The notes under the pieces: model-generated | Database searches by the model: none | Told to the model about the DNA's origin: nothing | Seen by the model: only the letters and a program-made list of their open reading frames with translations | Program-made: the position numbers and the translations under genes | In this document: piece by piece, positions 1-64,000 of the stretch | Layout: each line of letters begins with the position of its first letter | Numbering within the stretch: the stretch's first letter is position 1 | DNA from: Lachnospiraceae bacterium | GTDB taxonomy: Bacteria > Bacillota > Clostridia > Lachnospirales > Lachnospiraceae | Direction of reading: 5' to 3' | Assembly: GCA_016283575.1 (NCBI GenBank) | Contig: JAEEND010000025.1 | Span: forward strand, 1-64,000 | Length of the DNA: 64,000 nucleotides

Positions 1-384
1 CGCTTCTGGCTTTTCTATCCCGTTTACTGTTTTTAGGAGTTTTTTTATAGTGTGTTTTCTCACACTTCTGAAATTCAAAAAGATTTTCAGGGTTGCATTG
101 TTGTTTGATTATCAAGGTTCTGTGTTGCATCTCTTTAAGTCCGCAACGTTGATATATTATCACGTTGTACTTGACTCGTCAAGACTTATTTTTTACTTTT
201 TTTTCGTAAAAATTCCACCGGTTTTACGCGGTGGAACTTTAATTTATCATTATTTCATTTCACTGTCAACAGGATTTTTAAGGTTTTTTCTATTTTTTTG
301 AAAACCCTTTATTTACGGCCTTTTTTAGCCTTTACACATCAGTATATAATGTGTTTCTTCTTATATAATATACAATATTTAGAG
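1..384. other. Non-coding left edge
   Basis: This T-rich stretch shows no convincing coding sequence; the only reading frame of any length (50-301, plus strand) is low-complexity, Phe-rich and lacks a ribosome-binding site. A good leftward promoter lies at 154-182. The leftward transcript would begin near 147 and run off the window through about 140 bases of untranslated sequence, as expected of an rRNA or tRNA leader, but no mature RNA is visible here. Confidence 0.5.
154..182 (-). promoter_or_regulatory. Strong leftward sigma-A promoter, possible rRNA operon promoter
   Basis: Read on the minus strand, TTGACG (177-182) and TAATAT (154-159) are separated by exactly 17 bases. No start codon with a ribosome-binding site follows before the window edge, so the transcript has a long untranslated leader. 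The rRNA assignment is an inference from the leader's length and lack of coding. Confidence 0.5.
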
Positions 385-1089
385 TTATCTTCTTCTTCTT
401 GATCCGCCGCCGCCTACAATAAGCAACAATCTGAATAATTGCATTAATGAAACTGCCAGTGCAGCTACATATGTTAAAGCTGCTGCCCTTAAGGTTTTTC
501 CAGCGCCTTTTAACTCATTGTCATATAGCATATTGCTTGTTTCCAATATATTAAGCGCTCTATGGCTTGCGTTAAATTCCACGGGAAGAGTTAATAACTG
601 AAATAATGTAGAAAGAGCAAAGCACAATACACCTATATAGGCTACCAATATATATTGCTCCCCAAGCCCGGTTAAGAACAATCCCAACAGGATCAACGGT
701 ATGGAAAGCTTACTTCCTATGTTGGTAGCAGGTATAATTGCATTTCTTATTGTTAATGGAGCATATCCTTCCGCATGCTGGATCGCATGTCCTACTTCGT
801 GAGCCGCTACGCCTATCGCAGCTACAGATGTGGAATTATAGGTGCTGTCAGAGAGTCTTACTTTTTTATCTCTTGGATCGTAGTGATCGGTCAGGTTTCC
901 TGCAATATTTTCTATGGACACATCATATATGCCGCTCATCTGAAGGATCTTTCTTGCGGCCTCTGCGCCTGTGAGTCCGTTAACATTTCCTACTTTACTG
1001 TACTTTTTAAAAGTACTCTTTACATAGCTCTGCGCCCACATTGCAAAAAGAACCGCCGGTAACACCATTATTATATAAGTAATATCCAT
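385..1089 (-). CDS. Zinc-dependent membrane metallopeptidase, YugP type
   Basis: A 234-residue membrane protein with an N-terminal hydrophobic segment, the zinc-metalloprotease motif HEVGH at residues 97-101, and two or three hydrophobic helices in the C-terminal half (around residues 120-165 and 205-225). It ends in a Gly/Arg tail. This layout matches the neutral zinc metallopeptidase family (PF04298, B. subtilis YugP), whose physiological substrate is not established. The two His and the Glu of the motif would bind and activate zinc. The ATG is preceded by GGGAGG at a good distance. It is monocistronic, reading left between a tRNA and the window edge. Confidence 0.88.
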   Translation of the reverse strand: MDITYIIMVLPAVLFAMWAQSYVKSTFKKYSKVGNVNGLTGAEAARKILQMSGIYDVSIENIAGNLTDHYDPRDKKVRLSDSTYNSTSVAAIGVAAHEVGHAIQHAEGYAPLTIRNAIIPATNIGSKLSIPLILLGLFLTGLGEQYILVAYIGVLCFALSTLFQLLTLPVEFNASHRALNILETSNMLYDNELKGAGKTLRAAALTYVAALAVSLMQLFRLLLIVGGGGSRRRR

Positions 1090-1227
1090 GTCGTTCCTCC
1101 CTTGATTAAGATTAGCATCATGATATCACAATTCACCGCTACATTAAATCCCACACGACACTCTGAATGCTTATATTTTTATAAAACTTCATGCATTTTT
1201 GTTACGCATTTATAAATTTTAATATAA

Positions 1228-1260
1228 CAAAAAACCGCCGAACTCTATGTCCGACGGTTT
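1228..1260 (-). terminator. Terminator of tRNA-Ser
   Basis: On the minus strand, AACCGTCGGAC and GTTCGGCGGTT form a stem around a short ATAG loop, followed by a run of six T. It lies directly downstream of tRNA-Ser. Confidence 0.85.
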
Positions 1261-1262
1261 AG

Positions 1263-1350
1263 CGGAGAAAGAGGGATTTGAACCCTCGCGCCGGTTGCCC
1301 GGCCTACACCCTTAGCAGGGGCGCCTCTTCAGCCTCTTGAGTATTTCTCC
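1263..1350 (-). tRNA. tRNA-Ser (anticodon GCT)
   Basis: An 88-base class II tRNA read leftward. The acceptor stem GGAGAAA pairs with TTTCTCC, followed by discriminator G. The anticodon loop CTGCTAA gives GCT, decoding AGC/AGU. A long variable arm with a GCCGG/CCGGC stem, as required for serine tRNAs, precedes the T-arm loop TTCAAAT. The 3' CCA is not encoded. It has its own promoter and terminator. Confidence 0.97.
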
Positions 1351-1395
1351 AGTCTGAATTCCTATGATTCGTATGTGCGCTTTTCAGCAAGGAAC

Positions 1396-1425
1396 ATTGT
1401 AGCAAAGCATTATTATATTTGTCAA
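1396..1425 (-). promoter_or_regulatory. Promoter of tRNA-Ser
   Basis: On the minus strand, a consensus TTGACA (1420-1425) is followed after 18 bases by TACAAT (1396-1401), about 45 bases before the mature tRNA start. Confidence 0.75.
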
Positions 1426-1478
1426 CATGTTTTGTTTTTATGCTATACTAATTTTTGATATATTTTGGAGGTAACACA

Positions 1479-1706
1479 ATGAACCAGTTAGAAATGATCA
1501 TGAAAATTAAAAATGCCTGGGGAACCTTTACTGCCAATCATCCCAAGTTTCCCTTGTTTTTAAATGCAGTCAAAAACAGCGAGATAAAAGAAGGTACTGT
1601 TATCGCGGTTTCTTTTACCTATCCTGACGGTAAGGTGGTTGATACCAATATCAAGGTGACTTCTTCCGACCTTGAACTTTTTGAGACCTTAAAGAACTTA
1701 AAATAG
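1479..1706 (+). CDS. Small conserved-looking protein of unknown function
   Basis: A 75-residue soluble protein starting MNQLEMIMK. I do not recognise its family. It has an amphipathic N-terminal helix with a FTANHPKFPLFL segment and a C-terminal half predicted as beta strands. The start at 1479 was chosen because TTTGGAGG lies seven bases upstream; a longer reading from 1455 would place that ribosome site inside the gene. The stop is only 10 bases before the ADP-ribose pyrophosphatase gene, so the two are probably cotranscribed. Confidence 0.75.
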   Translation: MNQLEMIMKIKNAWGTFTANHPKFPLFLNAVKNSEIKEGTVIAVSFTYPDGKVVDTNIKVTSSDLELFETLKNLK

Positions 1707-1716
1707 AGGAGATGCC

Positions 1717-2268
1717 ATGAAAGAATTAGAACGATTAAAAGAAACTCATGTTTCTACCAGAGAAATCTTTGATGGTGATATCTTACATATTATAAAGGAT
1801 AATATTCTTCTTCCTAATAATATGCCTGCTACAAGAGAGCTTATCCGCCACGTGGGGGCGGTCTGCATAGTAGCTGTCACCGATGACAATAAGCTTGTTA
1901 TGGAACGGCAGTTCAGATATCCCGTAGATAAAGTAATAACTGAGATTCCTGCAGGAAAGCTTGATTCAAAAAAAGAAGATCCTTTGCTTGCAGCTAAACG
2001 TGAATTAAAAGAAGAAACGGGATATACTGCGGATACCTGGACCGATCTTGGTGTTTTCTACCCTGCTCCCGCTTATTCCGACGAAGCCATCACCCTTTTT
2101 ATGGCAAGAGATTTACACAAGGGGACTCAGAACCTTGATTCCGATGAGTTTTTGGATGTATCTCTTGTTCCCATTGAAGATATGTTAAAAGAAATCATGG
2201 CAGGAAACATTAACGATGCCAAAACTCAGCTCGGTATACTCAGAGTTGCAAGAATACTCGGTATTTGA
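1717..2268 (+). CDS. NUDIX hydrolase, probable ADP-ribose pyrophosphatase
   Basis: A 183-residue protein with a complete Nudix box, from G80 through the REL-EE-TGY core ending near residue 103. The acidic residues in REL and EE bind the metal ions that drive pyrophosphate hydrolysis. The preceding segment (ERQFRYPV, then EIPAGK) is typical of the NudF-type ADP-ribose pyrophosphatases, which split ADP-ribose into AMP and ribose 5-phosphate and so remove a reactive by-product of NAD turnover. It follows the small gene at 1479 by ten bases, with GGAG before its ATG, and ends at a terminator. Confidence 0.88.
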   Translation: MKELERLKETHVSTREIFDGDILHIIKDNILLPNNMPATRELIRHVGAVCIVAVTDDNKLVMERQFRYPVDKVITEIPAGKLDSKKEDPLLAAKRELKEETGYTADTWTDLGVFYPAPAYSDEAITLFMARDLHKGTQNLDSDEFLDVSLVPIEDMLKEIMAGNINDAKTQLGILRVARILGI

Positions 2269-2285
2269 TCATTTAAATATAAAAG

Positions 2286-2330
2286 CCCGGGACGCGGAGG
2301 ATTTTATTCCTCGATCTCGGGTTTTTGTTT
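2286..2330. terminator. Terminator between convergent genes
   Basis: An imperfect GC-rich stem (CCCGGGA... with ...TCTCGGG, loop around ATTTTATT) is followed by a T run on the plus strand, just after the Nudix gene. It directly abuts the stop codon of the leftward hydrolase gene. Confidence 0.7.
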
Positions 2331-3140
2331 TTATATTATGATTTCAAGACCGGGATACATTTTATGGAGATTATCTTGCATTTCTTCTTTTAATATGGAA
2401 TATGCTGCATCCCCGGTACAGTGTCCTGAATAAAATACAGTGCTGCTGTTCCTTAGTTCTTTTCCTATATTTTTAATAACAGCTTCTTCGTCCTTCTCAT
2501 AGGGCGCGCTTTTCATCATATGAAATCCGGAAAATACGGCTGTTGCTTCTTTTTCGGAAAAGTCCTTGTATCTGTCCAGGATATTTAATATTCCATTGTG
2601 GGCGCAGCCTGAAAACAAAACTTCATTCCCATCTTCTTTTACCACCAGACATTGCTCGTGAGTAAAATCATCCGAAAGCATGCGACCTGATTCTTTTTTA
2701 GAAAGCATTTTATTACTTGCAGGCCATTCTCTTCGTCCGGTTATTTTTGAAAAAAGAAAAAGATTCTCATCTATTTTAAAATAATCATCCGTATAGATAA
2801 TATTGGGAAGCTTAAGGATTTCTTTATCAATTCCTATGAATCGCTCGCCGTTATAATAATCGCCTCCGGCATTTCTTCGCATATAAATACGCGCATTTTG
2901 ATTTATTTTATAAAAGGAAAGTATCCCACCGCTATGATCGTAGTGACCATGGCTCAGCACCAGAGTGTCCACTTCATTAAGAGGCACATTGAGAGCACGG
3001 GCATTGTCCAGCGTTTTTTCCGATTTTCCCGTATCCAATAAAATCTTATGTTCTTTCGTTTCTATATAAATAGAAAGGCCGTGTTCATAAAGAAGATTAC
3101 CTTTACCAATACCGTCTTCCATTAACACAACAATTTTCAT
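2331..3140 (-). CDS. MBL-fold metallohydrolase
   Basis: A metallo-beta-lactamase-fold hydrolase of 269 residues. The metal-binding motif HGHYDH is at residues 64-69, preceded by LLDTG, which is typical of the fold; later His residues (SGCAHNG and SGHCTGD) complete the site. The layout resembles the family annotated as 7,8-dihydropterin-6-yl-methyl-aminobenzene phosphate synthase-like hydrolases, but the substrate cannot be read from sequence. The start MKIVV (3140) is preferred over an ATG 12 bases upstream because GAGGTG lies between them. It follows the acyltransferase gene closely and is probably cotranscribed with it. Confidence 0.85.
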   Translation of the reverse strand: MKIVVLMEDGIGKGNLLYEHGLSIYIETKEHKILLDTGKSEKTLDNARALNVPLNEVDTLVLSHGHYDHSGGILSFYKINQNARIYMRRNAGGDYYNGERFIGIDKEILKLPNIIYTDDYFKIDENLFLFSKITGRREWPASNKMLSKKESGRMLSDDFTHEQCLVVKEDGNEVLFSGCAHNGILNILDRYKDFSEKEATAVFSGFHMMKSAPYEKDEEAVIKNIGKELRNSSTVFYSGHCTGDAAYSILKEEMQDNLHKMYPGLEIII

Positions 3141-3153
3141 GGCACCTCGCATT

Positions 3154-3858
3154 TTAGTCGCTTGAATGATCCTTTATGCATTCTTCAATTCGTTTCTTTA
3201 CTTCTTCCGCGATCTCTTTTGTAGACATATCTTTATATTCTTCATAAAGAAGGGGCTTTAAGTAATTGACCTTAACTTTAAGCTTGCGGATGGATTTTTC
3301 ATCAAAGGGACGGAAGGAATCGATAAGCGCCACGGGAATAATGGGGCATTTGGCTTTAACCGCGCTTTTGAAGCTTCCGGCCTTCATTTCATTAAGCTGG
3401 TTTCCGTTCTTGCTTCTGGTGCCTTCAGCGAAGATCACGAAATTCTCTCCGTTTTCAACTCTGAAAGTCATCTCATGAATAACATTTAAGTTTTGTCTTA
3501 AGTCTTCACGATCTAAAGGTATTGCTTTAAGTGCATCAAATATCTGCTTTACTAAAATAATATCCTTTATTTCTTTCTTATATATTATGGAAAAAGGGGC
3601 TTCGCAGGTTTCAAGCATTGCCAATACATCAAACATTCCCTGATGATTGGGAAATAGAATAAATCCGTTTTCTGAAGGAATATTCTCCATGCCGGAACCT
3701 TCTATTTTTACCCGCCCTGCCTTGTTGGCTCTTATGCACATTTTTCTTATAAAAGCGTAGGCTTCTTTGTGTTGTCCCTTTTTAGCATATCTGATGAGTT
3801 TGATTAAAAAGTAAGGCACCACATAAAAAAGCTTAGCCACCATCAATGCAATTCGCAT
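3154..3858 (-). CDS. plsC: 1-acyl-sn-glycerol-3-phosphate acyltransferase
   Basis: A 234-residue membrane-associated acyltransferase. The catalytic motif NHQGMFD (H72, D77) and the substrate-binding motif EGTRS (145-149) are both intact, with a third block around IPVALID. The family transfers an acyl chain to lysophosphatidic acid to make phosphatidic acid, an early step in phospholipid synthesis at the inner face of the membrane. An N-terminal hydrophobic segment likely docks it to the bilayer. It sits two bases downstream of the fumarase beta-subunit gene, in a leftward cluster of four genes. Confidence 0.88.
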   Translation of the reverse strand: MRIALMVAKLFYVVPYFLIKLIRYAKKGQHKEAYAFIRKMCIRANKAGRVKIEGSGMENIPSENGFILFPNHQGMFDVLAMLETCEAPFSIIYKKEIKDIILVKQIFDALKAIPLDREDLRQNLNVIHEMTFRVENGENFVIFAEGTRSKNGNQLNEMKAGSFKSAVKAKCPIIPVALIDSFRPFDEKSIRKLKVKVNYLKPLLYEEYKDMSTKEIAEEVKKRIEECIKDHSSD

Positions 3859-3860
3859 TT

Positions 3861-4412
3861 TTATTTCCTCTCAAATTCCGCTCTTGCTGTTTCGTACAGA
3901 TTGTTTCCTTCAGAATCCATAACAACTATTACGGGGAAGTTCGAAACTTCAAGCTTTCTAATGGCTTCGGTTCCCAAGTCGTCATAGGCCACTACTTCCG
4001 AAGATTTTATAGCCTTTGATAAAAGAGCTCCGGCTCCGCCTACAGCAGCAAAATAAACTGCTCCGTTTCGTACAATGGCTGCCTTTACTTCATCGCTTCT
4101 TTTTCCTTTTCCGACCATACCGATCATGCCCATATCCAAAAGCTTTGGCGCATACTTATCCATACGGCTTGCAGTTGTGGGACCTGCGGAACCTATGGGG
4201 CGTCCGTCTCTGGCGGGGCTTGGTCCCATGTAATAGATCGTGGTCCCTTTAATATCGATTGGAAGATCTTTTCCTTCCTTCAGGCTCTCGTCCATTCTTT
4301 TATGAGCAGCATCTCTTGCGGTATAAAGCACTCCGGTGAGATAAACATAGTCACCCGCTCTTAAATTCTTTGCATCTTCTTTTGAAATAGGTAAAGAAAT
4401 ATATTTATCCAT
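3861..4412 (-). CDS. fumB: Fumarate hydratase class I, beta (C-terminal) subunit
   Basis: A 183-residue subunit of the two-protein iron-sulfur fumarase. It carries the conserved blocks AGDYVYLTG near residues 20-28, the GTTIYYMGPSPA block and GSAGPTTASRMD, which form the substrate pocket in the beta domain of class I fumarases and related tartrate dehydratases. With the alpha subunit it interconverts fumarate and malate. The gene begins eight bases after the alpha subunit stop, so expression is coupled. A tartrate dehydratase cannot be fully excluded, but fumarase is the usual identity in this lineage. The symbol is used for the subunit, not for E. coli FumB. Confidence 0.9.
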   Translation of the reverse strand: MDKYISLPISKEDAKNLRAGDYVYLTGVLYTARDAAHKRMDESLKEGKDLPIDIKGTTIYYMGPSPARDGRPIGSAGPTTASRMDKYAPKLLDMGMIGMVGKGKRSDEVKAAIVRNGAVYFAAVGGAGALLSKAIKSSEVVAYDDLGTEAIRKLEVSNFPVIVVMDSEGNNLYETARAEFERK

Positions 4413-4420
4413 GGCCCCTC

Positions 4421-5263
4421 CTATAATACTTCAGTCACATGTCTGTTTACGTGACAGCATATATTAACAGCGACGGGAAGACCTGCGATATGGGTGGGAT
4501 ATGTAAGAATATTAACCTTTAATGCGGTAATAACTCCCCCAAGGCCGCCGGGACCGATGCCGGATTTATTTATTTCATCAAGCACTTCTTTTTCAAGTTC
4601 TTTTACATAGGGAATCTCTGAGTATTCATCCATGGGACGTAACAATGCCTTTTTAGCTAAAAGCGCACATTTTTCAAAGGTGCCGCCGATACCTACGCCC
4701 ACTACCATGGGAGGACAGGCATTGGGACCTGCTTCTTTTACAGCTGTCACAATGGCATTTTTAACACCTTCTATACCGTCGGCAGGTTTAAGCATAAACA
4801 CACGACTCATGTTTTCGCTTCCGAAGCCCTTGGGTGCAAGTGTGATTTCAACAGAGTCACCGGGCACGATCTCATAATGGATCACTCCCGGAGTGTTATC
4901 ACCGGTATTAACTCTTTCGATGGGATCCTTCACAACGGACTTTCTTAAAAAGCCCTCGGTATAGCCCTGTCTGATGCCTTCGTTGATGGCATCCTCCAAA
5001 GAACCCCCTGTAAAGTGCACATCCATTCCAACTTTTATAAATACCACTGCCATTCCTGTATCCTGGCAGATTGGGATCATATCGCTTCCTGCAATTTCAA
5101 GGTTTTCTCTTAACTGGCACAAGACCTTTTTTCCGAGCTCTGATTCTTCTTTTTCTATAGAAGAAAGAAGTGCGCCTTCCATGTCGGAAGAAAGAAAGTG
5201 ATTGGCCTTTATACACATGGCTTTAACCTTTTCGGTTACTTTATCCACAGAAATCTCTCTCAT
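4421..5263 (-). CDS. fumA: Fumarate hydratase class I, alpha (N-terminal) subunit
   Basis: A 280-residue iron-sulfur subunit with the cysteine-bearing blocks PICQDTGM, the GPNACPPMVVGVGIGGTFE block and a C-terminal NICCHVNRH region. Cysteines in these blocks hold the oxygen-sensitive 4Fe-4S cluster whose free iron activates substrate. It forms the catalytic enzyme with the next gene downstream. The start ATG has AAAGGGA upstream. It heads the leftward cluster fumA-fumB-plsC-hydrolase and faces the divergent exonuclease gene across about 85 bases. Confidence 0.92.
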   Translation of the reverse strand: MREISVDKVTEKVKAMCIKANHFLSSDMEGALLSSIEKEESELGKKVLCQLRENLEIAGSDMIPICQDTGMAVVFIKVGMDVHFTGGSLEDAINEGIRQGYTEGFLRKSVVKDPIERVNTGDNTPGVIHYEIVPGDSVEITLAPKGFGSENMSRVFMLKPADGIEGVKNAIVTAVKEAGPNACPPMVVGVGIGGTFEKCALLAKKALLRPMDEYSEIPYVKELEKEVLDEINKSGIGPGGLGGVITALKVNILTYPTHIAGLPVAVNICCHVNRHVTEVL

Positions 5264-5350
5264 GTAATTCCCTTTCAGATTTTTATTTCATTGACAAACA
5301 TACTTTAAAATCCTTACAATTATAACACAAGTTTGTGGAAGGAAAACATA

Positions 5351-6286
5351 TTGAATTATATAGTATTTGACCTTGAATGGAATCAGTCCAGCACTGTTCC
5401 CGGCACCAATGAAAAAATACCTTTTGAAATTATTGAGATCGGCGCCGTTAAACTTAATAGCGATCGTGTAATGATAGATCAGTTCTCACAGCTCATTAAG
5501 CCTCAGATCTATAACACAATGCATTACATGACAGGTAAGCTGGTGCATTTAAAGATGCAGGAGCTTGCTCATGAGCGCCCCTTTAAAGAAGTTATGTCCG
5601 ACTTCTTAAGTTGGTGCGGTTCCGATTATATCTTTGTGACCTGGGGACCTTTGGATCTTTTAGAGCTTCAGCGAAACATGGTTTACTATGGCTTCAAGCC
5701 CTTAAGTGACGGACCCCTTCCTTTTTATGATGCCCAGAAGCTTTATGCAATTGAGTGTGACAAGGTAAAAGAAAGAAAAGCCCTTGAAACCGTTGTGGAT
5801 ATTCTTAATATCGAAAAGGATATCCCTTTCCATCGTGCTTTCAGCGACGCCTATTACACTGCCAAGGTATTTGCTTATCTTAAGGAAGAAGAAACATTTA
5901 AGCATTATTCCTATGACAACTTTGTGCCTCCCAAGAATAAGGCTTCGGAGATCCATGCTTCCTTCAGCGATTATGAGAAATATATCTCGAGAACCTTCTC
6001 CTCCAGATTTACCCTTCTTTCCGATAAGGAAGTCAAGGATATAAATTGTTATAAATGCATCAGACCTTCCAAAAAAATAGTAAAGCCTTTTACACCCAAC
6101 AATAAATTTTATTTAGGACTTTCTTTTTGCCCTAAGCATGGTTTTGTAAAAAGTAAGATCCGTATAAGAAAGTCTGAAGACGGACGGTTCTTTGCTGTAA
6201 AAACCAAGAAGTTAATAGAAAATGAAGAAGCGCAGTCTATAATTAATCGTGCAGAGCGACAGAAAAAGGAAAAGAAGCGTAAGTAA
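5351..6286 (+). CDS. DEDDh-family 3'-5' exonuclease, KapD-like
   Basis: A 311-residue protein whose N-terminal ~175 residues form an RNase T/DnaQ-like exonuclease domain: FDLEWN supplies the first Asp and Glu, and HRAFSDAYYTA supplies the His and final Asp of the DEDDh set. The C-terminal part has paired cysteines (NCYKC and FCPKHG) that may bind a metal. Similar proteins are annotated as inhibitors of the KinA sporulation pathway, though a generic nuclease is as likely. A TTG at 5351 was chosen because GGAAGGA lies just upstream; an alternative TTG at 5333 has no ribosome site. Confidence 0.82.
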   Translation: MNYIVFDLEWNQSSTVPGTNEKIPFEIIEIGAVKLNSDRVMIDQFSQLIKPQIYNTMHYMTGKLVHLKMQELAHERPFKEVMSDFLSWCGSDYIFVTWGPLDLLELQRNMVYYGFKPLSDGPLPFYDAQKLYAIECDKVKERKALETVVDILNIEKDIPFHRAFSDAYYTAKVFAYLKEEETFKHYSYDNFVPPKNKASEIHASFSDYEKYISRTFSSRFTLLSDKEVKDINCYKCIRPSKKIVKPFTPNNKFYLGLSFCPKHGFVKSKIRIRKSEDGRFFAVKTKKLIENEEAQSIINRAERQKKEKKRK

Positions 6287-6365
6287 GAGGTTTACCTTCG
6301 CTTGATTTATATATTTTTCATGATACAATACGAGTTGCATGTATTAATTTATAGAAGGTGATTAA

Positions 6366-7553
6366 ATGGAATCTTTTGTTATTTTCAGAGATCTTGCGAT
6401 TATTGTGATCGCTGCTAAAGTATTTGGTATATTAGCCCGTAAATTAAAGGCTCCACAGGTTGTGGGAGAAATAATTGCGGGTCTTCTTATTGGCCCCAGT
6501 ATTCTGGGAATCGTTTCCCAGAGTGATTTTCTTAATCAGATGGCGGAAATCGGCGTAATACTTCTTATGTTCAGCGCCGGCCTTGAGACAAATCTTCGTG
6601 ATCTTATGAAAACAGGTATAAAGGCGACCTTCATTGCCATAGCAGGTGTGTTTGTGCCACTACTTGGCGGTACACTTTTATATGGTGCCTTTTACGGATT
6701 CGCTGCGATCGGAACTCTTGAATTCTATAAAGCTGTGTTTATAGGTGTGATCCTTACAGCCACCAGCGTAAGTATCACCGTTCAGGCATTACGTGAAATG
6801 GGGCATTTAAAAGGCCTTCTCGGAACCACGATTCTTAGTTCCGCCATTATCGACGATGTTATCGGTATTATCGTCCTTACCATCGTGATCGGTTTTAACG
6901 GTGCTTCCACAAGCCCCTCAAAAGTTATACTTGATACTTTACTCTTCTTTGTATTCTCGGTAGGTGCAGGCTTCATTATATATAAGATATTTAAATTTAT
7001 CGATGCCCGCTATCCTCACACAAGAAGAATTCCCATTATGGGTCTTGCGATCTGTTTTGCTTTTGCTTATCTTGCTGAAAAGTATTTCGGCATTGCAGAT
7101 ATTACCGGTGCTTATGTTGCAGGTATCATTCTTTGTAACATCAGAGATTCCGAATATATTGCCGAAAAAATGGATATTAACTCCTATATGCTTTTCGGCC
7201 CCATTTTCTTTGCAAGTATCGGTCTTAAAACAGACATAAGCGAATTGAACCTTTCTATTTTACTGTTTTCATTCTGCTTTGTGCTTGTAGGACTTCTTTG
7301 TAAGATCGTAGGCTGCGGTCTGATGGCTAAGATCCTTAAATTCAGCTGGGCCGATTCTCTTAAAATTGGTGTTGGCATGATGACAAGAGGTGAAGTCGCA
7401 CTTATCGTATCTCAGAAAGGACTTGCGGTAGGACTTCTTTCTCCTGTATATTTTACTGCTGTTATTTTGCTTATCATTACATCTTCTATCCTTACACCTA
7501 TTACACTTAAACTTCTTTATTCTAAGATGCCCCCTAAGGAGGACATGGCTTGA
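6366..7553 (+). CDS. Cation:proton antiporter, CPA2 family
   Basis: A 395-residue integral membrane protein with about 12 hydrophobic segments. The early motif GLLIGPSILG and the paired acidic residues in SSAIIDDVIG mark the monovalent cation:proton antiporter-2 family (KefB/NapA-like). The DD pair in the ion site is typical of electrogenic sodium/proton exchangers. No C-terminal TrkA-N regulatory domain is present. Its stop overlaps the start of the ABC-F gene (TTGA), so the two are translationally coupled. Confidence 0.9.
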   Translation: MESFVIFRDLAIIVIAAKVFGILARKLKAPQVVGEIIAGLLIGPSILGIVSQSDFLNQMAEIGVILLMFSAGLETNLRDLMKTGIKATFIAIAGVFVPLLGGTLLYGAFYGFAAIGTLEFYKAVFIGVILTATSVSITVQALREMGHLKGLLGTTILSSAIIDDVIGIIVLTIVIGFNGASTSPSKVILDTLLFFVFSVGAGFIIYKIFKFIDARYPHTRRIPIMGLAICFAFAYLAEKYFGIADITGAYVAGIILCNIRDSEYIAEKMDINSYMLFGPIFFASIGLKTDISELNLSILLFSFCFVLVGLLCKIVGCGLMAKILKFSWADSLKIGVGMMTRGEVALIVSQKGLAVGLLSPVYFTAVILLIITSSILTPITLKLLYSKMPPKEDMA

Positions 7554-9106
7554 GTATTTTAAATGTTGAAAATCTGACTCACGGATTTGGAGACAGAGCG
7601 ATTTTTGAAAATGTCTCCTTCCGTTTACTCAAAGGTGAACATATCGGACTTATCGGCGCCAACGGCGAAGGTAAGTCCACTTTTATGAATATCATTACCG
7701 GGAATCTTATGCCCGATGAAGGTACTATTGAATGGGCCAAGAATGTGAGAGTCGGCTATTTAGACCAGCATACTGTTTTAAATAAAGGCATGACCCTTCG
7801 TGATGTACTGAAATCCGCATTTGATTTTCTTTTTGATTGGGAAAAGAAAATGAATGAGATATGCGACAAAATGGGAGATGCGACCGAAGATGAGCTGAAT
7901 CAGTATATGGAAGAGCTTGGAACCATTCAAGAGCTTCTTGATCATCACGATTTTTATCTTATAGATTCTAAGATTGAGGAAGTTTCAAGAGCTTTGGGAC
8001 TTTTGGATTTAGGGCTTGATAAGGATGTGACTGAATTAAGCGGCGGCCAGCGAACCAAGCTTTTAATGGCTAAGCTGTTACTTCAAAAGCCGGATATTCT
8101 TCTTCTTGATGAACCAACCAACTATCTTGATAAAGAACATATCGATTGGCTTAAGCGCTATTTAAATGATTATGAGAATGCTTTTATATTAATCTCTCAT
8201 GATATTCCCTTTTTAAATTCCGTTGTGAATCTTATATATCACATGGACAATCGCGAACTGAACCGTTATGTAGGTGATTACGATAAATTCCTGGAAGTAT
8301 ATGAGATGAAAAAATCTCAGCTTGAAGCAGCTTATAACAAGCAGCAAAAAGAAATTGCGGATCTTAAGGATTTCGTCGCGAGAAACAAAGCCCGCGTAGC
8401 CACAAGAAATATGGCTATGTCCCGCCAGAAGAAGCTTGATAAGATGGATGTTATCGAGCTTGCACAGGAAAAACCCAAGCCTGAATTTAATTTTAAAGAA
8501 GCGCGGACTCCCAGTCGTATTCTTTTTGAGACTCACGACCTTGTAATCGGTTATGATGAACCTTTATCGAAACCTTTAAACATTTCCATGGAAAGAAATG
8601 AAAAGATAGTGATCACGGGCGCCAATGGTATAGGTAAGACTACCCTGCTTAAGAGTATACTCGGTCTTATCCCTTCCCTTTCCGGCTCTGTTACTCTTGG
8701 TGACTATTTATCAATTGGCTATTTTGAGCAGGAAATGGATCAAAACATTAAGACCACCTGTATAGAGGAAATCTGGAATGAATTCCCCGGCTTTTCACAA
8801 TATGGAGTGCGCTCCGCTCTAGCGAAGTGCGGCCTCACCACAAAGCATATCGAATCTCTTGTGAGAGTATTAAGCGGTGGTGAGCAGGCTAAAGTCCGCC
8901 TATGTAAGCTTATAAATCGTGAAAGTAATTTATTGGTTTTGGATGAACCTACCAATCACCTTGATGTAGATGCAAAGGCTGAACTTAAAAGAGCACTTAA
9001 GGCTTATAAGGGAAGCATACTTATGGTCTGCCACGAGCCTGATTTCTATGATGGTCTTGCAACCGGGATTCTTGATGCAGGTGAGTTTACTACGAAAATA
9101 CTGTAA
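7550..9106 (+). CDS. ABC-F family ATPase
   Basis: A 518-residue soluble protein with two ABC ATPase domains and no membrane segment. The first has Walker A GANGEGKST (residues 37-45) and LSGGQ followed by LLLDEPTNYLD; the second has GANGIGKTT, LSGGE and LVLDEPTNHLD. A charged linker around residues 240-310 separates them. ABC-F proteins act on the ribosome as translation factors or antibiotic-protection factors. Nothing here identifies a resistance subtype, and the size fits the YkpA/YbiT-like housekeeping group. It begins with TTG overlapping the antiporter stop, with AAGGAGG upstream, and ends before a strong terminator. Confidence 0.9.
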   Translation: MSILNVENLTHGFGDRAIFENVSFRLLKGEHIGLIGANGEGKSTFMNIITGNLMPDEGTIEWAKNVRVGYLDQHTVLNKGMTLRDVLKSAFDFLFDWEKKMNEICDKMGDATEDELNQYMEELGTIQELLDHHDFYLIDSKIEEVSRALGLLDLGLDKDVTELSGGQRTKLLMAKLLLQKPDILLLDEPTNYLDKEHIDWLKRYLNDYENAFILISHDIPFLNSVVNLIYHMDNRELNRYVGDYDKFLEVYEMKKSQLEAAYNKQQKEIADLKDFVARNKARVATRNMAMSRQKKLDKMDVIELAQEKPKPEFNFKEARTPSRILFETHDLVIGYDEPLSKPLNISMERNEKIVITGANGIGKTTLLKSILGLIPSLSGSVTLGDYLSIGYFEQEMDQNIKTTCIEEIWNEFPGFSQYGVRSALAKCGLTTKHIESLVRVLSGGEQAKVRLCKLINRESNLLVLDEPTNHLDVDAKAELKRALKAYKGSILMVCHEPDFYDGLATGILDAGEFTTKIL

Positions 9107-9128
9107 TTGTATATTTAAGATTTAAAAT

Positions 9129-9160
9129 AAAAAGAACATGCTTTAGGCATGTTCTTTTTT
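9129..9160. terminator. Bidirectional terminator
   Basis: A perfect stem (AAGAACATGC / GCATGTTCTT, loop TTTAG) is flanked by A and T runs, so it can end both the rightward ABC-F transcript and the leftward tRNA-Arg transcript. Confidence 0.9.
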
Positions 9161-9161
9161 A

Positions 9162-9233
9162 CGCTCCCAGCCGGAATCGAACCAGCAACAGACCCTTAGG
9201 AGGGGCCCGTTATATCCATTTAACTATGAGAGC
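9162..9233 (-). tRNA. tRNA-Arg (anticodon CCT)
   Basis: A 72-base tRNA read leftward. The acceptor stem GCTCTCA pairs with TGGGAGC (one G-T pair) with discriminator G. The anticodon loop CTCCTAA gives CCT, decoding AGG. The T loop is TTCGATT. No CCA is encoded. Its first 14 bases are also the last codons and stop of the upstream protein gene (stop at 9220-9222), so the tRNA must be cut from a shared transcript or start within that gene. Confidence 0.95.
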
Positions 9234-10116
9234 TTTTATCTGCAAGTCTTCCTAACAACCAGATGATACCTTTAAAACGTCGTCCGATTGCAGGTTCTCC
9301 GAATAAATCTTTTTTATTTATGCATATTACGATGGGAACACCGTTACATTCTACAGTTAATTTGTAGACCTTTTCTTTTGTAATGGAATTTTCAAGCTCT
9401 GTAAGCTCAGTAATCTCACCAAGAACAGAATATTGATCGCATTCCATTCCGTAAGGCATAAAGGAAGAATCCACGAGGGAGTAAACATCATGCTTCTTCA
9501 CTTTTTGGGTGATGGTGGAATAGAAATCCATATCATCAAGAGTCAAGGTTTCGAGTGCATCTTCATCGCCCATCCGCGCTGCTTCTATCAACAAATATCG
9601 CTTTTTATCTTTCTCTTCAAGATCCGATTTTTCAGCCTCGTTCTTTATTATAGGCATCATGATGGTACCTTGCAAGGACAAACCTGATAAAATCAGATTC
9701 TTTTTTACTTCATGTTCTTTTGCAAAATCATGATGCACCAGATAATCGATCCGATCCATTAAATAATAGATCATGGAGATTCCGACTCGGCTGTCTTCGC
9801 AGATCCCTGCAAAAGAAATTTTATCTGAGTGGCGGGCAATTACCGACTTTTCTTTAGAAGCGACCCTGCTTCCCTCAACATAAGGGAAGCAGTAATCGTA
9901 ATCAAACTCGTTACCGTTATCTAATTCACCTGATATAACTATTCCCATTCCGGGAGCAAATTCTTTTATATAATCCGCATAAAGAATGTCGCCCACGGAT
10001 GCTGTCTTAAAAGTCGTATAGTCGTTATCTACAACGCCTTTTACCAGTTTCATCAGATCTTTTTTATTATTAAGATTACTAAAACCGATTGCTTGAAAAT
10101 ACCTATGCATAGGCAA
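9220..10116 (-). CDS. DUF3881-like protein of unknown function
   Basis: A 298-residue soluble protein starting MPMHRYFQAIGFSN. The order of blocks (RYFQAIGFS at the N terminus, DYDYCFPYVEG near residue 75, CEDSRVGISMIYYL near 110) and its place next to serS match the DUF3881 family of Lachnospiraceae as I remember it; no function is established. No catalytic motif is evident. Its final codons run into the tRNA-Arg gene, the stop being inside the tRNA acceptor/D-arm region. It lies 15 bases downstream of serS and is likely in the same operon. Confidence 0.78.
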   Translation of the reverse strand: MPMHRYFQAIGFSNLNNKKDLMKLVKGVVDNDYTTFKTASVGDILYADYIKEFAPGMGIVISGELDNGNEFDYDYCFPYVEGSRVASKEKSVIARHSDKISFAGICEDSRVGISMIYYLMDRIDYLVHHDFAKEHEVKKNLILSGLSLQGTIMMPIIKNEAEKSDLEEKDKKRYLLIEAARMGDEDALETLTLDDMDFYSTITQKVKKHDVYSLVDSSFMPYGMECDQYSVLGEITELTELENSITKEKVYKLTVECNGVPIVICINKKDLFGEPAIGRRFKGIIWLLGRLADKSSHS

Positions 10117-10131
10117 TTCCTCTTCTACGAT

Positions 10132-11409
10132 TTATTTGATTACTTTCTTTCCGCCCATATAAGGCTGTAATACTTCAGGAATCGTGATGGATCCGTCTGC
10201 CTGTAAGTGATTCTCCAGGAAAGCAATTAACATTCTGGGAGGAGCAACTACAGTATTATTGAGTGTATGAGCAAAATAGTTTCCGTTTTCACCCTTAACT
10301 CTTATCTTAAGTCTTCTTGCCTGAGCGTCACCGAGGTTGGAGCAGGAACCTACTTCGAAATACTTCTTCTGTCTGGGAGACCAAGCTTCTACATCGTAGG
10401 ACTTAACCTTTAAGTCAGCAAGGTCACCGGAACAACACTCGATGGTTCTTACGGGAATATCCATTGATCTGAATAAATCTACGGTATTCTGCCACAATTT
10501 ATCAAACCACATGGGTGATTCTTCAGGCTTACATACAACGATCATTTCCTGTTTTTCGAACTGGTGAATTCTGTATACACCACGCTCTTCTATACCATGC
10601 GCACCTTTTTCTTTTCTGAAGCAGGGTGAATAGCTGGTAAGTGTCAATGGAAGATTTGCTTCGGGTGTAATTGTATCGATGAACTTACCGATCATGGAGT
10701 GTTCACTGGTACCGATTAAGTATAAATCTTCGCCTTCAATCTTATACATCATGGCATCCATTTCGGCAAAGCTCATTACACCGGTTACTACATTGGATCT
10801 GATCATGAAGGGAGGTACGCAATATGTGAAGCCTCTGTCGATCATGAAATCTCTTGCATAAGAAATTACTGCGGAGTGAAGTCTTGCAATATCACCCATT
10901 AAATAATAAAATCCGTTTCCGGCAACTTTTCTTGCGCTGTCTAAGTCAATGCCGTTGAGTTTTTCCATAATATCAGTATGATAGGGAATTTCAAAATCAG
11001 GAACAACGGGTTCTCCGTATTTCTTGATTTCCACGTTTTCGGAATCATCTTTACCGATGGGAACAGAAGGATCGATGATATTTGGAATTACCATCATGAT
11101 CTTTAACTGTTTCTCTTCATATTCCTTCTGCGCTTCTTCAAGCTTTACAAGCTTTTCTGCATCGAGAGCAACCTGCTTCTTAATTTCTTCAGCTTCTTCT
11201 TTTTTGCCCTGAGCCATTAACGCACCGATCTGTTTGGAAAGCTTATTCTTATTAGCCTTTAATTCGTCGGCTTCCTGCTGAGCTTTTCTTCTCTTTTCGT
11301 CCAGTTCGATTACTTCATCAACAAGAGGAAGCTTTTCATCCTGGAATTTTTTCTTGATGTTTTCTTTTACCGCATCAGGATTCTCTCTTAAAAACTTTAT
11401 GTCTATCAT
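10132..11409 (-). CDS. serS: Seryl-tRNA synthetase
   Basis: A 425-residue class II synthetase, the usual length. The N-terminal ~110 residues form the long antiparallel coiled-coil arm that grips the long variable arm of tRNA-Ser. The catalytic domain shows motif 2 in CFRKEKGAHGIEERGVYRIHQF and motif 3 in VAPPRMLIAFLENH. It charges serine onto tRNA-Ser in the cytoplasm. No T-box leader is seen upstream; the gene begins 17 bases after the HD-GYP gene and probably shares its transcript. Confidence 0.97.
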   Translation of the reverse strand: MIDIKFLRENPDAVKENIKKKFQDEKLPLVDEVIELDEKRRKAQQEADELKANKNKLSKQIGALMAQGKKEEAEEIKKQVALDAEKLVKLEEAQKEYEEKQLKIMMVIPNIIDPSVPIGKDDSENVEIKKYGEPVVPDFEIPYHTDIMEKLNGIDLDSARKVAGNGFYYLMGDIARLHSAVISYARDFMIDRGFTYCVPPFMIRSNVVTGVMSFAEMDAMMYKIEGEDLYLIGTSEHSMIGKFIDTITPEANLPLTLTSYSPCFRKEKGAHGIEERGVYRIHQFEKQEMIVVCKPEESPMWFDKLWQNTVDLFRSMDIPVRTIECCSGDLADLKVKSYDVEAWSPRQKKYFEVGSCSNLGDAQARRLKIRVKGENGNYFAHTLNNTVVAPPRMLIAFLENHLQADGSITIPEVLQPYMGGKKVIK

Positions 11410-11426
11410 TACTGTAGACTCCTTTC

Positions 11427-12479
11427 CTACATGATAACCTTTTCAATATATACATTATGAACCTCTATAAGGTCACAAGTTATTTCTTCCGTAATCTGTT
11501 CTCCGTCTTTATTCTTTACAAGTCGCAAAACCGGTCTCTCGGGAAATCCTTTGTTCTGACTTATTACCACGCCGAGTTCGCCGGTATTTAACATACAGAT
11601 GGTACCGGCAGGGTAGACCGCGGTAAATTCCAGCAATGCAGCCACTACTTCTTCATCAAATTTGACTCTTGATGAAATCTTCAAATACTCAACGGCTTCA
11701 TAAACTCTGGCACGTCTGAATCCTATTCCACAGATCATTTCGTCAAAAGCTTCCGCTGCTTGCAGAATCTTTGAGCTCAAACTGAACCTCGTTTTTTTCA
11801 AGGGATACCCTGAACCATCAAGACGCTCATGATGCTCAAATATGATTTCTTTTGCATTCTCTGAAAGCCAACCTGCCTTTTCTATGGCTGAATAACCGTA
11901 AGCAGGGTGTTTAAGGTATTCTTCTTTTTCATGATTTCCCATTTCATCTACGTTGACATTTGAATAATTGAAATCAAAATAACGTAATCCGATGTCGTGG
12001 AAAATTGATGCCACCGCCAGATCGTGTACCTCTGCACGGTCCAATTTTAATTTAAGCGCAACCAAAGTTGAAATGGAGCAAACACTGATAGAATGCTCAT
12101 ATATATCGGCGGATCGCTCCATAATATCGTAAATCTGAGTCAGAACTTCTTCATTATCTAAGATCTCTGTTATTATGTTGTCCGCGGTTGTTGCCAGTTC
12201 TTCAAGTTCTGAAGAATCATTGTAAACATGTCTTTCTAAAACAGAACGGACTTTTTCCTTAAACAGATCTTCAACATCCTCTTTTAAGATGGCAACCTGT
12301 TTCGGCTCCAGTCGTTTGTCTTCAATAAAAACTTCGTCAATACCTAGCTGCTTTATCTTCTCCACATATTCAGGTTTAAGTATTGTTCCGATAGCAAGTA
12401 ATTCCTGATAGTTAGAAGTCATAATGGGTCTTGCAAGCTTCTCGGTTCCGACCAAATCATCAATCTTGCATAGTTTCAT
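11427..12479 (-). CDS. HD-GYP domain protein, probable cyclic-di-GMP phosphodiesterase
   Basis: A 350-residue protein with an N-terminal ~130 residue region rich in charged helices, then an HD-GYP domain: FHDIG near residue 160, a second His block HHERLDGSGYP carrying the GYP signature, and a C-terminal beta region (residues ~280-350). HD-GYP enzymes hydrolyse cyclic-di-GMP to GMP or pGpG, acting on the switch between motile and surface-attached life. No receiver domain or membrane segment is seen. Its place between parB/DUF4446 and serS is not an obvious functional link. Confidence 0.88.
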   Translation of the reverse strand: MKLCKIDDLVGTEKLARPIMTSNYQELLAIGTILKPEYVEKIKQLGIDEVFIEDKRLEPKQVAILKEDVEDLFKEKVRSVLERHVYNDSSELEELATTADNIITEILDNEEVLTQIYDIMERSADIYEHSISVCSISTLVALKLKLDRAEVHDLAVASIFHDIGLRYFDFNYSNVNVDEMGNHEKEEYLKHPAYGYSAIEKAGWLSENAKEIIFEHHERLDGSGYPLKKTRFSLSSKILQAAEAFDEMICGIGFRRARVYEAVEYLKISSRVKFDEEVVAALLEFTAVYPAGTICMLNTGELGVVISQNKGFPERPVLRLVKNKDGEQITEEITCDLIEVHNVYIEKVIM

Positions 12480-12509
12480 TATTGTTCTCCTGTTTCCCCT
12501 GTCGAATAG

Positions 12510-13019
12510 CTATACTCCCATAGCTATATTCAAGGCTTTTTGCTCTTCCTCTCCAAGCTGAAGATCGCATTTTCCATTCTTTATTTTTTTGGTGTAGGTA
12601 TAGCAGCCTTCACCTCCATGAACGGAATTAAGAATGAAGCCATCATTTCTTTCATCAAGAAGTGCAATTGAAAAGCTTAATTCTCCACCCATCTGGGCAA
12701 ATGCGTTGTATTTAACGACTCCAACTTTCTGGAAGGCATTTTCCATTCTCTTATAAAGAACACGGATATCTTTTTTGTTTCTGTCCACTGTATCTCTTAA
12801 AGCTTCGTTCTCAACAAAAAGGCTCCCGATCTCTTTTTCAAGGCTTTTAGCATCCTTTCCGGCTGTAAAGCGAAGATATCTCTTTTTTAGTTTACATAAC
12901 TTAACTGCCGTCGAAATGCTTATTATAAAAAGAACCAATACAAGTCCCAGCAATGCTATTACATATATACCGGGATCAATATTTGATAAACCAAGAGAGT
13001 TTAATATATTGGATTCCAT
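12510..13019 (-). CDS. DUF4446 family membrane protein
   Basis: A 169-residue protein with one N-terminal membrane segment (about residues 18-38, LLGLVLVLFIIS...), a basic coiled-coil stretch, then a compact C-terminal domain containing KVGVVKYNAFAQMGGELSFSIALLD. That block and the position right after parB match DUF4446, a family of unknown role common in Clostridia. It has AAGGAG before the ATG and lies 14 bases downstream of parB, implying one transcript and perhaps a link to chromosome segregation. Confidence 0.87.
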   Translation of the reverse strand: MESNILNSLGLSNIDPGIYVIALLGLVLVLFIISISTAVKLCKLKKRYLRFTAGKDAKSLEKEIGSLFVENEALRDTVDRNKKDIRVLYKRMENAFQKVGVVKYNAFAQMGGELSFSIALLDERNDGFILNSVHGGEGCYTYTKKIKNGKCDLQLGEEEQKALNIAMGV

Positions 13020-13033
13020 TTTTATCTCCTTAA

Positions 13034-13915
13034 TTATTTTATCTTGTCATAGATTCTGTCTAACTCATCATTGGAGTAGAATTCTATTTCTATCTTGCCG
13101 GCGCCGTTACCCTTACCTGAAATAGATACTTTGGTACCGAGAGATGTTTTTAATTTTTCGGCCATGCTCTCATAGAAGATATTCAACTCTTTGTTTTCTT
13201 CCTTTTTGGGCTTAGCGGGCTTGCTCATTTCTTTGACGATTTTTTCTATATCTCTTACTGATAACTTTTCGTCAAATACTCTCTGAGCCAGAATATATTG
13301 TTCCTCAGGATCCTCTACAGCAAGAAGGGCTCTTGCGTGACCGGTTGAGATCATTTCGTTGATTACCATCTGCTGAACCTTTTCGGAAAGCTTAAGTAAT
13401 CTGATTGAGTTGGTAACGGTGGTTCTGTTTTTAGATACACGCTCCGCTACTTCATCCTGCTTTAAATTAAACTCTTCAAGGAGTCGTTTATAAGCTAAGG
13501 CTTCTTCAATAGGATTCAGGTTTTCACGCTGGATATTTTCTATTAAAGATATTTCTACTATCTCTAAATCGGAATAGTTTCTGATGATTACCGGTACTTC
13601 TTTTAAACCTGCTTTTCTTGCGGCTCTCCATCTACGCTCACCGGCAATTATTTCATAGTGATCTTTTCTATCCTGTACAAGAATAGGCTGAAGTAATCCA
13701 TACTGTTTAATGGACTCAGCTAATTCATCCAGGGCATCCTCATCAAAATTCTTACGAGGCTGTTCTCTGTTTGGCTCAACCATCGTAATCTTTACAACGG
13801 TTACCTCTTCGCCATCAGCTGATTTTTCAATTTCTTTTTCAACAATTGTATCCTGCTGAACAGAGGGTATAAGTAAATCCAGTCCTTTTCCTAATCCGTT
13901 TTTCTTGACAGCCAT
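13034..13915 (-). CDS. parB: Chromosome-partitioning protein ParB (Spo0J)
   Basis: A 293-residue ParB with the usual layout: N-terminal CTP-binding domain including the arginine motif GERRWRAARKAG, a central helix-turn-helix domain (VSKNRTTVTNSIRLLKLS, then STGHARALL) that reads parS, and a C-terminal dimerisation domain after a Lys/Glu linker. CTP-bound ParB clamps load at parS and slide to form the partition complex that organises the origin. It follows parA by ten bases. Two perfect parS sites lie upstream of parA. Confidence 0.96.
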   Translation of the reverse strand: MAVKKNGLGKGLDLLIPSVQQDTIVEKEIEKSADGEEVTVVKITMVEPNREQPRKNFDEDALDELAESIKQYGLLQPILVQDRKDHYEIIAGERRWRAARKAGLKEVPVIIRNYSDLEIVEISLIENIQRENLNPIEEALAYKRLLEEFNLKQDEVAERVSKNRTTVTNSIRLLKLSEKVQQMVINEMISTGHARALLAVEDPEEQYILAQRVFDEKLSVRDIEKIVKEMSKPAKPKKEENKELNIFYESMAEKLKTSLGTKVSISGKGNGAGKIEIEFYSNDELDRIYDKIK

Positions 13916-13925
13916 ATTAATCTCC

Positions 13926-14687
13926 TTATCGTGCGTTAATAATTTCTGCTGCTAAAGTTGCGTATGCTTCCGCACCTGCTGATTTTGGATCATATTTATT
14001 GATAGGCATTCCAAAGCTGGGAGCTTCTGCAAGTCTTATATTTCTGGGTATAACTGTTTCGTAGATTCTCTGTTTGAGAACACTCTTTACATTTTCAACT
14101 ACCTGCATGGAAAGATTTGTTCTCGCATCATACATGGTAAATACCACACCTTCAATTGAAAGGTCCGGATTTAATCTTTCTTTTACAAGATTAACGGTAT
14201 GAATCAGCTGACTTAATCCTTCCAATGCGTAATATTCACACTGGATAGGTACCAATATAGAATCAGCTGTTGTCATAGCATTGATAGTTAACATACTAAG
14301 TGAAGGAGGACAGTCGATGATAATATAATCGAAAGAATCCTTAACCCAATCGATTTCCTTCTTTAATACGAATTCTTTTTTATCTGCATCTAATAATTCT
14401 ATTTCGACTGCTGCAAGATTTACGTTGGAGGGTATGATTGATACTCCATCAACTACATCTTTAATAATGCAGTCGTTAACTGAGCACTCTCCTAAAAGAA
14501 GCTCATATATTGTATTATCTACTTCGTTCTTCTCAATGCCAAAGCCACTGGTGGTATTACCCTGAGGATCGGCATCGATAACCAATACTTTCTTGCCTTT
14601 TTCTGCTAAAGCAGCTGACAAGTTGATAGATGTAGTTGTCTTACCTACTCCACCTTTTTGATTGGCAATTGCTATACACTTTCCCAT
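13926..14687 (-). CDS. parA: Chromosome-partitioning ATPase ParA (Soj)
   Basis: A 253-residue deviant Walker ATPase with KGGVGKTTTS at residues 11-20, DADPQGN near 40, and DYIIIDCPPSL near 115. It binds DNA non-specifically as an ATP dimer and is driven off by ParB, helping move origins; Soj also controls DnaA in B. subtilis. It heads the parA-parB-DUF4446-HD-GYP-serS run on the minus strand. Its promoter region holds the parS cluster, so ParB binding may influence its transcription. Confidence 0.96.
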   Translation of the reverse strand: MGKCIAIANQKGGVGKTTTSINLSAALAEKGKKVLVIDADPQGNTTSGFGIEKNEVDNTIYELLLGECSVNDCIIKDVVDGVSIIPSNVNLAAVEIELLDADKKEFVLKKEIDWVKDSFDYIIIDCPPSLSMLTINAMTTADSILVPIQCEYYALEGLSQLIHTVNLVKERLNPDLSIEGVVFTMYDARTNLSMQVVENVKSVLKQRIYETVIPRNIRLAEAPSFGMPINKYDPKSAGAEAYATLAAEIINAR

Positions 14688-14745
14688 AATAATTCCTTTT
14701 CATTCTCTATATTTACGCTCGCTTACCGGCGTGCTTATGTATGAT

Positions 14746-14761
14746 TATAGCACGTGAAACA
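14746..14761. promoter_or_regulatory. Degenerate parS site
   Basis: TATAGCACGTGAAACA differs at two of the fixed positions from the parS consensus TGTTNCACGTGAAACA. It lies about 60 bases upstream of parA. Half-sites reading TGTTTCACG also occur at 14782-14790 and 14809-14817. Confidence 0.55.
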
Positions 14762-14843
14762 CCTATTATCTACAATAATAATGTTTCACGGCCCTTGATT
14801 AGTATAATGTTTCACGATTTTTGACTACATTTAGGGGGTAAAA

Positions 14844-14859
14844 TGTTTCACGTGAAACA
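14844..14859. promoter_or_regulatory. parS: parS site (perfect)
   Basis: TGTTTCACGTGAAACA is an exact 16-base palindrome matching the B. subtilis parS consensus. It is a ParB loading site close to the replication origin. Confidence 0.95.
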
Positions 14860-14892
14860 TATTTTGTGGTTCCGTTGCCCTAAAGTACTAAA

Positions 14893-14908
14893 TGTTTCAC
14901 GTGAAACA
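14893..14908. promoter_or_regulatory. parS: parS site (perfect)
   Basis: A second exact TGTTTCACGTGAAACA, 33 bases from the first and only three bases from the stop codon of the response-regulator gene. Two perfect sites plus half-sites within about 160 bases form a parS cluster. Confidence 0.95.
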
Positions 14909-14910
14909 CA

Positions 14911-15552
14911 TTAAAGATGTACTAAATCATTACGAATTGCGAAAACAGCAGCCTGAGTACGATCTGTAACGCCTATCTTATCAAAAATATTAGTAATATG
15001 ATTCTTTACAGTTCGCTCACTGATATCATAGAACTCAGCAATATCTTTATTGCTTTTACCTTCTGCAATCGAAGTAAGTATCTGACTTTCTCTTTTTGTA
15101 AGACGCTTTGCTTTCAATTCATTGTTATGTCTCTGGAGTAAACGAGAATTAAGAGCAGTTACCATGGAACGTTCAATATATCTTTCTCCCCCGGCAACTT
15201 CTTTAATAGCATCTATAAGATCATCGGAACTTGAATCCTTAAGGATATATCCGTTAGCACCTGCTTCCATAGCCTTCATAAGATAGTCAACTTCGTTATG
15301 AACTGTCAGCATCAAAATCTTTGTATCCGGATAGTTATCCTTAATATAAGGAATCAACTCAATTCCGGAACCATCCGGAAGATTAATATCTAATACAACA
15401 ACGTCAAAATGTTCACCGGAAAGAAAATCTTTAACCTCTTTACCTGATGAAGCCTGATTTGTAACAGCAATTAAATCATCAAATTCCAAAAGCTGTTTAA
15501 TACCCTCACGAAGCATTTTATGATCATCTGCAAGTAATACTTTGATCTTCAT
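14911..15552 (-). CDS. NarL/DegU-family response regulator
   Basis: A 213-residue two-component regulator. The receiver domain has acidic residues DD at 9-10, the phospho-acceptor Asp at 55 (VVLDINLPDG) and a conserved Lys in LKDSSS. The C-terminal LuxR-type helix-turn-helix (residues ~148-205) carries LTKRESQIL and ISERTVKNHITNI. It is presumably phosphorylated by the kinase encoded just upstream, whose stop overlaps this start. The target genes are unknown. It splits the usual parA-rsmG neighbourhood of this phylum. Confidence 0.92.
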   Translation of the reverse strand: MKIKVLLADDHKMLREGIKQLLEFDDLIAVTNQASSGKEVKDFLSGEHFDVVVLDINLPDGSGIELIPYIKDNYPDTKILMLTVHNEVDYLMKAMEAGANGYILKDSSSDDLIDAIKEVAGGERYIERSMVTALNSRLLQRHNNELKAKRLTKRESQILTSIAEGKSNKDIAEFYDISERTVKNHITNIFDKIGVTDRTQAAVFAIRNDLVHL

Positions 15553-16577
15553 TAATCATTACCATCCTTAAGTGGAATATCTATTATAACCTTTGTACCT
15601 TTATCGGTTTGAGGAAAAGAAATGGAACCATTTACAATAGCAACTCTTTCTTTTACAATCTGCAAACCGTAATGATTTTCTTTATTAAATGATGAATCTG
15701 TTAAGCCAATTCCATCATCAACAACTTCAATAATAATATTCTGAGATCCTGAATATACAGAAACAGAAAGATTCTGTCCCTGGGAATGCTTGATTGCATT
15801 TATGATTAACTCCTGGCAGATACGGAAAACCGTAAGCTGCAGGACATGACTTACATGTTCAATATTATCAATATGATAATTGATTGCCATATCAGTTCTG
15901 GAACTATAATGTTCAATCTGATTTTCAAGAGATTTCTCAAATCCGAAGTCATCAAACTGCATTGGACGAAGGTCGAATATTGTGGACCTAATTTCATCTA
16001 TGGTTTCCTTGACAAGCTTTCTGTTTGTTTCCATCTCAAGCTTCGCTCTGACGGAATCGTAATCCATAAACTTTATGGCTAAATCCAGATTATGCATTAC
16101 AAGAGTTAAGTTCTGTAATACGCCATCATGAAGATCGGCTGCAATTCTCTGTCTGTCTCTTTCCTGAAATGTTAAACAGGTGGTGTCGTGATTAATTTTA
16201 TTTTCTGCAAAAGAAACACTTTCACTTTTCTCTTCGGAAGGAGCTTTATCTTCTAAAGAATCCGACTGAAGCAAAGTAATGGAATCCAGTCTCTTTGTAA
16301 TATCACTTAATTTCTTATAATACTGTTTAATCTCTTCTTCAAGCTCTTCTATATGAGCTTTCTTTTCAAAAATCTGATCTTTATATATCTTAGAAGCACT
16401 TCTTGGTGAAAACATATTATAGTCAGTATCATCCTTACTGGATAATGAATCTATATATTCTTTGTCTTCAGTAATCTGTGATTCAATCTCAGCTATACGA
16501 TTCTGTATCAGCTGCTTATCATCGTAAAAATTCTTCTTAAGTTCCAATATAATGTCGTTGGCACGATTGTCTGTCAT
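15552..16577 (-). CDS. DegS-like sensor histidine kinase
   Basis: A 341-residue cytoplasmic kinase with no membrane segment. Residues ~10-105 form a long coiled coil, as in DegS. The HisKA_3 phospho-acceptor is H150 in ADLHDGVLQN; the ATPase domain follows, with the N box in ELIINAIKHS and the G box VVDDGIGL. It would phosphorylate the adjacent NarL-type regulator. The start at 16577 (MTDNRAN) was chosen because GGAGG lies eight bases upstream and it clears the stop of rsmG; a longer reading overlapping rsmG has no ribosome site. Confidence 0.9.
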   Translation of the reverse strand: MTDNRANDIILELKKNFYDDKQLIQNRIAEIESQITEDKEYIDSLSSKDDTDYNMFSPRSASKIYKDQIFEKKAHIEELEEEIKQYYKKLSDITKRLDSITLLQSDSLEDKAPSEEKSESVSFAENKINHDTTCLTFQERDRQRIAADLHDGVLQNLTLVMHNLDLAIKFMDYDSVRAKLEMETNRKLVKETIDEIRSTIFDLRPMQFDDFGFEKSLENQIEHYSSRTDMAINYHIDNIEHVSHVLQLTVFRICQELIINAIKHSQGQNLSVSVYSGSQNIIIEVVDDGIGLTDSSFNKENHYGLQIVKERVAIVNGSISFPQTDKGTKVIIDIPLKDGND

Positions 16578-16602
16578 TAATTTCCTCCAAATGTTTGTAA
16601 GA

Positions 16603-17346
16603 TCATAAAGGCTTTTTGGAAGGAGTTCCTGCCTTACGAGGGTAAGCCTTTGGAGTTTCTTTTTCTTTTTCAAAAAGAAGAAGCGTTCTGTTTAAAGAAG
16701 AATCACCCAGTGTAAAGGATACCTCTTTCTTTAAAAGACCTCCTAAGGTACTTAATGCATGGTTAGACATGGCTAACTCTTCACTTGCCTTCTCTGATTT
16801 CATTGCAATAAAAATTCCGCCTACTTTAACAAAAGGCAAGCAATACTCTGAAAGAACCGGAAGAGCTGCTACAGCTCTTGCAACAGAAACATCAAAACTC
16901 TCACGCATGTTTTTATCATGAGCAAAATCTTCGACTCTGCCATGAACAGTCTCAATACCCTCAAGTTTGAGACTAAGGATTACTTCATTAAGAAACCTGA
17001 TCCTCTTATCTAGAGAATCCATTAAAGTAATCTTACAGGTCGGTACTAATATTTTTAAAGGAATCCCGGGGAAACCTGCGCCGGTACCGACATCAATTAA
17101 AGTTTTATCTGAAAAGAAATTAGTAAAGTCGTCAAAAGAATCAAACAGCTTTATCAAGCTTAAACTGTCAGCAAAATGTTTTATACAAACATCAGAAAAA
17201 GAAGTAACAGCAGTCAGATTCATCTTTTCATTCCAGGAAACCAAAAGATCGTAATAATCTAAAAACTGACACACCTGTCGCTCATTAAGTTCAATATTAA
17301 GCTTTTTGATGGTTTCAAACAATTCTTTTTCTCTTGATTCGCTCAC
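16603..17346 (-). CDS. rsmG: 16S rRNA (guanine527-N7)-methyltransferase
   Basis: A 247-residue SAM-dependent methyltransferase (GidB). The SAM-binding loop IDVGTGAGFPGIPL lies near residue 81, with the conserved ARAVAAL motif near 155. It methylates G527 of 16S rRNA; loss in other bacteria gives low-level streptomycin resistance. It starts with GTG, three bases after the mnmG stop, continuing the conserved mnmE-mnmG-rsmG block. Confidence 0.95.
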   Translation of the reverse strand: MSESREKELFETIKKLNIELNERQVCQFLDYYDLLVSWNEKMNLTAVTSFSDVCIKHFADSLSLIKLFDSFDDFTNFFSDKTLIDVGTGAGFPGIPLKILVPTCKITLMDSLDKRIRFLNEVILSLKLEGIETVHGRVEDFAHDKNMRESFDVSVARAVAALPVLSEYCLPFVKVGGIFIAMKSEKASEELAMSNHALSTLGGLLKKEVSFTLGDSSLNRTLLLFEKEKETPKAYPRKAGTPSKKPL

Positions 17347-17349
17347 TTC

Positions 17350-19245
17350 TTAATTCCTATGATGTAATTGTTCGATATAAACTAACAGCACCGAAACATC
17401 AGCAGGTGTAACCCCGGAAATTCTGGATGCCTGACCGATTGATAAAGGCTTAAAGGCTTTAAGCTTCTGCCGAGCTTCCAAACGTAAACTCTTGACATCA
17501 TCATAATCAATGTCAGCAGGAATCAATTTTCTTTCCATCTTCTTAAATTGTTCTACCTGTATTTTTTGCCTTTCTATGTATCCTTCATATTTAACCTGAA
17601 TGGACACCTGATTAATGATATCGGAAGAAAGGCTCGGTCTGTTAACATCTATTTCAGCCAATTTTTCGTAGTCAAGTTCGGGACGACATAGTAAATCTGC
17701 CAAACTTGTTCCGGTACGTAATAAAGAACTCTCATGTCGTGTCAAAAAATCCTGAATATTTTTTGATGCACCCACAATAACTTCTTTAAGTCTTTTTACT
17801 TCTTCATCTATAAGTTTTTCTTTTAAAAGAACTTTATCATATTCTTCCTTAGATACAAGACCAACTTCATAACCAAATTTGCGAAGACGCAAATCGGCAT
17901 TATCCTGTCTTAAAAGCAATCTGTATTCTGCACGAGAAGTCATCATACGATAGGGTTCTCTGTTATCCTTTGTAACAAGGTCATCGATCAACACACCAAT
18001 ATAGGCTTCGGAACGATCGAGTACCAAAGGTTCTTTATTAAGAACTTTTCTTGCGGCATTGATCCCGGCTATAAGACCCTGAGCTGCAGCTTCTTCGTAT
18101 CCGCTGCTTCCATTAAACTGACCTGCGCAAAATACGCCTGAAAGTTCTTTTAATTCAAGCGAAGGTAATAACTGATTAGGTTCAAGACAATCATATTCGA
18201 TCGCATAAGCATTTCTGACTATCTTACAGTTTTCAAGGCCGGGCACGGTTCTGTACATTTTAAGCTGTACATCTTCGGGAAGTGAAGATGACATACCTCC
18301 GACATACATTTCATTGGTATATAAACCTTCAGGCTCAATAAAAACCTGATGCCTTTCTTTATCCGCAAATTTAACAACCTTATCTTCAATAGAAGGACAA
18401 TATCTGGGACCTACACCTTCAATAATACCTGCATAAATTGGAGATCTTGAAAGATTCTCTCTTATTATCTTATGTGTCTCTTCATTAGTATATGTTAGAT
18501 AACAGGAAATCTGTTCTTTTTGAATAGAATCAGGATCGGTTGAAAAAGAAAAAGGTTCAATCCTTTCATCACCGAATTGCTCTTCCATCTTGGAAAAATC
18601 AATGCTTCGTCTATCCATTCTTGCAGGAGTTCCTGTTTTAAATCTTCGAAGCTTAACACCATTATCAATTAATGATTTTGATAAACTGTTGGCAGCCTGA
18701 AGACCTGAAGGTCCGGTATAAGTAATGGTCTCACCGCAAAGACATCTGGCTTTTAAATATGTACCGGTAGCAATTACACAGGCCTTACAATAATATGTAG
18801 TTCCCGTATAAGTTACAACGCCCTTTATCTCACCATTCTCTATTAAAAGCTCAATGATCTCAGCTTGCTTAATAGTTAAATGATCCTGGTTCTCAAGAAC
18901 TCTTCTCATGGATCTTGAGTACTCGGACTTATCTGCCTGAGCTCTAAGTGAGTGAACAGCAGGTCCCTTAGATACATTTAACATCTTAGACTGGATAAAA
19001 GTCTTATCAATATTCTTTCCCATTTCTCCGCCGAGAGCATCTATTTCACGGACAAGATGACCCTTGGAAGAACCTCCGATATTGGGATTACATGGCATCA
19101 GCGCAATACTGTCAATTGATACAGTAAAAATAACAGTCTGAAGACCAAGACGTGCAGAAGCGAGAGCTGCTTCACATCCGGCATGACCGGCACCTATTAC
19201 ACATACATCAACATATTCTTTACACAAATTAGGATTTTCTAACAT
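17350..19245 (-). CDS. mnmG: tRNA uridine-5-carboxymethylaminomethyl modification enzyme MnmG
   Basis: A 631-residue FAD enzyme (GidA), full length. The dinucleotide-binding motif [10 protein letters not shown] is at residues 17-26, the signature [11 protein letters not shown] and the second GidA signature ([17 protein letters not shown]) follow. With MnmE it adds the carboxymethylaminomethyl group at position 5 of the wobble uridine in several tRNAs. The gene starts one base after the mnmE stop. Confidence 0.97.
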
Positions 19246-19246
19246 A

Positions 19247-20626
19247 TTATTTTCCCATACAGAATTTGGAGAAGATTTCTTCTACCAAATCATCATCAAT
19301 ATCTTCACCTATTATTTTTCCAAGAGTTGCATAGGCACTCATTAAATCAATTGAATAAAAATCTTCAGGAAGTCCCAAATCAAGACTCTCAACAACATGC
19401 GATAAACTATCCATGGATTTTTTAATCAAATCAGCCTGACGAAGGTTGGTAATATATAAATCATCATTAACTGAGATCTCACCATGTATAAACATTTCTT
19501 CAATAACAGATTCAAGATCACAAATACCGTCTCCGCTTTTAACAGATATTTCAAGAACTTTTGATTCCTTGGAAAAAAGCTTTTTAACTTCTGACGAACC
19601 AATTTCTTTTCCGGCATCTATTTTATTAATAAGAGCAATAACCTTCTTATCTTTAATAAAATCAATGATGGCAAGATCATCATTCGATAATTTTTCGGTA
19701 GCATCCATTAAAAATAAAATGAGATCCGCGCCTTTAGCATATTTCTTTGCACGTTCCACACCTATATTTTCAACTGTATCTGAAGAATCATGAATTCCGG
19801 CTGTATCAATAAGATTAAGTGAAATATCCTTTAATATAACTCTTTCTTCTATGGTATCTCTTGTAGTACCCGCAATATCAGTAACTATTGCGCGCTCATA
19901 ACCCGATAAAAAATTAAGTAAAGAAGATTTTCCTACATTGGGTTTACCCACAATACAGGTATTAATACCTTCTTTTAATAATTTACCGGTGGAAAAAGAA
20001 TCATAAAGCTTACTAAGATCAGAAAGTAGCACATCTAACTTCTTTCTCAATGAATCAGTAAAGCCATCTAAACTTATATGTTCAGGATCATCCAATGCTG
20101 ATTCGATAAAAGCAATTTCGTATAAAATAGATTCTCTTATTGATTTAATCTTTTCAAAAAGGCGTCCTGATAAATGATTCAAAGAATTATTTAAGGACAT
20201 ATTGCTTTTCGAAGATATTAAATCCATAACAGCTTCGGCTTTTGACAAATCTATTCTTCCGTTTAAAAAAGCACGCTTTGTAAACTCACCGGGCTCGGCA
20301 AGAACAGCACCTGTCTTTAAGCAAAGATTTAAAATATTTTTACATACCAAAACTCCACCGTGGCAATTGATTTCCACCATGTCTTCTCTGGTAAAAGTAT
20401 TAGGAGCCTTCATGACTGAAACCATTACTTCATCAAGAAGTTTATCTCCATCATAAATAAACCCATAATGAATTGTGTGGGTTTTATAGGAAGAAAGACT
20501 GTAAGCACCGTCTTTGTTTCTATATATTTTATTCACGATTTCAATGGCATCCGGTCCGGAAACACGGATAATACCAATTCCACCTTCACTTAAAGCAGTG
20601 GAAATAGCTGCAATTGTCTCACTCAT
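19247..20626 (-). CDS. mnmE: tRNA modification GTPase MnmE
   Basis: A 459-residue GTPase with an N-terminal tetrahydrofolate-binding domain ([13 protein letters not shown]), a helical domain, an inserted G domain ([27 protein letters not shown]) and the C-terminal FCMGK, a variant of the conserved CxGK tail. It partners MnmG in wobble-uridine modification. The start MSETIAAIS at 20626 is taken because the longer TTG reading would begin inside the terminator hairpin. The upstream terminator implies that mnmE has a separate promoter or relies on readthrough. Confidence 0.95.
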
Positions 20627-20634
20627 AATTATTA

Positions 20635-20664
20635 TAAAAAAGTCCCGGGACAAAAGCCCGGGAC
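20635..20664 (-). terminator. Hairpin terminator between jag and mnmE
   Basis: On the minus strand, GTCCCGGG and CCCGGGAC form a perfect eight-base-pair stem around a CTTTTGT-type loop, followed directly by six T. It lies between the jag stop and the mnmE start and would set a lower level for the genes downstream. Confidence 0.8.
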
Positions 20665-20672
20665 AAGATGAA

Positions 20673-21296
20673 TTATTTCTTTAAAGATACAACAACATGT
20701 CTGTACGGCTCTTCGCCTTCGCTATGTGTAATTACAAATTTGTCAGACTGAAGTGCTGAATGAATAACACGTCTTTCATAAGGATTCATAGGTTCCAAAG
20801 AAACAGGTCTCTTTGTTCTTTTTACCTTAAATGCCATGTTCTTTGCAAGATTTTCAAGAGTATCTTTACGTCTCTCACGATAATTCTCTGTATCAAGCTT
20901 AACTCTTATATAATCTCCTGATTCTTTGTTAACAACAAGAGAAACAAGATACTGAAGAGAATCAAGTGTCTGACCTCTCTTACCGATAAGTAATCCCATG
21001 TCATCGCCAAGAATTTCGATATCCATGTTCTTGTTATCAGCATCATATTTAATCTTTGAGGTAGCTTCAATATTCATTGCTGCAAATACATCAGCAAGGA
21101 AACCTTTAACTCTGTCTTCAACAGAACCTTTAACCTTTGCCTTAATAACCGCATTCTTAGAACCGATTCCCAAAAATCCTGAGGAACCTTCCTCAACAAC
21201 TTCGTACTCTAATTTATCACTCGTAACTGAAAAGAACTGACATGCATCGGTAATACAATCATCAACTGTCTTAGCTGAAAATTCTTTAAAATCCAT
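20673..21296 (-). CDS. jag: KH/R3H RNA-binding protein Jag (KhpB)
   Basis: A 207-residue protein with the N-terminal Jag domain (~1-50), a KH domain with LLIGKRGQTLDSLQYL (in place of the usual GxxG, the GKRG loop is present), and a C-terminal R3H domain with basic residues up to PYRHVVVSLKK. In Firmicutes, KhpB binds RNA with KhpA and affects cell elongation. It follows yidC by 11 bases, the usual order. A terminator follows. Confidence 0.94.
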   Translation of the reverse strand: MDFKEFSAKTVDDCITDACQFFSVTSDKLEYEVVEEGSSGFLGIGSKNAVIKAKVKGSVEDRVKGFLADVFAAMNIEATSKIKYDADNKNMDIEILGDDMGLLIGKRGQTLDSLQYLVSLVVNKESGDYIRVKLDTENYRERRKDTLENLAKNMAFKVKRTKRPVSLEPMNPYERRVIHSALQSDKFVITHSEGEEPYRHVVVSLKK

Positions 21297-21307
21297 ATTA
21301 TGCCTCC

Positions 21308-22615
21308 CTATTTATTGTTTCTCTCATTAAAATCTTTTACCATATTGGCCTTAGCTGCAATAGAACCGGGCTTATAATTGGTATTCTTTGGAGCTGAATC
21401 TTTACTGTTGTCAACATATGCTTCTTTATTTGTATAAGAAGAAGCTTTAGCTGCAATTGACTTGGTAGATCTGACTGCATTATTGGCTACCTTGTCAGGA
21501 TCGATTCCTGCTCTTCTAAGCTTTGCATTACGCTTTTCAATATTCTTTTTAATTTCAGCATCAAGGTCCATCTTATCAACATGCTTATTAATAAGAACCT
21601 GCTGAACGGAACGAACTACAGAACCTGCAATCCAGTAAAGACCAACACCGGCAGGGAAACTGAAACAGATAAATGCTGAGAAAATAGGCATAAATACGTT
21701 CATCATCTTAAGAGATGCCTGCATCTGATCAGCTTGTGAATTACCGGAATTTGAACTTGCAGCCTGAGGAGTAAACTTAACATTTAACCACTGAGTTACT
21801 GCAGAAAGTACAGGAATAAGTATTGCAATTAAAATAACATAAAAATCTTTATCAGTACCTGACCACGCATTTACAATCAAATCCTTGGGAGAATAACCGA
21901 TGTTAATACCAAGAAAGTTATTATAAGAACCAAGAGTTGACATGGTCTTTGCTACTGTTTCGGATAAATCGGGATAAGTTGCTGAAATATTTGCCCAGTC
22001 AGCACTTGAAGCTCTGTTAAGAACATCAATGAAGGTATTTGATAAATACTCAGAACCTTCTACGAACTTATCTGAACTAAACTGATTGGCGAAATTCTTG
22101 GCAGAAGAAAGAGTCTGCATGAATTCAACTGAATCAGGCTTGGTAATAAGTGCATCTACAAGACCTTTATATGCATTCTTTACTAAAGGAACATATGCAG
22201 GAATAGAGTAAATAACACGATACAGGGCAAAAAGAATAGGCATCTGGATAAGAAGCTGTAAGCAACTTCCTGTAGGAGATACTCCATATTTAGAGTAAAC
22301 AGCCTGAATCTCCTGATTCATTGCAAGCTGTGAATCCTGATCTTTTTTACCTTTGTATCTCTCCTGAATCGCCTGAATCTCGGGATTCATTTTAGCCTGA
22401 AGCTTTGAGAATTTCTGCTGCTTAATGGTAAGCGGCAACATTAAGAGATAAATAACAATTGTAAAAAGAATAATCGCTACACCGATGTTAGCTGAATTAT
22501 TCCAGGGTAATTTATCAAGAAAAATAAAAATTCCGTTAAGAATCGGTCCTAAAATATACTTTGCTATATTCCCCAATATAAGACCGTTATCTTGAGTAAG
22601 TATTGCGATTCCCAA
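21308..22615 (-). CDS. yidC: Membrane protein insertase YidC/Oxa1
   Basis: A 435-residue insertase with about five membrane segments, long for a Gram-positive YidC (usually 250-300 residues). The core blocks KQQKFSKLQAKMNPEIQ, SPTGSCLQLLIQMPI and the final FPAGVGLYWIAG are present. The extra length comes from a ~90-residue loop (about residues 150-240) between membrane segments and a charged C-terminal tail. No lipobox is seen. It inserts membrane proteins with or without SecYEG. The start is TTG with GGAGG upstream. Confidence 0.94.
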   Translation of the reverse strand: MGIAILTQDNGLILGNIAKYILGPILNGIFIFLDKLPWNNSANIGVAIILFTIVIYLLMLPLTIKQQKFSKLQAKMNPEIQAIQERYKGKKDQDSQLAMNQEIQAVYSKYGVSPTGSCLQLLIQMPILFALYRVIYSIPAYVPLVKNAYKGLVDALITKPDSVEFMQTLSSAKNFANQFSSDKFVEGSEYLSNTFIDVLNRASSADWANISATYPDLSETVAKTMSTLGSYNNFLGINIGYSPKDLIVNAWSGTDKDFYVILIAILIPVLSAVTQWLNVKFTPQAASSNSGNSQADQMQASLKMMNVFMPIFSAFICFSFPAGVGLYWIAGSVVRSVQQVLINKHVDKMDLDAEIKKNIEKRNAKLRRAGIDPDKVANNAVRSTKSIAAKASSYTNKEAYVDNSKDSAPKNTNYKPGSIAAKANMVKDFNERNNK

Positions 22616-22648
22616 TTAAACCTCCTGTCTTACTATATGAAAAGAGCC

Positions 22649-22858
22649 TTAAGGAACAGGATCATATCCGCCTTTTGAAAAAGGATTGCAACGTAATACA
22701 CGCCATGCAGCCAATGCACCACCTTTAAGCGCCCCATATTTTTCAATTGCTTCCATACCGTACTGAGAACAGGTAGGAATATAAGGGCACTTAGTGCTTT
22801 TCATAGGTGATATATATTTTCTGTATAATTTAATAAGGCAAATTAAAATCTTTTTCAT
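22649..22858 (-). CDS. yidD: Membrane protein insertion efficiency factor YidD
   Basis: A 69-residue protein with the family core [19 protein letters not shown] and the later [10 protein letters not shown] end. It helps YidC-dependent insertion at the inner membrane. The ATG at 22858 (MKKILI) is preferred; a TTG nine bases upstream overlaps the rnpA stop and is also possible. No ribosome site is evident for either, so translation is probably coupled to rnpA. Confidence 0.93.
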
Positions 22859-22863
22859 AGTAA

Positions 22864-23202
22864 TCAATTATTGATGATACGATGAAGCTTTCCCAAGTGT
22901 AATAAAGCGCTTTCTATATCTTTATAAGAAGCATCTTTACCTGAAACCCTTGCGACGATTACGATGTCTAAACCACTATTAAACACAGCCTCATGTAATC
23001 GATAACTTTCACGTACTAAACGTGTTAAATGATGTCTAACTACAGAGTTTCCGACCTTTTTACTTACCGATATTCCGATTCTGTTAAACTCTGTGCCATT
23101 TTCCAATACGTACATAACAAGTAATCTGTTGGCATAAGACTTGCCTTTGCTATATACATTTTTAAAATCCAAATTACTTTTTAAAGAATCCGAAAATTTC
23201 AT
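22864..23202 (-). CDS. rnpA: Ribonuclease P protein component
   Basis: A 112-residue basic protein with the family signature: [29 protein letters not shown]. It is the protein cofactor of RNase P, which trims the 5' leader of tRNAs. The gene RNA partner (rnpB) is not in this window. Placement between rpmH and yidD is standard. Confidence 0.96.
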
Positions 23203-23230
23203 AATTATAATAAGTAAAAATACCTAAAGT

Positions 23231-23255
23231 AAAAAAGGCCACAAAATTGCGGCCT
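23231..23255 (-). terminator. Attenuating hairpin after rpmH
   Basis: On the minus strand, AGGCC and GGCCT pair around a short loop and are followed by six T. It overlaps the rpmH stop codon and would reduce transcription into rnpA, matching the higher need for L34. Confidence 0.65.
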
Positions 23256-23388
23256 AAGCTGATAATTTCTTTCTTCCCTTTGCTCTTCTGGAAGCTAATA
23301 CCTTTCTTCCGCCGGGAGTACTCATACGAGCTCTAAATCCGTGAACCTTAGAATGTGATCTTTTCTTAGGCTGAAATGTCATCTTCAT
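23254..23388 (-). CDS. rpmH: 50S ribosomal protein L34
   Basis: A 44-residue, very basic protein reading [18 protein letters not shown]... and ending KKLSA; the blocks QPKKR, HGFRARM and [16 protein letters not shown] are diagnostic for L34. GGAGGTG precedes the ATG. It is the first gene of the leftward block, facing dnaA across the origin region. Confidence 0.97.
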
Positions 23389-23585
23389 GGAACAAACACC
23401 TCCTATCTTAAAAACCTTAATATATATAAATCAAGGTAAACTATATTTTCTTTGGAAAATAGCAATAAAATTATATTAGAAACCCTTTTTTTCGTCAAGA
23501 AAAAGAACATAATTTAATAAATTAATTTTTTATCACCAATATAAGGTATATTAAGGCTTTTTTTACACTAAATATAGCTTTTATA

Positions 23586-23679
23586 TTATCCACATAATGT
23601 GGATAACTCGCTATTTATACACTTTATCCACAATTTTATCCACGAATTGTGGATAATTCAATGTGGATATTGTGGATAA
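23586..23679. other. Origin DnaA-box cluster upstream of dnaA
   Basis: Within 94 bases there are five exact DnaA boxes: TTATCCACA at 23586 and 23624, and TGTGGATAA at 23598, 23648 and 23671. Near-matches lie at 23636 (TTATCCACG) and 23662 (TGTGGATAT). They sit in the 364-base rpmH-dnaA gap and correspond to the upstream part of a Firmicutes origin. They may also autoregulate dnaA. Confidence 0.93.
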
Positions 23680-23752
23680 ATAATGTTTGAATTTTACCCT
23701 TCTTTAGGTTAAGATAGAATTGATGTAATTTTGAGAGTGAGGTTATTTAAAG

Positions 23753-25105
23753 ATGTCCGAAATTGGAGAAAAATGGGAGCAGATTAAGGATGCAATATGT
23801 AAAGAATATGAATTAACTTCCGTTTCTTTTTCCACATGGATTGCACCTTTAAAATTTCATGATGTAAAAGATGATACCGTTACTATTCTTATACCTTCAG
23901 ATAAAAGCGGTTCTCTTACATATATAAGTAATAAGTATAAAGACTGTTTTAAAGTAACAATTTCTGAAATGATGAATCACGACTACGACATCGTATTTAA
24001 ATTGGAAAAAGATGTTGAAGCAAGTGATCCTATTTCTAATGTTAACAATAACGTCTATAACATTAATTCTTTAAATGCAAATTTAAATCCTAAATATAAA
24101 TTTGATACCTTTGTAGTCGGTGGAAATAACCAGATGGCACATGCCGCTTCTTTGGCTGTTGCAGAAAGTCCCGGAACTGTTTATAATCCTCTCTTTATTT
24201 ATGGAGGAGCCGGACTTGGTAAGACTCATTTAATGCATGCAATAGGACATTTTATTTTAGAACAGCATCCTAATAAAAAAGTTCTTTATGTTTCAAGTGA
24301 ACAATTTACCAATGAAGTAATTGAATCTGTAAGAAGCGGTAATGCTTCTTCTATTATAAAGCTTAGAGAAAAATACAGGACCGTTGATGTATTAATGGTC
24401 GATGATGTGCAATTTATAATAGGAAAGGATACAACTCAGGAAGAGTTTTTCCATACATTCAATGCACTTCATTCTTCCGGTAAACAGATTGTTTTATCTT
24501 CCGATAAACCTCCAAAAAAGATGGAAACCCTGGAAGAAAGATTCAGATCAAGATTTGAATGGGGACTTATTACTGATATACAGCCTCCGGATTATGAAAC
24601 AAGAATGGCTATTCTTATGAAGAATGCCGAAAGCTGTGATAAAAATATAGACCCTAAGATAATTGAATATATTGCAACCAATATTGTTTCAAATATAAGA
24701 GAATTAGAAGGTGCTTTTAATAAAATAATTGCTTATGCAAAATTGAACAATGTTGAATTAACACTTCAATCTGCTGAGGAAGCTTTAAGAGATGTTATAT
24801 ATCCGGATAAACAAAAAGAAATAAATCCTCAATATATAATAGAAGTAGTTGCAGAACATTTTGGCATTAAAGCAGAAGAATTATTATCTAAAAAGAGAAC
24901 AAGTGAAGTAAATCTTCCAAGACAGATAGCTATGTATCTTTGCCGAGAAATGACTGATTTATCATTAAATGAGATTGGTTCATTTTTAGGAAAAAAAGAT
25001 CATACAACTATAATGCATGGAATTGAAAGCATTAAGCAAAAGAAAGTTGATAATGAAGAACTTGCTCAAAAGATAGATATTATAAGAAGTAAGTTATCCC
25101 CATAA
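23753..25105 (+). CDS. dnaA: Chromosomal replication initiator protein DnaA
   Basis: A 450-residue initiator with all four domains: an N-terminal interaction domain (1-~80), an Asn-rich linker, the AAA+ domain (Walker A GGAGLGKTH near residue 158, Walker B VDDVQF, sensor II RELEGA) and the C-terminal DNA-binding domain with KDHTTIMHGIESI. It binds DnaA boxes on both sides of its own gene and melts the origin. The ATG is preceded by GTGAGG. Confidence 0.98.
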   Translation: MSEIGEKWEQIKDAICKEYELTSVSFSTWIAPLKFHDVKDDTVTILIPSDKSGSLTYISNKYKDCFKVTISEMMNHDYDIVFKLEKDVEASDPISNVNNNVYNINSLNANLNPKYKFDTFVVGGNNQMAHAASLAVAESPGTVYNPLFIYGGAGLGKTHLMHAIGHFILEQHPNKKVLYVSSEQFTNEVIESVRSGNASSIIKLREKYRTVDVLMVDDVQFIIGKDTTQEEFFHTFNALHSSGKQIVLSSDKPPKKMETLEERFRSRFEWGLITDIQPPDYETRMAILMKNAESCDKNIDPKIIEYIATNIVSNIRELEGAFNKIIAYAKLNNVELTLQSAEEALRDVIYPDKQKEINPQYIIEVVAEHFGIKAEELLSKKRTSEVNLPRQIAMYLCREMTDLSLNEIGSFLGKKDHTTIMHGIESIKQKKVDNEELAQKIDIIRSKLSP

Positions 25106-25186
25106 TTATTAACATTGCCTGTTGAAAGGCTGTGGAAACGTAAATTTAAAAATTTAAAAAATTTAAGCCTGTGTAAAAGTCTTAAA

Positions 25187-25331
25187 TAATCCACATCAAA
25201 TTAACAACTAATTAACATGTGATTATTAAAAAAGAAACCTTTATTTTACAAGGAAAAAAGGGCTTTTCCACTAATCCACATCCTCTATTACTAATACTAC
25301 TAAAAATAAAAATAATATATATATAATAAAG
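25187..25331. other. oriC: Probable unwinding region of the origin (dnaA-dnaN gap)
   Basis: The 256-base dnaA-dnaN gap holds DnaA-like boxes TAATCCACA at 25187 and 25272. Right after the second one, 25285-25302 reads CTA TTA CTA ATA CTA CTA, whose complement is a run of 3'-NAT-5' triplets like the DnaA-trio element described in B. subtilis. About 28 bases of pure A/T (25303-25330) follow. The order box, trio, AT-rich stretch is that of a basal unwinding element. This is a reading from sequence, not a tested origin. Confidence 0.75.
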
Positions 25332-25361
25332 CGTATTTTTTAAGTGAAGGGAGATATCCAC

Positions 25362-26468
25362 ATGAAAATTACCTGTTCAAAAAATACTTTATCAAATGGA
25401 GTTAACATTGTATCAAAGGCAGTACCTTCTAAAACAACAATGTCAATTTTACAATGTATTCTTATAACAGCTGAAAAAGGAGTTATAAAGCTTACTGCCA
25501 ATGACGGTGATCTTGGTATAGAAACAATCATTGAAGGAAATATTATTGAAGAAGGAACAGTTGCATTAGATGCTAAATTCTTTTCTGAAATAGTAAAGAA
25601 GCTTCCTGATAATGAAGTAACTATTGAAGTAGCTTCAAATTACGTAACTAATATTAAATGTGAAAAAGCTTTATTTAATCTTATAGGTAAAGATGGAGAT
25701 GACTTTACCAAATTACCTGTTATAAACAAGACCAACAGTATTTTACTTTCTGATTACACATTAAGAGAAACAATAAGAAAGACAATCTTTTGTATAGCAG
25801 AAAATAATGCTAATCATATGATGAGCTCTGAATTATTTGAAATTAAAGATGATGTATTAAAGGTTGTTGCTCTTGACGGATACAGAATAGGATACAGAAA
25901 AGTTAATTTAAAAAACAGTTATCCTAACAATAAAATGATCATTCCCGGAAAAACACTTAATGAAATAAGCAGGATTTTAACCGGTGATAATAATAAAGAC
26001 GTAATTATCTATTTTGAAAAGAATCATGTTCTTTTTGAAATTGATAATACAAAGGTTGTTTCAAGACTTGTTGAAGGCCAGTACTTTAACTATGAACAGA
26101 TGCTTAATCATGATTATGAAACAAAAATTCATGTAAATAAAAAATATTTATATGAAAGTATAGATCGTGGAACATTAATGTTAAGAGAAGGCGAAAATAA
26201 GCCTATTGTTTTTGATGTAAAAGATAATAATTTAAATATTTCAATAAAGACAATGTATGGTGAAATGAAGGAAGATATAGAAACGGTTAAAACAGGAAAA
26301 GATATTGCTATTGCCTTCAGACCTAAATTTTATCTTGATGTATTAAAAGTACTTGATGAAGAAGAAATAGATTTATACATGATCAATGCAAAGAGTCCCT
26401 GTGTAATTAGAGACAATGATGATAGTTTCATCTATTTCATCCTTCCTGTAAACTTTATAAAGGAATAA
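25362..26468 (+). CDS. dnaN: DNA polymerase III beta subunit (sliding clamp)
   Basis: A 368-residue clamp subunit starting MKITCSK. It has the three repeated clamp domains, with typical ALDAKFFSEIVKKLP and the C-terminal ending YFILPVNF (hydrophobic pocket region). It dimerises around DNA and tethers replicative polymerase. The ATG at 25362 was chosen, with AAGGGAG nine bases upstream; a GTG 18 bases earlier would place that ribosome site inside the gene. Confidence 0.97.
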   Translation: MKITCSKNTLSNGVNIVSKAVPSKTTMSILQCILITAEKGVIKLTANDGDLGIETIIEGNIIEEGTVALDAKFFSEIVKKLPDNEVTIEVASNYVTNIKCEKALFNLIGKDGDDFTKLPVINKTNSILLSDYTLRETIRKTIFCIAENNANHMMSSELFEIKDDVLKVVALDGYRIGYRKVNLKNSYPNNKMIIPGKTLNEISRILTGDNNKDVIIYFEKNHVLFEIDNTKVVSRLVEGQYFNYEQMLNHDYETKIHVNKKYLYESIDRGTLMLREGENKPIVFDVKDNNLNISIKTMYGEMKEDIETVKTGKDIAIAFRPKFYLDVLKVLDEEEIDLYMINAKSPCVIRDNDDSFIYFILPVNFIKE

Positions 26469-26470
26469 AA

Positions 26471-26680
26471 ATGGAAGTTATCAATTTAAGAGAAGATTTT
26501 ATAAAACTTGGCCAGGCTTTGAAAGCAGCAGGTTTTGCAGAAAACGGCGTTGATGCCAAATATATGATTCAGGATGGCGAAGTAAAAGTAAACGGCGAAG
26601 TTGAAACAAGAAGAGGTCGTAAATTATACGACGGAGATATTGTTTCTTTTGAAGGAAACGAAATTAAAATAGTTAAATAG
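26471..26680 (+). CDS. yaaA: S4-domain RNA-binding protein, YaaA type
   Basis: A 69-residue protein that is essentially one S4 RNA-binding domain (FIKLGQALKAAG, then VKVNGEVETRRGRKLYDGDIV). In Firmicutes it sits between dnaN and recF and may act in ribosome assembly, but the role is not firmly known. It starts two bases after dnaN and is followed 11 bases later by recF. Confidence 0.92.
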   Translation: MEVINLREDFIKLGQALKAAGFAENGVDAKYMIQDGEVKVNGEVETRRGRKLYDGDIVSFEGNEIKIVK

Positions 26681-26691
26681 ATAGGAAATGT

Positions 26692-29855
<3,164 letters not shown>

Positions 29856-29875
29856 TTGCAATTTGAGGAGAAAAA

Positions 29876-32395
29876 ATGGACGATCAAATCTTTGATAATG
29901 TTCCTGAAATCGACAAGATAAAAGAAGTTGATTTAAAGAAAACAATGGAAAATTCTTATATCGACTATGCCATGAGCGTTATTGCTTCACGTGCACTGCC
30001 CGATGTAAGAGATGGTTTAAAGCCGGTACAGAGACGTGTTCTTTATTCCATGATCGAATTAAACAACGGACCCGACAAGCCTCATCGTAAGAGTGCCCGT
30101 ATCGTCGGTGATACAATGGGTAAATATCATCCCCACGGTGACAGCTCAATTTACGGAGCACTTGTCAACATGGCTCAGGATTGGTCCATGCGTTATCCAC
30201 TGGTTGACGGTCACGGAAACTTTGGTTCTGTGGATGGAGACGGCGCAGCTGCAATGCGATATACCGAAGCCCGCCTTTCAAAAATATCCATGGAATTGTT
30301 GGCTGATATCAACAAAGATACCGTAGATTTTGTACCTAACTTCGATGAAACCGAAAAAGAACCTGTAGTTCTTCCCAGCCGTTATCCCAACTTACTTGTA
30401 AACGGTACAACCGGTATTGCGGTAGGTATGGCTACCAATATTCCGCCCCATAATTTACGTGAGATCACAAAAGCGGTAGTTAAGCTTATTGATAATAAAG
30501 TTGAAGAGGACAGAGAAACAGATATTGAGGAGATCCTTGATATCGTAAAAGCTCCCGACTTCCCTACCGGTGCCATGATCCTCGGTACAAGAGGCGCTGA
30601 AGAAGCATACAGAACCGGACGCGGACGTGTAGTAGTAAGAGCTGTAACAAATATCGAGACCATGCCTAACGGCAAGAACCGTATTATTGTTACAGAACTT
30701 CCCTATCTTGTAAATAAAGCAAGACTTATAGAAAAGATAGCCGAGCTAGTAAAAGAAAAGAAGCTTGAAGGAATCACGGATTTACGCGATGAATCATCCC
30801 GTGAAGGTATGAGAGTCGTGATCGAATTAAGAAAAGATGTAAATCCCAACATTCTTTTGAATAAACTCTACAAGCATACACAGTTACAGGATACCTTCGG
30901 TATCATAATGCTTGCGCTTGTAAACAACGAACCCAAGGTTATGACCTTACTTGAAATGCTTAAGTATTACTTAAAGCATCAGGAAGAAGTTGTTACAAGA
31001 AGAACAAAATATGATTTAAACAAGGCAGAAGAAAGAGATCATATTTTACAGGGATTACTTATTGCTTTAGATAATATTGATGAAGTAATAAATATAATCC
31101 GAAACAGCGCAAATACACAGGCTGCAAAAGATAACTTAATTGAAAGATTCGGATTTACGGATGTTCAGGCACAGGCGATTGTGGACATGAGACTTAAAGC
31201 TCTCACAGGTCTGGAACGTGAAAAGCTTGTTAATGAACATGAAGAACTGGTTAAGTTAATTGCAAGATTAAAAGCAATTTTGGCTGACGAAAAATTATTA
31301 CTTGGAGTGATCAAAGAAGAAATCACGGTCATTGCCGACAAATACGGCGATGACAGAAGAAGTGTCATTGGAATTGACGACTCCGATATTACCAATGAAG
31401 ATCTTATTCCCAACGAAAATGTGGTTATCGCAATGACCAATTTAGGTTATATCAAGCGAATGACCATGGATAACTTTAAGTCACAGCATCGTGGCGGTAA
31501 GGGAATCAAGGGAATGACCACAATAGAAGATGATTACATTGAAGATCTTCTTATGCTTTCAACGCATCAGTACATAATGTTCTTTACCAATTTCGGTCGT
31601 GTGTACAGACTGAAAGCTTATGAAATTCCCGAAGCCGGAAGAAATGCGAGAGGTACGGCAATTATCAACCTCTTACAGTTAAATCCCGGTGAAAAGGTAA
31701 ATGCAATCATTCCTGTTATGGAATATTCGGAAGGCAAGAACCTCTTTATGGTAACAAAGAAGGGAATTGTTAAGAAAACTTCCGTAATGGAATTTGCAAA
31801 TATCAGAAAGAACGGACTTGCTGCCATCAATATAAGAGAAGATGATGAACTTATCGAAGTTAAGACTACCGATAAAGATTCCATAATCTTCCTTGTAACA
31901 AAAGAAGGCATGTGTATAAGCTTCAAGGAAACCGATGTAAGAGCAACAGGAAGAACATCAATGGGTGTAATCGGTATGAACGTGGCAGACGGTGATGAAA
32001 TTGTAGGCATGCAGTTAGATCACCAGGGCGCAGCACTTCTTGTTGTTTCCGAAAAAGGTATGGGTAAGAAAACCCCCATAAGCGAATTCAAGGTTCAGTA
32101 CCGTGGTGGTAAGGGTGTTAAGTGCTATAAGATAACCGATAAAACCGGAGTTTTGGTGGGTGTCAAGGCAGTTAATGAAGACCATGAGATCATGATGATC
32201 ACTGATGCGGGACAGATAATTCAGATTCCGATGTCAGATTTACGGGATATCGGAAGAACAACATCCGGAGTTAAGCTTTTTGATCTGCCTGAGGGAATCA
32301 AGATTGCAAAGATTGCCAAGGTAAGAGCTAAGGTTTCGGATGGTGAAAACGAATTGGAAGAAACCGAAGAAGAATCAGAAGAGACTGAAGAATAG
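29876..32395 (+). CDS. gyrA: DNA gyrase subunit A
   Basis: An 839-residue subunit with the breakage-reunion domain (catalytic Tyr129 in AAMRYTE), a coiled coil with the GyrA globule, and six C-terminal beta-pinwheel blades including the GyrA box QHRGGKG near residue 540. The tail is Glu-rich. At the quinolone-resistance region HGDSSIYG, the residue matching E. coli Asp87 is Gly94 while Ser90 (Ser83) is retained; I read this as probably lineage-specific. It ends at a strong terminator. Confidence 0.97.
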
Positions 32396-32404
32396 ACATA
32401 AAGA

Positions 32405-32434
32405 AAAGTCGGTACTGAAAAGTACCGACTTTTT
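32405..32434. terminator. Bidirectional terminator after gyrA
   Basis: AAAGTCGGTACT and AGTACCGACTTT form a perfect 12-base-pair stem with a GAAA tetraloop, flanked by A and T runs. It ends gyrA and the converging carboxypeptidase gene. Confidence 0.93.
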
Positions 32435-32436
32435 AT

Positions 32437-33843
32437 TTAGCGAAAACGCCTTCTTTTTTTCCAGCGTGACCGCGCCTTACGGCGCTCTAATATATGATTA
32501 ACCTTTATAAATCTTCGTATCAGAGCAAAAAGAATAACAACTAAAACAAGTGCCAGGGCCCCATACATGATCCGATCAATGTAGATGATCAGAGTATTAT
32601 CTCCTTCAACCGTGTTTTCCGGCAAGTCCTCGGTAAATACGAGAGAAGAATCGGTATTCTCATTCATGAGAAGATCAGCCGAACCAAGGTATACGCCTTT
32701 GTAATCATAAGTAATGGTGGCAAACCGGTTGTCATCCGAATTGTTGTAGTTAAGAGTCGATGTGAGATTTTCAAAATTGGTAGTTTTCGGAACTACGACT
32801 TTAGCGGAAGAATCAAGGAATATAAAGCCTTTAGAACTTCCGAGTATATCGTAATTGGAATGAAAGAAATTATCATCCGTTACGGTATATTTTTTCTCAA
32901 CATCGGAAACATTTACAAGATCGAAATTATCAAAACCGTATTTTAACAATTCCAGAGTATCTACGTATTGCTTTGGCGTATCCTCCATCATGACTACGGC
33001 AATAAGCCGCATACCGTTTCTTTCCGCACAAGTCACAAGAACCTGACCCGATTCATCGGTAAAACCGGTCTTTGAGGAAATGAGCCCGTCGCAATAATAA
33101 TAGCCCTTCATGAAAAAATTGGTCGAGCCAACGGTAAAATCATCAGGCTGAGTATCCGTCGGAACGAAATGATAATTTGGTGTCCGGGATATCTTTGAAA
33201 GAAGCTCATTTTCCGAAAACTTTCTCGAGATAAGAGCAAGGTCATAGGCACTGGTGTAATGGTTTGGATCTGTGTATCCGTGAGGATTATTAAAGTGAGT
33301 ATCCTCGCAGCCAAGTTCTTTTGCCTTATCGTTCATAAGACGTACAAAAGAATCAACATCACCTGCCACAAATTCCGCGAGCCCGTTTGAAACCTCGTTG
33401 GCAGATGCCACCAGTACAGCATAGAGACATTCTTCAAAAGTAAGGGCTTCGCCGATATCAATACCGATATTTGAAGCATCCCTGGGAACACTGTTTATGG
33501 AAGCTTCGGAAAAATAAACCAGATCGTCAAGGGACACATCTTCTTTTTCCATGGCGAGAAGAGTTGTCATGAGCTTAGTGGTGCTGGCAGGGTACATTCG
33601 GTCATGAATGTTTTTGTCATAAAGAATTGCACCGGTCTTTGCTTCCATTAAGAGAGCTGACTTGGCACTGACAATGGGACCCTCCGGCCAGTTAATCCGC
33701 GCATTTGAGGAAACCGGAAGCACCTCCCGTTCGCTTTCAGTCAAAACCTCGGCGAAAGCCGCAGAAGGGCTCGAAAGTAAAAGAGAGAAAACCATTCCCA
33801 CATTTATTAATTTAAGCAGCAATTTCTTTTTATCGTGAATCAT
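32437..33843 (-). CDS. D-alanyl-D-alanine carboxypeptidase (PBP5/DacF type)
   Basis: A 468-residue exported enzyme. A signal peptide with AFA-type cleavage (around residue 30) precedes the penicillin-binding domain, whose three motifs are present: SxxK in PASTTKLM, SxN in SANE, and KTG in SKTGFT. A C-terminal membrane helix (ALALVLVVILFALI) and an Arg-rich tail anchor it. It trims the terminal D-Ala from peptidoglycan stem peptides outside the membrane. The start at 33843 has GGAG eight bases upstream; a longer reading has no ribosome site. Confidence 0.92.
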   Translation of the reverse strand: MIHDKKKLLLKLINVGMVFSLLLSSPSAAFAEVLTESEREVLPVSSNARINWPEGPIVSAKSALLMEAKTGAILYDKNIHDRMYPASTTKLMTTLLAMEKEDVSLDDLVYFSEASINSVPRDASNIGIDIGEALTFEECLYAVLVASANEVSNGLAEFVAGDVDSFVRLMNDKAKELGCEDTHFNNPHGYTDPNHYTSAYDLALISRKFSENELLSKISRTPNYHFVPTDTQPDDFTVGSTNFFMKGYYYCDGLISSKTGFTDESGQVLVTCAERNGMRLIAVVMMEDTPKQYVDTLELLKYGFDNFDLVNVSDVEKKYTVTDDNFFHSNYDILGSSKGFIFLDSSAKVVVPKTTNFENLTSTLNYNNSDDNRFATITYDYKGVYLGSADLLMNENTDSSLVFTEDLPENTVEGDNTLIIYIDRIMYGALALVLVVILFALIRRFIKVNHILERRKARSRWKKRRRFR

Positions 33844-33985
33844 AATAACTCCAAATGTAAGTATATAGTACACTATTTTGACCGTCACAAAAAGAAGAAA
33901 AACGGAAGCATTAGGATATTTTAAGAATTTATGTTATTATTGTTCGGAAAAAGGAGATTCGGGAAGTGATTTCCGAAGTGAATAT

Positions 33986-34648
33986 ATGAGATTAAGAAAC
34001 ATACCCGGCGCTGAAGAAGCCATATTAAAAAGTAAATACGCGATCAAAGATCCGGAAACTAAGAAGGGCAAGTGGAGCGAAGTATTTAAAAATGGCAATC
34101 CCATTTACATCGAAGTTGGCATGGGCAAGGGTCGCTTCATAATAGATAATGCCAAAGCCTATCCCGACAGAAATTTTATCGGAATAGAAATGTATTCCAG
34201 TGTCTTACTTCGTGCCATCCAGAAAATGGACAAGATGGAAGAAGAAGAAAAAGTTCCCGAAAATCTGTACTTCATATGTATGGATGCCAAGGATATCGAG
34301 AATGTATTTGGGGAAAAAGAAATAGCCGGAATCTATTTAAATTTCTCAGATCCATGGCCCAAGGACCGACATGCCAAAAGAAGATTAACTTCAAGACAGT
34401 TTTTAATACGCTTTGAGAAAGTATTAAATGATGACGGAAAGATAGAATTTAAAACGGATAACCATGATCTTTTCATGTTTTCACTGGATGAAATCGAGTT
34501 TTCTCCCTTTATGTTAAAAGAAAAAACCTTCGATCTTCATAAGGATTCAGAAATGGTGAAAGGAAACATCATGACGGAATATGAAGAAAAGTTTTCATCC
34601 AAAGGAAATCCCATATATAAATACATACTGAGTAAGAAGCATGAGTAA
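33986..34648 (+). CDS. trmB: tRNA (guanine-N7-)-methyltransferase
   Basis: A 220-residue SAM-dependent enzyme that methylates G46 of tRNAs. The SAM-binding block IEVGMGKGRF, the FIGIEMY block, and the family signature SDPWPKDRHAKRRL are intact. The start MRLRNIPGA at 33986 is the family norm; the open frame extends 36 codons upstream to 33878, but that part overlaps the divergent gene and shows no similarity to the family. The ribosome site (GAAGTG) is weak. It ends at a terminator. Confidence 0.9.
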   Translation: MRLRNIPGAEEAILKSKYAIKDPETKKGKWSEVFKNGNPIYIEVGMGKGRFIIDNAKAYPDRNFIGIEMYSSVLLRAIQKMDKMEEEEKVPENLYFICMDAKDIENVFGEKEIAGIYLNFSDPWPKDRHAKRRLTSRQFLIRFEKVLNDDGKIEFKTDNHDLFMFSLDEIEFSPFMLKEKTFDLHKDSEMVKGNIMTEYEEKFSSKGNPIYKYILSKKHE

Positions 34649-34655
34649 TTGAAAG

Positions 34656-34680
34656 GCCGCAAATAAGCGGTCTTTTTTTT
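34656..34680 (+). terminator. Terminator after trmB
   Basis: AGGCCGC and GCGGTCT pair (one G-T) around AAATAA, followed by eight T. Confidence 0.88.
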
Positions 34681-34762
34681 GATTTAAAAATAAACTTGCA
34701 AAAAACAATTTAGTATGCTACCCTATTAAAGCACTAATTAACTAAACACTATGGAGGTAACT

Positions 34763-35557
34763 ATGAAGAAACTAATCGCAACAGTATTACTCGGAATCAT
34801 GACACTTTCTTTTGCATCATGCGGAGGCAGTGCTAAGACAGAATCAGGAGAAGCCATGGTGTTTAAGCACGGATTTGATCTTGATTATCCCCCTTATTCC
34901 TATGTAACAGAAGACGGAACCATGGGTGGTTTTGATGTAGAGCTTTGTAAGGCAGTATGTGAATATAACGGCTGGCAGTATGAAGCGGTTCCTTTCAACT
35001 GGGATGCTAAAGATGCGGAGCTTCAGGCAGGAAGCTGCGACTGTATCTGGTCCGGTTTCACCGTAAACGGACGCGAAGATGATTATCTTTGGAGTATTGC
35101 TTATTCAGATAACACTCAGATGATCATGGTAAAAGAAGATTCAGGGATTGAAAGCCTTGCAGATCTTACAGGTAAGGTTGTGGGAGTTCAGACATCCACA
35201 AGCGCATATGACCTTTTAAATGATGAAGAAGGACAGCTTGAATTAAAAGACACCTTCGCATCTCTTGAAGTATATGAAACCTATACCATTGCATTCAACG
35301 ATTTACAGGCCGGTGCCATTGACGCCATTGCAATTGACGTAACCAGCGGTAATTATTTGATGAGCGGAAAAGAAGGTTACAAATTCCTTGATGAAGCACT
35401 TGGAAGTGAACAGTATGCTATCGGCTTCAGAAAAGATGATACAGAGCTTTGCAACAAGGTGAACGAAGCACTCAAAGCTTTGGTAGAAAACGGAACTTAT
35501 GCAAAGATCGGCTCCAATTATCCCGAAATCGAAGCATATCTTTGCCTCGGTAAGTAA
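34763..35557 (+). CDS. Polar amino-acid ABC transporter, substrate-binding lipoprotein
   Basis: A 264-residue lipoprotein with a lipobox LSFASC and a family 3 solute-binding fold: GFDLDYPPYSY, then MGGFDVELCKAVC, GVQTSTSAYDLL and YAIGFRKDD. This family captures polar amino acids and hands them to the permease. The specificity is not readable, though ligand-contacting positions differ by subfamily. The start at 34763 has TGGAGG upstream. A strong stem-loop follows the stop, before the permease gene. Confidence 0.92.
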   Translation: MKKLIATVLLGIMTLSFASCGGSAKTESGEAMVFKHGFDLDYPPYSYVTEDGTMGGFDVELCKAVCEYNGWQYEAVPFNWDAKDAELQAGSCDCIWSGFTVNGREDDYLWSIAYSDNTQMIMVKEDSGIESLADLTGKVVGVQTSTSAYDLLNDEEGQLELKDTFASLEVYETYTIAFNDLQAGAIDAIAIDVTSGNYLMSGKEGYKFLDEALGSEQYAIGFRKDDTELCNKVNEALKALVENGTYAKIGSNYPEIEAYLCLGK

Positions 35558-35581
35558 GAAGTTAAATTTTGTGTATATGTT

Positions 35582-35615
35582 GCAAAATCGGGCAGGCTTC
35601 CTGCTCGACTTTTGC
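35582..35615 (+). terminator. Stem-loop between binding protein and permease
   Basis: GCAAAA-TCGGGCAGG pairs with CCTGCTCGA-CTTTTGC around CTT. It lacks a long T run. Such structures after the binding-protein gene commonly stabilise or partly end the message so that binding protein exceeds permease. Confidence 0.6.
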
Positions 35616-35656
35616 GTTTTATGAGATTTGTTTAGTTAAGACAGAGAGGTTCTTAT

Positions 35657-36304
35657 ATGTCACTCCAGACTATGATAAATACCATGGCAGGCGGAATGCT
35701 CCGCACCATGGGAATATTCTTTTTGACACTTATCGGTTCATTGCCCTTAGGTCTTGTAGTCATGTTTCTTGAAAAAAGAAAGAACAAAGTAGTATCAGGC
35801 ATTACCAAAGTGTTTATTTCAATAATCAGAGGAACGCCTCTTATGTTACAGCTGTTGGTATGGTATTTCGGACCCTACTATTTATTTCATATCTCCATAA
35901 GAGGCTACAGATTTCCGGCAATACTGATCGGCTTCATCGTTAACTATGCATGTTACTTCGCGGAAATATACAGAGGCGGAGTAGAATCCATGCCGATCGG
36001 ACAGTATGAAGCGGCAGAGGTTTTGGGATATACCAAGGCACAGACCTTCATACGTATAATACTTCCTCAGGTAGTAAAAAGAATCTTACCAAGCATTACC
36101 AACGAAGTAATAACCCTTGTAAAGGATACTTCACTTGCCTTTACACTGGCGTATTCGGAAGTTTTTTCTCTTGCAAAGCAGATATCGGCATCGGAGACAT
36201 CATTCATGCCTTTCCTTATCGCAGGTGTCTTTTACTTTGTATTTAACTATGCAGTAGCATTTGTCATGGCGAGAATTGAAAAGTCCATGCAGTATTACAG
36301 ATAG
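35657..36304 (+). CDS. Polar amino-acid ABC transporter, permease
   Basis: A 215-residue membrane protein with about five membrane segments and the EAA loop EAAEVLGYTKAQTFIRIILPQ at about 116-136, which docks to the ATPase. It belongs to the HisM/GlnP permease family. GAGAGG precedes the ATG. The ATPase gene starts nine bases downstream. Confidence 0.93.
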   Translation: MSLQTMINTMAGGMLRTMGIFFLTLIGSLPLGLVVMFLEKRKNKVVSGITKVFISIIRGTPLMLQLLVWYFGPYYLFHISIRGYRFPAILIGFIVNYACYFAEIYRGGVESMPIGQYEAAEVLGYTKAQTFIRIILPQVVKRILPSITNEVITLVKDTSLAFTLAYSEVFSLAKQISASETSFMPFLIAGVFYFVFNYAVAFVMARIEKSMQYYR

Positions 36305-36313
36305 GAGGCCGCC

Positions 36314-37072
36314 ATGATATTAGAAATGAAAAACATAAAAAAGAATTTCGGATCATTGGAAGTACTCCATGATATTTCTTTTTCCGTGGATAACGGAGAA
36401 GTGATAAGCATAATCGGGCCTTCCGGGTCCGGTAAATCAACCCTTCTTCGCTCTGCGACTTTTTTAGAGAGAATCGATTCAGGCTCAATATCATATATGG
36501 ATGAAGAAGCGGTTTCGACGGGAGAAGACGGAAAGGCCCACTATATTTCCAAGGCAGAGCTTAGAGAAGTAAAGAACTTCTTCGGCCTTGTGTTCCAGCA
36601 ATTTAATCTGTTCCCTCACAAGACAGTATTTCAGAATATAACGGAAGCTCCCATTATCATTCAGAAGAGGGACAAAGAAACTGTCAAAAAAGAAGCCATA
36701 GAGCTTCTTAGGAAAATGGGGCTCGAAGATAAAAAGGATAGTTACCCCTGTCAGTTATCCGGCGGTCAGCAGCAGAGAGTAGCAATTGCAAGAGCTCTTG
36801 CCATGAAACCCGACATATTATTTTTTGATGAACCTACATCGGCACTTGATCCTGAGCTTACCATAGAAGTACTTAAGATCATAAAGAGCCTGGCAGAAGA
36901 AAAGATGACCATGGTAATCGTAACTCACGAAATGAATTTTGCCAGAGCCGTAAGTAATCGTGTTATTTTTATGGACGGTGGGTATATAATAGAGGAAGGC
37001 GATCCCGAATCGGTATTCGGAAATCCGAAGATGGAGCGTACTAAGCAGTTTTTACGGAGTTATGAAGAATAA
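36314..37072 (+). CDS. Polar amino-acid ABC transporter, ATPase
   Basis: A 252-residue ABC ATPase (GlnQ/HisP type). Walker [10 protein letters not shown] is at about residues 37-45, signature LSGGQQQR, Walker [13 protein letters not shown], and the switch His in VTHEM. It powers uptake through the upstream permease. An insert of ~10 residues after [15 protein letters not shown] precedes the Q-loop. Its stop overlaps the ATG of the racemase-like gene, which ties that enzyme to the transporter. Confidence 0.95.
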
Positions 37073-37851
37073 TGGAGCAAATCGCTTATTCCTTGATCAA
37101 TCCTGCGGGAAATATAACTGCTCTTGTAACAAGTCCTGTTATGCTTGACAGAGAGAAATCAGTGGCCCGGGCAATCCTTGATAAAGAACCTACATGCGAG
37201 CAGGTGGGTTTTGTATCAGAAGGAAAGGACGGAAGCCATATAAACTTACGCATGGCAGGCGGAGAGTTCTGTGGAAATGCCACCATATCGGCGGCTATAC
37301 TTTACTGCGAAAGAACCGGAACCGAATCCGGGGATATTTATGTAAAGGTATACGGTGTAAGTGATTTGATCCCTGTTACCGTAAAAAAATGCGGCGACTA
37401 TTATGAATGTGAAATAAAAATGCCTAACCCTCTTTCAATGAAAGAAGAGCTGTTTCAATTTGAAAATCACAATTACAGATATCCCGTTGTGGATTTTGCT
37501 GGAATATCCCATGTGATAATCGAAGATAATATGCCTATCTACATGGCGGAAACAGCCATAAAGATATGGTGTGACAGGTTAAAAGTAAAGGGCATAGGTT
37601 TCATGCTTTATGAAAAAGAGCATGGATCATTAAGGCCCCTTGTATATGTAAAAGAACCTGAAACAATGTGTTTCGAAAGTTCATGCGCAAGCGGTACGGC
37701 AGCTCTTATAACATATCTTAGTCATGGTCTTAAAGAAGACCTTGAGGTAATGGTAAGGGAACCCGGTGGGAATATAACCGCAATCGCCCGTGATGGCGCC
37801 ATTTTCCTCAGGGAATCAGTGGATGCGGCAATTATTGACAAAACAATTTAG
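37072..37851 (+). CDS. DapF-fold amino-acid racemase/epimerase (not canonical DapF)
   Basis: A 259-residue protein of the PLP-independent two-cysteine epimerase fold. The first catalytic Cys is C67 in GGEFCGNAT and the second is C205 in ESSCASGTAAL; both are correctly framed by Gly/Asn and Ser/Gly. The sequence diverges from diaminopimelate epimerase, which has GNGxRC and GxGT contexts. Spacing is close to that of CntK-type histidine racemases, which is an inference from memory. Its ATG overlaps the stop of an amino-acid importer ATPase, suggesting it inverts the imported amino acid. Confidence 0.78.
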   Translation: MEQIAYSLINPAGNITALVTSPVMLDREKSVARAILDKEPTCEQVGFVSEGKDGSHINLRMAGGEFCGNATISAAILYCERTGTESGDIYVKVYGVSDLIPVTVKKCGDYYECEIKMPNPLSMKEELFQFENHNYRYPVVDFAGISHVIIEDNMPIYMAETAIKIWCDRLKVKGIGFMLYEKEHGSLRPLVYVKEPETMCFESSCASGTAALITYLSHGLKEDLEVMVREPGGNITAIARDGAIFLRESVDAAIIDKTI

Positions 37852-37863
37852 GTAAGATAAAAT
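37835..37863 (+). promoter_or_regulatory. Promoter of tRNA-Pro
   Basis: TTGACA (37835-37840), 17 bases, then TAAAAT (37858-37863). The -35 hexamer is inside the last codons of the racemase-like gene. The tRNA begins 23 bases after the -10. Confidence 0.8.
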
Positions 37864-37885
37864 CCATATGTTCGTCATAAGGCGA

Positions 37886-37959
<74 letters not shown>

Positions 37960-37961
37960 TT

Positions 37962-38003
37962 AAAATAGGGATACCCATGTTTGGGTATCCCTATTTTAAT
38001 TTT
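37962..38003 (+). terminator. Terminator of tRNA-Pro
   Basis: AAAATAGGGATACCCA and TGGGTATCCCTATTTT form a perfect 16-base-pair stem around a short loop, followed by AATTTT. It begins three bases after the tRNA. Confidence 0.93.
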
Positions 38004-38282
38004 AGTAGCGCATTTTAACTCATGATCTCATACGTCCCGAACGTAACTGTTCGGGCGTAGAGGGCTGTGGGCGTCCAGTGGACGCCCGTTTACAGCCGAC
38101 CGAAGCGGAGCGGAGATCATGAGGTCCGGTGGACCTCGGTATTGGGCCGACCGTAGCGAAGCGGAAACCGCGCGTTCTAATCAAACATTTGCCATTTTGC
38201 TTAACGAGTGTTATATTAAACATAAAGAAAGCACCCAATCCTAAGTGGATGCTTCACATGGTTTATTAGCTCATAAAGAGCC
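38004..38282. repeat. GC-rich palindromic array with tRNA-Pro-like remnant
   Basis: This gene-free stretch is far richer in G+C than its surroundings. It holds three hairpins (38031-38059, 38064-38096, 38121-38137). Two of them are each followed by a 20-base motif, GCCGACCGaAGCGgAGCGGA at 38095 and GCCGACCGtAGCGaAGCGGA at 38146, matching at 18 of 20. Outside the array, 38049-38063 and 38168-38182 match consecutive parts of the neighbouring tRNA-Pro anticodon and T arms (about 28 of 31 bases). It looks like a second, degenerate tRNA-Pro interrupted by about 104 bases. A 72-codon open frame across it on the minus strand is not credible. Confidence 0.6.
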
Positions 38283-38320
38283 GCCTCTCCTGTGTGTTGG
38301 ACAGGAGAGGCATTTTATTT
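38283..38320 (+). terminator. Strong stem-loop, terminator-like
   Basis: GCCTCTCCTGT and ACAGGAGAGGC pair perfectly around GTGTTGG and are followed by ATTTTATTTT. No clear gene on the plus strand precedes it, so it may end readthrough from tRNA-Pro or an unseen small RNA. Confidence 0.6.
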
Positions 38321-38413
38321 TCGCTTATTATTTCTCTTATCGAGATAACTAAGCAACGCTAAGAGGAAACCACAAGCTGTAAAAGGAAGTACAAGGATAC
38401 CAAGTACAATCAT
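38315..38413 (-). CDS. Possible 32-residue single-pass membrane peptide
   Basis: Read leftward, an ATG at 38413 opens MIVLGILVLPFTACGFLL... ending DKRNNKRK. It has one hydrophobic helix followed by a basic tail, the arrangement of a small bitopic membrane peptide with its tail in the cytoplasm. No good ribosome site is visible and the frame stays open for another 17 codons upstream, so it may be part of a decayed larger gene. The rest of the 38314-38496 gap shows nothing else. Confidence 0.3.
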   Translation of the reverse strand: MIVLGILVLPFTACGFLLALLSYLDKRNNKRK

Positions 38414-38496
38414 TAAAATCTCGTGTTCGGTAAAATCAATTAGAACATTCGGAAAATAATAACACTACGTTACGTTGAAGTGATTAGAATTATCAT

Positions 38497-39720
38497 ATGA
38501 AAAGAAGGATTCTATTAGTAAACTTAATACTAATATTTGCGTCTCTGATCTTCGCATCCGGTTGCGGAAAGCGCATTCCTGCGAAGGCCGATATTATTGT
38601 GGTGAGTGATGTTCACTATATATCACCAAGGATCAATGATTTTGGCGAGATGTTTGAAGCGTCCATCGGCGTGAGAGACGGACGGGCAATGGACTATATA
38701 GAAGAGATAACAGACACATTTATTGATCAGGCAATTAAAGAAAAGCCTGAAGCCGTGGTGATTACCGGCGACCTTACCATGAATGGCGCGATAGAAAGTC
38801 ACGAAGATCTGGCTGTTAAGCTTAAAAGGATCGAAGATGCCGGAATAAGCGTGCTGGTGCTTCCGGGGAATCATGATGTGTACTGTGAAAATGCCGCGAA
38901 ATTCGAAGGTGATTCTTTTACACGAATTGAGTCAGCCACCACCGAATCCTTTATGGAAATATACAGAGATTTCGGATACAGCGAAGCAATTTCTGTAGAT
39001 GAAAAAACCGCAAGCTATATGTACCAGTTAAATGATAAAACCCGAATTCTTATGATCGATTTTAATGCGCGAGACCAGTACAATAACGTATCCATGGACA
39101 CTTTGCGATGGATAGAAAAAGAATTGAAACAGGCCCGCGATGAAGGTATGTACGTAGTCGCAGCAGGACATCAGAATCTATTTGTACATAATCCCCTCTT
39201 TACCTTCGGATACGTAATAGGGCATGACCGGGATTTTAAGAAGCTGTTTAAATACTACGGCGTTGATCTGTACCTGAGCGGCCACATGCATATACAGCAT
39301 TACGTGACCGAGGATGGCATAACAGAGATCCTGACTTCCGCTCTACCCCTCTATCCCAATCAGTACGGCAGGATCTATATTACCGAAGAGTCCATAGAAT
39401 ATACGGGAGAGACCATAAAGATCGCTGCCGATGGCTACGAAGAATACGGGCTTGAAAGTATAGACAGGATGTCAAATCCCTTGAGAAAGAGTCTCGAAGA
39501 AACGGATCTGAAGGATTACGAAAAAGAAAAGCTCGTTGATTATTTTACCCTTATGAATCTATATTATTACAGCGGCGACATGGTGACTTTTAAGGAAAAA
39601 GACACAGACGAAGAAATGCCGGAGCTTTTAGAGAAAGCAGGGATAAACGGAAAATATATAGAGTCCATGGAAAAAGAAAAGGGAAAAGACTACAGATATC
39701 TAAAGATAGAACTTAAATAA
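38497..39720 (+). CDS. Metallophosphoesterase lipoprotein
   Basis: A 407-residue exported protein with a lipoprotein signal ([10 protein letters not shown]). The calcineurin-like phosphoesterase motifs are in order: SDVHYIS (first metal His/Asp), [22 protein letters not shown] and SGHMHIQHY. These bind two metals and hydrolyse phosphoesters outside the membrane. A C-terminal helical region of about 100 residues follows. The substrate is unknown. It stands alone, with a terminator after it, and its ribosome site is weak. Confidence 0.88.
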
Positions 39721-39747
39721 AAAGAAGGCTTCCGGCCTTCTTTTTTA
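39721..39747 (+). terminator. Terminator after the phosphoesterase gene
   Basis: AAAGAAGGC and GCCTTCTTT pair around TTCCG and lead into TTTT. It starts right after the stop codon. Confidence 0.88.
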
Positions 39748-39785
39748 TTGGGAAAAGAACATGGTCAGACAAAATAAAAAAAGTA

Positions 39786-39836
39786 TTGACAAAAAGAAAA
39801 CAGAATGGTAATATTCAATTGTATTCAATTAAATGT
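39786..39836 (+). promoter_or_regulatory. Promoter and OhrR-like operator for the peroxidase gene
   Basis: A near-consensus promoter, TTGACA (39786-39791), 17 bases, TAATAT (39809-39814). Overlapping the -10 and start point is the AT-rich repeat ATTCAATTGTATTCAATTAAATG (two AATTG/CAATT units), similar to the TACAATT-type sites of OhrR. An OhrR-like gene lies two genes along, so peroxide-induced derepression is likely. Confidence 0.7.
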
Positions 39837-39866
39837 AGCACAACCATTAAGCAAAAGGAGGCATAC

Positions 39867-40340
39867 ATGAGTTTATATGATTATACCGTAAAAGATTCAA
39901 AGGGTAACGATGTTTCTTTAAAGGATTATGAAGGTAAGGTTCTTTTGATTGTGAACACAGCAACAGGCTGCGGCTTCACACCTCAGTATCAGGGCCTTCA
40001 GGAAATGTATGAAAAGTATAAGGATCAGGGATTTGAAATCTTAGATTTCCCTTGTAACCAGTTTGGCAACCAGGCGCCCGGCAGCAACGAAGAGATTGCT
40101 CAGTTCTGTACCGGTAGATTTGGTGTTACATTCAAGCAGTTTTCAAAGATTGATGTTAACGGCGCGAATGAAGACCCCTTATATACATATTTAAAGAAGC
40201 AGAAGGGCGGCTTTTTCTCTAAGAATATCAAATGGAATTTCACAAAATTCTTAGTAGACAAAAATGGTAAGGTTGTTGCTCGTTTTGCACCTACTGTTAC
40301 ACCCGATAAGATTGATGGCAAAGTAAAAGACTTGTTATAA
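39867..40340 (+). CDS. Glutathione peroxidase-family thiol peroxidase
   Basis: A 157-residue protein starting [10 protein letters not shown], with AAAGGAGG upstream. The catalytic tetrad is visible: Cys35 in NTATGCGFT, Gln in the FPCNQFG block, Trp and Asn in IKWNFTKF. A Cys replaces the selenocysteine of mammalian enzymes. In bacteria these enzymes usually reduce hydroperoxides with thioredoxin. A longer open frame upstream overlaps the promoter and is rejected. It is followed by a MarR/OhrR-type regulator. Confidence 0.93.
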
Positions 40341-40398
40341 TAGGCGGATAAGGATTATACTGTTTATGCCGACACATTAAAAAGTATAAGGAAATCCC

Positions 40399-40833
40399 AT
40401 GGCTGAAAAATACGATTGTTTAAAACTTGAAAATCAAATATGCTTTCCGCTTTACGCAGCATCTCGAGAAATAATTAAAAAATACCATCCTTTTCTTGAG
40501 GAGTTAGAGCTTACATATACCCAGTACATCGTCATGATGGTTTTCTGGGAAGATGAATCCATCACCGTAAAAGACCTTGGAAAGAAGCTTTTCCTTGATT
40601 CAGGCACATTGACCCCTGTATTAAAGAGTCTTGAAGTGAAGGGACTTGTTAAGCGAGAACGATCCAAAGAAGATGAGCGAGTTGTCATTGCACGCATTAC
40701 GGAGGACGGCTTAAAAATGCGCGAAAAAGCCGTTGAAATTCCCATGAAAATGCAGGGCTGCGCCAATATATCTTCAGAGGAAGCGGCAGAGCTTTATCGG
40801 ATATTACATAAGATGCTTGGCGACACAATGTAA
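40399..40833 (+). CDS. OhrR-like MarR-family peroxide regulator
   Basis: A 144-residue winged-helix regulator. The reactive Cys is C15 in ENQICFPLYAASREI, the signature of OhrR proteins that sense organic hydroperoxides by oxidation of this Cys. The winged helix covers about residues 50-110 (VKDLGKKLFLDSGTLTPVLKSLE, then ERSKEDERVV). It probably represses the upstream peroxidase gene and itself through the AATTG-rich site. Confidence 0.9.
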   Translation: MAEKYDCLKLENQICFPLYAASREIIKKYHPFLEELELTYTQYIVMMVFWEDESITVKDLGKKLFLDSGTLTPVLKSLEVKGLVKRERSKEDERVVIARITEDGLKMREKAVEIPMKMQGCANISSEEAAELYRILHKMLGDTM

Positions 40834-40942
40834 GCAAGCAAAAAACAACTAAATTTGCCAAATATGAAAATGGTCTTTCCATTTTCCAAATAGTATCATT
40901 ACTTTGAAAAGGTTTATCTTTTTATGAGAAAGGAATGATGTT

Positions 40943-42313
40943 ATGAGGAAAATGCGAAAGGCCCTTTTTTTGATCTTATCAATGTCCATGCTTATTACCA
41001 CAGTTTCATGTGGCAATAAAGAAGTGGCTTCAACAGAGGAATCAATCGAGGAAACAATAGAGGAAACCGTTGAGGTTGAAGTTGAAACGGAAACAGAGGC
41101 TGAACCCGAAGTAAGCGAGGATGACGGATACATCGGCGGAAAAGAAATAATCGTTTACTTCCCTAACTGGAAGTTAGGAAAAGAAAACGGAAATGTAGAG
41201 GATATTCCCTGGGAATACATCACAATGATCAATCACGCATTCTGGGAGGTTGCACCCGTCGGAGCAGAACAGGAGTCATCCTGGGAACGTCGTGAAAAGG
41301 GGAAAGAAGCAAGAACGGAATTTACCATAAAGTCTACTCTTCCCGATGCGGACGAAGAGATTTTTGCAAAATACGCAGAGTATCACAAACAGTATCCGGA
41401 TGTTAAGATCTTGATTTCAATCGGCGGCTGGACAAAATGCGGTTTCTTCAGTGAGATGGCTTTTACCGAAGAAGGAAGAAACAGCTTCGTACAGGCATGT
41501 GTAGATCTTATAAAAGAAAATGAATGGATTTCCGGTATAGATATTGACTGGGAATATCCTTCAGGAAGTAATGACGGTGAAAGAAAGCCTGAAAATGAAA
41601 CCGATCAGGGATGTCCTATTTTCGGTATGCCAAAAGATGACAGGGTTAACTTCCCTCTTCTTTTAAAGGCTTTAAGAGAAGGCCTTGATGCAGAGTTCGG
41701 CGCAGGTAACAAGCTTCTCACCGCATGTGCATCATCATCCACGGGCTGGACACTTCCCAACCAGGATTGGGTAAGCGCAGCACCCTATGTAGATTATATA
41801 AATATCATGACCTATGATATGGCAGGTGACTGGGACAAGCAGCCGGGACATGCATCCAATGTATCAAGCACAAAAGCCGCAATGGCATATTTCATAATTG
41901 CGGGAATCGACAAGCCGAAGCTCAATCTGGGAATTCCATATTATGGCACAGGCTTCAAGCTTGCAGGTCCCACCAAAAACCCCAACGGCAACAAGATTGA
42001 AGTGCCCAACGGTATCAGCAAGGACTTTTTGACTATTCCTAAGATAAAAGAATTTGAAGCAGAAGCAGTTCCTGTTGAAGAAGAAGGCTGGCACAAAGAT
42101 TATAATGACGCAGTTGGCGGCGCATATTTATGGAATGACGATCCTGATTCAGAGTATTACTGCTGGTATATTTCCTACGAATGCCTCGATGCCATTGACG
42201 GAAAGTTTGCTCTTATTGATAAATACGAGCTTGGCGGTGTGCTTATATGGGAAATCTCGGAAGATACTTTGGATCACGAGTATACAAAATATCTAGCAAA
42301 AACACTTAAATAA
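40943..42313 (+). CDS. GH18 glycoside hydrolase lipoprotein (chitinase-like)
   Basis: A 456-residue lipoprotein (signal and lipobox TTVSC) with a Glu-rich linker (residues ~35-65) followed by a GH18 TIM barrel. The SIGGWT motif and the catalytic GIDIDWEYP (DxxDxDxE; last Glu is the acid) are intact, as are YDMAGDWD and the closing GGVLIWEIS. GH18 enzymes split beta-1,4-linked N-acetylglucosamine polymers, here at the cell surface. Likely targets are fungal or arthropod chitin, or bacterial glycans. Confidence 0.92.
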   Translation: MRKMRKALFLILSMSMLITTVSCGNKEVASTEESIEETIEETVEVEVETETEAEPEVSEDDGYIGGKEIIVYFPNWKLGKENGNVEDIPWEYITMINHAFWEVAPVGAEQESSWERREKGKEARTEFTIKSTLPDADEEIFAKYAEYHKQYPDVKILISIGGWTKCGFFSEMAFTEEGRNSFVQACVDLIKENEWISGIDIDWEYPSGSNDGERKPENETDQGCPIFGMPKDDRVNFPLLLKALREGLDAEFGAGNKLLTACASSSTGWTLPNQDWVSAAPYVDYINIMTYDMAGDWDKQPGHASNVSSTKAAMAYFIIAGIDKPKLNLGIPYYGTGFKLAGPTKNPNGNKIEVPNGISKDFLTIPKIKEFEAEAVPVEEEGWHKDYNDAVGGAYLWNDDPDSEYYCWYISYECLDAIDGKFALIDKYELGGVLIWEISEDTLDHEYTKYLAKTLK

Positions 42314-42392
42314 AAAACAAATTGATAATTGAATAATATCTATTCTTTGATACAATGCACTTGGATGACCTTTTTAAGACGAGGGATTAAAA

Positions 42393-44177
42393 ATGCAAAA
42401 TACAAAGAATAAATTTCCGATGACAAGATTCAAATGGCTCTGGACCAATATGGAAGGCGTGAGAGCATTATTGATCGTCGGACTGTTGGGAACCATAGCA
42501 TACAATTTCTTGCAGCTAACGGTTCCCTTTTTTTCGCAAAGAATAATCGATGAATTCCTGACGGGAGAAAATGCTCTGCAGAATCTGCGCCTGCATAAAG
42601 AAGAGTTCTACAGGCTTATCATGCTCATGGTGGGATTTACCCTTATAAGAGTCGTGATCGCATACTTTGACTGTATGGCCTATGAATATGTGTCACAAAA
42701 AGCGATTCTCAGAATAAAGAATTACGTCTATGACAAGATACAGCGTCAGGACATGAAATTCTATTCGACTTACAGAACCGGAGATCTCATGACAAGAGTA
42801 ACGGGAGATATGGAAGCCGTGCGTCACATGATGGCATGGATAATCCGTATGCTTATGGAAAGCTTTTCCCTCTTTGCAATAACCTCGGTCTATTTAATGA
42901 GCATCAATATGGCTCTTGCTTTAAGCGTTCTCATTACGGCGCCTCTTATTTTTATCATAATCTACGTATTTAAAAATAAGGTTAAGCCCTTGCATGAAGC
43001 ATTGCGTGAGAAGCTTGCCAAGATGAATACCTATGCCCAGGAAAATATATCCGGTAACCGCGTGGTTAAAGCCTTTGCAAAAGAAGATTATGAGATAGAA
43101 AAATTCGATGAATCCAACAGGGATTTCAGAGATACCAATATAGAAACCCAGAATCTATGGCTTAAGTTCTACCCTTATGTTGAAGGAATCGCCAATCTCT
43201 TAAGCGTGATCCTTCTTTTGGTAGGCGGTCTTTTCTTAATGAACAAGAGTATTACAATGGGTGAATTTGTTGCATTCTCAGGACTTATCTGGGCTATAGC
43301 AAACCCCATGAGACAGCTTGGTAATATCATGAACGAACTTCAGAGGTTCTATGCATCCAGCGCCAAGGTCATGGAAATTTACTTTTCCGAGCCCGAGATT
43401 ACAGAAGCACCGGATGCAATACCTCATCCGGAAAGATTCAAAGGTAAGGTTGAATTCCGTAATGTTTCTTTCCAGTACCCGGACGGAAACCTTCCGGTAC
43501 TTAAGAATATTTCTTTTACGGCGAATCCCGGAGAGACAATAGCAATAATGGGTGAAACCGGCTGCGGAAAGACTTCTCTTATACAGATGATACCAAGATT
43601 CTATGAACCTATAGAAGGAGAAGTGCTTGTTGATGATGTAAATATCAATAGATATAAGATCAAGGATTTGAGAAAGAACATAGGTCTTGCTACTCAGGAT
43701 GTGCTTCTTTATTCAGATTCCATAGAGGGTAATATCGCTTACGGAGTACTTTATCTTACCCCGGAGCAGATGGTAAAATTTGCAAAATACTCGGCAGCCG
43801 AAGATTTTATCGCAAAGATGCCCGAAGGCTATGACACTATTGTGGGCGAGCGTGGCGTGGGCCTTTCCGGAGGCCAGAAACAGAGAATCTCTCTTGCCCG
43901 TGCACTTGCTATCGAGCCTTCGATACTTATCCTCGATGATACAACATCAGCCGTTGATATGGAAACGGAAAAGCATATTCAGGAAAGCTTACGAGACCTT
44001 GATTTTCCATGTACCAAAATCATTATCGCTCAGAGAATATCCACTACAAAGAGCGCCGACAGAATATTGGTGCTCGAGCATGGACGCATTACTGAAGAAG
44101 GAAGTCACGAAGAACTTATTAAAAAGAAGGGTTATTACTACGACCTTGTAAGACTGCAGACAGGAGGTGAGATGTAA
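42393..44177 (+). CDS. ABC exporter half-transporter with degenerate ATP site
   Basis: A 594-residue fused permease-ATPase: six membrane helices (1-~330) and an ABC domain with Walker A GETGCGKTS, signature LSGGQKQR and Walker B LILDDTTSAVD. The catalytic Glu after Walker B is replaced by Asp, as in the degenerate subunit of heterodimeric exporters (BmrC, TM287 type). It ends inside the ATG of the second half-transporter, with which it surely pairs. These export lipids, drugs or peptides. Confidence 0.93.
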   Translation: MQNTKNKFPMTRFKWLWTNMEGVRALLIVGLLGTIAYNFLQLTVPFFSQRIIDEFLTGENALQNLRLHKEEFYRLIMLMVGFTLIRVVIAYFDCMAYEYVSQKAILRIKNYVYDKIQRQDMKFYSTYRTGDLMTRVTGDMEAVRHMMAWIIRMLMESFSLFAITSVYLMSINMALALSVLITAPLIFIIIYVFKNKVKPLHEALREKLAKMNTYAQENISGNRVVKAFAKEDYEIEKFDESNRDFRDTNIETQNLWLKFYPYVEGIANLLSVILLLVGGLFLMNKSITMGEFVAFSGLIWAIANPMRQLGNIMNELQRFYASSAKVMEIYFSEPEITEAPDAIPHPERFKGKVEFRNVSFQYPDGNLPVLKNISFTANPGETIAIMGETGCGKTSLIQMIPRFYEPIEGEVLVDDVNINRYKIKDLRKNIGLATQDVLLYSDSIEGNIAYGVLYLTPEQMVKFAKYSAAEDFIAKMPEGYDTIVGERGVGLSGGQKQRISLARALAIEPSILILDDTTSAVDMETEKHIQESLRDLDFPCTKIIIAQRISTTKSADRILVLEHGRITEEGSHEELIKKKGYYYDLVRLQTGGEM

Positions 44178-45961
44178 TGGCACAAAGAAATACCTATAAA
44201 GAAGACGAAGCATATGAAGAGTCTTTTAATATAAGACAGTTACTTCTCGCCGGTCAGTACATAAAAAAATACTTAGGAAAGATGAGTTTTGCAATTTTAC
44301 TTAGCGCCCTTGGCGGGGCAGCAGCGCTCATTTCTCCACTTATCACAGAAAGAGCCCTTGATAAGGCCATTCCAAACGGAGATAAAAAAGAATTATTTAT
44401 CTTAGTAGGCTTAATGGTAGGAATCTTTGTGATAAGCGTTCTTTTTACCACTATACGATCAAAGCTTATGGTTAAAGTGAGCCAGGATATTATCTATGAT
44501 ATAAGAAAAGATCTGTTTGCTCATTTACAGAAGCTGGGATTTCAGTATTACGATGACAGACCTCACGGAAAGATACTCATACGTGTAGTTAACTATGTAA
44601 ACTCCGTATCGGATATGCTTTCAAACGGATTGATCAATGTAATCCTTGAATTCATAAACCTTATCTTCATTGTAATATTTATGTTTATTGTGGATGTGCA
44701 GCTTTCCCTTGTGGTGCTCTGCGGTGTACCTGTACTTGCGGTATTTTTGCTTTGGATAAAGAACATGCAGCGAAAGGCATGGAGAGCGGTATCCAATAAA
44801 AACTCCAACCTCAATGCTTATCTTCAGGAAAATATCGTGGGCGCGAGAATTACTCAGATATTCGCAAGAGAAGATGAAAATGCAAAGATCTTTCACGACC
44901 TTACGCTTGATTGTCGAAGAACATGGATGTGGGCAGTAAGATACAGTAACATGGTATGGCCCGGAATCGATACCATATCGGTAATCATTAGAGCTACCAT
45001 CTTTATCGCAGGCCTCGTGCTTTTCGGAGAAGGCGCAAAAACAATAGGTACCATTGTGGCTATTTCAGGTTACGCTTCAAGATTCTGGCAGCCCATAATG
45101 AACCTTGGAAACATATTTAACAATTTCATTAACAACGTAGCATACCTGGAGCGTATTTTTGAAACCATGAATGAAAAAGTTGAAGTAAGCGACGCTCCTG
45201 ATGCCGTAACAATGCCCGAGATCAAGGGAAAGGTTGAATTTAAAAACGTACACTTCAGCTATGATGATAAAAAAGAAATTCTCCATGATGTTTCTTTTAC
45301 CGCCGAACCCGGCGAAAGCATTGCCCTTGTAGGACCTACGGGAGCAGGAAAGAGCACTATTGTAAATCTTATATCAAGATTTTACGATTTAAACAGCGGA
45401 GAAGTGCTGATTGACGGAATGGATGTATCCAAGGTCACATTAAAGAGCCTTAGAAGCCAGATGGGTATAATGCTTCAGGACAGCTTTATATTCTCAGGCA
45501 CCATAGAAGATAATTTAAGATACGGTAAGCTTGACGCTACGGAAGAAGAGATTAAAAAGGCATGTGATACCGTAAGATTATCAGGATTCCTTGATTCCAT
45601 GGAGAAGGGATTAAAGACTGAGGTAAAAGAAAGAGGTTCAACACTTTCACAGGGACAGAAGCAGCTTATTGCCTTTGCCCGTACCATTTTGTCGGATCCT
45701 AAGATCCTGGTACTTGATGAAGCGACTTCAAGTATAGATGTTCAGACGGAAAAAGCTCTGCAGGAAGGCTTGAATGCAATGCTTAAGGGAAGAACCTCCT
45801 TTATCATTGCCCACAGACTTTCTACTATAAGAAACTGCGATAAGATCATGTATATAGATGACGGCGGAATAAAAGAATGCGGTTCCCACGATGAGCTTAT
45901 GGAAAAGAAGGGCGCATATTACCGCCTTTATACGGCGCAGTTACAGGACATTTCTGCCTGA
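44177..45961 (+). CDS. ABC exporter half-transporter with catalytic ATP site
   Basis: A 594-residue partner of the preceding gene: six membrane helices then an ABC domain with Walker A GPTGAGKST, canonical Walker B VLDEATSSID and the altered signature LSQGQ. The signature change completes the degenerate site formed with the partner, the arrangement known from BmrD/TM288. The start overlaps the upstream stop and has AGGAGGTGAG before it. No dedicated regulator is nearby. Confidence 0.93.
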   Translation: MAQRNTYKEDEAYEESFNIRQLLLAGQYIKKYLGKMSFAILLSALGGAAALISPLITERALDKAIPNGDKKELFILVGLMVGIFVISVLFTTIRSKLMVKVSQDIIYDIRKDLFAHLQKLGFQYYDDRPHGKILIRVVNYVNSVSDMLSNGLINVILEFINLIFIVIFMFIVDVQLSLVVLCGVPVLAVFLLWIKNMQRKAWRAVSNKNSNLNAYLQENIVGARITQIFAREDENAKIFHDLTLDCRRTWMWAVRYSNMVWPGIDTISVIIRATIFIAGLVLFGEGAKTIGTIVAISGYASRFWQPIMNLGNIFNNFINNVAYLERIFETMNEKVEVSDAPDAVTMPEIKGKVEFKNVHFSYDDKKEILHDVSFTAEPGESIALVGPTGAGKSTIVNLISRFYDLNSGEVLIDGMDVSKVTLKSLRSQMGIMLQDSFIFSGTIEDNLRYGKLDATEEEIKKACDTVRLSGFLDSMEKGLKTEVKERGSTLSQGQKQLIAFARTILSDPKILVLDEATSSIDVQTEKALQEGLNAMLKGRTSFIIAHRLSTIRNCDKIMYIDDGGIKECGSHDELMEKKGAYYRLYTAQLQDISA

Positions 45962-46054
45962 CAATTAAAGTTTATTATCAGATAATTCTCATTTATTATA
46001 ATGTTCCTCGAAGACTTGTTTTTTGTGTGCTTTATTTTATTGAGGAGGCTTATA

Positions 46055-47722
46055 ATGAGAAAACTTAGGATTGTTACAGCAATACTTTTGACCGGCATTA
46101 TGGTTTTCGGAATCACGGCGTGTGGCACTAAGAGCGATGCAGTTTCATCCTCAAATGCTATCAAGGTTATGCTGTCTACAACTGTTCAGTCCCTTGATAC
46201 CGCGGTTGCCAACGACGGTGAAGCATTTGAAGTAATCGCTGACTGTATGGACGGGCTGACACAGATGGATGAAAGCGGATCGGCAGTTCCTGCTTTGGCA
46301 GAAAGCTGGGAGGTATCTTCAGACGGCCTTACATATACCTTCCATTTAAGAGATGCCAAGTGGACCAACGGGGATCCCGTAACAGCGGGTGACTTTGTGT
46401 TTGCCTGGACGAGGGGAATTAAAGAAAATGAAGCATATGGATATCTTTTTACAGATATCGCGCAGATAGAAGGTGCGCAGGCTCTGTATGAAGGAACAGG
46501 ATCCTCCATCGGAGTTACAGCCTTAGACTCTAAGACCTTACAGGTAAAGCTTGCGGTACCGGTATCATATTTTGAATCCCTGCTTTACTTCCCGACATTC
46601 TATCCTATAAACGAGAGCTTTTATAATTCCGTTCCCGCGGGAAGTTACGGAACAAGCGCAGATACCATTCTTTGTAACGGCGCTTATAAAGTAACGGATT
46701 TTACACCCGGTGGACCCGGAATTTCAGTTGTAAAGAATCAGGATTATTATAATGCGGACAGCGTAAGTCTTGATGGTATCCGCTATCAGGTAGTAGGTTC
46801 ATCGGACAATGCAGTAGCAGCATTTAATAATAAGACTCTTGATGTTGTTACAATTTCAGGAGAACAGGTCGTGGCTGCACAGGCAAATCCGGAGCTTGCA
46901 TCAAATGTTACGGTTGTAGGTGCGGGATACATGTGGTATTTAACCTTCGACCAGACCATGAATAATGCTAACGGCTATCTTGGAAACAAGAATTTACGTC
47001 TTGCAATTACCAATGCAATTGACAGAAAGACACTTGTAAATAAATGTGTAATGGATGGCTCATTACCTACATATACGGCTGTTCCGCCTCAGTTTGCGGT
47101 AAGTACCACAACCGGTAAGGATTTCTCTGAAGATCAGAGCAGGTTTGCAGAGTTCTGTGATTATAATGTACAGAATGCAAAGAATTACTATGAGCAGGCT
47201 AAGCTTGAATTAGGACAGCAGAGCTTTACATTTACGCTTACCTACGGTAACAACGAAGGTGATGAAGTATTTAAGGTTGCTTCCGAGGTAAAAGCCGAGA
47301 TAGAAAAGAATCTTCCCGGAATTACCATCAATCTCGAAGGTATTCCCAAGGTTGACAGACTTCAGAAGATTCAGAATGATAATTACGAGATCGCTCTTAC
47401 AAGATGGGGACCTGACTATGCCGACCCCATGACATATCTTGCGATGTGGACTACCGGTAACTCCAATAACTACGGTTTATGGAGCAATTCCCAGTATGAT
47501 GCGATCATCAAGGATTGCACCACAGGCGCATATGTTACCGACTATGATGCCCGCTGGAATGCATTACTCGATGCAGAGACCATTGTAATGCAGGAAGCTG
47601 TTATCGCTCCCCTTTACACTAAGGCCAATGCAACACTTATAAATTCCGACGTAGTGGATATCGATTTCCACCCCGTTGCCATCAATAGAGTTTATAAGAG
47701 AACAAAAAGTAATAAGCAATAA
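46055..47722 (+). CDS. Oligopeptide-binding lipoprotein (OppA family)
   Basis: A 555-residue lipoprotein (lipobox GITAC) of the peptide/nickel-binding SBP family 5: LAESWEVSSDGLTYTFHLRDAKWTNG near residues 75-100 and RWGPDYADPMTYLAMW near 460 are typical. It captures oligopeptides for an ABC importer, but no permease or ATPase genes are nearby, so it is an orphan binding protein. The start at 46055 has GAGGAGG upstream. A double terminator follows. Confidence 0.92.
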   Translation: MRKLRIVTAILLTGIMVFGITACGTKSDAVSSSNAIKVMLSTTVQSLDTAVANDGEAFEVIADCMDGLTQMDESGSAVPALAESWEVSSDGLTYTFHLRDAKWTNGDPVTAGDFVFAWTRGIKENEAYGYLFTDIAQIEGAQALYEGTGSSIGVTALDSKTLQVKLAVPVSYFESLLYFPTFYPINESFYNSVPAGSYGTSADTILCNGAYKVTDFTPGGPGISVVKNQDYYNADSVSLDGIRYQVVGSSDNAVAAFNNKTLDVVTISGEQVVAAQANPELASNVTVVGAGYMWYLTFDQTMNNANGYLGNKNLRLAITNAIDRKTLVNKCVMDGSLPTYTAVPPQFAVSTTTGKDFSEDQSRFAEFCDYNVQNAKNYYEQAKLELGQQSFTFTLTYGNNEGDEVFKVASEVKAEIEKNLPGITINLEGIPKVDRLQKIQNDNYEIALTRWGPDYADPMTYLAMWTTGNSNNYGLWSNSQYDAIIKDCTTGAYVTDYDARWNALLDAETIVMQEAVIAPLYTKANATLINSDVVDIDFHPVAINRVYKRTKSNKQ

Positions 47723-47731
47723 AACTAAGAA

Positions 47732-47792
47732 AACCCTTCCTGTCATAAAGACGGAAGGGTTTTTTGTCGGAGCATTGCTCCGACGCTTTTTC
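47732..47792. terminator. Tandem terminator hairpins
   Basis: The first hairpin (AAACCCTTCC / GGAAGGGTTT, loop TGTCATAAAGAC) has six T after it. The second (GTCGGAGCA / TGCTCCGAC) follows within two bases and is itself followed by CTTTTT. They lie between the OppA-like gene and the convergent DeoR-type gene. Confidence 0.9.
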
Positions 47793-47811
47793 TAAGTCTG
47801 CGCAATATTAT

Positions 47812-48567
47812 TTAGTTAAGGATTTCGACTTTACCTTTCAGGCGGTCTCTGATCTCGTCTACCTGCTTACCGGATGTGATAAGACCGGAAACCTCGGACC
47901 AGTCAGCGTATATAAATCTGTCAGTGTGATTTTCCTTGCTGCTGTCTGCAACAACATAGGTTCTTCTTGAACATCTTACTATCATATTCTTTACATTGGC
48001 CTCTTCATAGGAAAGACATGATGGACCATTCAGATCCTTAAATCCGTCGGAACCAAGAAATGCAATATCGGCATGAACGGAATCAAGCATACGGAGCGCC
48101 CAACCGCCTACAAGAGCCTTACTGCTTCCGCGCACCTTTCCGCCCACGAGATATACTTCATTGTCTGACTGGGCAAGAGTGCTTGCGATAAGGAGGGAAT
48201 TGGTAATTATAATAAGGCCGTGACGCATGGACAATTGCTTTGCAATGGCAGTGGTGGTACTTCCCGCATCAAGGATGATGGTGTCACCTTCATGAACCAG
48301 GGCCGCAGCCCTCATACCGATGGCGGATTTATCTTCCGCATTGATGAATTCCTTATCATCGAGGGTCTTCTCCACCGCATTAATCCTGGGAATCGCGCCC
48401 CCGTGATTCTTTTCCGCTATTCCCGCTTCTTCCAAATAAATAATATCCTTTCGGATAGTTTCTGTCGAAACATTGAAAAGCTTAGCCATATCCCCAACTT
48501 TAATCGATCCTTCCTGTAAAAGAAGCTGAGCCATTCTGTTTCTTCTGTCAGCAGTTAAACTGGACAT
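47812..48567 (-). CDS. DeoR-family transcriptional regulator
   Basis: A 251-residue regulator with an N-terminal winged helix (FNVSTETIRKDIIYLEEAG, then KNHGGAI) and the C-terminal DeoR sensor domain (ILDAGSTTTAIAK near residue 95, FLGSDGF near 170) that binds sugar phosphates. It is divergent from the phosphotransferase locus and is probably its repressor. GAGAGGG lies before the ATG. Confidence 0.9.
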   Translation of the reverse strand: MSSLTADRRNRMAQLLLQEGSIKVGDMAKLFNVSTETIRKDIIYLEEAGIAEKNHGGAIPRINAVEKTLDDKEFINAEDKSAIGMRAAALVHEGDTIILDAGSTTTAIAKQLSMRHGLIIITNSLLIASTLAQSDNEVYLVGGKVRGSSKALVGGWALRMLDSVHADIAFLGSDGFKDLNGPSCLSYEEANVKNMIVRCSRRTYVVADSSKENHTDRFIYADWSEVSGLITSGKQVDEIRDRLKGKVEILN

Positions 48568-48910
48568 TAATTCACCCTCTCTATAATAAAAATGTATTTG
48601 GTTAGGTTGCGTTTAAATTTTTTTTGCACCAAAAATAAGTTTATCACAACCGGTCAACCTATGGATATCAAATATCATAACACAAAAATCCCAATAAGTC
48701 ACAAGAAATTTACAAAAACAGCAAGAATAGTCGTGTTAGTATTTGGTATTCCTTGCGAAAAAGGGGTTGACGCCCAACCATTCGCAATGTTATATTAGGT
48801 GCATAGTTAATCAATTGCCGACATTATGTTGGCCGGGCAACTTCTTCATGCAATTTCCAAGGCATTGCATGGAGGGTTGTCAACAATAAAATATTGGAGG
48901 GTTACATTTT
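48568..48910 (+). promoter_or_regulatory. Control region of the hexitol locus
   Basis: The 343-base divergent gap contains a rightward promoter, TTGACG (48767-48772), 18 bases, TATATT (48791-48796). An inverted repeat GGTTG-N5-CAACC (48765-48779) overlaps its -35 and is a candidate DeoR operator; related GGTTAGGTTG and CAACCGGTCAACC sequences lie further upstream at about 48600-48660. The untranslated leader folds into a hairpin, CATGCAAT/ATTGCATG (48847-48871), nested in GGCAAC/GTTGTC. Confidence 0.6.
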
Positions 48911-50302
48911 ATGAAAGAAAAAGTTCAATCATTTGGACGCTTCCTCAGCGGAATGGTTATGCCGAACATCGGCGCATTCATCGCATGGGGATTTATCACA
49001 GCTTTATTCATTGCAACCGGTTGGTTACCCAATGAAAGACTTTCAACTCTCGTTGATCCCATGCTTAAATACTTACTTCCCGTATTAATCGGTTACACAG
49101 GTGGTAAGATGGTTGGCGGACAGCGCGGAGCAGTTATGGGTGCTATCGCTACAATCGGTGTTATCGTAGGTTCAGACCAGATCATGCTCATGGGCGCTAT
49201 GGTTATGGGACCTCTTGCCGGTTGGTGTATCAAGCAGTTTGATAAGGCAATTGACGGAAAGATCAAAGCCGGATTCGAAATGCTTGTTAACAACTTCTCA
49301 GTTGGTATCTTCGGTATGTGCTTAGCTATTATCGGATACTACATTATCGGACCTTTTATGGCAGGTGTACTTGCTGTATTAAACGGTGGTGTTCAGATCC
49401 TTGTTGATCATGGTTTATTATTCCTTGTATCAATCTTTGTTGAACCCGCTAAGGTTCTTTTCCTTAACAACGCAATCAACCACGGTATCTTCACTCCTCT
49501 CGGAGCAGAGGGTGTTGCTGCAGCAGGAAAGTCCATCTTCTACATGATCGAGACTAACCCCGGCGCAGGTACCGGTGTTCTTTTAGCTTACTGGATGTTC
49601 AGCAAGGATAAAGTAGTTCGTGACTCCGCTCCCGGTGCGTTAATCGTACACTTACTCGGCGGTATTCATGAAATTTACTTCCCTTATGTACTTATGAATC
49701 CCTTGCTCATCCTTGCAACCATGGGTGGTTCTGTAGCAGCTATGATCTACAACCAGATCTTCAATCTTGGTCTTGCAGCTCCTCCTTCACCCGGATCAAT
49801 CTTCGCTTATGCGCTTGCAGCTCCCAAGGGCGGACTTATCCCTGTATTATTAAGCGTAGTTATCGCTGCAGGTGTTTCATTCGTAATTGCAGCTCCTATC
49901 GTACGTTTCACCAATAAGGGTAAGAGCCTTGAAGATGCTACAGAAGAGATGAAGCAGATGAAGGCTGAATCCAAGGGTCAGAAAGTAGAAAAAGCTGTTG
50001 ATTTAGCAGATCTTGATTCAATCGTATTTGCTTGCGACGCAGGTATGGGTTCATCCGCTATGGGCGCTTCTGTAATGCAGAAGAAGCTCACAGCAGCAGG
50101 TCTTGACGGAATCACTGTTTCTCATTCTTCAGTTTCCGAAGTACCTAATGGAACAAAACTTGTTATCTGTCACAAGGATCTTGCAGCAAGAGCAACCAAG
50201 TCAGCTCCCGGAGCAAAAATTGTTACCATTGACAATTTCATGAACGCTCCTGAATATGATCAGGTTATCGCTGAAATCGCTGCAGCTAAAAAAAAACATT
50301 AA
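48911..50302 (+). CDS. mtlA: Mannitol-type PTS transporter, EIICB
   Basis: A 463-residue protein. The EIIC membrane domain (1-~335) begins GRFLSGMVMPNIGAFIAWG and contains the GIHEIYFPYVL block of mannitol permeases. The EIIB domain (~375-463) has the phospho-Cys in FACDAGMGSSAMG. It imports and phosphorylates a hexitol, taking phosphate from EIIA. It ends AAAKKKH-stop in a run of nine A. The EIIA frame is open from directly after that run in -1, so a fused EIICBA could arise by slippage. Confidence 0.93.
   Translation: MKEKVQSFGRFLSGMVMPNIGAFIAWGFITALFIATGWLPNERLSTLVDPMLKYLLPVLIGYTGGKMVGGQRGAVMGAIATIGVIVGSDQIMLMGAMVMGPLAGWCIKQFDKAIDGKIKAGFEMLVNNFSVGIFGMCLAIIGYYIIGPFMAGVLAVLNGGVQILVDHGLLFLVSIFVEPAKVLFLNNAINHGIFTPLGAEGVAAAGKSIFYMIETNPGAGTGVLLAYWMFSKDKVVRDSAPGALIVHLLGGIHEIYFPYVLMNPLLILATMGGSVAAMIYNQIFNLGLAAPPSPGSIFAYALAAPKGGLIPVLLSVVIAAGVSFVIAAPIVRFTNKGKSLEDATEEMKQMKAESKGQKVEKAVDLADLDSIVFACDAGMGSSAMGASVMQKKLTAAGLDGITVSHSSVSEVPNGTKLVICHKDLAARATKSAPGAKIVTIDNFMNAPEYDQVIAEIAAAKKKH
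50288..50296 (+). other. A9 slippery run at the EIICB/EIIA junction
   Basis: Nine consecutive A encode the last Lys codons of EIICB. One extra A in the transcript, or a -1 ribosomal slip on AAA AAA, would bypass the stop and continue in the EIIA frame without any stop through 18-19 linker codons. Confidence 0.6.
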
Positions 50303-50346
50303 GTAGCGATTCGTCTTCTGAAAAGAAAGACTACGAACTTGGTGTT

Positions 50347-50760
50347 TTGCTTAAAAAGAACATAATTCTGAATCGCGCACCCATGACTAAAGAAGAGGTT
50401 ATTAAAGATTTAGGCCGAATTTTCTATCAGGGTGGATATACCACAGAGAAATATACCGAAGCAATGCTTGAAAAAGAAAAGAATTTCAACACAGCGATCG
50501 GTAACAGCCTTGGAATACCACATGGTATAGAGAGCATGCGCGGTGAGATCAAGCACTCCGGACTTGCAGTGTTTACATTTCCTGAAGGCACTGACTGGGG
50601 TGATGGAGAAATTGTTAAGCTTGTTATCGGTGTAGCAGCAATCGGTAACGATCATATGGCTACCCTTGCAAGAATAGCAGATGCTTGTGAGTCGGAAGAA
50701 AAGGTCGATGAAATCTTAAAGATGGATGTCGATTCCGTATATGAACTTTTTAAAGCTTAA
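50347..50760 (+). CDS. mtlF: Mannitol-type PTS EIIA component
   Basis: A 137-residue EIIA domain with the phospho-His in SLGIPHGI and the block GDGEIVKLVIGVAA. Its start is uncertain. The TTG at 50347 gives MLKKNIILN, near the usual start of free-standing EIIA, but there is no ribosome-binding site before it or before the ATG at 50383. The frame is open back to 50290, encoding a Ser/Lys-rich linker that resembles the junction of fused EIICBA proteins. It may therefore be made mainly by frameshift from EIICB or by coupling. Confidence 0.85.
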   Translation: MLKKNIILNRAPMTKEEVIKDLGRIFYQGGYTTEKYTEAMLEKEKNFNTAIGNSLGIPHGIESMRGEIKHSGLAVFTFPEGTDWGDGEIVKLVIGVAAIGNDHMATLARIADACESEEKVDEILKMDVDSVYELFKA

Positions 50761-50778
50761 TTAAATAACTGATATGAG

Positions 50779-50810
50779 TGGGCCGGGAGCAGCGCTGCGA
50801 ACCGGCCCAT
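50779..50810 (+). other. GC-rich stem-loop in the hexitol transcript
   Basis: GTGGGCCGG pairs with CCGGCCCAT around an inner GCAGCGCTGC palindrome. There is no T run, so it is more likely an mRNA processing or stabilising structure than a terminator. Confidence 0.5.
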
Positions 50811-50847
50811 ATTATCATAAAACCAGCGCAGAAATGAGGAAGACAAA

Positions 50848-52113
50848 ATGAAAACAAGAGCAGTCAGAATGTATGGCGCAATGGACCTTCGTCTTGAGGA
50901 ATTTGAATTACCGGAAATAAAAGATGATGAAATCCTTGCTAAAATCTACAGCGACAGTATTTGTATGTCAACATACAAGCTTGCCGTAGCAGGAAAGGAT
51001 CACAAGCGTTGTCCCCAGAATGTGGACACCAATCCCATCATTGTAGGTCATGAATTTGCAGGTGTCATAGTTAAGGTAGGAAAGAAATGGCAGGATAAAT
51101 TCAAACCAGGTATGCGTTTTGCCCAGCAGCCGGCTTTAAATTACAAGGGAAGCATGGCATCTCCCGGATATTCCTATGAATATTATGGCGGAGATACAGA
51201 ATACTGTATTTTCCCTCACGAGACAATGGAATGCGAAGCTCTCATGCCTTTTGACGGCGACAGTTTCTACAAGGCGTCACTTGGCGAGCCTTTGTCTTGT
51301 TCCATCGGCGCTTTCCATGCGCAGTATCATACCAACAAGCAGAACTACACCCATGAAATGGGTATTAAAAAAGGCGGAAACTTAATAATCATGGGCGGAT
51401 GCGGACCTATGGGACTGGGAGCTGTCTCCTACGGTATCGTATGTGACTACCATCCCAAGCGCATCGTGGTTACCGATGTTGACGACGCCAAGATAGAGAG
51501 AGCAAAAGAAGTTGTATCTCCTGATTGGGCAAGAGAGCACGGAATTGAACTCATCTATGTAAATACTGCAAAAATGGAAGATCCTAAGAAGGGATTGATG
51601 GATATTACAGAAGGTCATGGTTATGACGATGTCCTTATTTATGTTCCCATCCCCGCAGTATGCGAATTAGGAAATCAGGTAATGGCCTTTGACGGATGTA
51701 TGAGTTTCTTCTCAGGTCCCACAGATCATGAATTCAGTTGTAAAATAAACTTATATGATTGCCATTACAATTCAACACATATTCTTGGCACCACAGGCGG
51801 TAACAATGACGACCTGATCGAAGCCAATGAATTAACCGCAAAAGGTATTTTGGATCCTTCCGTAATGGTTACACATGTAGGAGGCCTTGACAGTGTTGCG
51901 GAGACAACCAAGAATCTTCCCAACATCAAGGGTGGTAAGAAACTTGCTTATACACAGTTCGACATGCCCATGACGGCGATCGAAGACTTCGGAAAGCTTG
52001 GAGAAACAGATCCTTTCTTTAAGAAGCTTGACGAATGTTGTAAGGCTCATAAGGGATTATGGAATCCTGAAGCCGAAAAGATGATTTTTGAACACTTTAA
52101 TGTAGAGGTTTAA
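50848..52113 (+). CDS. Zinc-binding medium-chain dehydrogenase, SorE-like polyol-phosphate dehydrogenase
   Basis: A 421-residue medium-chain dehydrogenase. The catalytic zinc ligands fit Cys in SICMSTYKL and His-Glu in GHEFAG; the nucleotide-binding loop is GGCGPMGLGA. The block between, including ALNYKGSMASPGYSYEYYGG, resembles L-sorbose-1-phosphate reductases. The usual structural zinc lobe of four Cys is not obvious. In this locus it would oxidise the imported hexitol phosphate to a ketose phosphate. The exact substrate is unknown. Confidence 0.82.
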   Translation: MKTRAVRMYGAMDLRLEEFELPEIKDDEILAKIYSDSICMSTYKLAVAGKDHKRCPQNVDTNPIIVGHEFAGVIVKVGKKWQDKFKPGMRFAQQPALNYKGSMASPGYSYEYYGGDTEYCIFPHETMECEALMPFDGDSFYKASLGEPLSCSIGAFHAQYHTNKQNYTHEMGIKKGGNLIIMGGCGPMGLGAVSYGIVCDYHPKRIVVTDVDDAKIERAKEVVSPDWAREHGIELIYVNTAKMEDPKKGLMDITEGHGYDDVLIYVPIPAVCELGNQVMAFDGCMSFFSGPTDHEFSCKINLYDCHYNSTHILGTTGGNNDDLIEANELTAKGILDPSVMVTHVGGLDSVAETTKNLPNIKGGKKLAYTQFDMPMTAIEDFGKLGETDPFFKKLDECCKAHKGLWNPEAEKMIFEHFNVEV

Positions 52114-52155
52114 AAATAAACATAGCTGTATTAATAATCTTACAGGAGAAGTGCC

Positions 52156-53058
52156 ATGATTTATACCGTAACTTTCAATCCTTCACTGGATTACATCGTA
52201 TCCATGAAGAGTTTTGAAATGGGTAAGACAAACAGAACAGCAACGGAGTTAATGTTACCCGGAGGAAAGGGGATTAACGTTTCCACAGTTTTACAGAATC
52301 TCGGTATTAAAAATACTGCCTTGGGGTTTATGGCAGGATTTACCGGTAAAGAGATTGAAAACCGATTAAAGGACATGGGGATGTCCAGTGATTTCATAGA
52401 AATCGACAACGGTTTTTCACGTATCAATGTAAAGCTTAAGGACTATGATGGAACTGAAATCAACGGAATGGGGCCCGAGATTTCCAAGGAATCCATCGAT
52501 ATTCTGATGGGTAAACTGGATAAGTTAAAAGAAGGTGATACGCTGGTACTTGCAGGATCGATTCCTGCCAGCATGCCGGCCACAATCTATGAAGATATTT
52601 TAGCTCACCTTGATGGCAGAGGGATCCGCTTTGTAGTGGATGCCACCAAGAATTTATTACTTAATGTGCTTAAATATCATCCCTTCTTGATAAAGCCGAA
52701 CAATCATGAACTCGGGGAAATCTTTAATGTAACACTTAAGACCCGGGAATCGGTGGTTGAATACGCTAAGAAATTGCAGGACATGGGGGCACAAAATGTC
52801 CTGGTATCCATGGCTGGTGAGGGAGCTACTCTTGTTGACTGTGAAGGAAATGTTCACATGCACGAAGCACCTAAGGGTAAGCTTGTTAATGCGGTTGGAG
52901 CAGGTGATTCCATGGTGGCAGGCTTTATTGCAGGCTACGAAGAAAAGCATGATTATGAGCATGCTTTCAGAATGGGATTATCTACAGGTTCTGCCAGTGC
53001 TTTTTCAGAGTTCTTAGCAACTAAAGAAGAAGTAGAAGCAGTCCTGAAACAATTTTAG
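52156..53058 (+). CDS. PfkB-family sugar-phosphate kinase (1-phosphofructokinase/tagatose-6-phosphate kinase type)
   Basis: A 300-residue ribokinase-fold enzyme of the FruK/LacC subgroup. It begins MIYTVTFNPSLDYIV, has GGKGINVS near residue 36, and the catalytic base region GAGDSMVAGF near 247-256. It phosphorylates a ketose phosphate at the free end to the 1,6-bisphosphate. With the dehydrogenase before it, this would route the hexitol into glycolysis. It closes the locus, with a terminator after it. Confidence 0.88.
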   Translation: MIYTVTFNPSLDYIVSMKSFEMGKTNRTATELMLPGGKGINVSTVLQNLGIKNTALGFMAGFTGKEIENRLKDMGMSSDFIEIDNGFSRINVKLKDYDGTEINGMGPEISKESIDILMGKLDKLKEGDTLVLAGSIPASMPATIYEDILAHLDGRGIRFVVDATKNLLLNVLKYHPFLIKPNNHELGEIFNVTLKTRESVVEYAKKLQDMGAQNVLVSMAGEGATLVDCEGNVHMHEAPKGKLVNAVGAGDSMVAGFIAGYEEKHDYEHAFRMGLSTGSASAFSEFLATKEEVEAVLKQF

Positions 53059-53078
53059 AAGGTATTATAGATAAAGAA

Positions 53079-53110
53079 AAAGAAACTCGGAAACGGGTTT
53101 CTTTTTCTTT
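53079..53110. terminator. Terminator between kinase and methyltransferase genes
   Basis: AAGAAACTCG and CGGGTTTCTT pair around a GAAA tetraloop (one T-G pair), with T-rich sequence after it. The convergent gene ends ten bases later. Confidence 0.83.
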
Positions 53111-53120
53111 TGATTCAATG

Positions 53121-54344
53121 TCATTTTTCTTCCGTAACTTGGAATATATAAAACTTAAGATAATATGATTCATCCGCGGCCCATAGGATCGGGTGATCAC
53201 AGGCCTGGGTACGGAATTCAACCTGGCGGAGGCGCTTGTGAACAGCTTTGGCTGCCTGACCGATGACTTCGGTGAAAAGTTCCTGAGTCATAAAGTGAGA
53301 GCAGGAGCAGGTAGCAAGGTATCCTCCGTCACGCACAAGTTTCAAGCCCTTCATATTGATCTCGCGATATCCCTTGATGGCATTTTTAGTAGCTTCACGG
53401 GACTTGGTAAATGCGGGAGGATCAAGGATCACCACATCGAAGCTTTCACCCTGTTCGTAAAGCTTCGGAAGCTCATCAAGTACATTTGCCGCGCGGAACT
53501 TAACTCTGTCGGAAAGATTATTGCGACGGGCATTTTCAGTGGCCTGTGCTACGGCAAATTCAGAGATATCAAGCCCCGTAACATCCGCTGCGCCCGCAAT
53601 ACCTGCGTTCAAAGCAAAGGTTCCCATGTGAGTAAAGCAATCGAGAACTTTCTTACCGCGGCAGATTCTGTGCATGGCAAGGCGATTATATTTCTGATCC
53701 AAGAAGAAACCAGTCTTCTGACCGTTTACCACATCCACCATGTAGTGAATACCGTTTTCTACTATCTCAACGTTAGTGTCGAATTCAGGACCGATAAAGC
53801 CTTTATGAGGTTCGAGCCCTTCTTTTTTACGGACGGGAGCATCGGAGCGTTCGAAGACTCCGCGGATAGTGTAACCATCTTTAGCTAATATTTCTTTTAA
53901 AGAATCTGTCAGAAATTCTTTTAAAGGTTCCATGCCGAGAGCAAGGCATTCCACCACAAGAACATCGGCATATTTATCTACGGTAAGACCCGGAAGCCAG
54001 TCCGCTTCTCCGAAGATCACGCGGCAGCAGTTGAGGTCAATTTCCGGCATTACCTGCTTACGATATTCCCAGGCGGCCTTCACTCTGTTATATAAAAATT
54101 CTTTTGTCACAACAGAATCTTTGCTTCGCGTAAGCATGCGGACACGGATCTTTGAATTCTGATTAATAAAGCCTGCTCCCATTGGGAATCCGTCAAAGTC
54201 ACAGACCTTTACGATGTCACCGTTTTTAAAGGTTCCGGATATGGTATCTATTTCATTGTCATATATCCAGGCGCCGCCCGCTTTTATGGTACGGCCTTCG
54301 CCCTTTTTGAGTGTTACGATTGTTTCTTTTACGAGATTTTCCAT
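53121..54344 (-). CDS. Class I rRNA (cytosine-C5) methyltransferase, RlmI-like
   Basis: A 407-residue protein with an N-terminal PUA domain (EGRTIKAGGAWIYDNEID), a central RlmI domain with VVNGQKTGFFLDQKYNR, and a C-terminal SAM-binding domain (DCFTHMGTFALNAG, LDPPAFTKS, and CSCSHFM with the Cys expected in m5C enzymes). E. coli RlmI methylates C1962 of 23S rRNA. The cellular RNA target here is inferred only from family. Monocistronic, GGAG before the ATG. Confidence 0.9.
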   Translation of the reverse strand: MENLVKETIVTLKKGEGRTIKAGGAWIYDNEIDTISGTFKNGDIVKVCDFDGFPMGAGFINQNSKIRVRMLTRSKDSVVTKEFLYNRVKAAWEYRKQVMPEIDLNCCRVIFGEADWLPGLTVDKYADVLVVECLALGMEPLKEFLTDSLKEILAKDGYTIRGVFERSDAPVRKKEGLEPHKGFIGPEFDTNVEIVENGIHYMVDVVNGQKTGFFLDQKYNRLAMHRICRGKKVLDCFTHMGTFALNAGIAGAADVTGLDISEFAVAQATENARRNNLSDRVKFRAANVLDELPKLYEQGESFDVVILDPPAFTKSREATKNAIKGYREINMKGLKLVRDGGYLATCSCSHFMTQELFTEVIGQAAKAVHKRLRQVEFRTQACDHPILWAADESYYLKFYIFQVTEEK

Positions 54345-54523
54345 TACATTTCTCCTGTTCGTACATACATATTAACATAGAGGTTTTTTTCGTAAAAGAA
54401 ATTTTTAATCTTACAGGGTTTCTCTGTTATATAAAGGGGAAAAAGTGTATTATTAGATTAGTGATTTTGTAGATGTGGGCGTTAGAAAGCCTGAGTCGCG
54501 AGATAGAGAAGGGAGAGTTATAC

Positions 54524-56071
54524 ATGATCAAAGACAGCAAAGTGCTTCTTGGTAAAAGCGGAGAAGAAGAGATTTTTATTTACCCCAGAATGGCCAACAG
54601 ACACGGTATGATTGCGGGTGCCACAGGTACAGGTAAGACCGTTACATTAAAGGTAATGGCCGAGTCCTTTTCAAAGCTTGGGGTTCCGGTATTTTTGGCA
54701 GATGTAAAGGGAGACCTTGTTCCTCTTGTTAAATGCGGCGAGGAAAATGAAAATGTTTCTTCAAGAGTAGAAAAGATGGGGTTAAAAGAAGCCGGATTCG
54801 CTTTTGATTCTTTTCCCGTAAATATATGGGATGTGTACGGTGAAAAAGGCATGCCCTTAAGAACCACCATTTCTGAAATCGGGCCGTTGCTTCTTGCAAG
54901 GATAATGGGGCTTAACGATACTCAGACAGATATTCTTCATATCGTATTTAAGATTGCCGATGATGAAGGTTTATTACTTATAGATACCAAGGATCTGAAG
55001 GCGATGATCCAGTATGTGGGCGATAACAAGGAAAAATACAGCCAGGCCTACGGAAATATAGCGGCAGCTTCACTTAACGCCATAACCCGCGGAATCGTGA
55101 CTCTTGAAGGCGAAGGAGCAGACAAGTTTTTCGGAGAGCCCGCTCTCAGCATTGCAGACTTTTTATGCACCGACAACCGAGGACGAGGCATGATCCAGTT
55201 GCTTGACTGTCAGAAGCTGATTCTTAAGCCCAAGATGTACTCGACATTTTTATTATGGCTTATGTCGGAACTGTTTGAAAATCTGCCTGAAGTAGGGGAT
55301 TGCGACAGACCCAAGATGGTATTTTTCTTTGACGAAGCTCACATGCTTTTTGATTCGGCTTCCAAAGACTTACTTGAAAAGATAGAGCAGGTAGTAAAGC
55401 TCATAAGATCTAAGGGTGTCGGTATTTACTTTATCACTCAGAATCCCAAGGACATCCCTGATGGAATCTTAGCTCAGCTTGGAAACAAGGTGCAGCACGC
55501 GTTAAGAGCATACACTCCCGCAGAGCAGAAGGGTGTTAAGGCAGCAGCTCAGAGCTTTAGAGAGAATCCCGAATTTGACACCTATACGGTGCTTCAGGAA
55601 TTAAGTACCGGTGAAGCGCTGGTATCCGTACTTGATGAAACAGGCGTACCTACTATTGTTAAGCGCGTTAAGATCTGTCCTCCGGAAAGCTATATGGGCA
55701 CTATCGATGATTCACTCAGAACACAGACCATCAATAACAGCCTTCTTTATTCAAGATACTCTAACTTCGTGGACAGAGATTCAGCTTATGAATTCTTAGA
55801 CCGCATGAACACACAGATTCAGGAAAATGCCCGTAAGGAAGAAGAACAGCTTAACGAAACACAGAAGCGCATGAAGGAAATAGAAGCAAGAAAGAAAGCT
55901 ACCACCAAGGCCGTTAAAAGTGTTGCTTCAACAACGGCAGGAACCATCGGACGCCAGGTTGGTAAGAGCTTAGGCGGTGCTGTAGGCGGTTCTTTTGGTA
56001 AGACTCTTGGCGGTAACGTGGGCGCTTCTCTTGGACGAGGCTTACTCAGCACTTTATTTGGCGGTAAATAA
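54524..56071 (+). CDS. DUF853 / HerA-like P-loop ATPase
   Basis: A 515-residue ATPase starting MIKDSKVLLG. Walker A GATGTGKTVTLK is at about residues 32-43, Walker B FFFDEAHML at about 265-273, and FITQNPKDIP follows. This is the DUF853 (HerA C-terminal-like) family, related to DNA-pumping ATPases, with no settled function. The C-terminal ~90 residues are a charged coiled coil, then a Gly-rich repeat (GKSLGGAVGGSFGKTLGG). The start at 54524 has GGGAG upstream. It overlaps the glycosyltransferase ATG by one base. Confidence 0.9.
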   Translation: MIKDSKVLLGKSGEEEIFIYPRMANRHGMIAGATGTGKTVTLKVMAESFSKLGVPVFLADVKGDLVPLVKCGEENENVSSRVEKMGLKEAGFAFDSFPVNIWDVYGEKGMPLRTTISEIGPLLLARIMGLNDTQTDILHIVFKIADDEGLLLIDTKDLKAMIQYVGDNKEKYSQAYGNIAAASLNAITRGIVTLEGEGADKFFGEPALSIADFLCTDNRGRGMIQLLDCQKLILKPKMYSTFLLWLMSELFENLPEVGDCDRPKMVFFFDEAHMLFDSASKDLLEKIEQVVKLIRSKGVGIYFITQNPKDIPDGILAQLGNKVQHALRAYTPAEQKGVKAAAQSFRENPEFDTYTVLQELSTGEALVSVLDETGVPTIVKRVKICPPESYMGTIDDSLRTQTINNSLLYSRYSNFVDRDSAYEFLDRMNTQIQENARKEEEQLNETQKRMKEIEARKKATTKAVKSVASTTAGTIGRQVGKSLGGAVGGSFGKTLGGNVGASLGRGLLSTLFGGK

Positions 56072-56787
56072 TGAGAGAAAAAATATCCGTAGCATTAGCT
56101 TCATATAACGGAGAAAAGTATATAAAAGAACAGGTAGAATCAATCCTTGCAAATTTACAGGAAGGCGACGAACTGGTGATTTCCGATGATGGGTCAAGGG
56201 ACCGCACATTAGAAATCATCGGCAGCCTCTCGGATCCCAGGATAAAAGTGGTAAAAGGCCCCGGGCGAGGCATTAAGAAAAACTTCGAGAATGCCATAGC
56301 AAATTGCGGGGGGAAGTATATCTTTTTGTCAGATCAGGATGATATCTGGGAAAAAGGAAAGGTCGATACCTGTATAAGATATTTTGCAGAAGGTGTTAAT
56401 GTAGTGGTTCATGATTGCCGGGTCGTGGATGACGAGGGGAATACCGTGATTCCTTCTTTTAAGGAATTTCGTGGGCTGGGCCCCGGCGTGATCAAGAACA
56501 TATGGAAGAATACTTACATCGGATGTTGCATGGCATTCAGAGCCGATTTGAAAGATACAGTGATTCCCGTTCCCAACAATATCGAAATGCATGACCAATG
56601 GATCGGTATATTAGGTGAACTTAAAGGAAAAAGCATCTTCATCGATGATAAGCTTATAAGGTACCGTCGCCACGGGGATAACGCATCCGAAATCGCACAT
56701 CACCACCCGGTAATGGTGATGATAAGAAACCGGTGGAACCTGGTGTGGAATGTATTAAAAAGACTCTCTTTCAAGGTCGCTTCGTAA
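56071..56787 (+). CDS. Family 2 glycosyltransferase
   Basis: A 238-residue GT2 enzyme. The N-terminal SYNGEKYIKEQVESIL, SDDGSRDRT and the catalytic-metal region FLSDQDDIW are intact; a C-terminal RYRRHGDNAS block is typical of rhamnosyl and related surface-sugar transferases. It presumably adds a sugar to a cell-surface glycan. No membrane segment is clear. Translation is coupled to the DUF853 gene (shared A of TAATG). Its last 33 bases overlap the converging HTH gene, unusual for a long-stable pair. Confidence 0.88.
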   Translation: MREKISVALASYNGEKYIKEQVESILANLQEGDELVISDDGSRDRTLEIIGSLSDPRIKVVKGPGRGIKKNFENAIANCGGKYIFLSDQDDIWEKGKVDTCIRYFAEGVNVVVHDCRVVDDEGNTVIPSFKEFRGLGPGVIKNIWKNTYIGCCMAFRADLKDTVIPVPNNIEMHDQWIGILGELKGKSIFIDDKLIRYRRHGDNASEIAHHHPVMVMIRNRWNLVWNVLKRLSFKVAS

Positions 56788-57567
56788 GAAAAGATTATTA
56801 TTAGAGAGAACACGGTTGGGAATGAGCTTACCATCTTTAACAAGCTGATTAATATACTGTCGCGAGCAGTTAAGCAGTTCGACTGCTTCGGTAGTATCCA
56901 CAAGCCGTTTTGCTATGAAAGAATCAATTAATTCAAAAGGAATGCCTTGGCATTCCTTTTGTTTATATAGACTTTCTGCAGGTATGGACAGATTGTCACC
57001 CCATTCTATTCCGTTTCCTCCGGGGGATACTTTAGCTTTCACAAATACTTCTTTGTCGGAGATGACTCTTGTAAAAGTACGGTTTCCCATAAGATAATCT
57101 TCACAATTCAAATAGGTTTGGTGACCATCCTGAAAAGAGATATATAAACTAAAATCACTTACAGGGAGAAGGTCTCTTACCTTTCTTTTAAGTCTATCCT
57201 TAATCTCATCTCGCAAATCATCTTCATGAATCTTATTTAAATATATTTCATCCTGGGCACATCTACCTTCGCTCAATAAAAGCAGTTTATATATGTTATA
57301 TTCATTAAGTTTATTATCCCTAAGAATTGTTCCGAGATTCTGCCTGTCGGTTGGGACTATTCGCTGGTTTACAAAGCGTTCGCTCCATGATGCATCAATG
57401 CTGAATAAGCCCTTTTTAACAAAGGCGCTAAAAATAAAAGGTGCATCCCATTCCGTAAGATTAGGCATAAGCTCGGCATAGAATCGTTTGCTTCTTTCAA
57501 AATAGAATAAATATCCGAGAAGGTGGTTCATTTTTATAGAATCATCTCTAATTTCAAATATTACCAA
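56755..57567 (-). CDS. DUF2442 + helix-turn-helix protein, partner of HipA-like kinase
   Basis: A 270-residue protein with three parts. Residues 1-~125 are unrecognised. About 135-205 resemble DUF2442: LYISFQDGHQTYLNCEDY, then VSPGGNGIEWGDNLSI and a LYKQ end. The C-terminal ~50 residues form an excisionase-like helix-turn-helix (DTTEAVELLNCSRQYINQLVKDG). DUF2442 proteins often appear in toxin-antitoxin-like pairs. It starts with TTG, preceded by an excellent AAGGAGGTGGG located in the end of the kinase gene, which it overlaps by 14 bases. It is probably the DNA-binding antitoxin or regulator of the kinase. Confidence 0.7.
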   Translation of the reverse strand: MVIFEIRDDSIKMNHLLGYLFYFERSKRFYAELMPNLTEWDAPFIFSAFVKKGLFSIDASWSERFVNQRIVPTDRQNLGTILRDNKLNEYNIYKLLLLSEGRCAQDEIYLNKIHEDDLRDEIKDRLKRKVRDLLPVSDFSLYISFQDGHQTYLNCEDYLMGNRTFTRVISDKEVFVKAKVSPGGNGIEWGDNLSIPAESLYKQKECQGIPFELIDSFIAKRLVDTTEAVELLNCSRQYINQLVKDGKLIPNRVLSNNNLFLRSDLERESF

Positions 57568-58363
57568 GTTTTTCCCACCTCCTTATAATCATTTCCCATA
57601 TTTTATCAAGATAAGGCTCACTGATAGCATAGCCTAAATCCTTTAAAAGTTCATGCTTAAACTCAGGGTCAACAGGTGGTAAAGAAGCTATAAAATCTCT
57701 AGGTACGAGCTTTATATTTTCTTCAACACTGTTCGTTCCGATAAAAGCCTGTACTTTTAAATCCCTCATGACATCAAAAGAGCTAAGTTCCTTTTCATCG
57801 TGGCACCTACACGCAAAAGAAAGTCCATGATCAAAGAGCGGGGCAAGACGAAGGGTATGTTCTTTCTGAGAGCGTAGTACTTCGATATTTGCTCCGTGTC
57901 TGTCTCTGTTAAGAATCAGATAGTCTATAACGAGCATCCCGTAAATAGTATCATTCCAACCAAATCGGCAGCAGAATTCAAAGGGGGATTCACCGTCAAG
58001 TTTATTGGCGAGATAAAAATCTTCAAGAGGAAGCTTGGATTCAAAAGGCGTTTTAAAATCTTCAGACTCACACAACCAGGTTTCATATTCATAATAATCA
58101 ACCTCAATAAGCGCGTGTATAAGCTTGTATTCGAGATGTTCAATATTAAAATGGCGGAGAAGTCTCTGGACTATGATTTCATTAATACATTCATGGCCCA
58201 CGACACCTTTGACCGGATCAAAATCAGACAGCTTATAATATTTCTTCTTTTCCCATGTATCATCATAGGACTTCAAAAAAGAACCTGCAGTACCGGAGGA
58301 TTTACGAGTTTTGGTCCAGGACAGATATCTCATATCCTGTAATTCTGTTATTACATCTTTCAT
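57554..58363 (-). CDS. HipA-like serine/threonine kinase
   Basis: A 269-residue protein resembling the C-terminal kinase half of HipA. A likely ATP-binding Lys lies in KKYYKLS near residue 43 and a Glu in VGHECINEIIV. The catalytic loop is DYLILNRDRHGANIE near residue 150, and the metal-binding Asp is in LAPLFDHGLSF. HipA kinases inactivate glutamyl-tRNA synthetase, causing dormancy; the HipA N-terminal subdomain is absent, so the target may differ. ATG at 58363 is taken, AAAGG upstream. The order kinase first, DNA-binding protein second, is reversed compared with hipBA. Confidence 0.75.
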   Translation of the reverse strand: MKDVITELQDMRYLSWTKTRKSSGTAGSFLKSYDDTWEKKKYYKLSDFDPVKGVVGHECINEIIVQRLLRHFNIEHLEYKLIHALIEVDYYEYETWLCESEDFKTPFESKLPLEDFYLANKLDGESPFEFCCRFGWNDTIYGMLVIDYLILNRDRHGANIEVLRSQKEHTLRLAPLFDHGLSFACRCHDEKELSSFDVMRDLKVQAFIGTNSVEENIKLVPRDFIASLPPVDPEFKHELLKDLGYAISEPYLDKIWEMIIRRWEKLGNI

Positions 58364-58379
58364 AATCAACCTTTCTATA

Positions 58380-58405
58380 AAATACTTGACGATAGTAAAG
58401 TATTT
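58380..58405. promoter_or_regulatory. Inverted repeat at the kinase operon start point, candidate operator
   Basis: AAATACTT and AAGTATTT, perfect eight-base arms 10 bases apart, span the likely transcription start and leader of the kinase operon. It is a good candidate for autoregulation by the helix-turn-helix partner. Confidence 0.6.
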
Positions 58406-58413
58406 ACACGTAA

Positions 58414-58442
58414 ATTATATAAAAGATATTGACGAGCGTCAA
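58414..58442 (-). promoter_or_regulatory. Promoter of the HipA-like operon
   Basis: On the minus strand, TTGACG (58437-58442), 17 bases, TATAAT (58414-58419). A perfect palindrome TTGACGAGCGTCAA (58429-58442) covers the -35. Confidence 0.78.
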
Positions 58443-58516
58443 GTAAAACAGGGTTGACTGGGGGTCAAAAAAGTAAAATATAAGAGACCCGCCTCTGATA
58501 ACAGCACCGGAAACAA

Positions 58517-58545
58517 TTGACTGGGGGGGGTCAAGGGGGTACAAT
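58517..58545 (+). promoter_or_regulatory. Promoter with G-tract spacer for the lipoprotein operon
   Basis: TTGACT (58517-58522), 17 bases, TACAAT (58540-58545). The spacer is G8-TCAA-G5. The G8 run could slip in replication and change the spacing, switching expression on and off. A similar TTGACTGGGGGTCAA lies at 58454-58468. Confidence 0.65.
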
Positions 58546-58578
58546 CAAAGAAGAATGGTAAATTCATTGGGAGGTAGT

Positions 58579-58782
58579 ATGAATAGGGTTAAATTATCTT
58601 TTTTGCCAATTACGTTGGCAATATTTCTCTGCGCATGCAGCGCAAATTCCGAGGTCCCGGATCAAACATCCTTTGTTGAAGAAATTGAAAAAGTAAATAC
58701 CGATTTCACAGATAATGTCAGCGCGCTGGCGAAAAAGACTACGGAAGTAACAGGGCTTTTAATGCCAGTATTCAGGAGATAG
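58579..58782 (+). pseudogene. Lipoprotein gene, 5' part of a probable frameshifted gene
   Basis: A 67-residue frame with a lipoprotein signal (lipobox LCACS) and a short charged segment, ending LLMPVFRR. It stops just where the next frame begins. The sequence before the next start, read in that frame, gives NASIQEIVTTEVVALNE, which continues the helical segment. This suggests one gene broken by an indel near 58750 (around GGGCTTTTAA). The start has GGGAGG upstream. I do not recognise a family. Confidence 0.55.
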
Positions 58783-59144
58783 TGACCACTGAAGTCGTAG
58801 CATTAAATGAATCGGTGGGCAAAGTGAGTGTCAATTTCGGCGAAGAATTTGAGATTGAAGAGGGTATCACATACATCTTTGATGAAGAGCATAAGATTAG
58901 AGTTGAATACTTAAAGTATTTGCCTTATGTCGATCAAAATGGAAACCCTACTACGAGAGATAGACATTATCTATTAAAGATTAAAACAAGATACGGTGAT
59001 GAAATAAGCAACTCACGATATAACTGTGTACCTGCAAATGATACATATAAAATGGAAGAGGGACGAAATCCATATAAGATTAAATTTGTTGAGATAAATG
59101 AAGATGGTATATATGTTACTGCTAAGATTGTTGTTGAAGAATAG
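58782..59144 (+). pseudogene. Soluble 3' part of the same lipoprotein gene, or coupled small protein
   Basis: A 120-residue frame opening with GTG that shares a base with the upstream TAG, with AGGAG just before. It lacks a signal peptide although its partner has one. It shows beta-rich sequence ending VEINEDGIYVTAKIVVEE, a pattern also seen in the next lipoprotein (VNVDIEHMLVTIRI), so the two are probably distant paralogues. It may be translated by coupling or be the remains of a single lipoprotein. Confidence 0.5.
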
Positions 59145-59153
59145 GGAGATAGC

Positions 59154-60020
59154 ATGAAAAAGATTGGTTTAGTTATATTAGCAGCGGGATTGACAGTCTT
59201 TTTAATAGGGTGCGATTCAAGACCTGTTGAAAGCACAGAAGAAGTTGTTGAATCTATAGAAATTGGGGAGGTTGTAATTCCGGAAGCTTCAGAGATAGTT
59301 ACATTGGGAGAAAATGCGATAATATCTCAAAAAGTATGGGGAAAAATAGGCGATGAGGACGAAATAAGCTTATCTAACGTCACGGTTGTAAAAGATGACA
59401 AGGAACAAACTGACTTATTGATAAAATTCAAAGTTCAGGGAGAAGACTACGAGAAAGAATATGTATATAATTCAGCTACCAACGAAACCAGTGTGATAGA
59501 TAATGTTGCAATTCCTTATGACGTAAAAATAGTGAATGTGGACATTGAACATATGCTTGTTACTATTAGGATAAAGCCGTATAAGCACGATTTACCGTAT
59601 CTGGATTTGTCCGGAGACCATAATGACATATACGTAACAAGAGATTATTGTTATTCAGAAAATGATACTCTCGTAGTGCTCTTTGGTCCGGGACGTGAAT
59701 TACGGGGTGATTTTCTGGAAGTATTAAGGAGTGGAATCTTAAGCCATGAAGAAAACCTGAAACCAGAAGAATTAAAAGCATATTACGGAAACACTCAGAT
59801 TATATGGGATAATTATTTTTCAGGAGAGAATCCATTTACATCATATTACGTAGACAAGAATAAGTTCTGTTTGATACAGGTGCAGGAAGAAACCACCGAA
59901 TATGCCGGGTGGATGTTTTGGTGGGTAGGAAAAGAGCCTGTTCTCGATATTGAAGATTTGCCTATAACGGAATTTTCAAGAGAAGAAAAAGAAACACTTT
60001 ATGGAGATTTCGATTTTTAA
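59154..60020 (+). CDS. Lipoprotein of unknown function
   Basis: A 288-residue lipoprotein (lipobox FLIGC). The first ~40 residues after the Cys are an acidic Ser/Glu/Val linker; a beta-rich domain follows to about residue 150 (VTVVKDDKEQTDLLIKFKV ... MLVTIRIKPY), similar to the preceding gene. The C-terminal half (WDNYFSGENPF, WMFWWVGKEP) is unrecognised. It is probably surface-exposed. It lies nine bases after the upstream frame with GGGAG before the ATG. Confidence 0.75.
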   Translation: MKKIGLVILAAGLTVFLIGCDSRPVESTEEVVESIEIGEVVIPEASEIVTLGENAIISQKVWGKIGDEDEISLSNVTVVKDDKEQTDLLIKFKVQGEDYEKEYVYNSATNETSVIDNVAIPYDVKIVNVDIEHMLVTIRIKPYKHDLPYLDLSGDHNDIYVTRDYCYSENDTLVVLFGPGRELRGDFLEVLRSGILSHEENLKPEELKAYYGNTQIIWDNYFSGENPFTSYYVDKNKFCLIQVQEETTEYAGWMFWWVGKEPVLDIEDLPITEFSREEKETLYGDFDF

Positions 60021-60096
60021 ATTGGATAATAAAACGGAATATTGAATTAGTAGTCAAACCTAAGCATTAAGAAAAATTGTTTACGAAGGAATTAAT

Positions 60097-60750
60097 ATGA
60101 AAAACAAATCGATTGTATATATGCTGTTAGCCATGTTATGTGTGTCTAATTTAACGGCATGTACATTACCTTATAAAATTAAAAAGTTAATATCGGATAC
60201 ATGGTCAGCTGAAATGAATTTAAGAGAAACTTTCACGGGTACAATAGAAGACCATGATATCGAAGATATGCTTGATTTAAATGATGCAAAATTTAATATC
60301 GCTATTTCCTTTTACACAGATGGCACCTGTGAAACAAAGGCAGACACAGAGGCCCTAGAGGAATGGGTGAGCACTATAAAAGCTTATTCGAAGACAGAGC
60401 TTAAAGAAAATTTTGAAGAGTCATTAAAAGCAAGTGTATTAGATAATACAATTACTATGGATACATTCTTGGAATATGAGGGTGTTACATCAGAGGAAGA
60501 GTATATCGAGAAACAACTGGGAAAGACATTGGATGAATATGTTGAGGAAGAATTAGGTACTTATCTTGATAGTATTTATGAATCCGCCTTAAGCCTTGAA
60601 AAGAAGGGAACCTTCGAATACAAGCAAGGAAAGATAAACATTATTTTTGAAGATGGAACAGAACAGACAGCTTATTACAAAAAGGAAGCCGACGTTCTTT
60701 CTTTTGCAGGACCCGATGACAGCGAATTAATCATGAAGAGAAGCAAGTAG
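60097..60750 (+). CDS. Lipoprotein of unknown function
   Basis: A 217-residue lipoprotein (lipobox LTAC). Most of it is acidic and helical, with a repeated EEYIEKQLGKTLDEYVEEELG segment, then a short beta hairpin end (FEYKQGKINIIFEDG ... LSFAGPDDSELIM) like the small domains that appear in many Lachnospiraceae lipoproteins. Family and function unknown. It is followed closely by two zinc-ribbon genes. Confidence 0.72.
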   Translation: MKNKSIVYMLLAMLCVSNLTACTLPYKIKKLISDTWSAEMNLRETFTGTIEDHDIEDMLDLNDAKFNIAISFYTDGTCETKADTEALEEWVSTIKAYSKTELKENFEESLKASVLDNTITMDTFLEYEGVTSEEEYIEKQLGKTLDEYVEEELGTYLDSIYESALSLEKKGTFEYKQGKINIIFEDGTEQTAYYKKEADVLSFAGPDDSELIMKRSK

Positions 60751-60766
60751 GCTTAAGAGGTACATT

Positions 60767-61180
60767 ATGTATTGTAGACAATGTGGAACGGAAATAATTG
60801 AGGATGGCAAATTCTGTCATAAATGTGGATATCCCGTGGACTTTATTCCTGCACCTGTTAAAAAGAAGGCTTTTAACGTTCATAGATATGTAGTGTCTAT
60901 GCGAATAGCAATTGCATTACTTATAATATGTTTTACTGTTGTTCTATTTGGCCCTTTTGGGGCGGCGTTTCTATGTCAATTACCGATTATTCTTCTTGTA
61001 GGTTTTATTTCATTTCAGAGAAGTAAGGCCATACGCTATGGTGTGAGTATGGATGAGAGCGAAGAAATCGATATAAAGACAAGAGGGGAACAGAATAAGT
61101 TGATGAGGAAACATATATTATTGATGATCTGTTTGCTGGTACTTATGTCATTCATAGTGACTTTCAGATCGGCGGTGTAA
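60767..61180 (+). CDS. Zinc-ribbon membrane protein
   Basis: A 137-residue protein. The N-terminal CxxC-CxxC ribbon is CRQCG (3-7) and CHKCG (17-21), followed by a Pro linker and two or three hydrophobic helices (about 45-80 and 115-135). Proteins of this zinc-ribbon plus membrane type are common in Firmicutes, with unknown roles. It is 16 bases after the lipoprotein gene. Confidence 0.78.
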   Translation: MYCRQCGTEIIEDGKFCHKCGYPVDFIPAPVKKKAFNVHRYVVSMRIAIALLIICFTVVLFGPFGAAFLCQLPIILLVGFISFQRSKAIRYGVSMDESEEIDIKTRGEQNKLMRKHILLMICLLVLMSFIVTFRSAV

Positions 61181-61183
61181 GAG

Positions 61184-61393
61184 ATGAAATGTTTACATTG
61201 TGGTGCAGAAATGCATGAAAGTGATTTATACTGCGCAAATTGCGGAACTAAAAATGAGATTCCCTCTCCCACTGAAGAGAGAAATCCTGATGAAATTTTC
61301 CCGACGGCCTATAAGATTAGGAAAGCAACCAGGAAAATTACTTTTGTTATTGCAATAATAGTAGCGATTTTTAAGATACTCGGAAAGATTTAA
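61184..61393 (+). CDS. Small zinc-ribbon membrane protein
   Basis: A 69-residue protein with the ribbon CLHCG and CANCG, a charged linker and one C-terminal membrane helix (ITFVIAIIVAIFKIL). It resembles a reduced copy of the preceding gene and lies three bases after it, so the two may act together. Function unknown. Confidence 0.72.
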   Translation: MKCLHCGAEMHESDLYCANCGTKNEIPSPTEERNPDEIFPTAYKIRKATRKITFVIAIIVAIFKILGKI

Positions 61394-61423
61394 ACACTTT
61401 AGATAAGCTTATTAACAGAAAGA

Positions 61424-61454
61424 AGCCCCGGCACCGGTTGCCGGGGCTTTTCTT
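61424..61454 (+). terminator. Terminator of the lipoprotein/zinc-ribbon operon
   Basis: GCCCCGGCA and TGCCGGGGC pair perfectly around CCGGT, followed by TTTTCTTG. The GC-rich stem is strong. Confidence 0.87.
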
Positions 61455-61542
61455 GTTTTCAAAATTCCCTCTAAAGTCTTTGTTAATTCTGCCGATAATC
61501 TATAAGGTTAATATTGTTTTAAGCAGATAAAGGGGGATTAAA

Positions 61543-61902
61543 ATGTTATCATTATTAAGTTTTATAGGTTTAGGCATTTTCGTGGTGCTTACAATAGTTT
61601 CCGCTGTTGTGGTTTTCCTTATGTTAAAGCAGTCGACTGAGAAAAAGAATCTAAATTATAGATGTCCTTGTTGCGGATTCTACACCATGCACACCCCTGC
61701 AGGCACGGGTCACGGCGTGTGCCCGGTGTGTTACTGGGAAGATGACAGAGTGCAGCTAGAGGACCCTTCTTTTGCAGGCGGAGCCAATTCGGTCAGTCTG
61801 ATGCAGGCAAAAGAAAACTTTATAACCTTTGGCGCAAGCGAGGAAAAATACAGGAATAAGGTTCGTAAGCCATTACCTGGTGAATTGAAGGGGCTGGATT
61901 AA
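61543..61902 (+). CDS. CPCC-type cysteine-rich protein with membrane anchor
   Basis: A 119-residue protein with an N-terminal membrane helix (residues ~3-26) followed by a CPCC domain: CPCCGF, TPAGTGHGVCPVCYWEDD, then VSLMQAKENFITFGASE. This matches the cysteine-rich CPCC family (PF14206), probably zinc-binding, function unknown. GGGGG precedes its ATG. It almost touches the next gene (three bases) and may be its partner. Confidence 0.82.
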   Translation: MLSLLSFIGLGIFVVLTIVSAVVVFLMLKQSTEKKNLNYRCPCCGFYTMHTPAGTGHGVCPVCYWEDDRVQLEDPSFAGGANSVSLMQAKENFITFGASEEKYRNKVRKPLPGELKGLD

Positions 61903-61905
61903 TGT

Positions 61906-62352
61906 ATGAGAGATAAGAATAAGATAAGCATTATCATTTCCGTATTATTTGTAGCCATATTCATAATCTACAGATTAATTGGTCCGGGAGAAGAAGATAC
62001 CTATGACGGTGCCGGAGATGCAGTGGAATACTCTCAGGAAACTGAACAGAGCATAGAGGTATCAAAAGAGATCGTGAACCGGGTACAATATACATTCCGT
62101 AATGAAAAGCTGTTGATGGAGCACTTTGAAAAGCACGGCGAGGACATGGGATTTGACTCTCCCGAAGAATACGAGAAAGCCGCGTCAAAGGTAGTTAATA
62201 ACCCGGAAGCCCTCCATAAAATCGAAGCAGAAGACGGGGATGATGTTTATTATCTCGAAGAAACCAACGAATTCGTGGTGGTATCCACAGATGGATACAT
62301 AAGGACATATTTTAAGCCCGATGCAGGGAAATCATATTTTGACAGACAGTAA
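61906..62352 (+). CDS. Membrane-anchored protein with nuclease-toxin-like C-terminal domain
   Basis: A 148-residue protein: one N-terminal membrane helix (8-25), an acidic linker, and a C-terminal ~90-residue domain with FRNEKLLMEHFEKHG, VNNPEALHK, then TNEFVVVSTDGYIRTYFKP and the end YFDRQ. The IRTYFKP...YF-RQ ending resembles the BECR-fold nuclease toxins used as C-terminal domains of polymorphic and phage toxins. This is a resemblance by eye, not verified. No clear immunity gene is adjacent unless it is the CPCC gene. Confidence 0.6.
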   Translation: MRDKNKISIIISVLFVAIFIIYRLIGPGEEDTYDGAGDAVEYSQETEQSIEVSKEIVNRVQYTFRNEKLLMEHFEKHGEDMGFDSPEEYEKAASKVVNNPEALHKIEAEDGDDVYYLEETNEFVVVSTDGYIRTYFKPDAGKSYFDRQ

Positions 62353-62385
62353 AAAGGGAAGGTCAGTTATGACCCTCCCTTTATT
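62351..62385. terminator. Bidirectional terminator
   Basis: AAAGGGAAGGTCA and TGACCCTCCCTTT pair (with a small mismatch) around GTTA, with A and T runs either side. It separates the converging toxin-like and glucanase genes. Confidence 0.8.
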
Positions 62386-62397
62386 AATGTGTAAATA

Positions 62398-64000
62398 TCA
62401 GTTAGCAAGTACGAATTTCCACATCTGGTTAGCCTGTCTGTCGCCAAGCTGCCACTGGATGATGTTACTGCCGGGCTGCTGAGACCAAGCGTCAGCATCC
62501 ATGGACTTTCCGCTGAGTACGCTGGTTACGTAATAGTAGCCATTTTCAACGGGAGTGAGATTCCATTTCTGGTTATCACCGTTCACATATTCCCACAGAT
62601 GTACGTTGGCGCCGTTATCGGAAGAAACATTTTCAACGTCGATAACTCTGCCGCTTAATACACTGGTAAGCTTTACAGCGCCGTTGCCTGCATCTTCGAT
62701 GGTCCAACGCTGGTTAGCTGCACCTGTGAGTGAATTCTGGCAAAGGTTAGCACCGTTACCGGTATTGGAGCCGCTTACATCAAGAACAAGATTACTATGT
62801 TTGTTGTAGATGTAGTATTCTGCTTTCTCAACAACAAAAGAAGTAATCTGATCGTTCCAATGAGAGCCTACAAAGGCTGTGTCTTCTGAATAAACCTTGC
62901 TTTCGCCTGAGAAGTTAATATCCCAGTATACTGTGAGCTTATAGCCTAAAGGTACCTTGATTGAAGAGATGGAATCGTTTCTGATTCCTGCAGCAATCAT
63001 ATCTGACATGTTGTATCTGCCAACACCAAATGTAGCGGAACCACCGTTATAGTTACTGTCGAGATACATTGTAACGCCTGAACCTGTATTTACAGTACCG
63101 TTATCATTACCGGGTGTGTTTCCGGAGTCTCCGCCCGAGTTACCTGTATCATTGCCGGGGGTTGAGCCGGAATTGCCTGTAGCAGAAAGGGTATATGAAT
63201 ACCATTTACTATCGAGAGCACCGTTTCCGGGATTATAGGTAAAGAAATAATCTAAAGTATCGCCGTTTTGTAAGTTATCGACAGTATAGGTGAAATTTCT
63301 GCCGGAACGGCTCATTGCCACATTCATCTGGCCACCGTTATTTACTTTATAGTGAAGATCTGCAAATTCTGCGCCGTTTACATAGAAAGTAACGCTGTTA
63401 CCGTTTCTGTTAAGACCAGTTACATCATCACCGTAGTGGTCTGTTGCAGGGGTGTTGCCGGTGTCGGGATTTCCGTTTCCGCCTTCGTTGCCGTTATCAT
63501 TTCCACCCTGGTTATTGCCATCATCATTATTTCCGGGATCGGGAGTATTACCGGTATCACCACCGGGGGTTGAGCCGTTTGTTGCGCCATCTCCGTGAGA
63601 TCCTGTGGATGTGTGAGTGGTGTCGCCTTCTGCTTTGTAAACACGTACATAGTCAACCTGCATGGTTGCGGGTACATCGCCTGCTTTGGGGGTAATTCCA
63701 TTATCGAACCATCCTCCGACAGCAAGGTTCATGATGATATAGAATTCCTTATCAAAAGGAGCAGTCTTTGAAGAAGAAGCTGTTGTGTACCACTGATCGG
63801 AATTCAGGAAAAAGAAGAGATTACCGTCGACATACCATTTAATCATGTTTTCTTCCCATACAACGCTGTATGTATGGAAGTCAGTATCGATTCTTCCGCC
63901 GTCCGTAAATGTAAAGGGCTCACTTAAGTGAGTGTTTGAAGGCCAGGTTCCGCCAAAGTGAAGCGCACCGCTGGTGGATTCAGGGATACGACCTCTTGCT
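62398..64000 (-). CDS. Secreted GH16 beta-glucanase with CBM56-, crystallin- and ricin-type modules (5' end outside window)
   Basis: The leftward frame is open to the window edge, so the N terminus (signal peptide and the EIDIxE catalytic motif) is missing. Visible parts in order: the C-terminal part of a GH16 catalytic domain (GRIPESTSGALHFGGTWP, TYSVVWEENMIKWYVDG, FYIIMNLAVGGW); a Gly/Asn/Asp/Pro/Thr linker; a CBM56-like module (DLHYKVNNGGQMNVAMS); another linker; a beta/gamma-crystallin-like domain (YNGGSATFGVGRYNMSDM); and a ricin-type beta-trefoil (NQRWTIE, NQKWNL, NQMWKF). GH16 enzymes of this type cut beta-1,3-glucans such as laminarin and fungal wall glucan. Confidence 0.88.
   Translation of the reverse strand, partial: ARGRIPESTSGALHFGGTWPSNTHLSEPFTFTDGGRIDTDFHTYSVVWEENMIKWYVDGNLFFFLNSDQWYTTASSSKTAPFDKEFYIIMNLAVGGWFDNGITPKAGDVPATMQVDYVRVYKAEGDTTHTSTGSHGDGATNGSTPGGDTGNTPDPGNNDDGNNQGGNDNGNEGGNGNPDTGNTPATDHYGDDVTGLNRNGNSVTFYVNGAEFADLHYKVNNGGQMNVAMSRSGRNFTYTVDNLQNGDTLDYFFTYNPGNGALDSKWYSYTLSATGNSGSTPGNDTGNSGGDSGNTPGNDNGTVNTGSGVTMYLDSNYNGGSATFGVGRYNMSDMIAAGIRNDSISSIKVPLGYKLTVYWDINFSGESKVYSEDTAFVGSHWNDQITSFVVEKAEYYIYNKHSNLVLDVSGSNTGNGANLCQNSLTGAANQRWTIEDAGNGAVKLTSVLSGRVIDVENVSSDNGANVHLWEYVNGDNQKWNLTPVENGYYYVTSVLSGKSMDADAWSQQPGSNIIQWQLGDRQANQMWKFVLAN

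Follow-up and report, generated by a model that had tools for sequence, protein, structure and literature searches.

A run of nine adenines that may join EIIA to a minority of mannitol-type EIICB chains by frameshifting in Lachnospiraceae

The window analysed here, a 64,000-nt stretch of contig JAEEND010000025.1 from a Lachnospiraceae bacterium, carries an mtlA-type EIICB gene with nine consecutive adenines (A9) close to its 3' end, and EIIA follows in the -1 frame. The same arrangement is present in three other genomes of the order; in two of these the EIIA frame has no usable start codon and EIIA is under purifying selection. The likely explanation is a programmed frameshift, probably at the level of transcription, by which a minority of the EIICB chains acquire EIIA. 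Because it recurs in those three other genomes, the A9 arrangement is probably no sequencing error but a deliberate switch between two products.

Anatomy of the EIICB-EIIA junction

The features of the region are listed in Table 1. The EIICB protein matches NF011663, a 639-position model of the fused mannitol permease IICBA, with 633.6 bits over positions 7-472 (cut-off 589), and also exceeds the cut-off of TIGR00851 (473.2 bits against 468.4). Both the IIC and the IIB domain of NF011663 are present, and the IIA part of the model is continued by the -1-frame product, which aligns to positions 483-635 with 89.9 bits, a fragment score that lies below the whole-protein cut-off. The single continuous reading frame of NF011663 members is lacking, as EIIA sits in the -1 frame. 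The 3' end of EIICB in its own frame is GCT AAA AAA AAA CAT TAA, in agreement with the ending AAA AAA AAA CAT TAA given in an earlier note on this DNA, and the A9 run occupies exactly the positions listed. A heptamer of the dnaX type (X_XXZ_ZZN) is found in frame at the run, as A_AAA_AAA within AAA AAA AAA CAT. No Rfam match was obtained at 48500-51500.

Table 1. Features of the region in window coordinates, with supporting evidence
Feature	Position	Strand	Remarks
DeoR-family regulator, divergent	47812..48567	-	best NCBIfam matches DeoR-type; no equivalog above cut-off
EIICB Shine-Dalgarno GGAGGG	48896..48901	+	read directly; anti-SD duplex -9.8 kcal/mol
mtlA-type EIICB ORF, 463 aa	48911..50302	+	stop TAA 50300-50302; PTS_EIIC and PTS_IIB domains
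Putative A9 slippage site	50288..50296	+	3 nt upstream of the EIICB stop
Linker, EIIA (-1) frame	50297..50346	+	ends in DYELGV (50329-50346), ahead of any start codon in frame
TTG, first possible separate EIIA start	50347..50349	+	no clear Shine-Dalgarno; -2.1 kcal/mol
EIIA domain, -1 frame relative to EIICB	50347..50760	+	PF00359 99 bits, cut-off 27
ATG, second possible EIIA start	50383..50385	+	duplex +0.4 kcal/mol; a start here would remove LLKKNIILNRAP
Zinc-type dehydrogenase, downstream	50848..52113	+	no NCBIfam model above cut-off
1-Phosphofructokinase	52156..53058	+	TIGR03828 334 bits, cut-off 292

In the -1 frame, a TAA at 50287-50289 is followed by a stretch that is open from 50290, as the earlier note had described, through to the EIIA stop at 50758-50760. 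The histidine of the IPHG motif in this EIIA, like that of VPHG, is presumably the phosphorylated residue, and IPHG falls opposite VPHG when the window EIIA is aligned with E. coli EIIAmtl (1a3a). With EIIA as the query, a single match at E <= 1e-3 was obtained in the 2.21-Mb source genome, and none in 17 other genomes of the source genus.

The earliest start codons in the EIIA frame are the TTG and then the ATG of Table 1, and the duplex energies calculated for them bear out the earlier statement that neither has a ribosome-binding site. For comparison, 46 non-overlapping window ORFs of at least 200 aa were scored in the same way. An anti-SD duplex stronger than -2.1 kcal/mol was found at some start in the first 150 nt in 45 of the 46 (median -7.3); by the first start alone the figure is 34, the other 12 being no better than the TTG.

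Because the DYELGV at the end of the linker lies upstream of this TTG, its translation is expected only from ribosomes that arrive from EIICB. The alignment with fused relatives that the earlier note had proposed reveals a motif, D[YF]xxG[VI] before LLKKNI or similar, in 21 of the 27 fused relatives with a listed linker (it is absent in six), and the window keeps it as DYxxGV. The -1-frame linker region of the window (DYELGVLLKKNI) includes DYELGVLLKKN, and that of L003, a Pseudobutyrivibrio locus described below (DYRDGVLLKKNI), includes DYRDGVLLKKN; the linker region of L002, from Butyrivibrio sp. MC2013, is DAEMGVLLKKNI. The window linker appears to read as coding sequence, which supports a frameshifted fusion.

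EIICB relatives and the four A9 loci

The sample of EIICB relatives was assembled from a scan of genome contigs (the best 80 of 96 EIICB loci) and from whole-genome searches of overlapping samples, which gave matches in 40 of 397 genomes searched for the family, 60 of 392 and 54 of 344 for the order, 19 of 291 for the class, 43 of 398 for the phylum, 18 of 79 for the genus of L002, 10 of 22 for the family of G586 and 11 of 20 for the genus of G176. From 284 classified loci, 49 identical at the EIICB end and eight without an EIIB end were removed, leaving 227, the window included; some low-identity or truncated EIICB matches lie outside the classified set. Ninety-five of the 227 are fused in frame, a number that under-counts fused genes, as 40 matches without a locus were fetched mostly for having a short open frame. 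Another 115 have no EIIA close by, defined as no tblastn match at E <= 1e-3 within 900 nt (one of them at a contig end), 14 have a separate EIIA within 300 nt, and three have an EIIA farther away. All four A9 loci were recruited before their A9 status was known, and the follow-up searches were then centred on genomes showing A9.

The 14 close, separate EIIAs lie in frame 0 in six cases, in +1 in two and in -1 in six. Each of the eight in frame 0 or +1 has a start whose duplex, at -4.7 to -10.9 kcal/mol, is stronger than those of the window starts; in one of them (L269) the good Shine-Dalgarno is at an ATG 24 nt past the first start. The six -1 loci are the window, L002, L203 (genome G586), L217 (G623), L096 (G176) and L078, a remote locus whose EIIA has its own ATG (-4.3). 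L078 was rejected as a frameshift case together with L198, L201 and L230, in which EIIA is either remote in sequence or over 700 nt away. L096, with A7 and a -1 EIIA, was treated as doubtful, since the 10 other genomes of its genus with mtlA carry long open frames (631-689 aa), which indicates fused genes. At 2880-3020 of L096, the EIICB stop follows A7 with EIIA in -1, an arrangement that could reflect an indel, an error or a slip site of recent origin. A further oddity is L073 (UBA4380, 3001-4934), whose EIICB is 79% identical to that of the window up to residue 299, with 63% identity resuming at residue 343 in another frame, suggestive of decay or of a chimeric contig; this locus carries no weight in the argument.

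Runs of at least nine A within EIICB were found in four of the 227 distinct loci (311,412 nt, with fused genes cut off where the EIICB match ends). The carriers are the window, L002, L203 and L217; all four have EIIA in the -1 frame and a run whose start lies 13-15 nt ahead of the end of the stop codon. None of the remaining 128 non-fused loci exceeds seven A in its last 30 nt. Among the -1 cases, four have a run of at least nine A and one does not (L096 being the fifth), against none with and 127 without (Fisher p=4e-7, kinship ignored). The run starts at codon position 1 in the window and at position 3 in the other three, its length being nine throughout. When other run lengths were read in all four loci, A8 and A11 stopped at once, and A7 and A10 entered EIIA. 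A slipped frame that is open into a conserved domain, in an arrangement shared with relatives, as programmed slippage calls for, is found in four genomes.

L203 and L217 come from two genomes of another family, the only members of their genus in the sample. In both, the open EIIA frame lacks ATG, GTG and TTG as far as codon 34, which already lies 17 residues into EIIA, and a complete separate EIIA therefore cannot be started there conventionally; L217 has an internal ATG with a Shine-Dalgarno-like duplex of -5.8 kcal/mol, and a start there costs 17 EIIA residues. Between the two loci, EIIA has a dN of 0.054 and a dS of 0.741 (dN/dS about 0.07), the mark of purifying selection, and A9 has been kept in spite of an EIICB dS of 1.03. 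Their linkers (dN 0.57, dS 0.72 over 17 codons) are weakly conserved in sequence and have kept their length and openness. A stem-loop at 1366-1381 of L203, at a matching place in L217, is a possible frameshift stimulator.

The window and L002 are likewise well separated in EIICB (dS 1.09); for EIIA the dN is 0.334 and silent sites are saturated. L002 comes from a genome with a strain name and no MAG tag, and of the 18 of 79 genomes in its genus that have mtlA, A9 was seen in MC2013 alone. Lysine codons in the MC2013 EIICB favour AAG over AAA by 18:5, the AAA of the run included, and yet the run is all A. In L203 and L217, AAA is already the commoner lysine codon (21:9 and 26:7), which makes an all-A run less surprising, and the argument from codon use fails there. 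A separate EIIA could start at a TTG in the window and at an ATG in MC2013, and in both a weakly initiated form may be made.

Long A/T runs are scarce in the source genome, which has 14 distinct runs of at least nine in 2.21 Mb (15 matches, one run of ten being counted twice). By ORF calling, none of the 13 others is placed within a long gene that has a likely start: the L288 run falls within an ORF, by 24 nt, only when translation is taken to begin at an upstream TTG, the likely ATG being downstream of the run, and the L286, L294 and L296 runs touch ORFs of 61 to 110 aa. Programmed slippage calls for a coding run of about nine or more A/T that has few counterparts elsewhere in the genome, and the mtlA run is of this kind. 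At L294 (1158-2099, contig 16 of G000), a solute-binding-protein ORF appears to stop prematurely close to a nine-base A/T run; the short ORFs beyond it gave no credible family in Pfam.

A quick tree was built from 202 of the 227 EIICB protein rows. The window clusters with L002 and L003 in one clade (SH-aLRT 98), which sits within a group of 35 rows, 31 of them fused. L203 and L217 lie far from this clade and are not sisters, though of one genus. The A9 rows require four changes on the tree, and the starred branches force four, which means that the A9 arrangement arose more than once, moved, or was repeatedly lost; shared inheritance across the four genomes does not appear to be simple. L003 (3001-5991, Pseudobutyrivibrio MAG RUI423) has a tandem EIICB followed by an EIIC-EIIA gene in frame without EIIB, and would thus seem to obtain the same two kinds of subunit by duplication. 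Tentatively, and with somewhat more doubt than confidence, we suggest that a set EIICB:EIICBA ratio is what is selected, that a polymerase-slippage site between transporter and donor has been acquired time and again in lineages of the order, leaving a minority of donor-bearing subunits to serve the rest, and that L003 swapped the slip for a duplication (EIICB plus EIIC-EIIA).

Proposed mechanism and its rivals

Faithful reading of A9 would give EIICB of 463 aa, ending at the TAA at 50300. One A gained in the transcript, or a ribosome slipping one base back, at 50288-50296 would bring translation into the -1 frame, through a linker of about 17 codons and into EIIA. The predicted product, an EIICBA of 616 residues, is close to the fusion of about 600 residues that the earlier note had envisaged. 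One A lost would lead to a stop within a few codons and to what is essentially EIICB, with two or three altered last residues, in the four genomes. RNA polymerase slippage would be the main route, clearly preferred to ribosomal slippage, and both may act. EIIA, the phosphate donor, would be carried by a minority of subunits and would serve the neighbouring EIICB in the membrane dimer; in E. coli MtlA, EIIA does serve in trans. The sequences show the layout, its presence in four genomes, and, in two of them, the lack of usable EIIA starts and the purifying selection on EIIA; that slippage occurs, its rate, the machine that slips and the service in trans are what we infer. The fused EIICBA would be the minor form, as the clostridial A9 precedent considered below suggests.

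The frameshifted fusion is supported by the lack of a usable EIIA start in two genomes, by the purifying selection on EIIA there and by the linker motif upstream of the window starts. The proposal of the earlier note, that -1 frameshifting or transcript slippage makes the fusion, gains from the same EIIA selection and linker motif, and from the recurrence of the arrangement. Frameshifting by the ribosome in place of transcript slippage, of the E. coli dnaX type and on A_AAA_AAA or A_AAA_AAG, would also yield EIICBA; it is the less probable source, though one to be taken seriously. In L203 and L217, A_AAA_AAG stands directly before the stop and a hairpin follows 5-6 nt past the AAG; its z over 28 nt is -3.77 and -2.85, and its stem shows one double compensatory change between the two. 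A 64-nt fold of L203 has a z of -3.17. The L217 hairpin, however, differs from the best 64-nt fold of that locus (z -1.26), the L002 structure has a z of +0.42 on 64 nt and -2.59 on 40 nt, and the window has neither A_AAA_AAG nor a detectable downstream stimulatory hairpin of the kind that dnaX-type frameshifting calls for (z -0.69, -0.88 and -0.55). Nine A is moreover longer than a heptamer needs, and a constant nine in a varying codon phase favours a length-dependent event of the polymerase over one of the ribosome.

With the EIICB stop 44 nt ahead of it, the TTG at 50347 could be used through reinitiation or coupling to make a separate EIIA, as in the split-gene genomes, and a start there would keep the whole domain. 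The split EIICB/EIIA pairs, for example those of Megasphaera (L049, L052, L054), have a clear Shine-Dalgarno and an ATG, and so lend this reading some credit; against it stand the duplex of just -2.1 kcal/mol at the TTG, a linker motif that lies upstream of it, the same arrangement without the usual start in L203 and L217, and an A9 that is left unexplained, and we consider it improbable. Slightly more improbable still is a miscount of an in-frame run in sequencing or assembly, or a fresh inactivating indel. Homopolymers are prone to both error and mutation, and L096, with its A7, may be an example. The four separately assembled genomes, that of MC2013 among them, have A9 and never A8 or A10 at one junction, and EIIA is under purifying selection in L203 and L217. 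The missing A suspected by the earlier note is thereby made unlikely, A9 with a -1 EIIA being present at the same junction in three separately assembled genomes besides the window. Replication slippage at A9 that toggles EIIA, as a poly-A run does in phase variation of Mycoplasma p78 (PMC3711429), is very improbable: the linkers of the 95 fused genes include one A9 (L088, a fused gene in which no slip is required), two A8 and no A10, all read in frame, and the four -1 cases are always A9. Within one population such toggling may still occur.

Known systems and gene neighbourhood

The domains of E. coli MtlA are fused in one frame, whereas EIIA of the window is in -1. The domains and their order are otherwise identical to those of E. 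coli MtlA EIICBA (1a3a, 1j6t, 2few). Poly-A recoding is already known, and no report of a case in a PTS permease was found among the open-licence papers searched. The precedent closest in kind is the IS1447 transposase of Clostridium thermocellum, also in a clostridial host, in which an A9 at the 3' end of orfA undergoes polymerase slippage of about 16% each way; as reported there, cDNA clones from the A9 template had A10 in 8 of 52 and A8 in 9 of 52, and DNA clones showed no change (0 of 30) (PMC6211511). IS1447 differs in being a mobile element that needs +1, in its authors' naming (PMC6211511), whereas the window gene is a host sugar transporter. Closest in layout is tssM1 of Citrobacter rodentium, a shortened gene whose stop is preceded by an A-run at a distance of 28 nt; polymerase slippage is described there as supplying the missing C-terminal domain, and both forms are needed (PMC4256274). 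That run is A11, in a secretion-system gene, and its slippage was measured (PMC4256274), whereas slippage at the window run is predicted.

The poly-A magnesium chelatase genes resemble the present case in being a split pair with a fused form in other species, and an A9 cassette from one gave 40% frameshift in E. coli; they encode a different protein and were assayed in an E. coli test system (PMC3711429). In dnaX of Thermus thermophilus and E. coli, one gene likewise gives two products via slippage on A's, but there the slip yields the shorter product and in the window it would yield the longer one (PMC1088944, PMC5009743). Nine is reported by Baranov et al. as the run length at which counter-selection shows in a large part of genomes (PMC1088944). 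No published case of frameshifting or slippage in a PTS or mannitol gene was found in searches of the main texts of open-licence papers. Mannitol, PTS and phosphotransferase do not occur in the main text of PMC3711429, nor in two thirds of the text of PMC5009743; in the portions covered, PMC4066793 has no phosphotransferase, and PMC11792507, on mtlA, no frameshift.

If the proposal is true, gene pairs of this type, which would be annotated as split or frameshifted PTS genes, make a full permease, and a sugar transporter would join the non-mobile genes known for poly-A recoding. With fused, slip-fused and duplicated forms among close relatives, the family would also offer a natural system for asking what use there is in a fixed subunit mix.

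The gene neighbourhood is partly shared with the relatives of the window. A homologue of the DeoR-type regulator is also found beside mtlA in L002 and L003, and in both a counterpart of the dehydrogenase, 81-82% identical, adjoins mtlA. As the dehydrogenase (50848 on) has no NCBIfam model above cut-off and is followed by 1-phosphofructokinase (to 53058), this "mannitol" PTS may have a different hexitol as its substrate.
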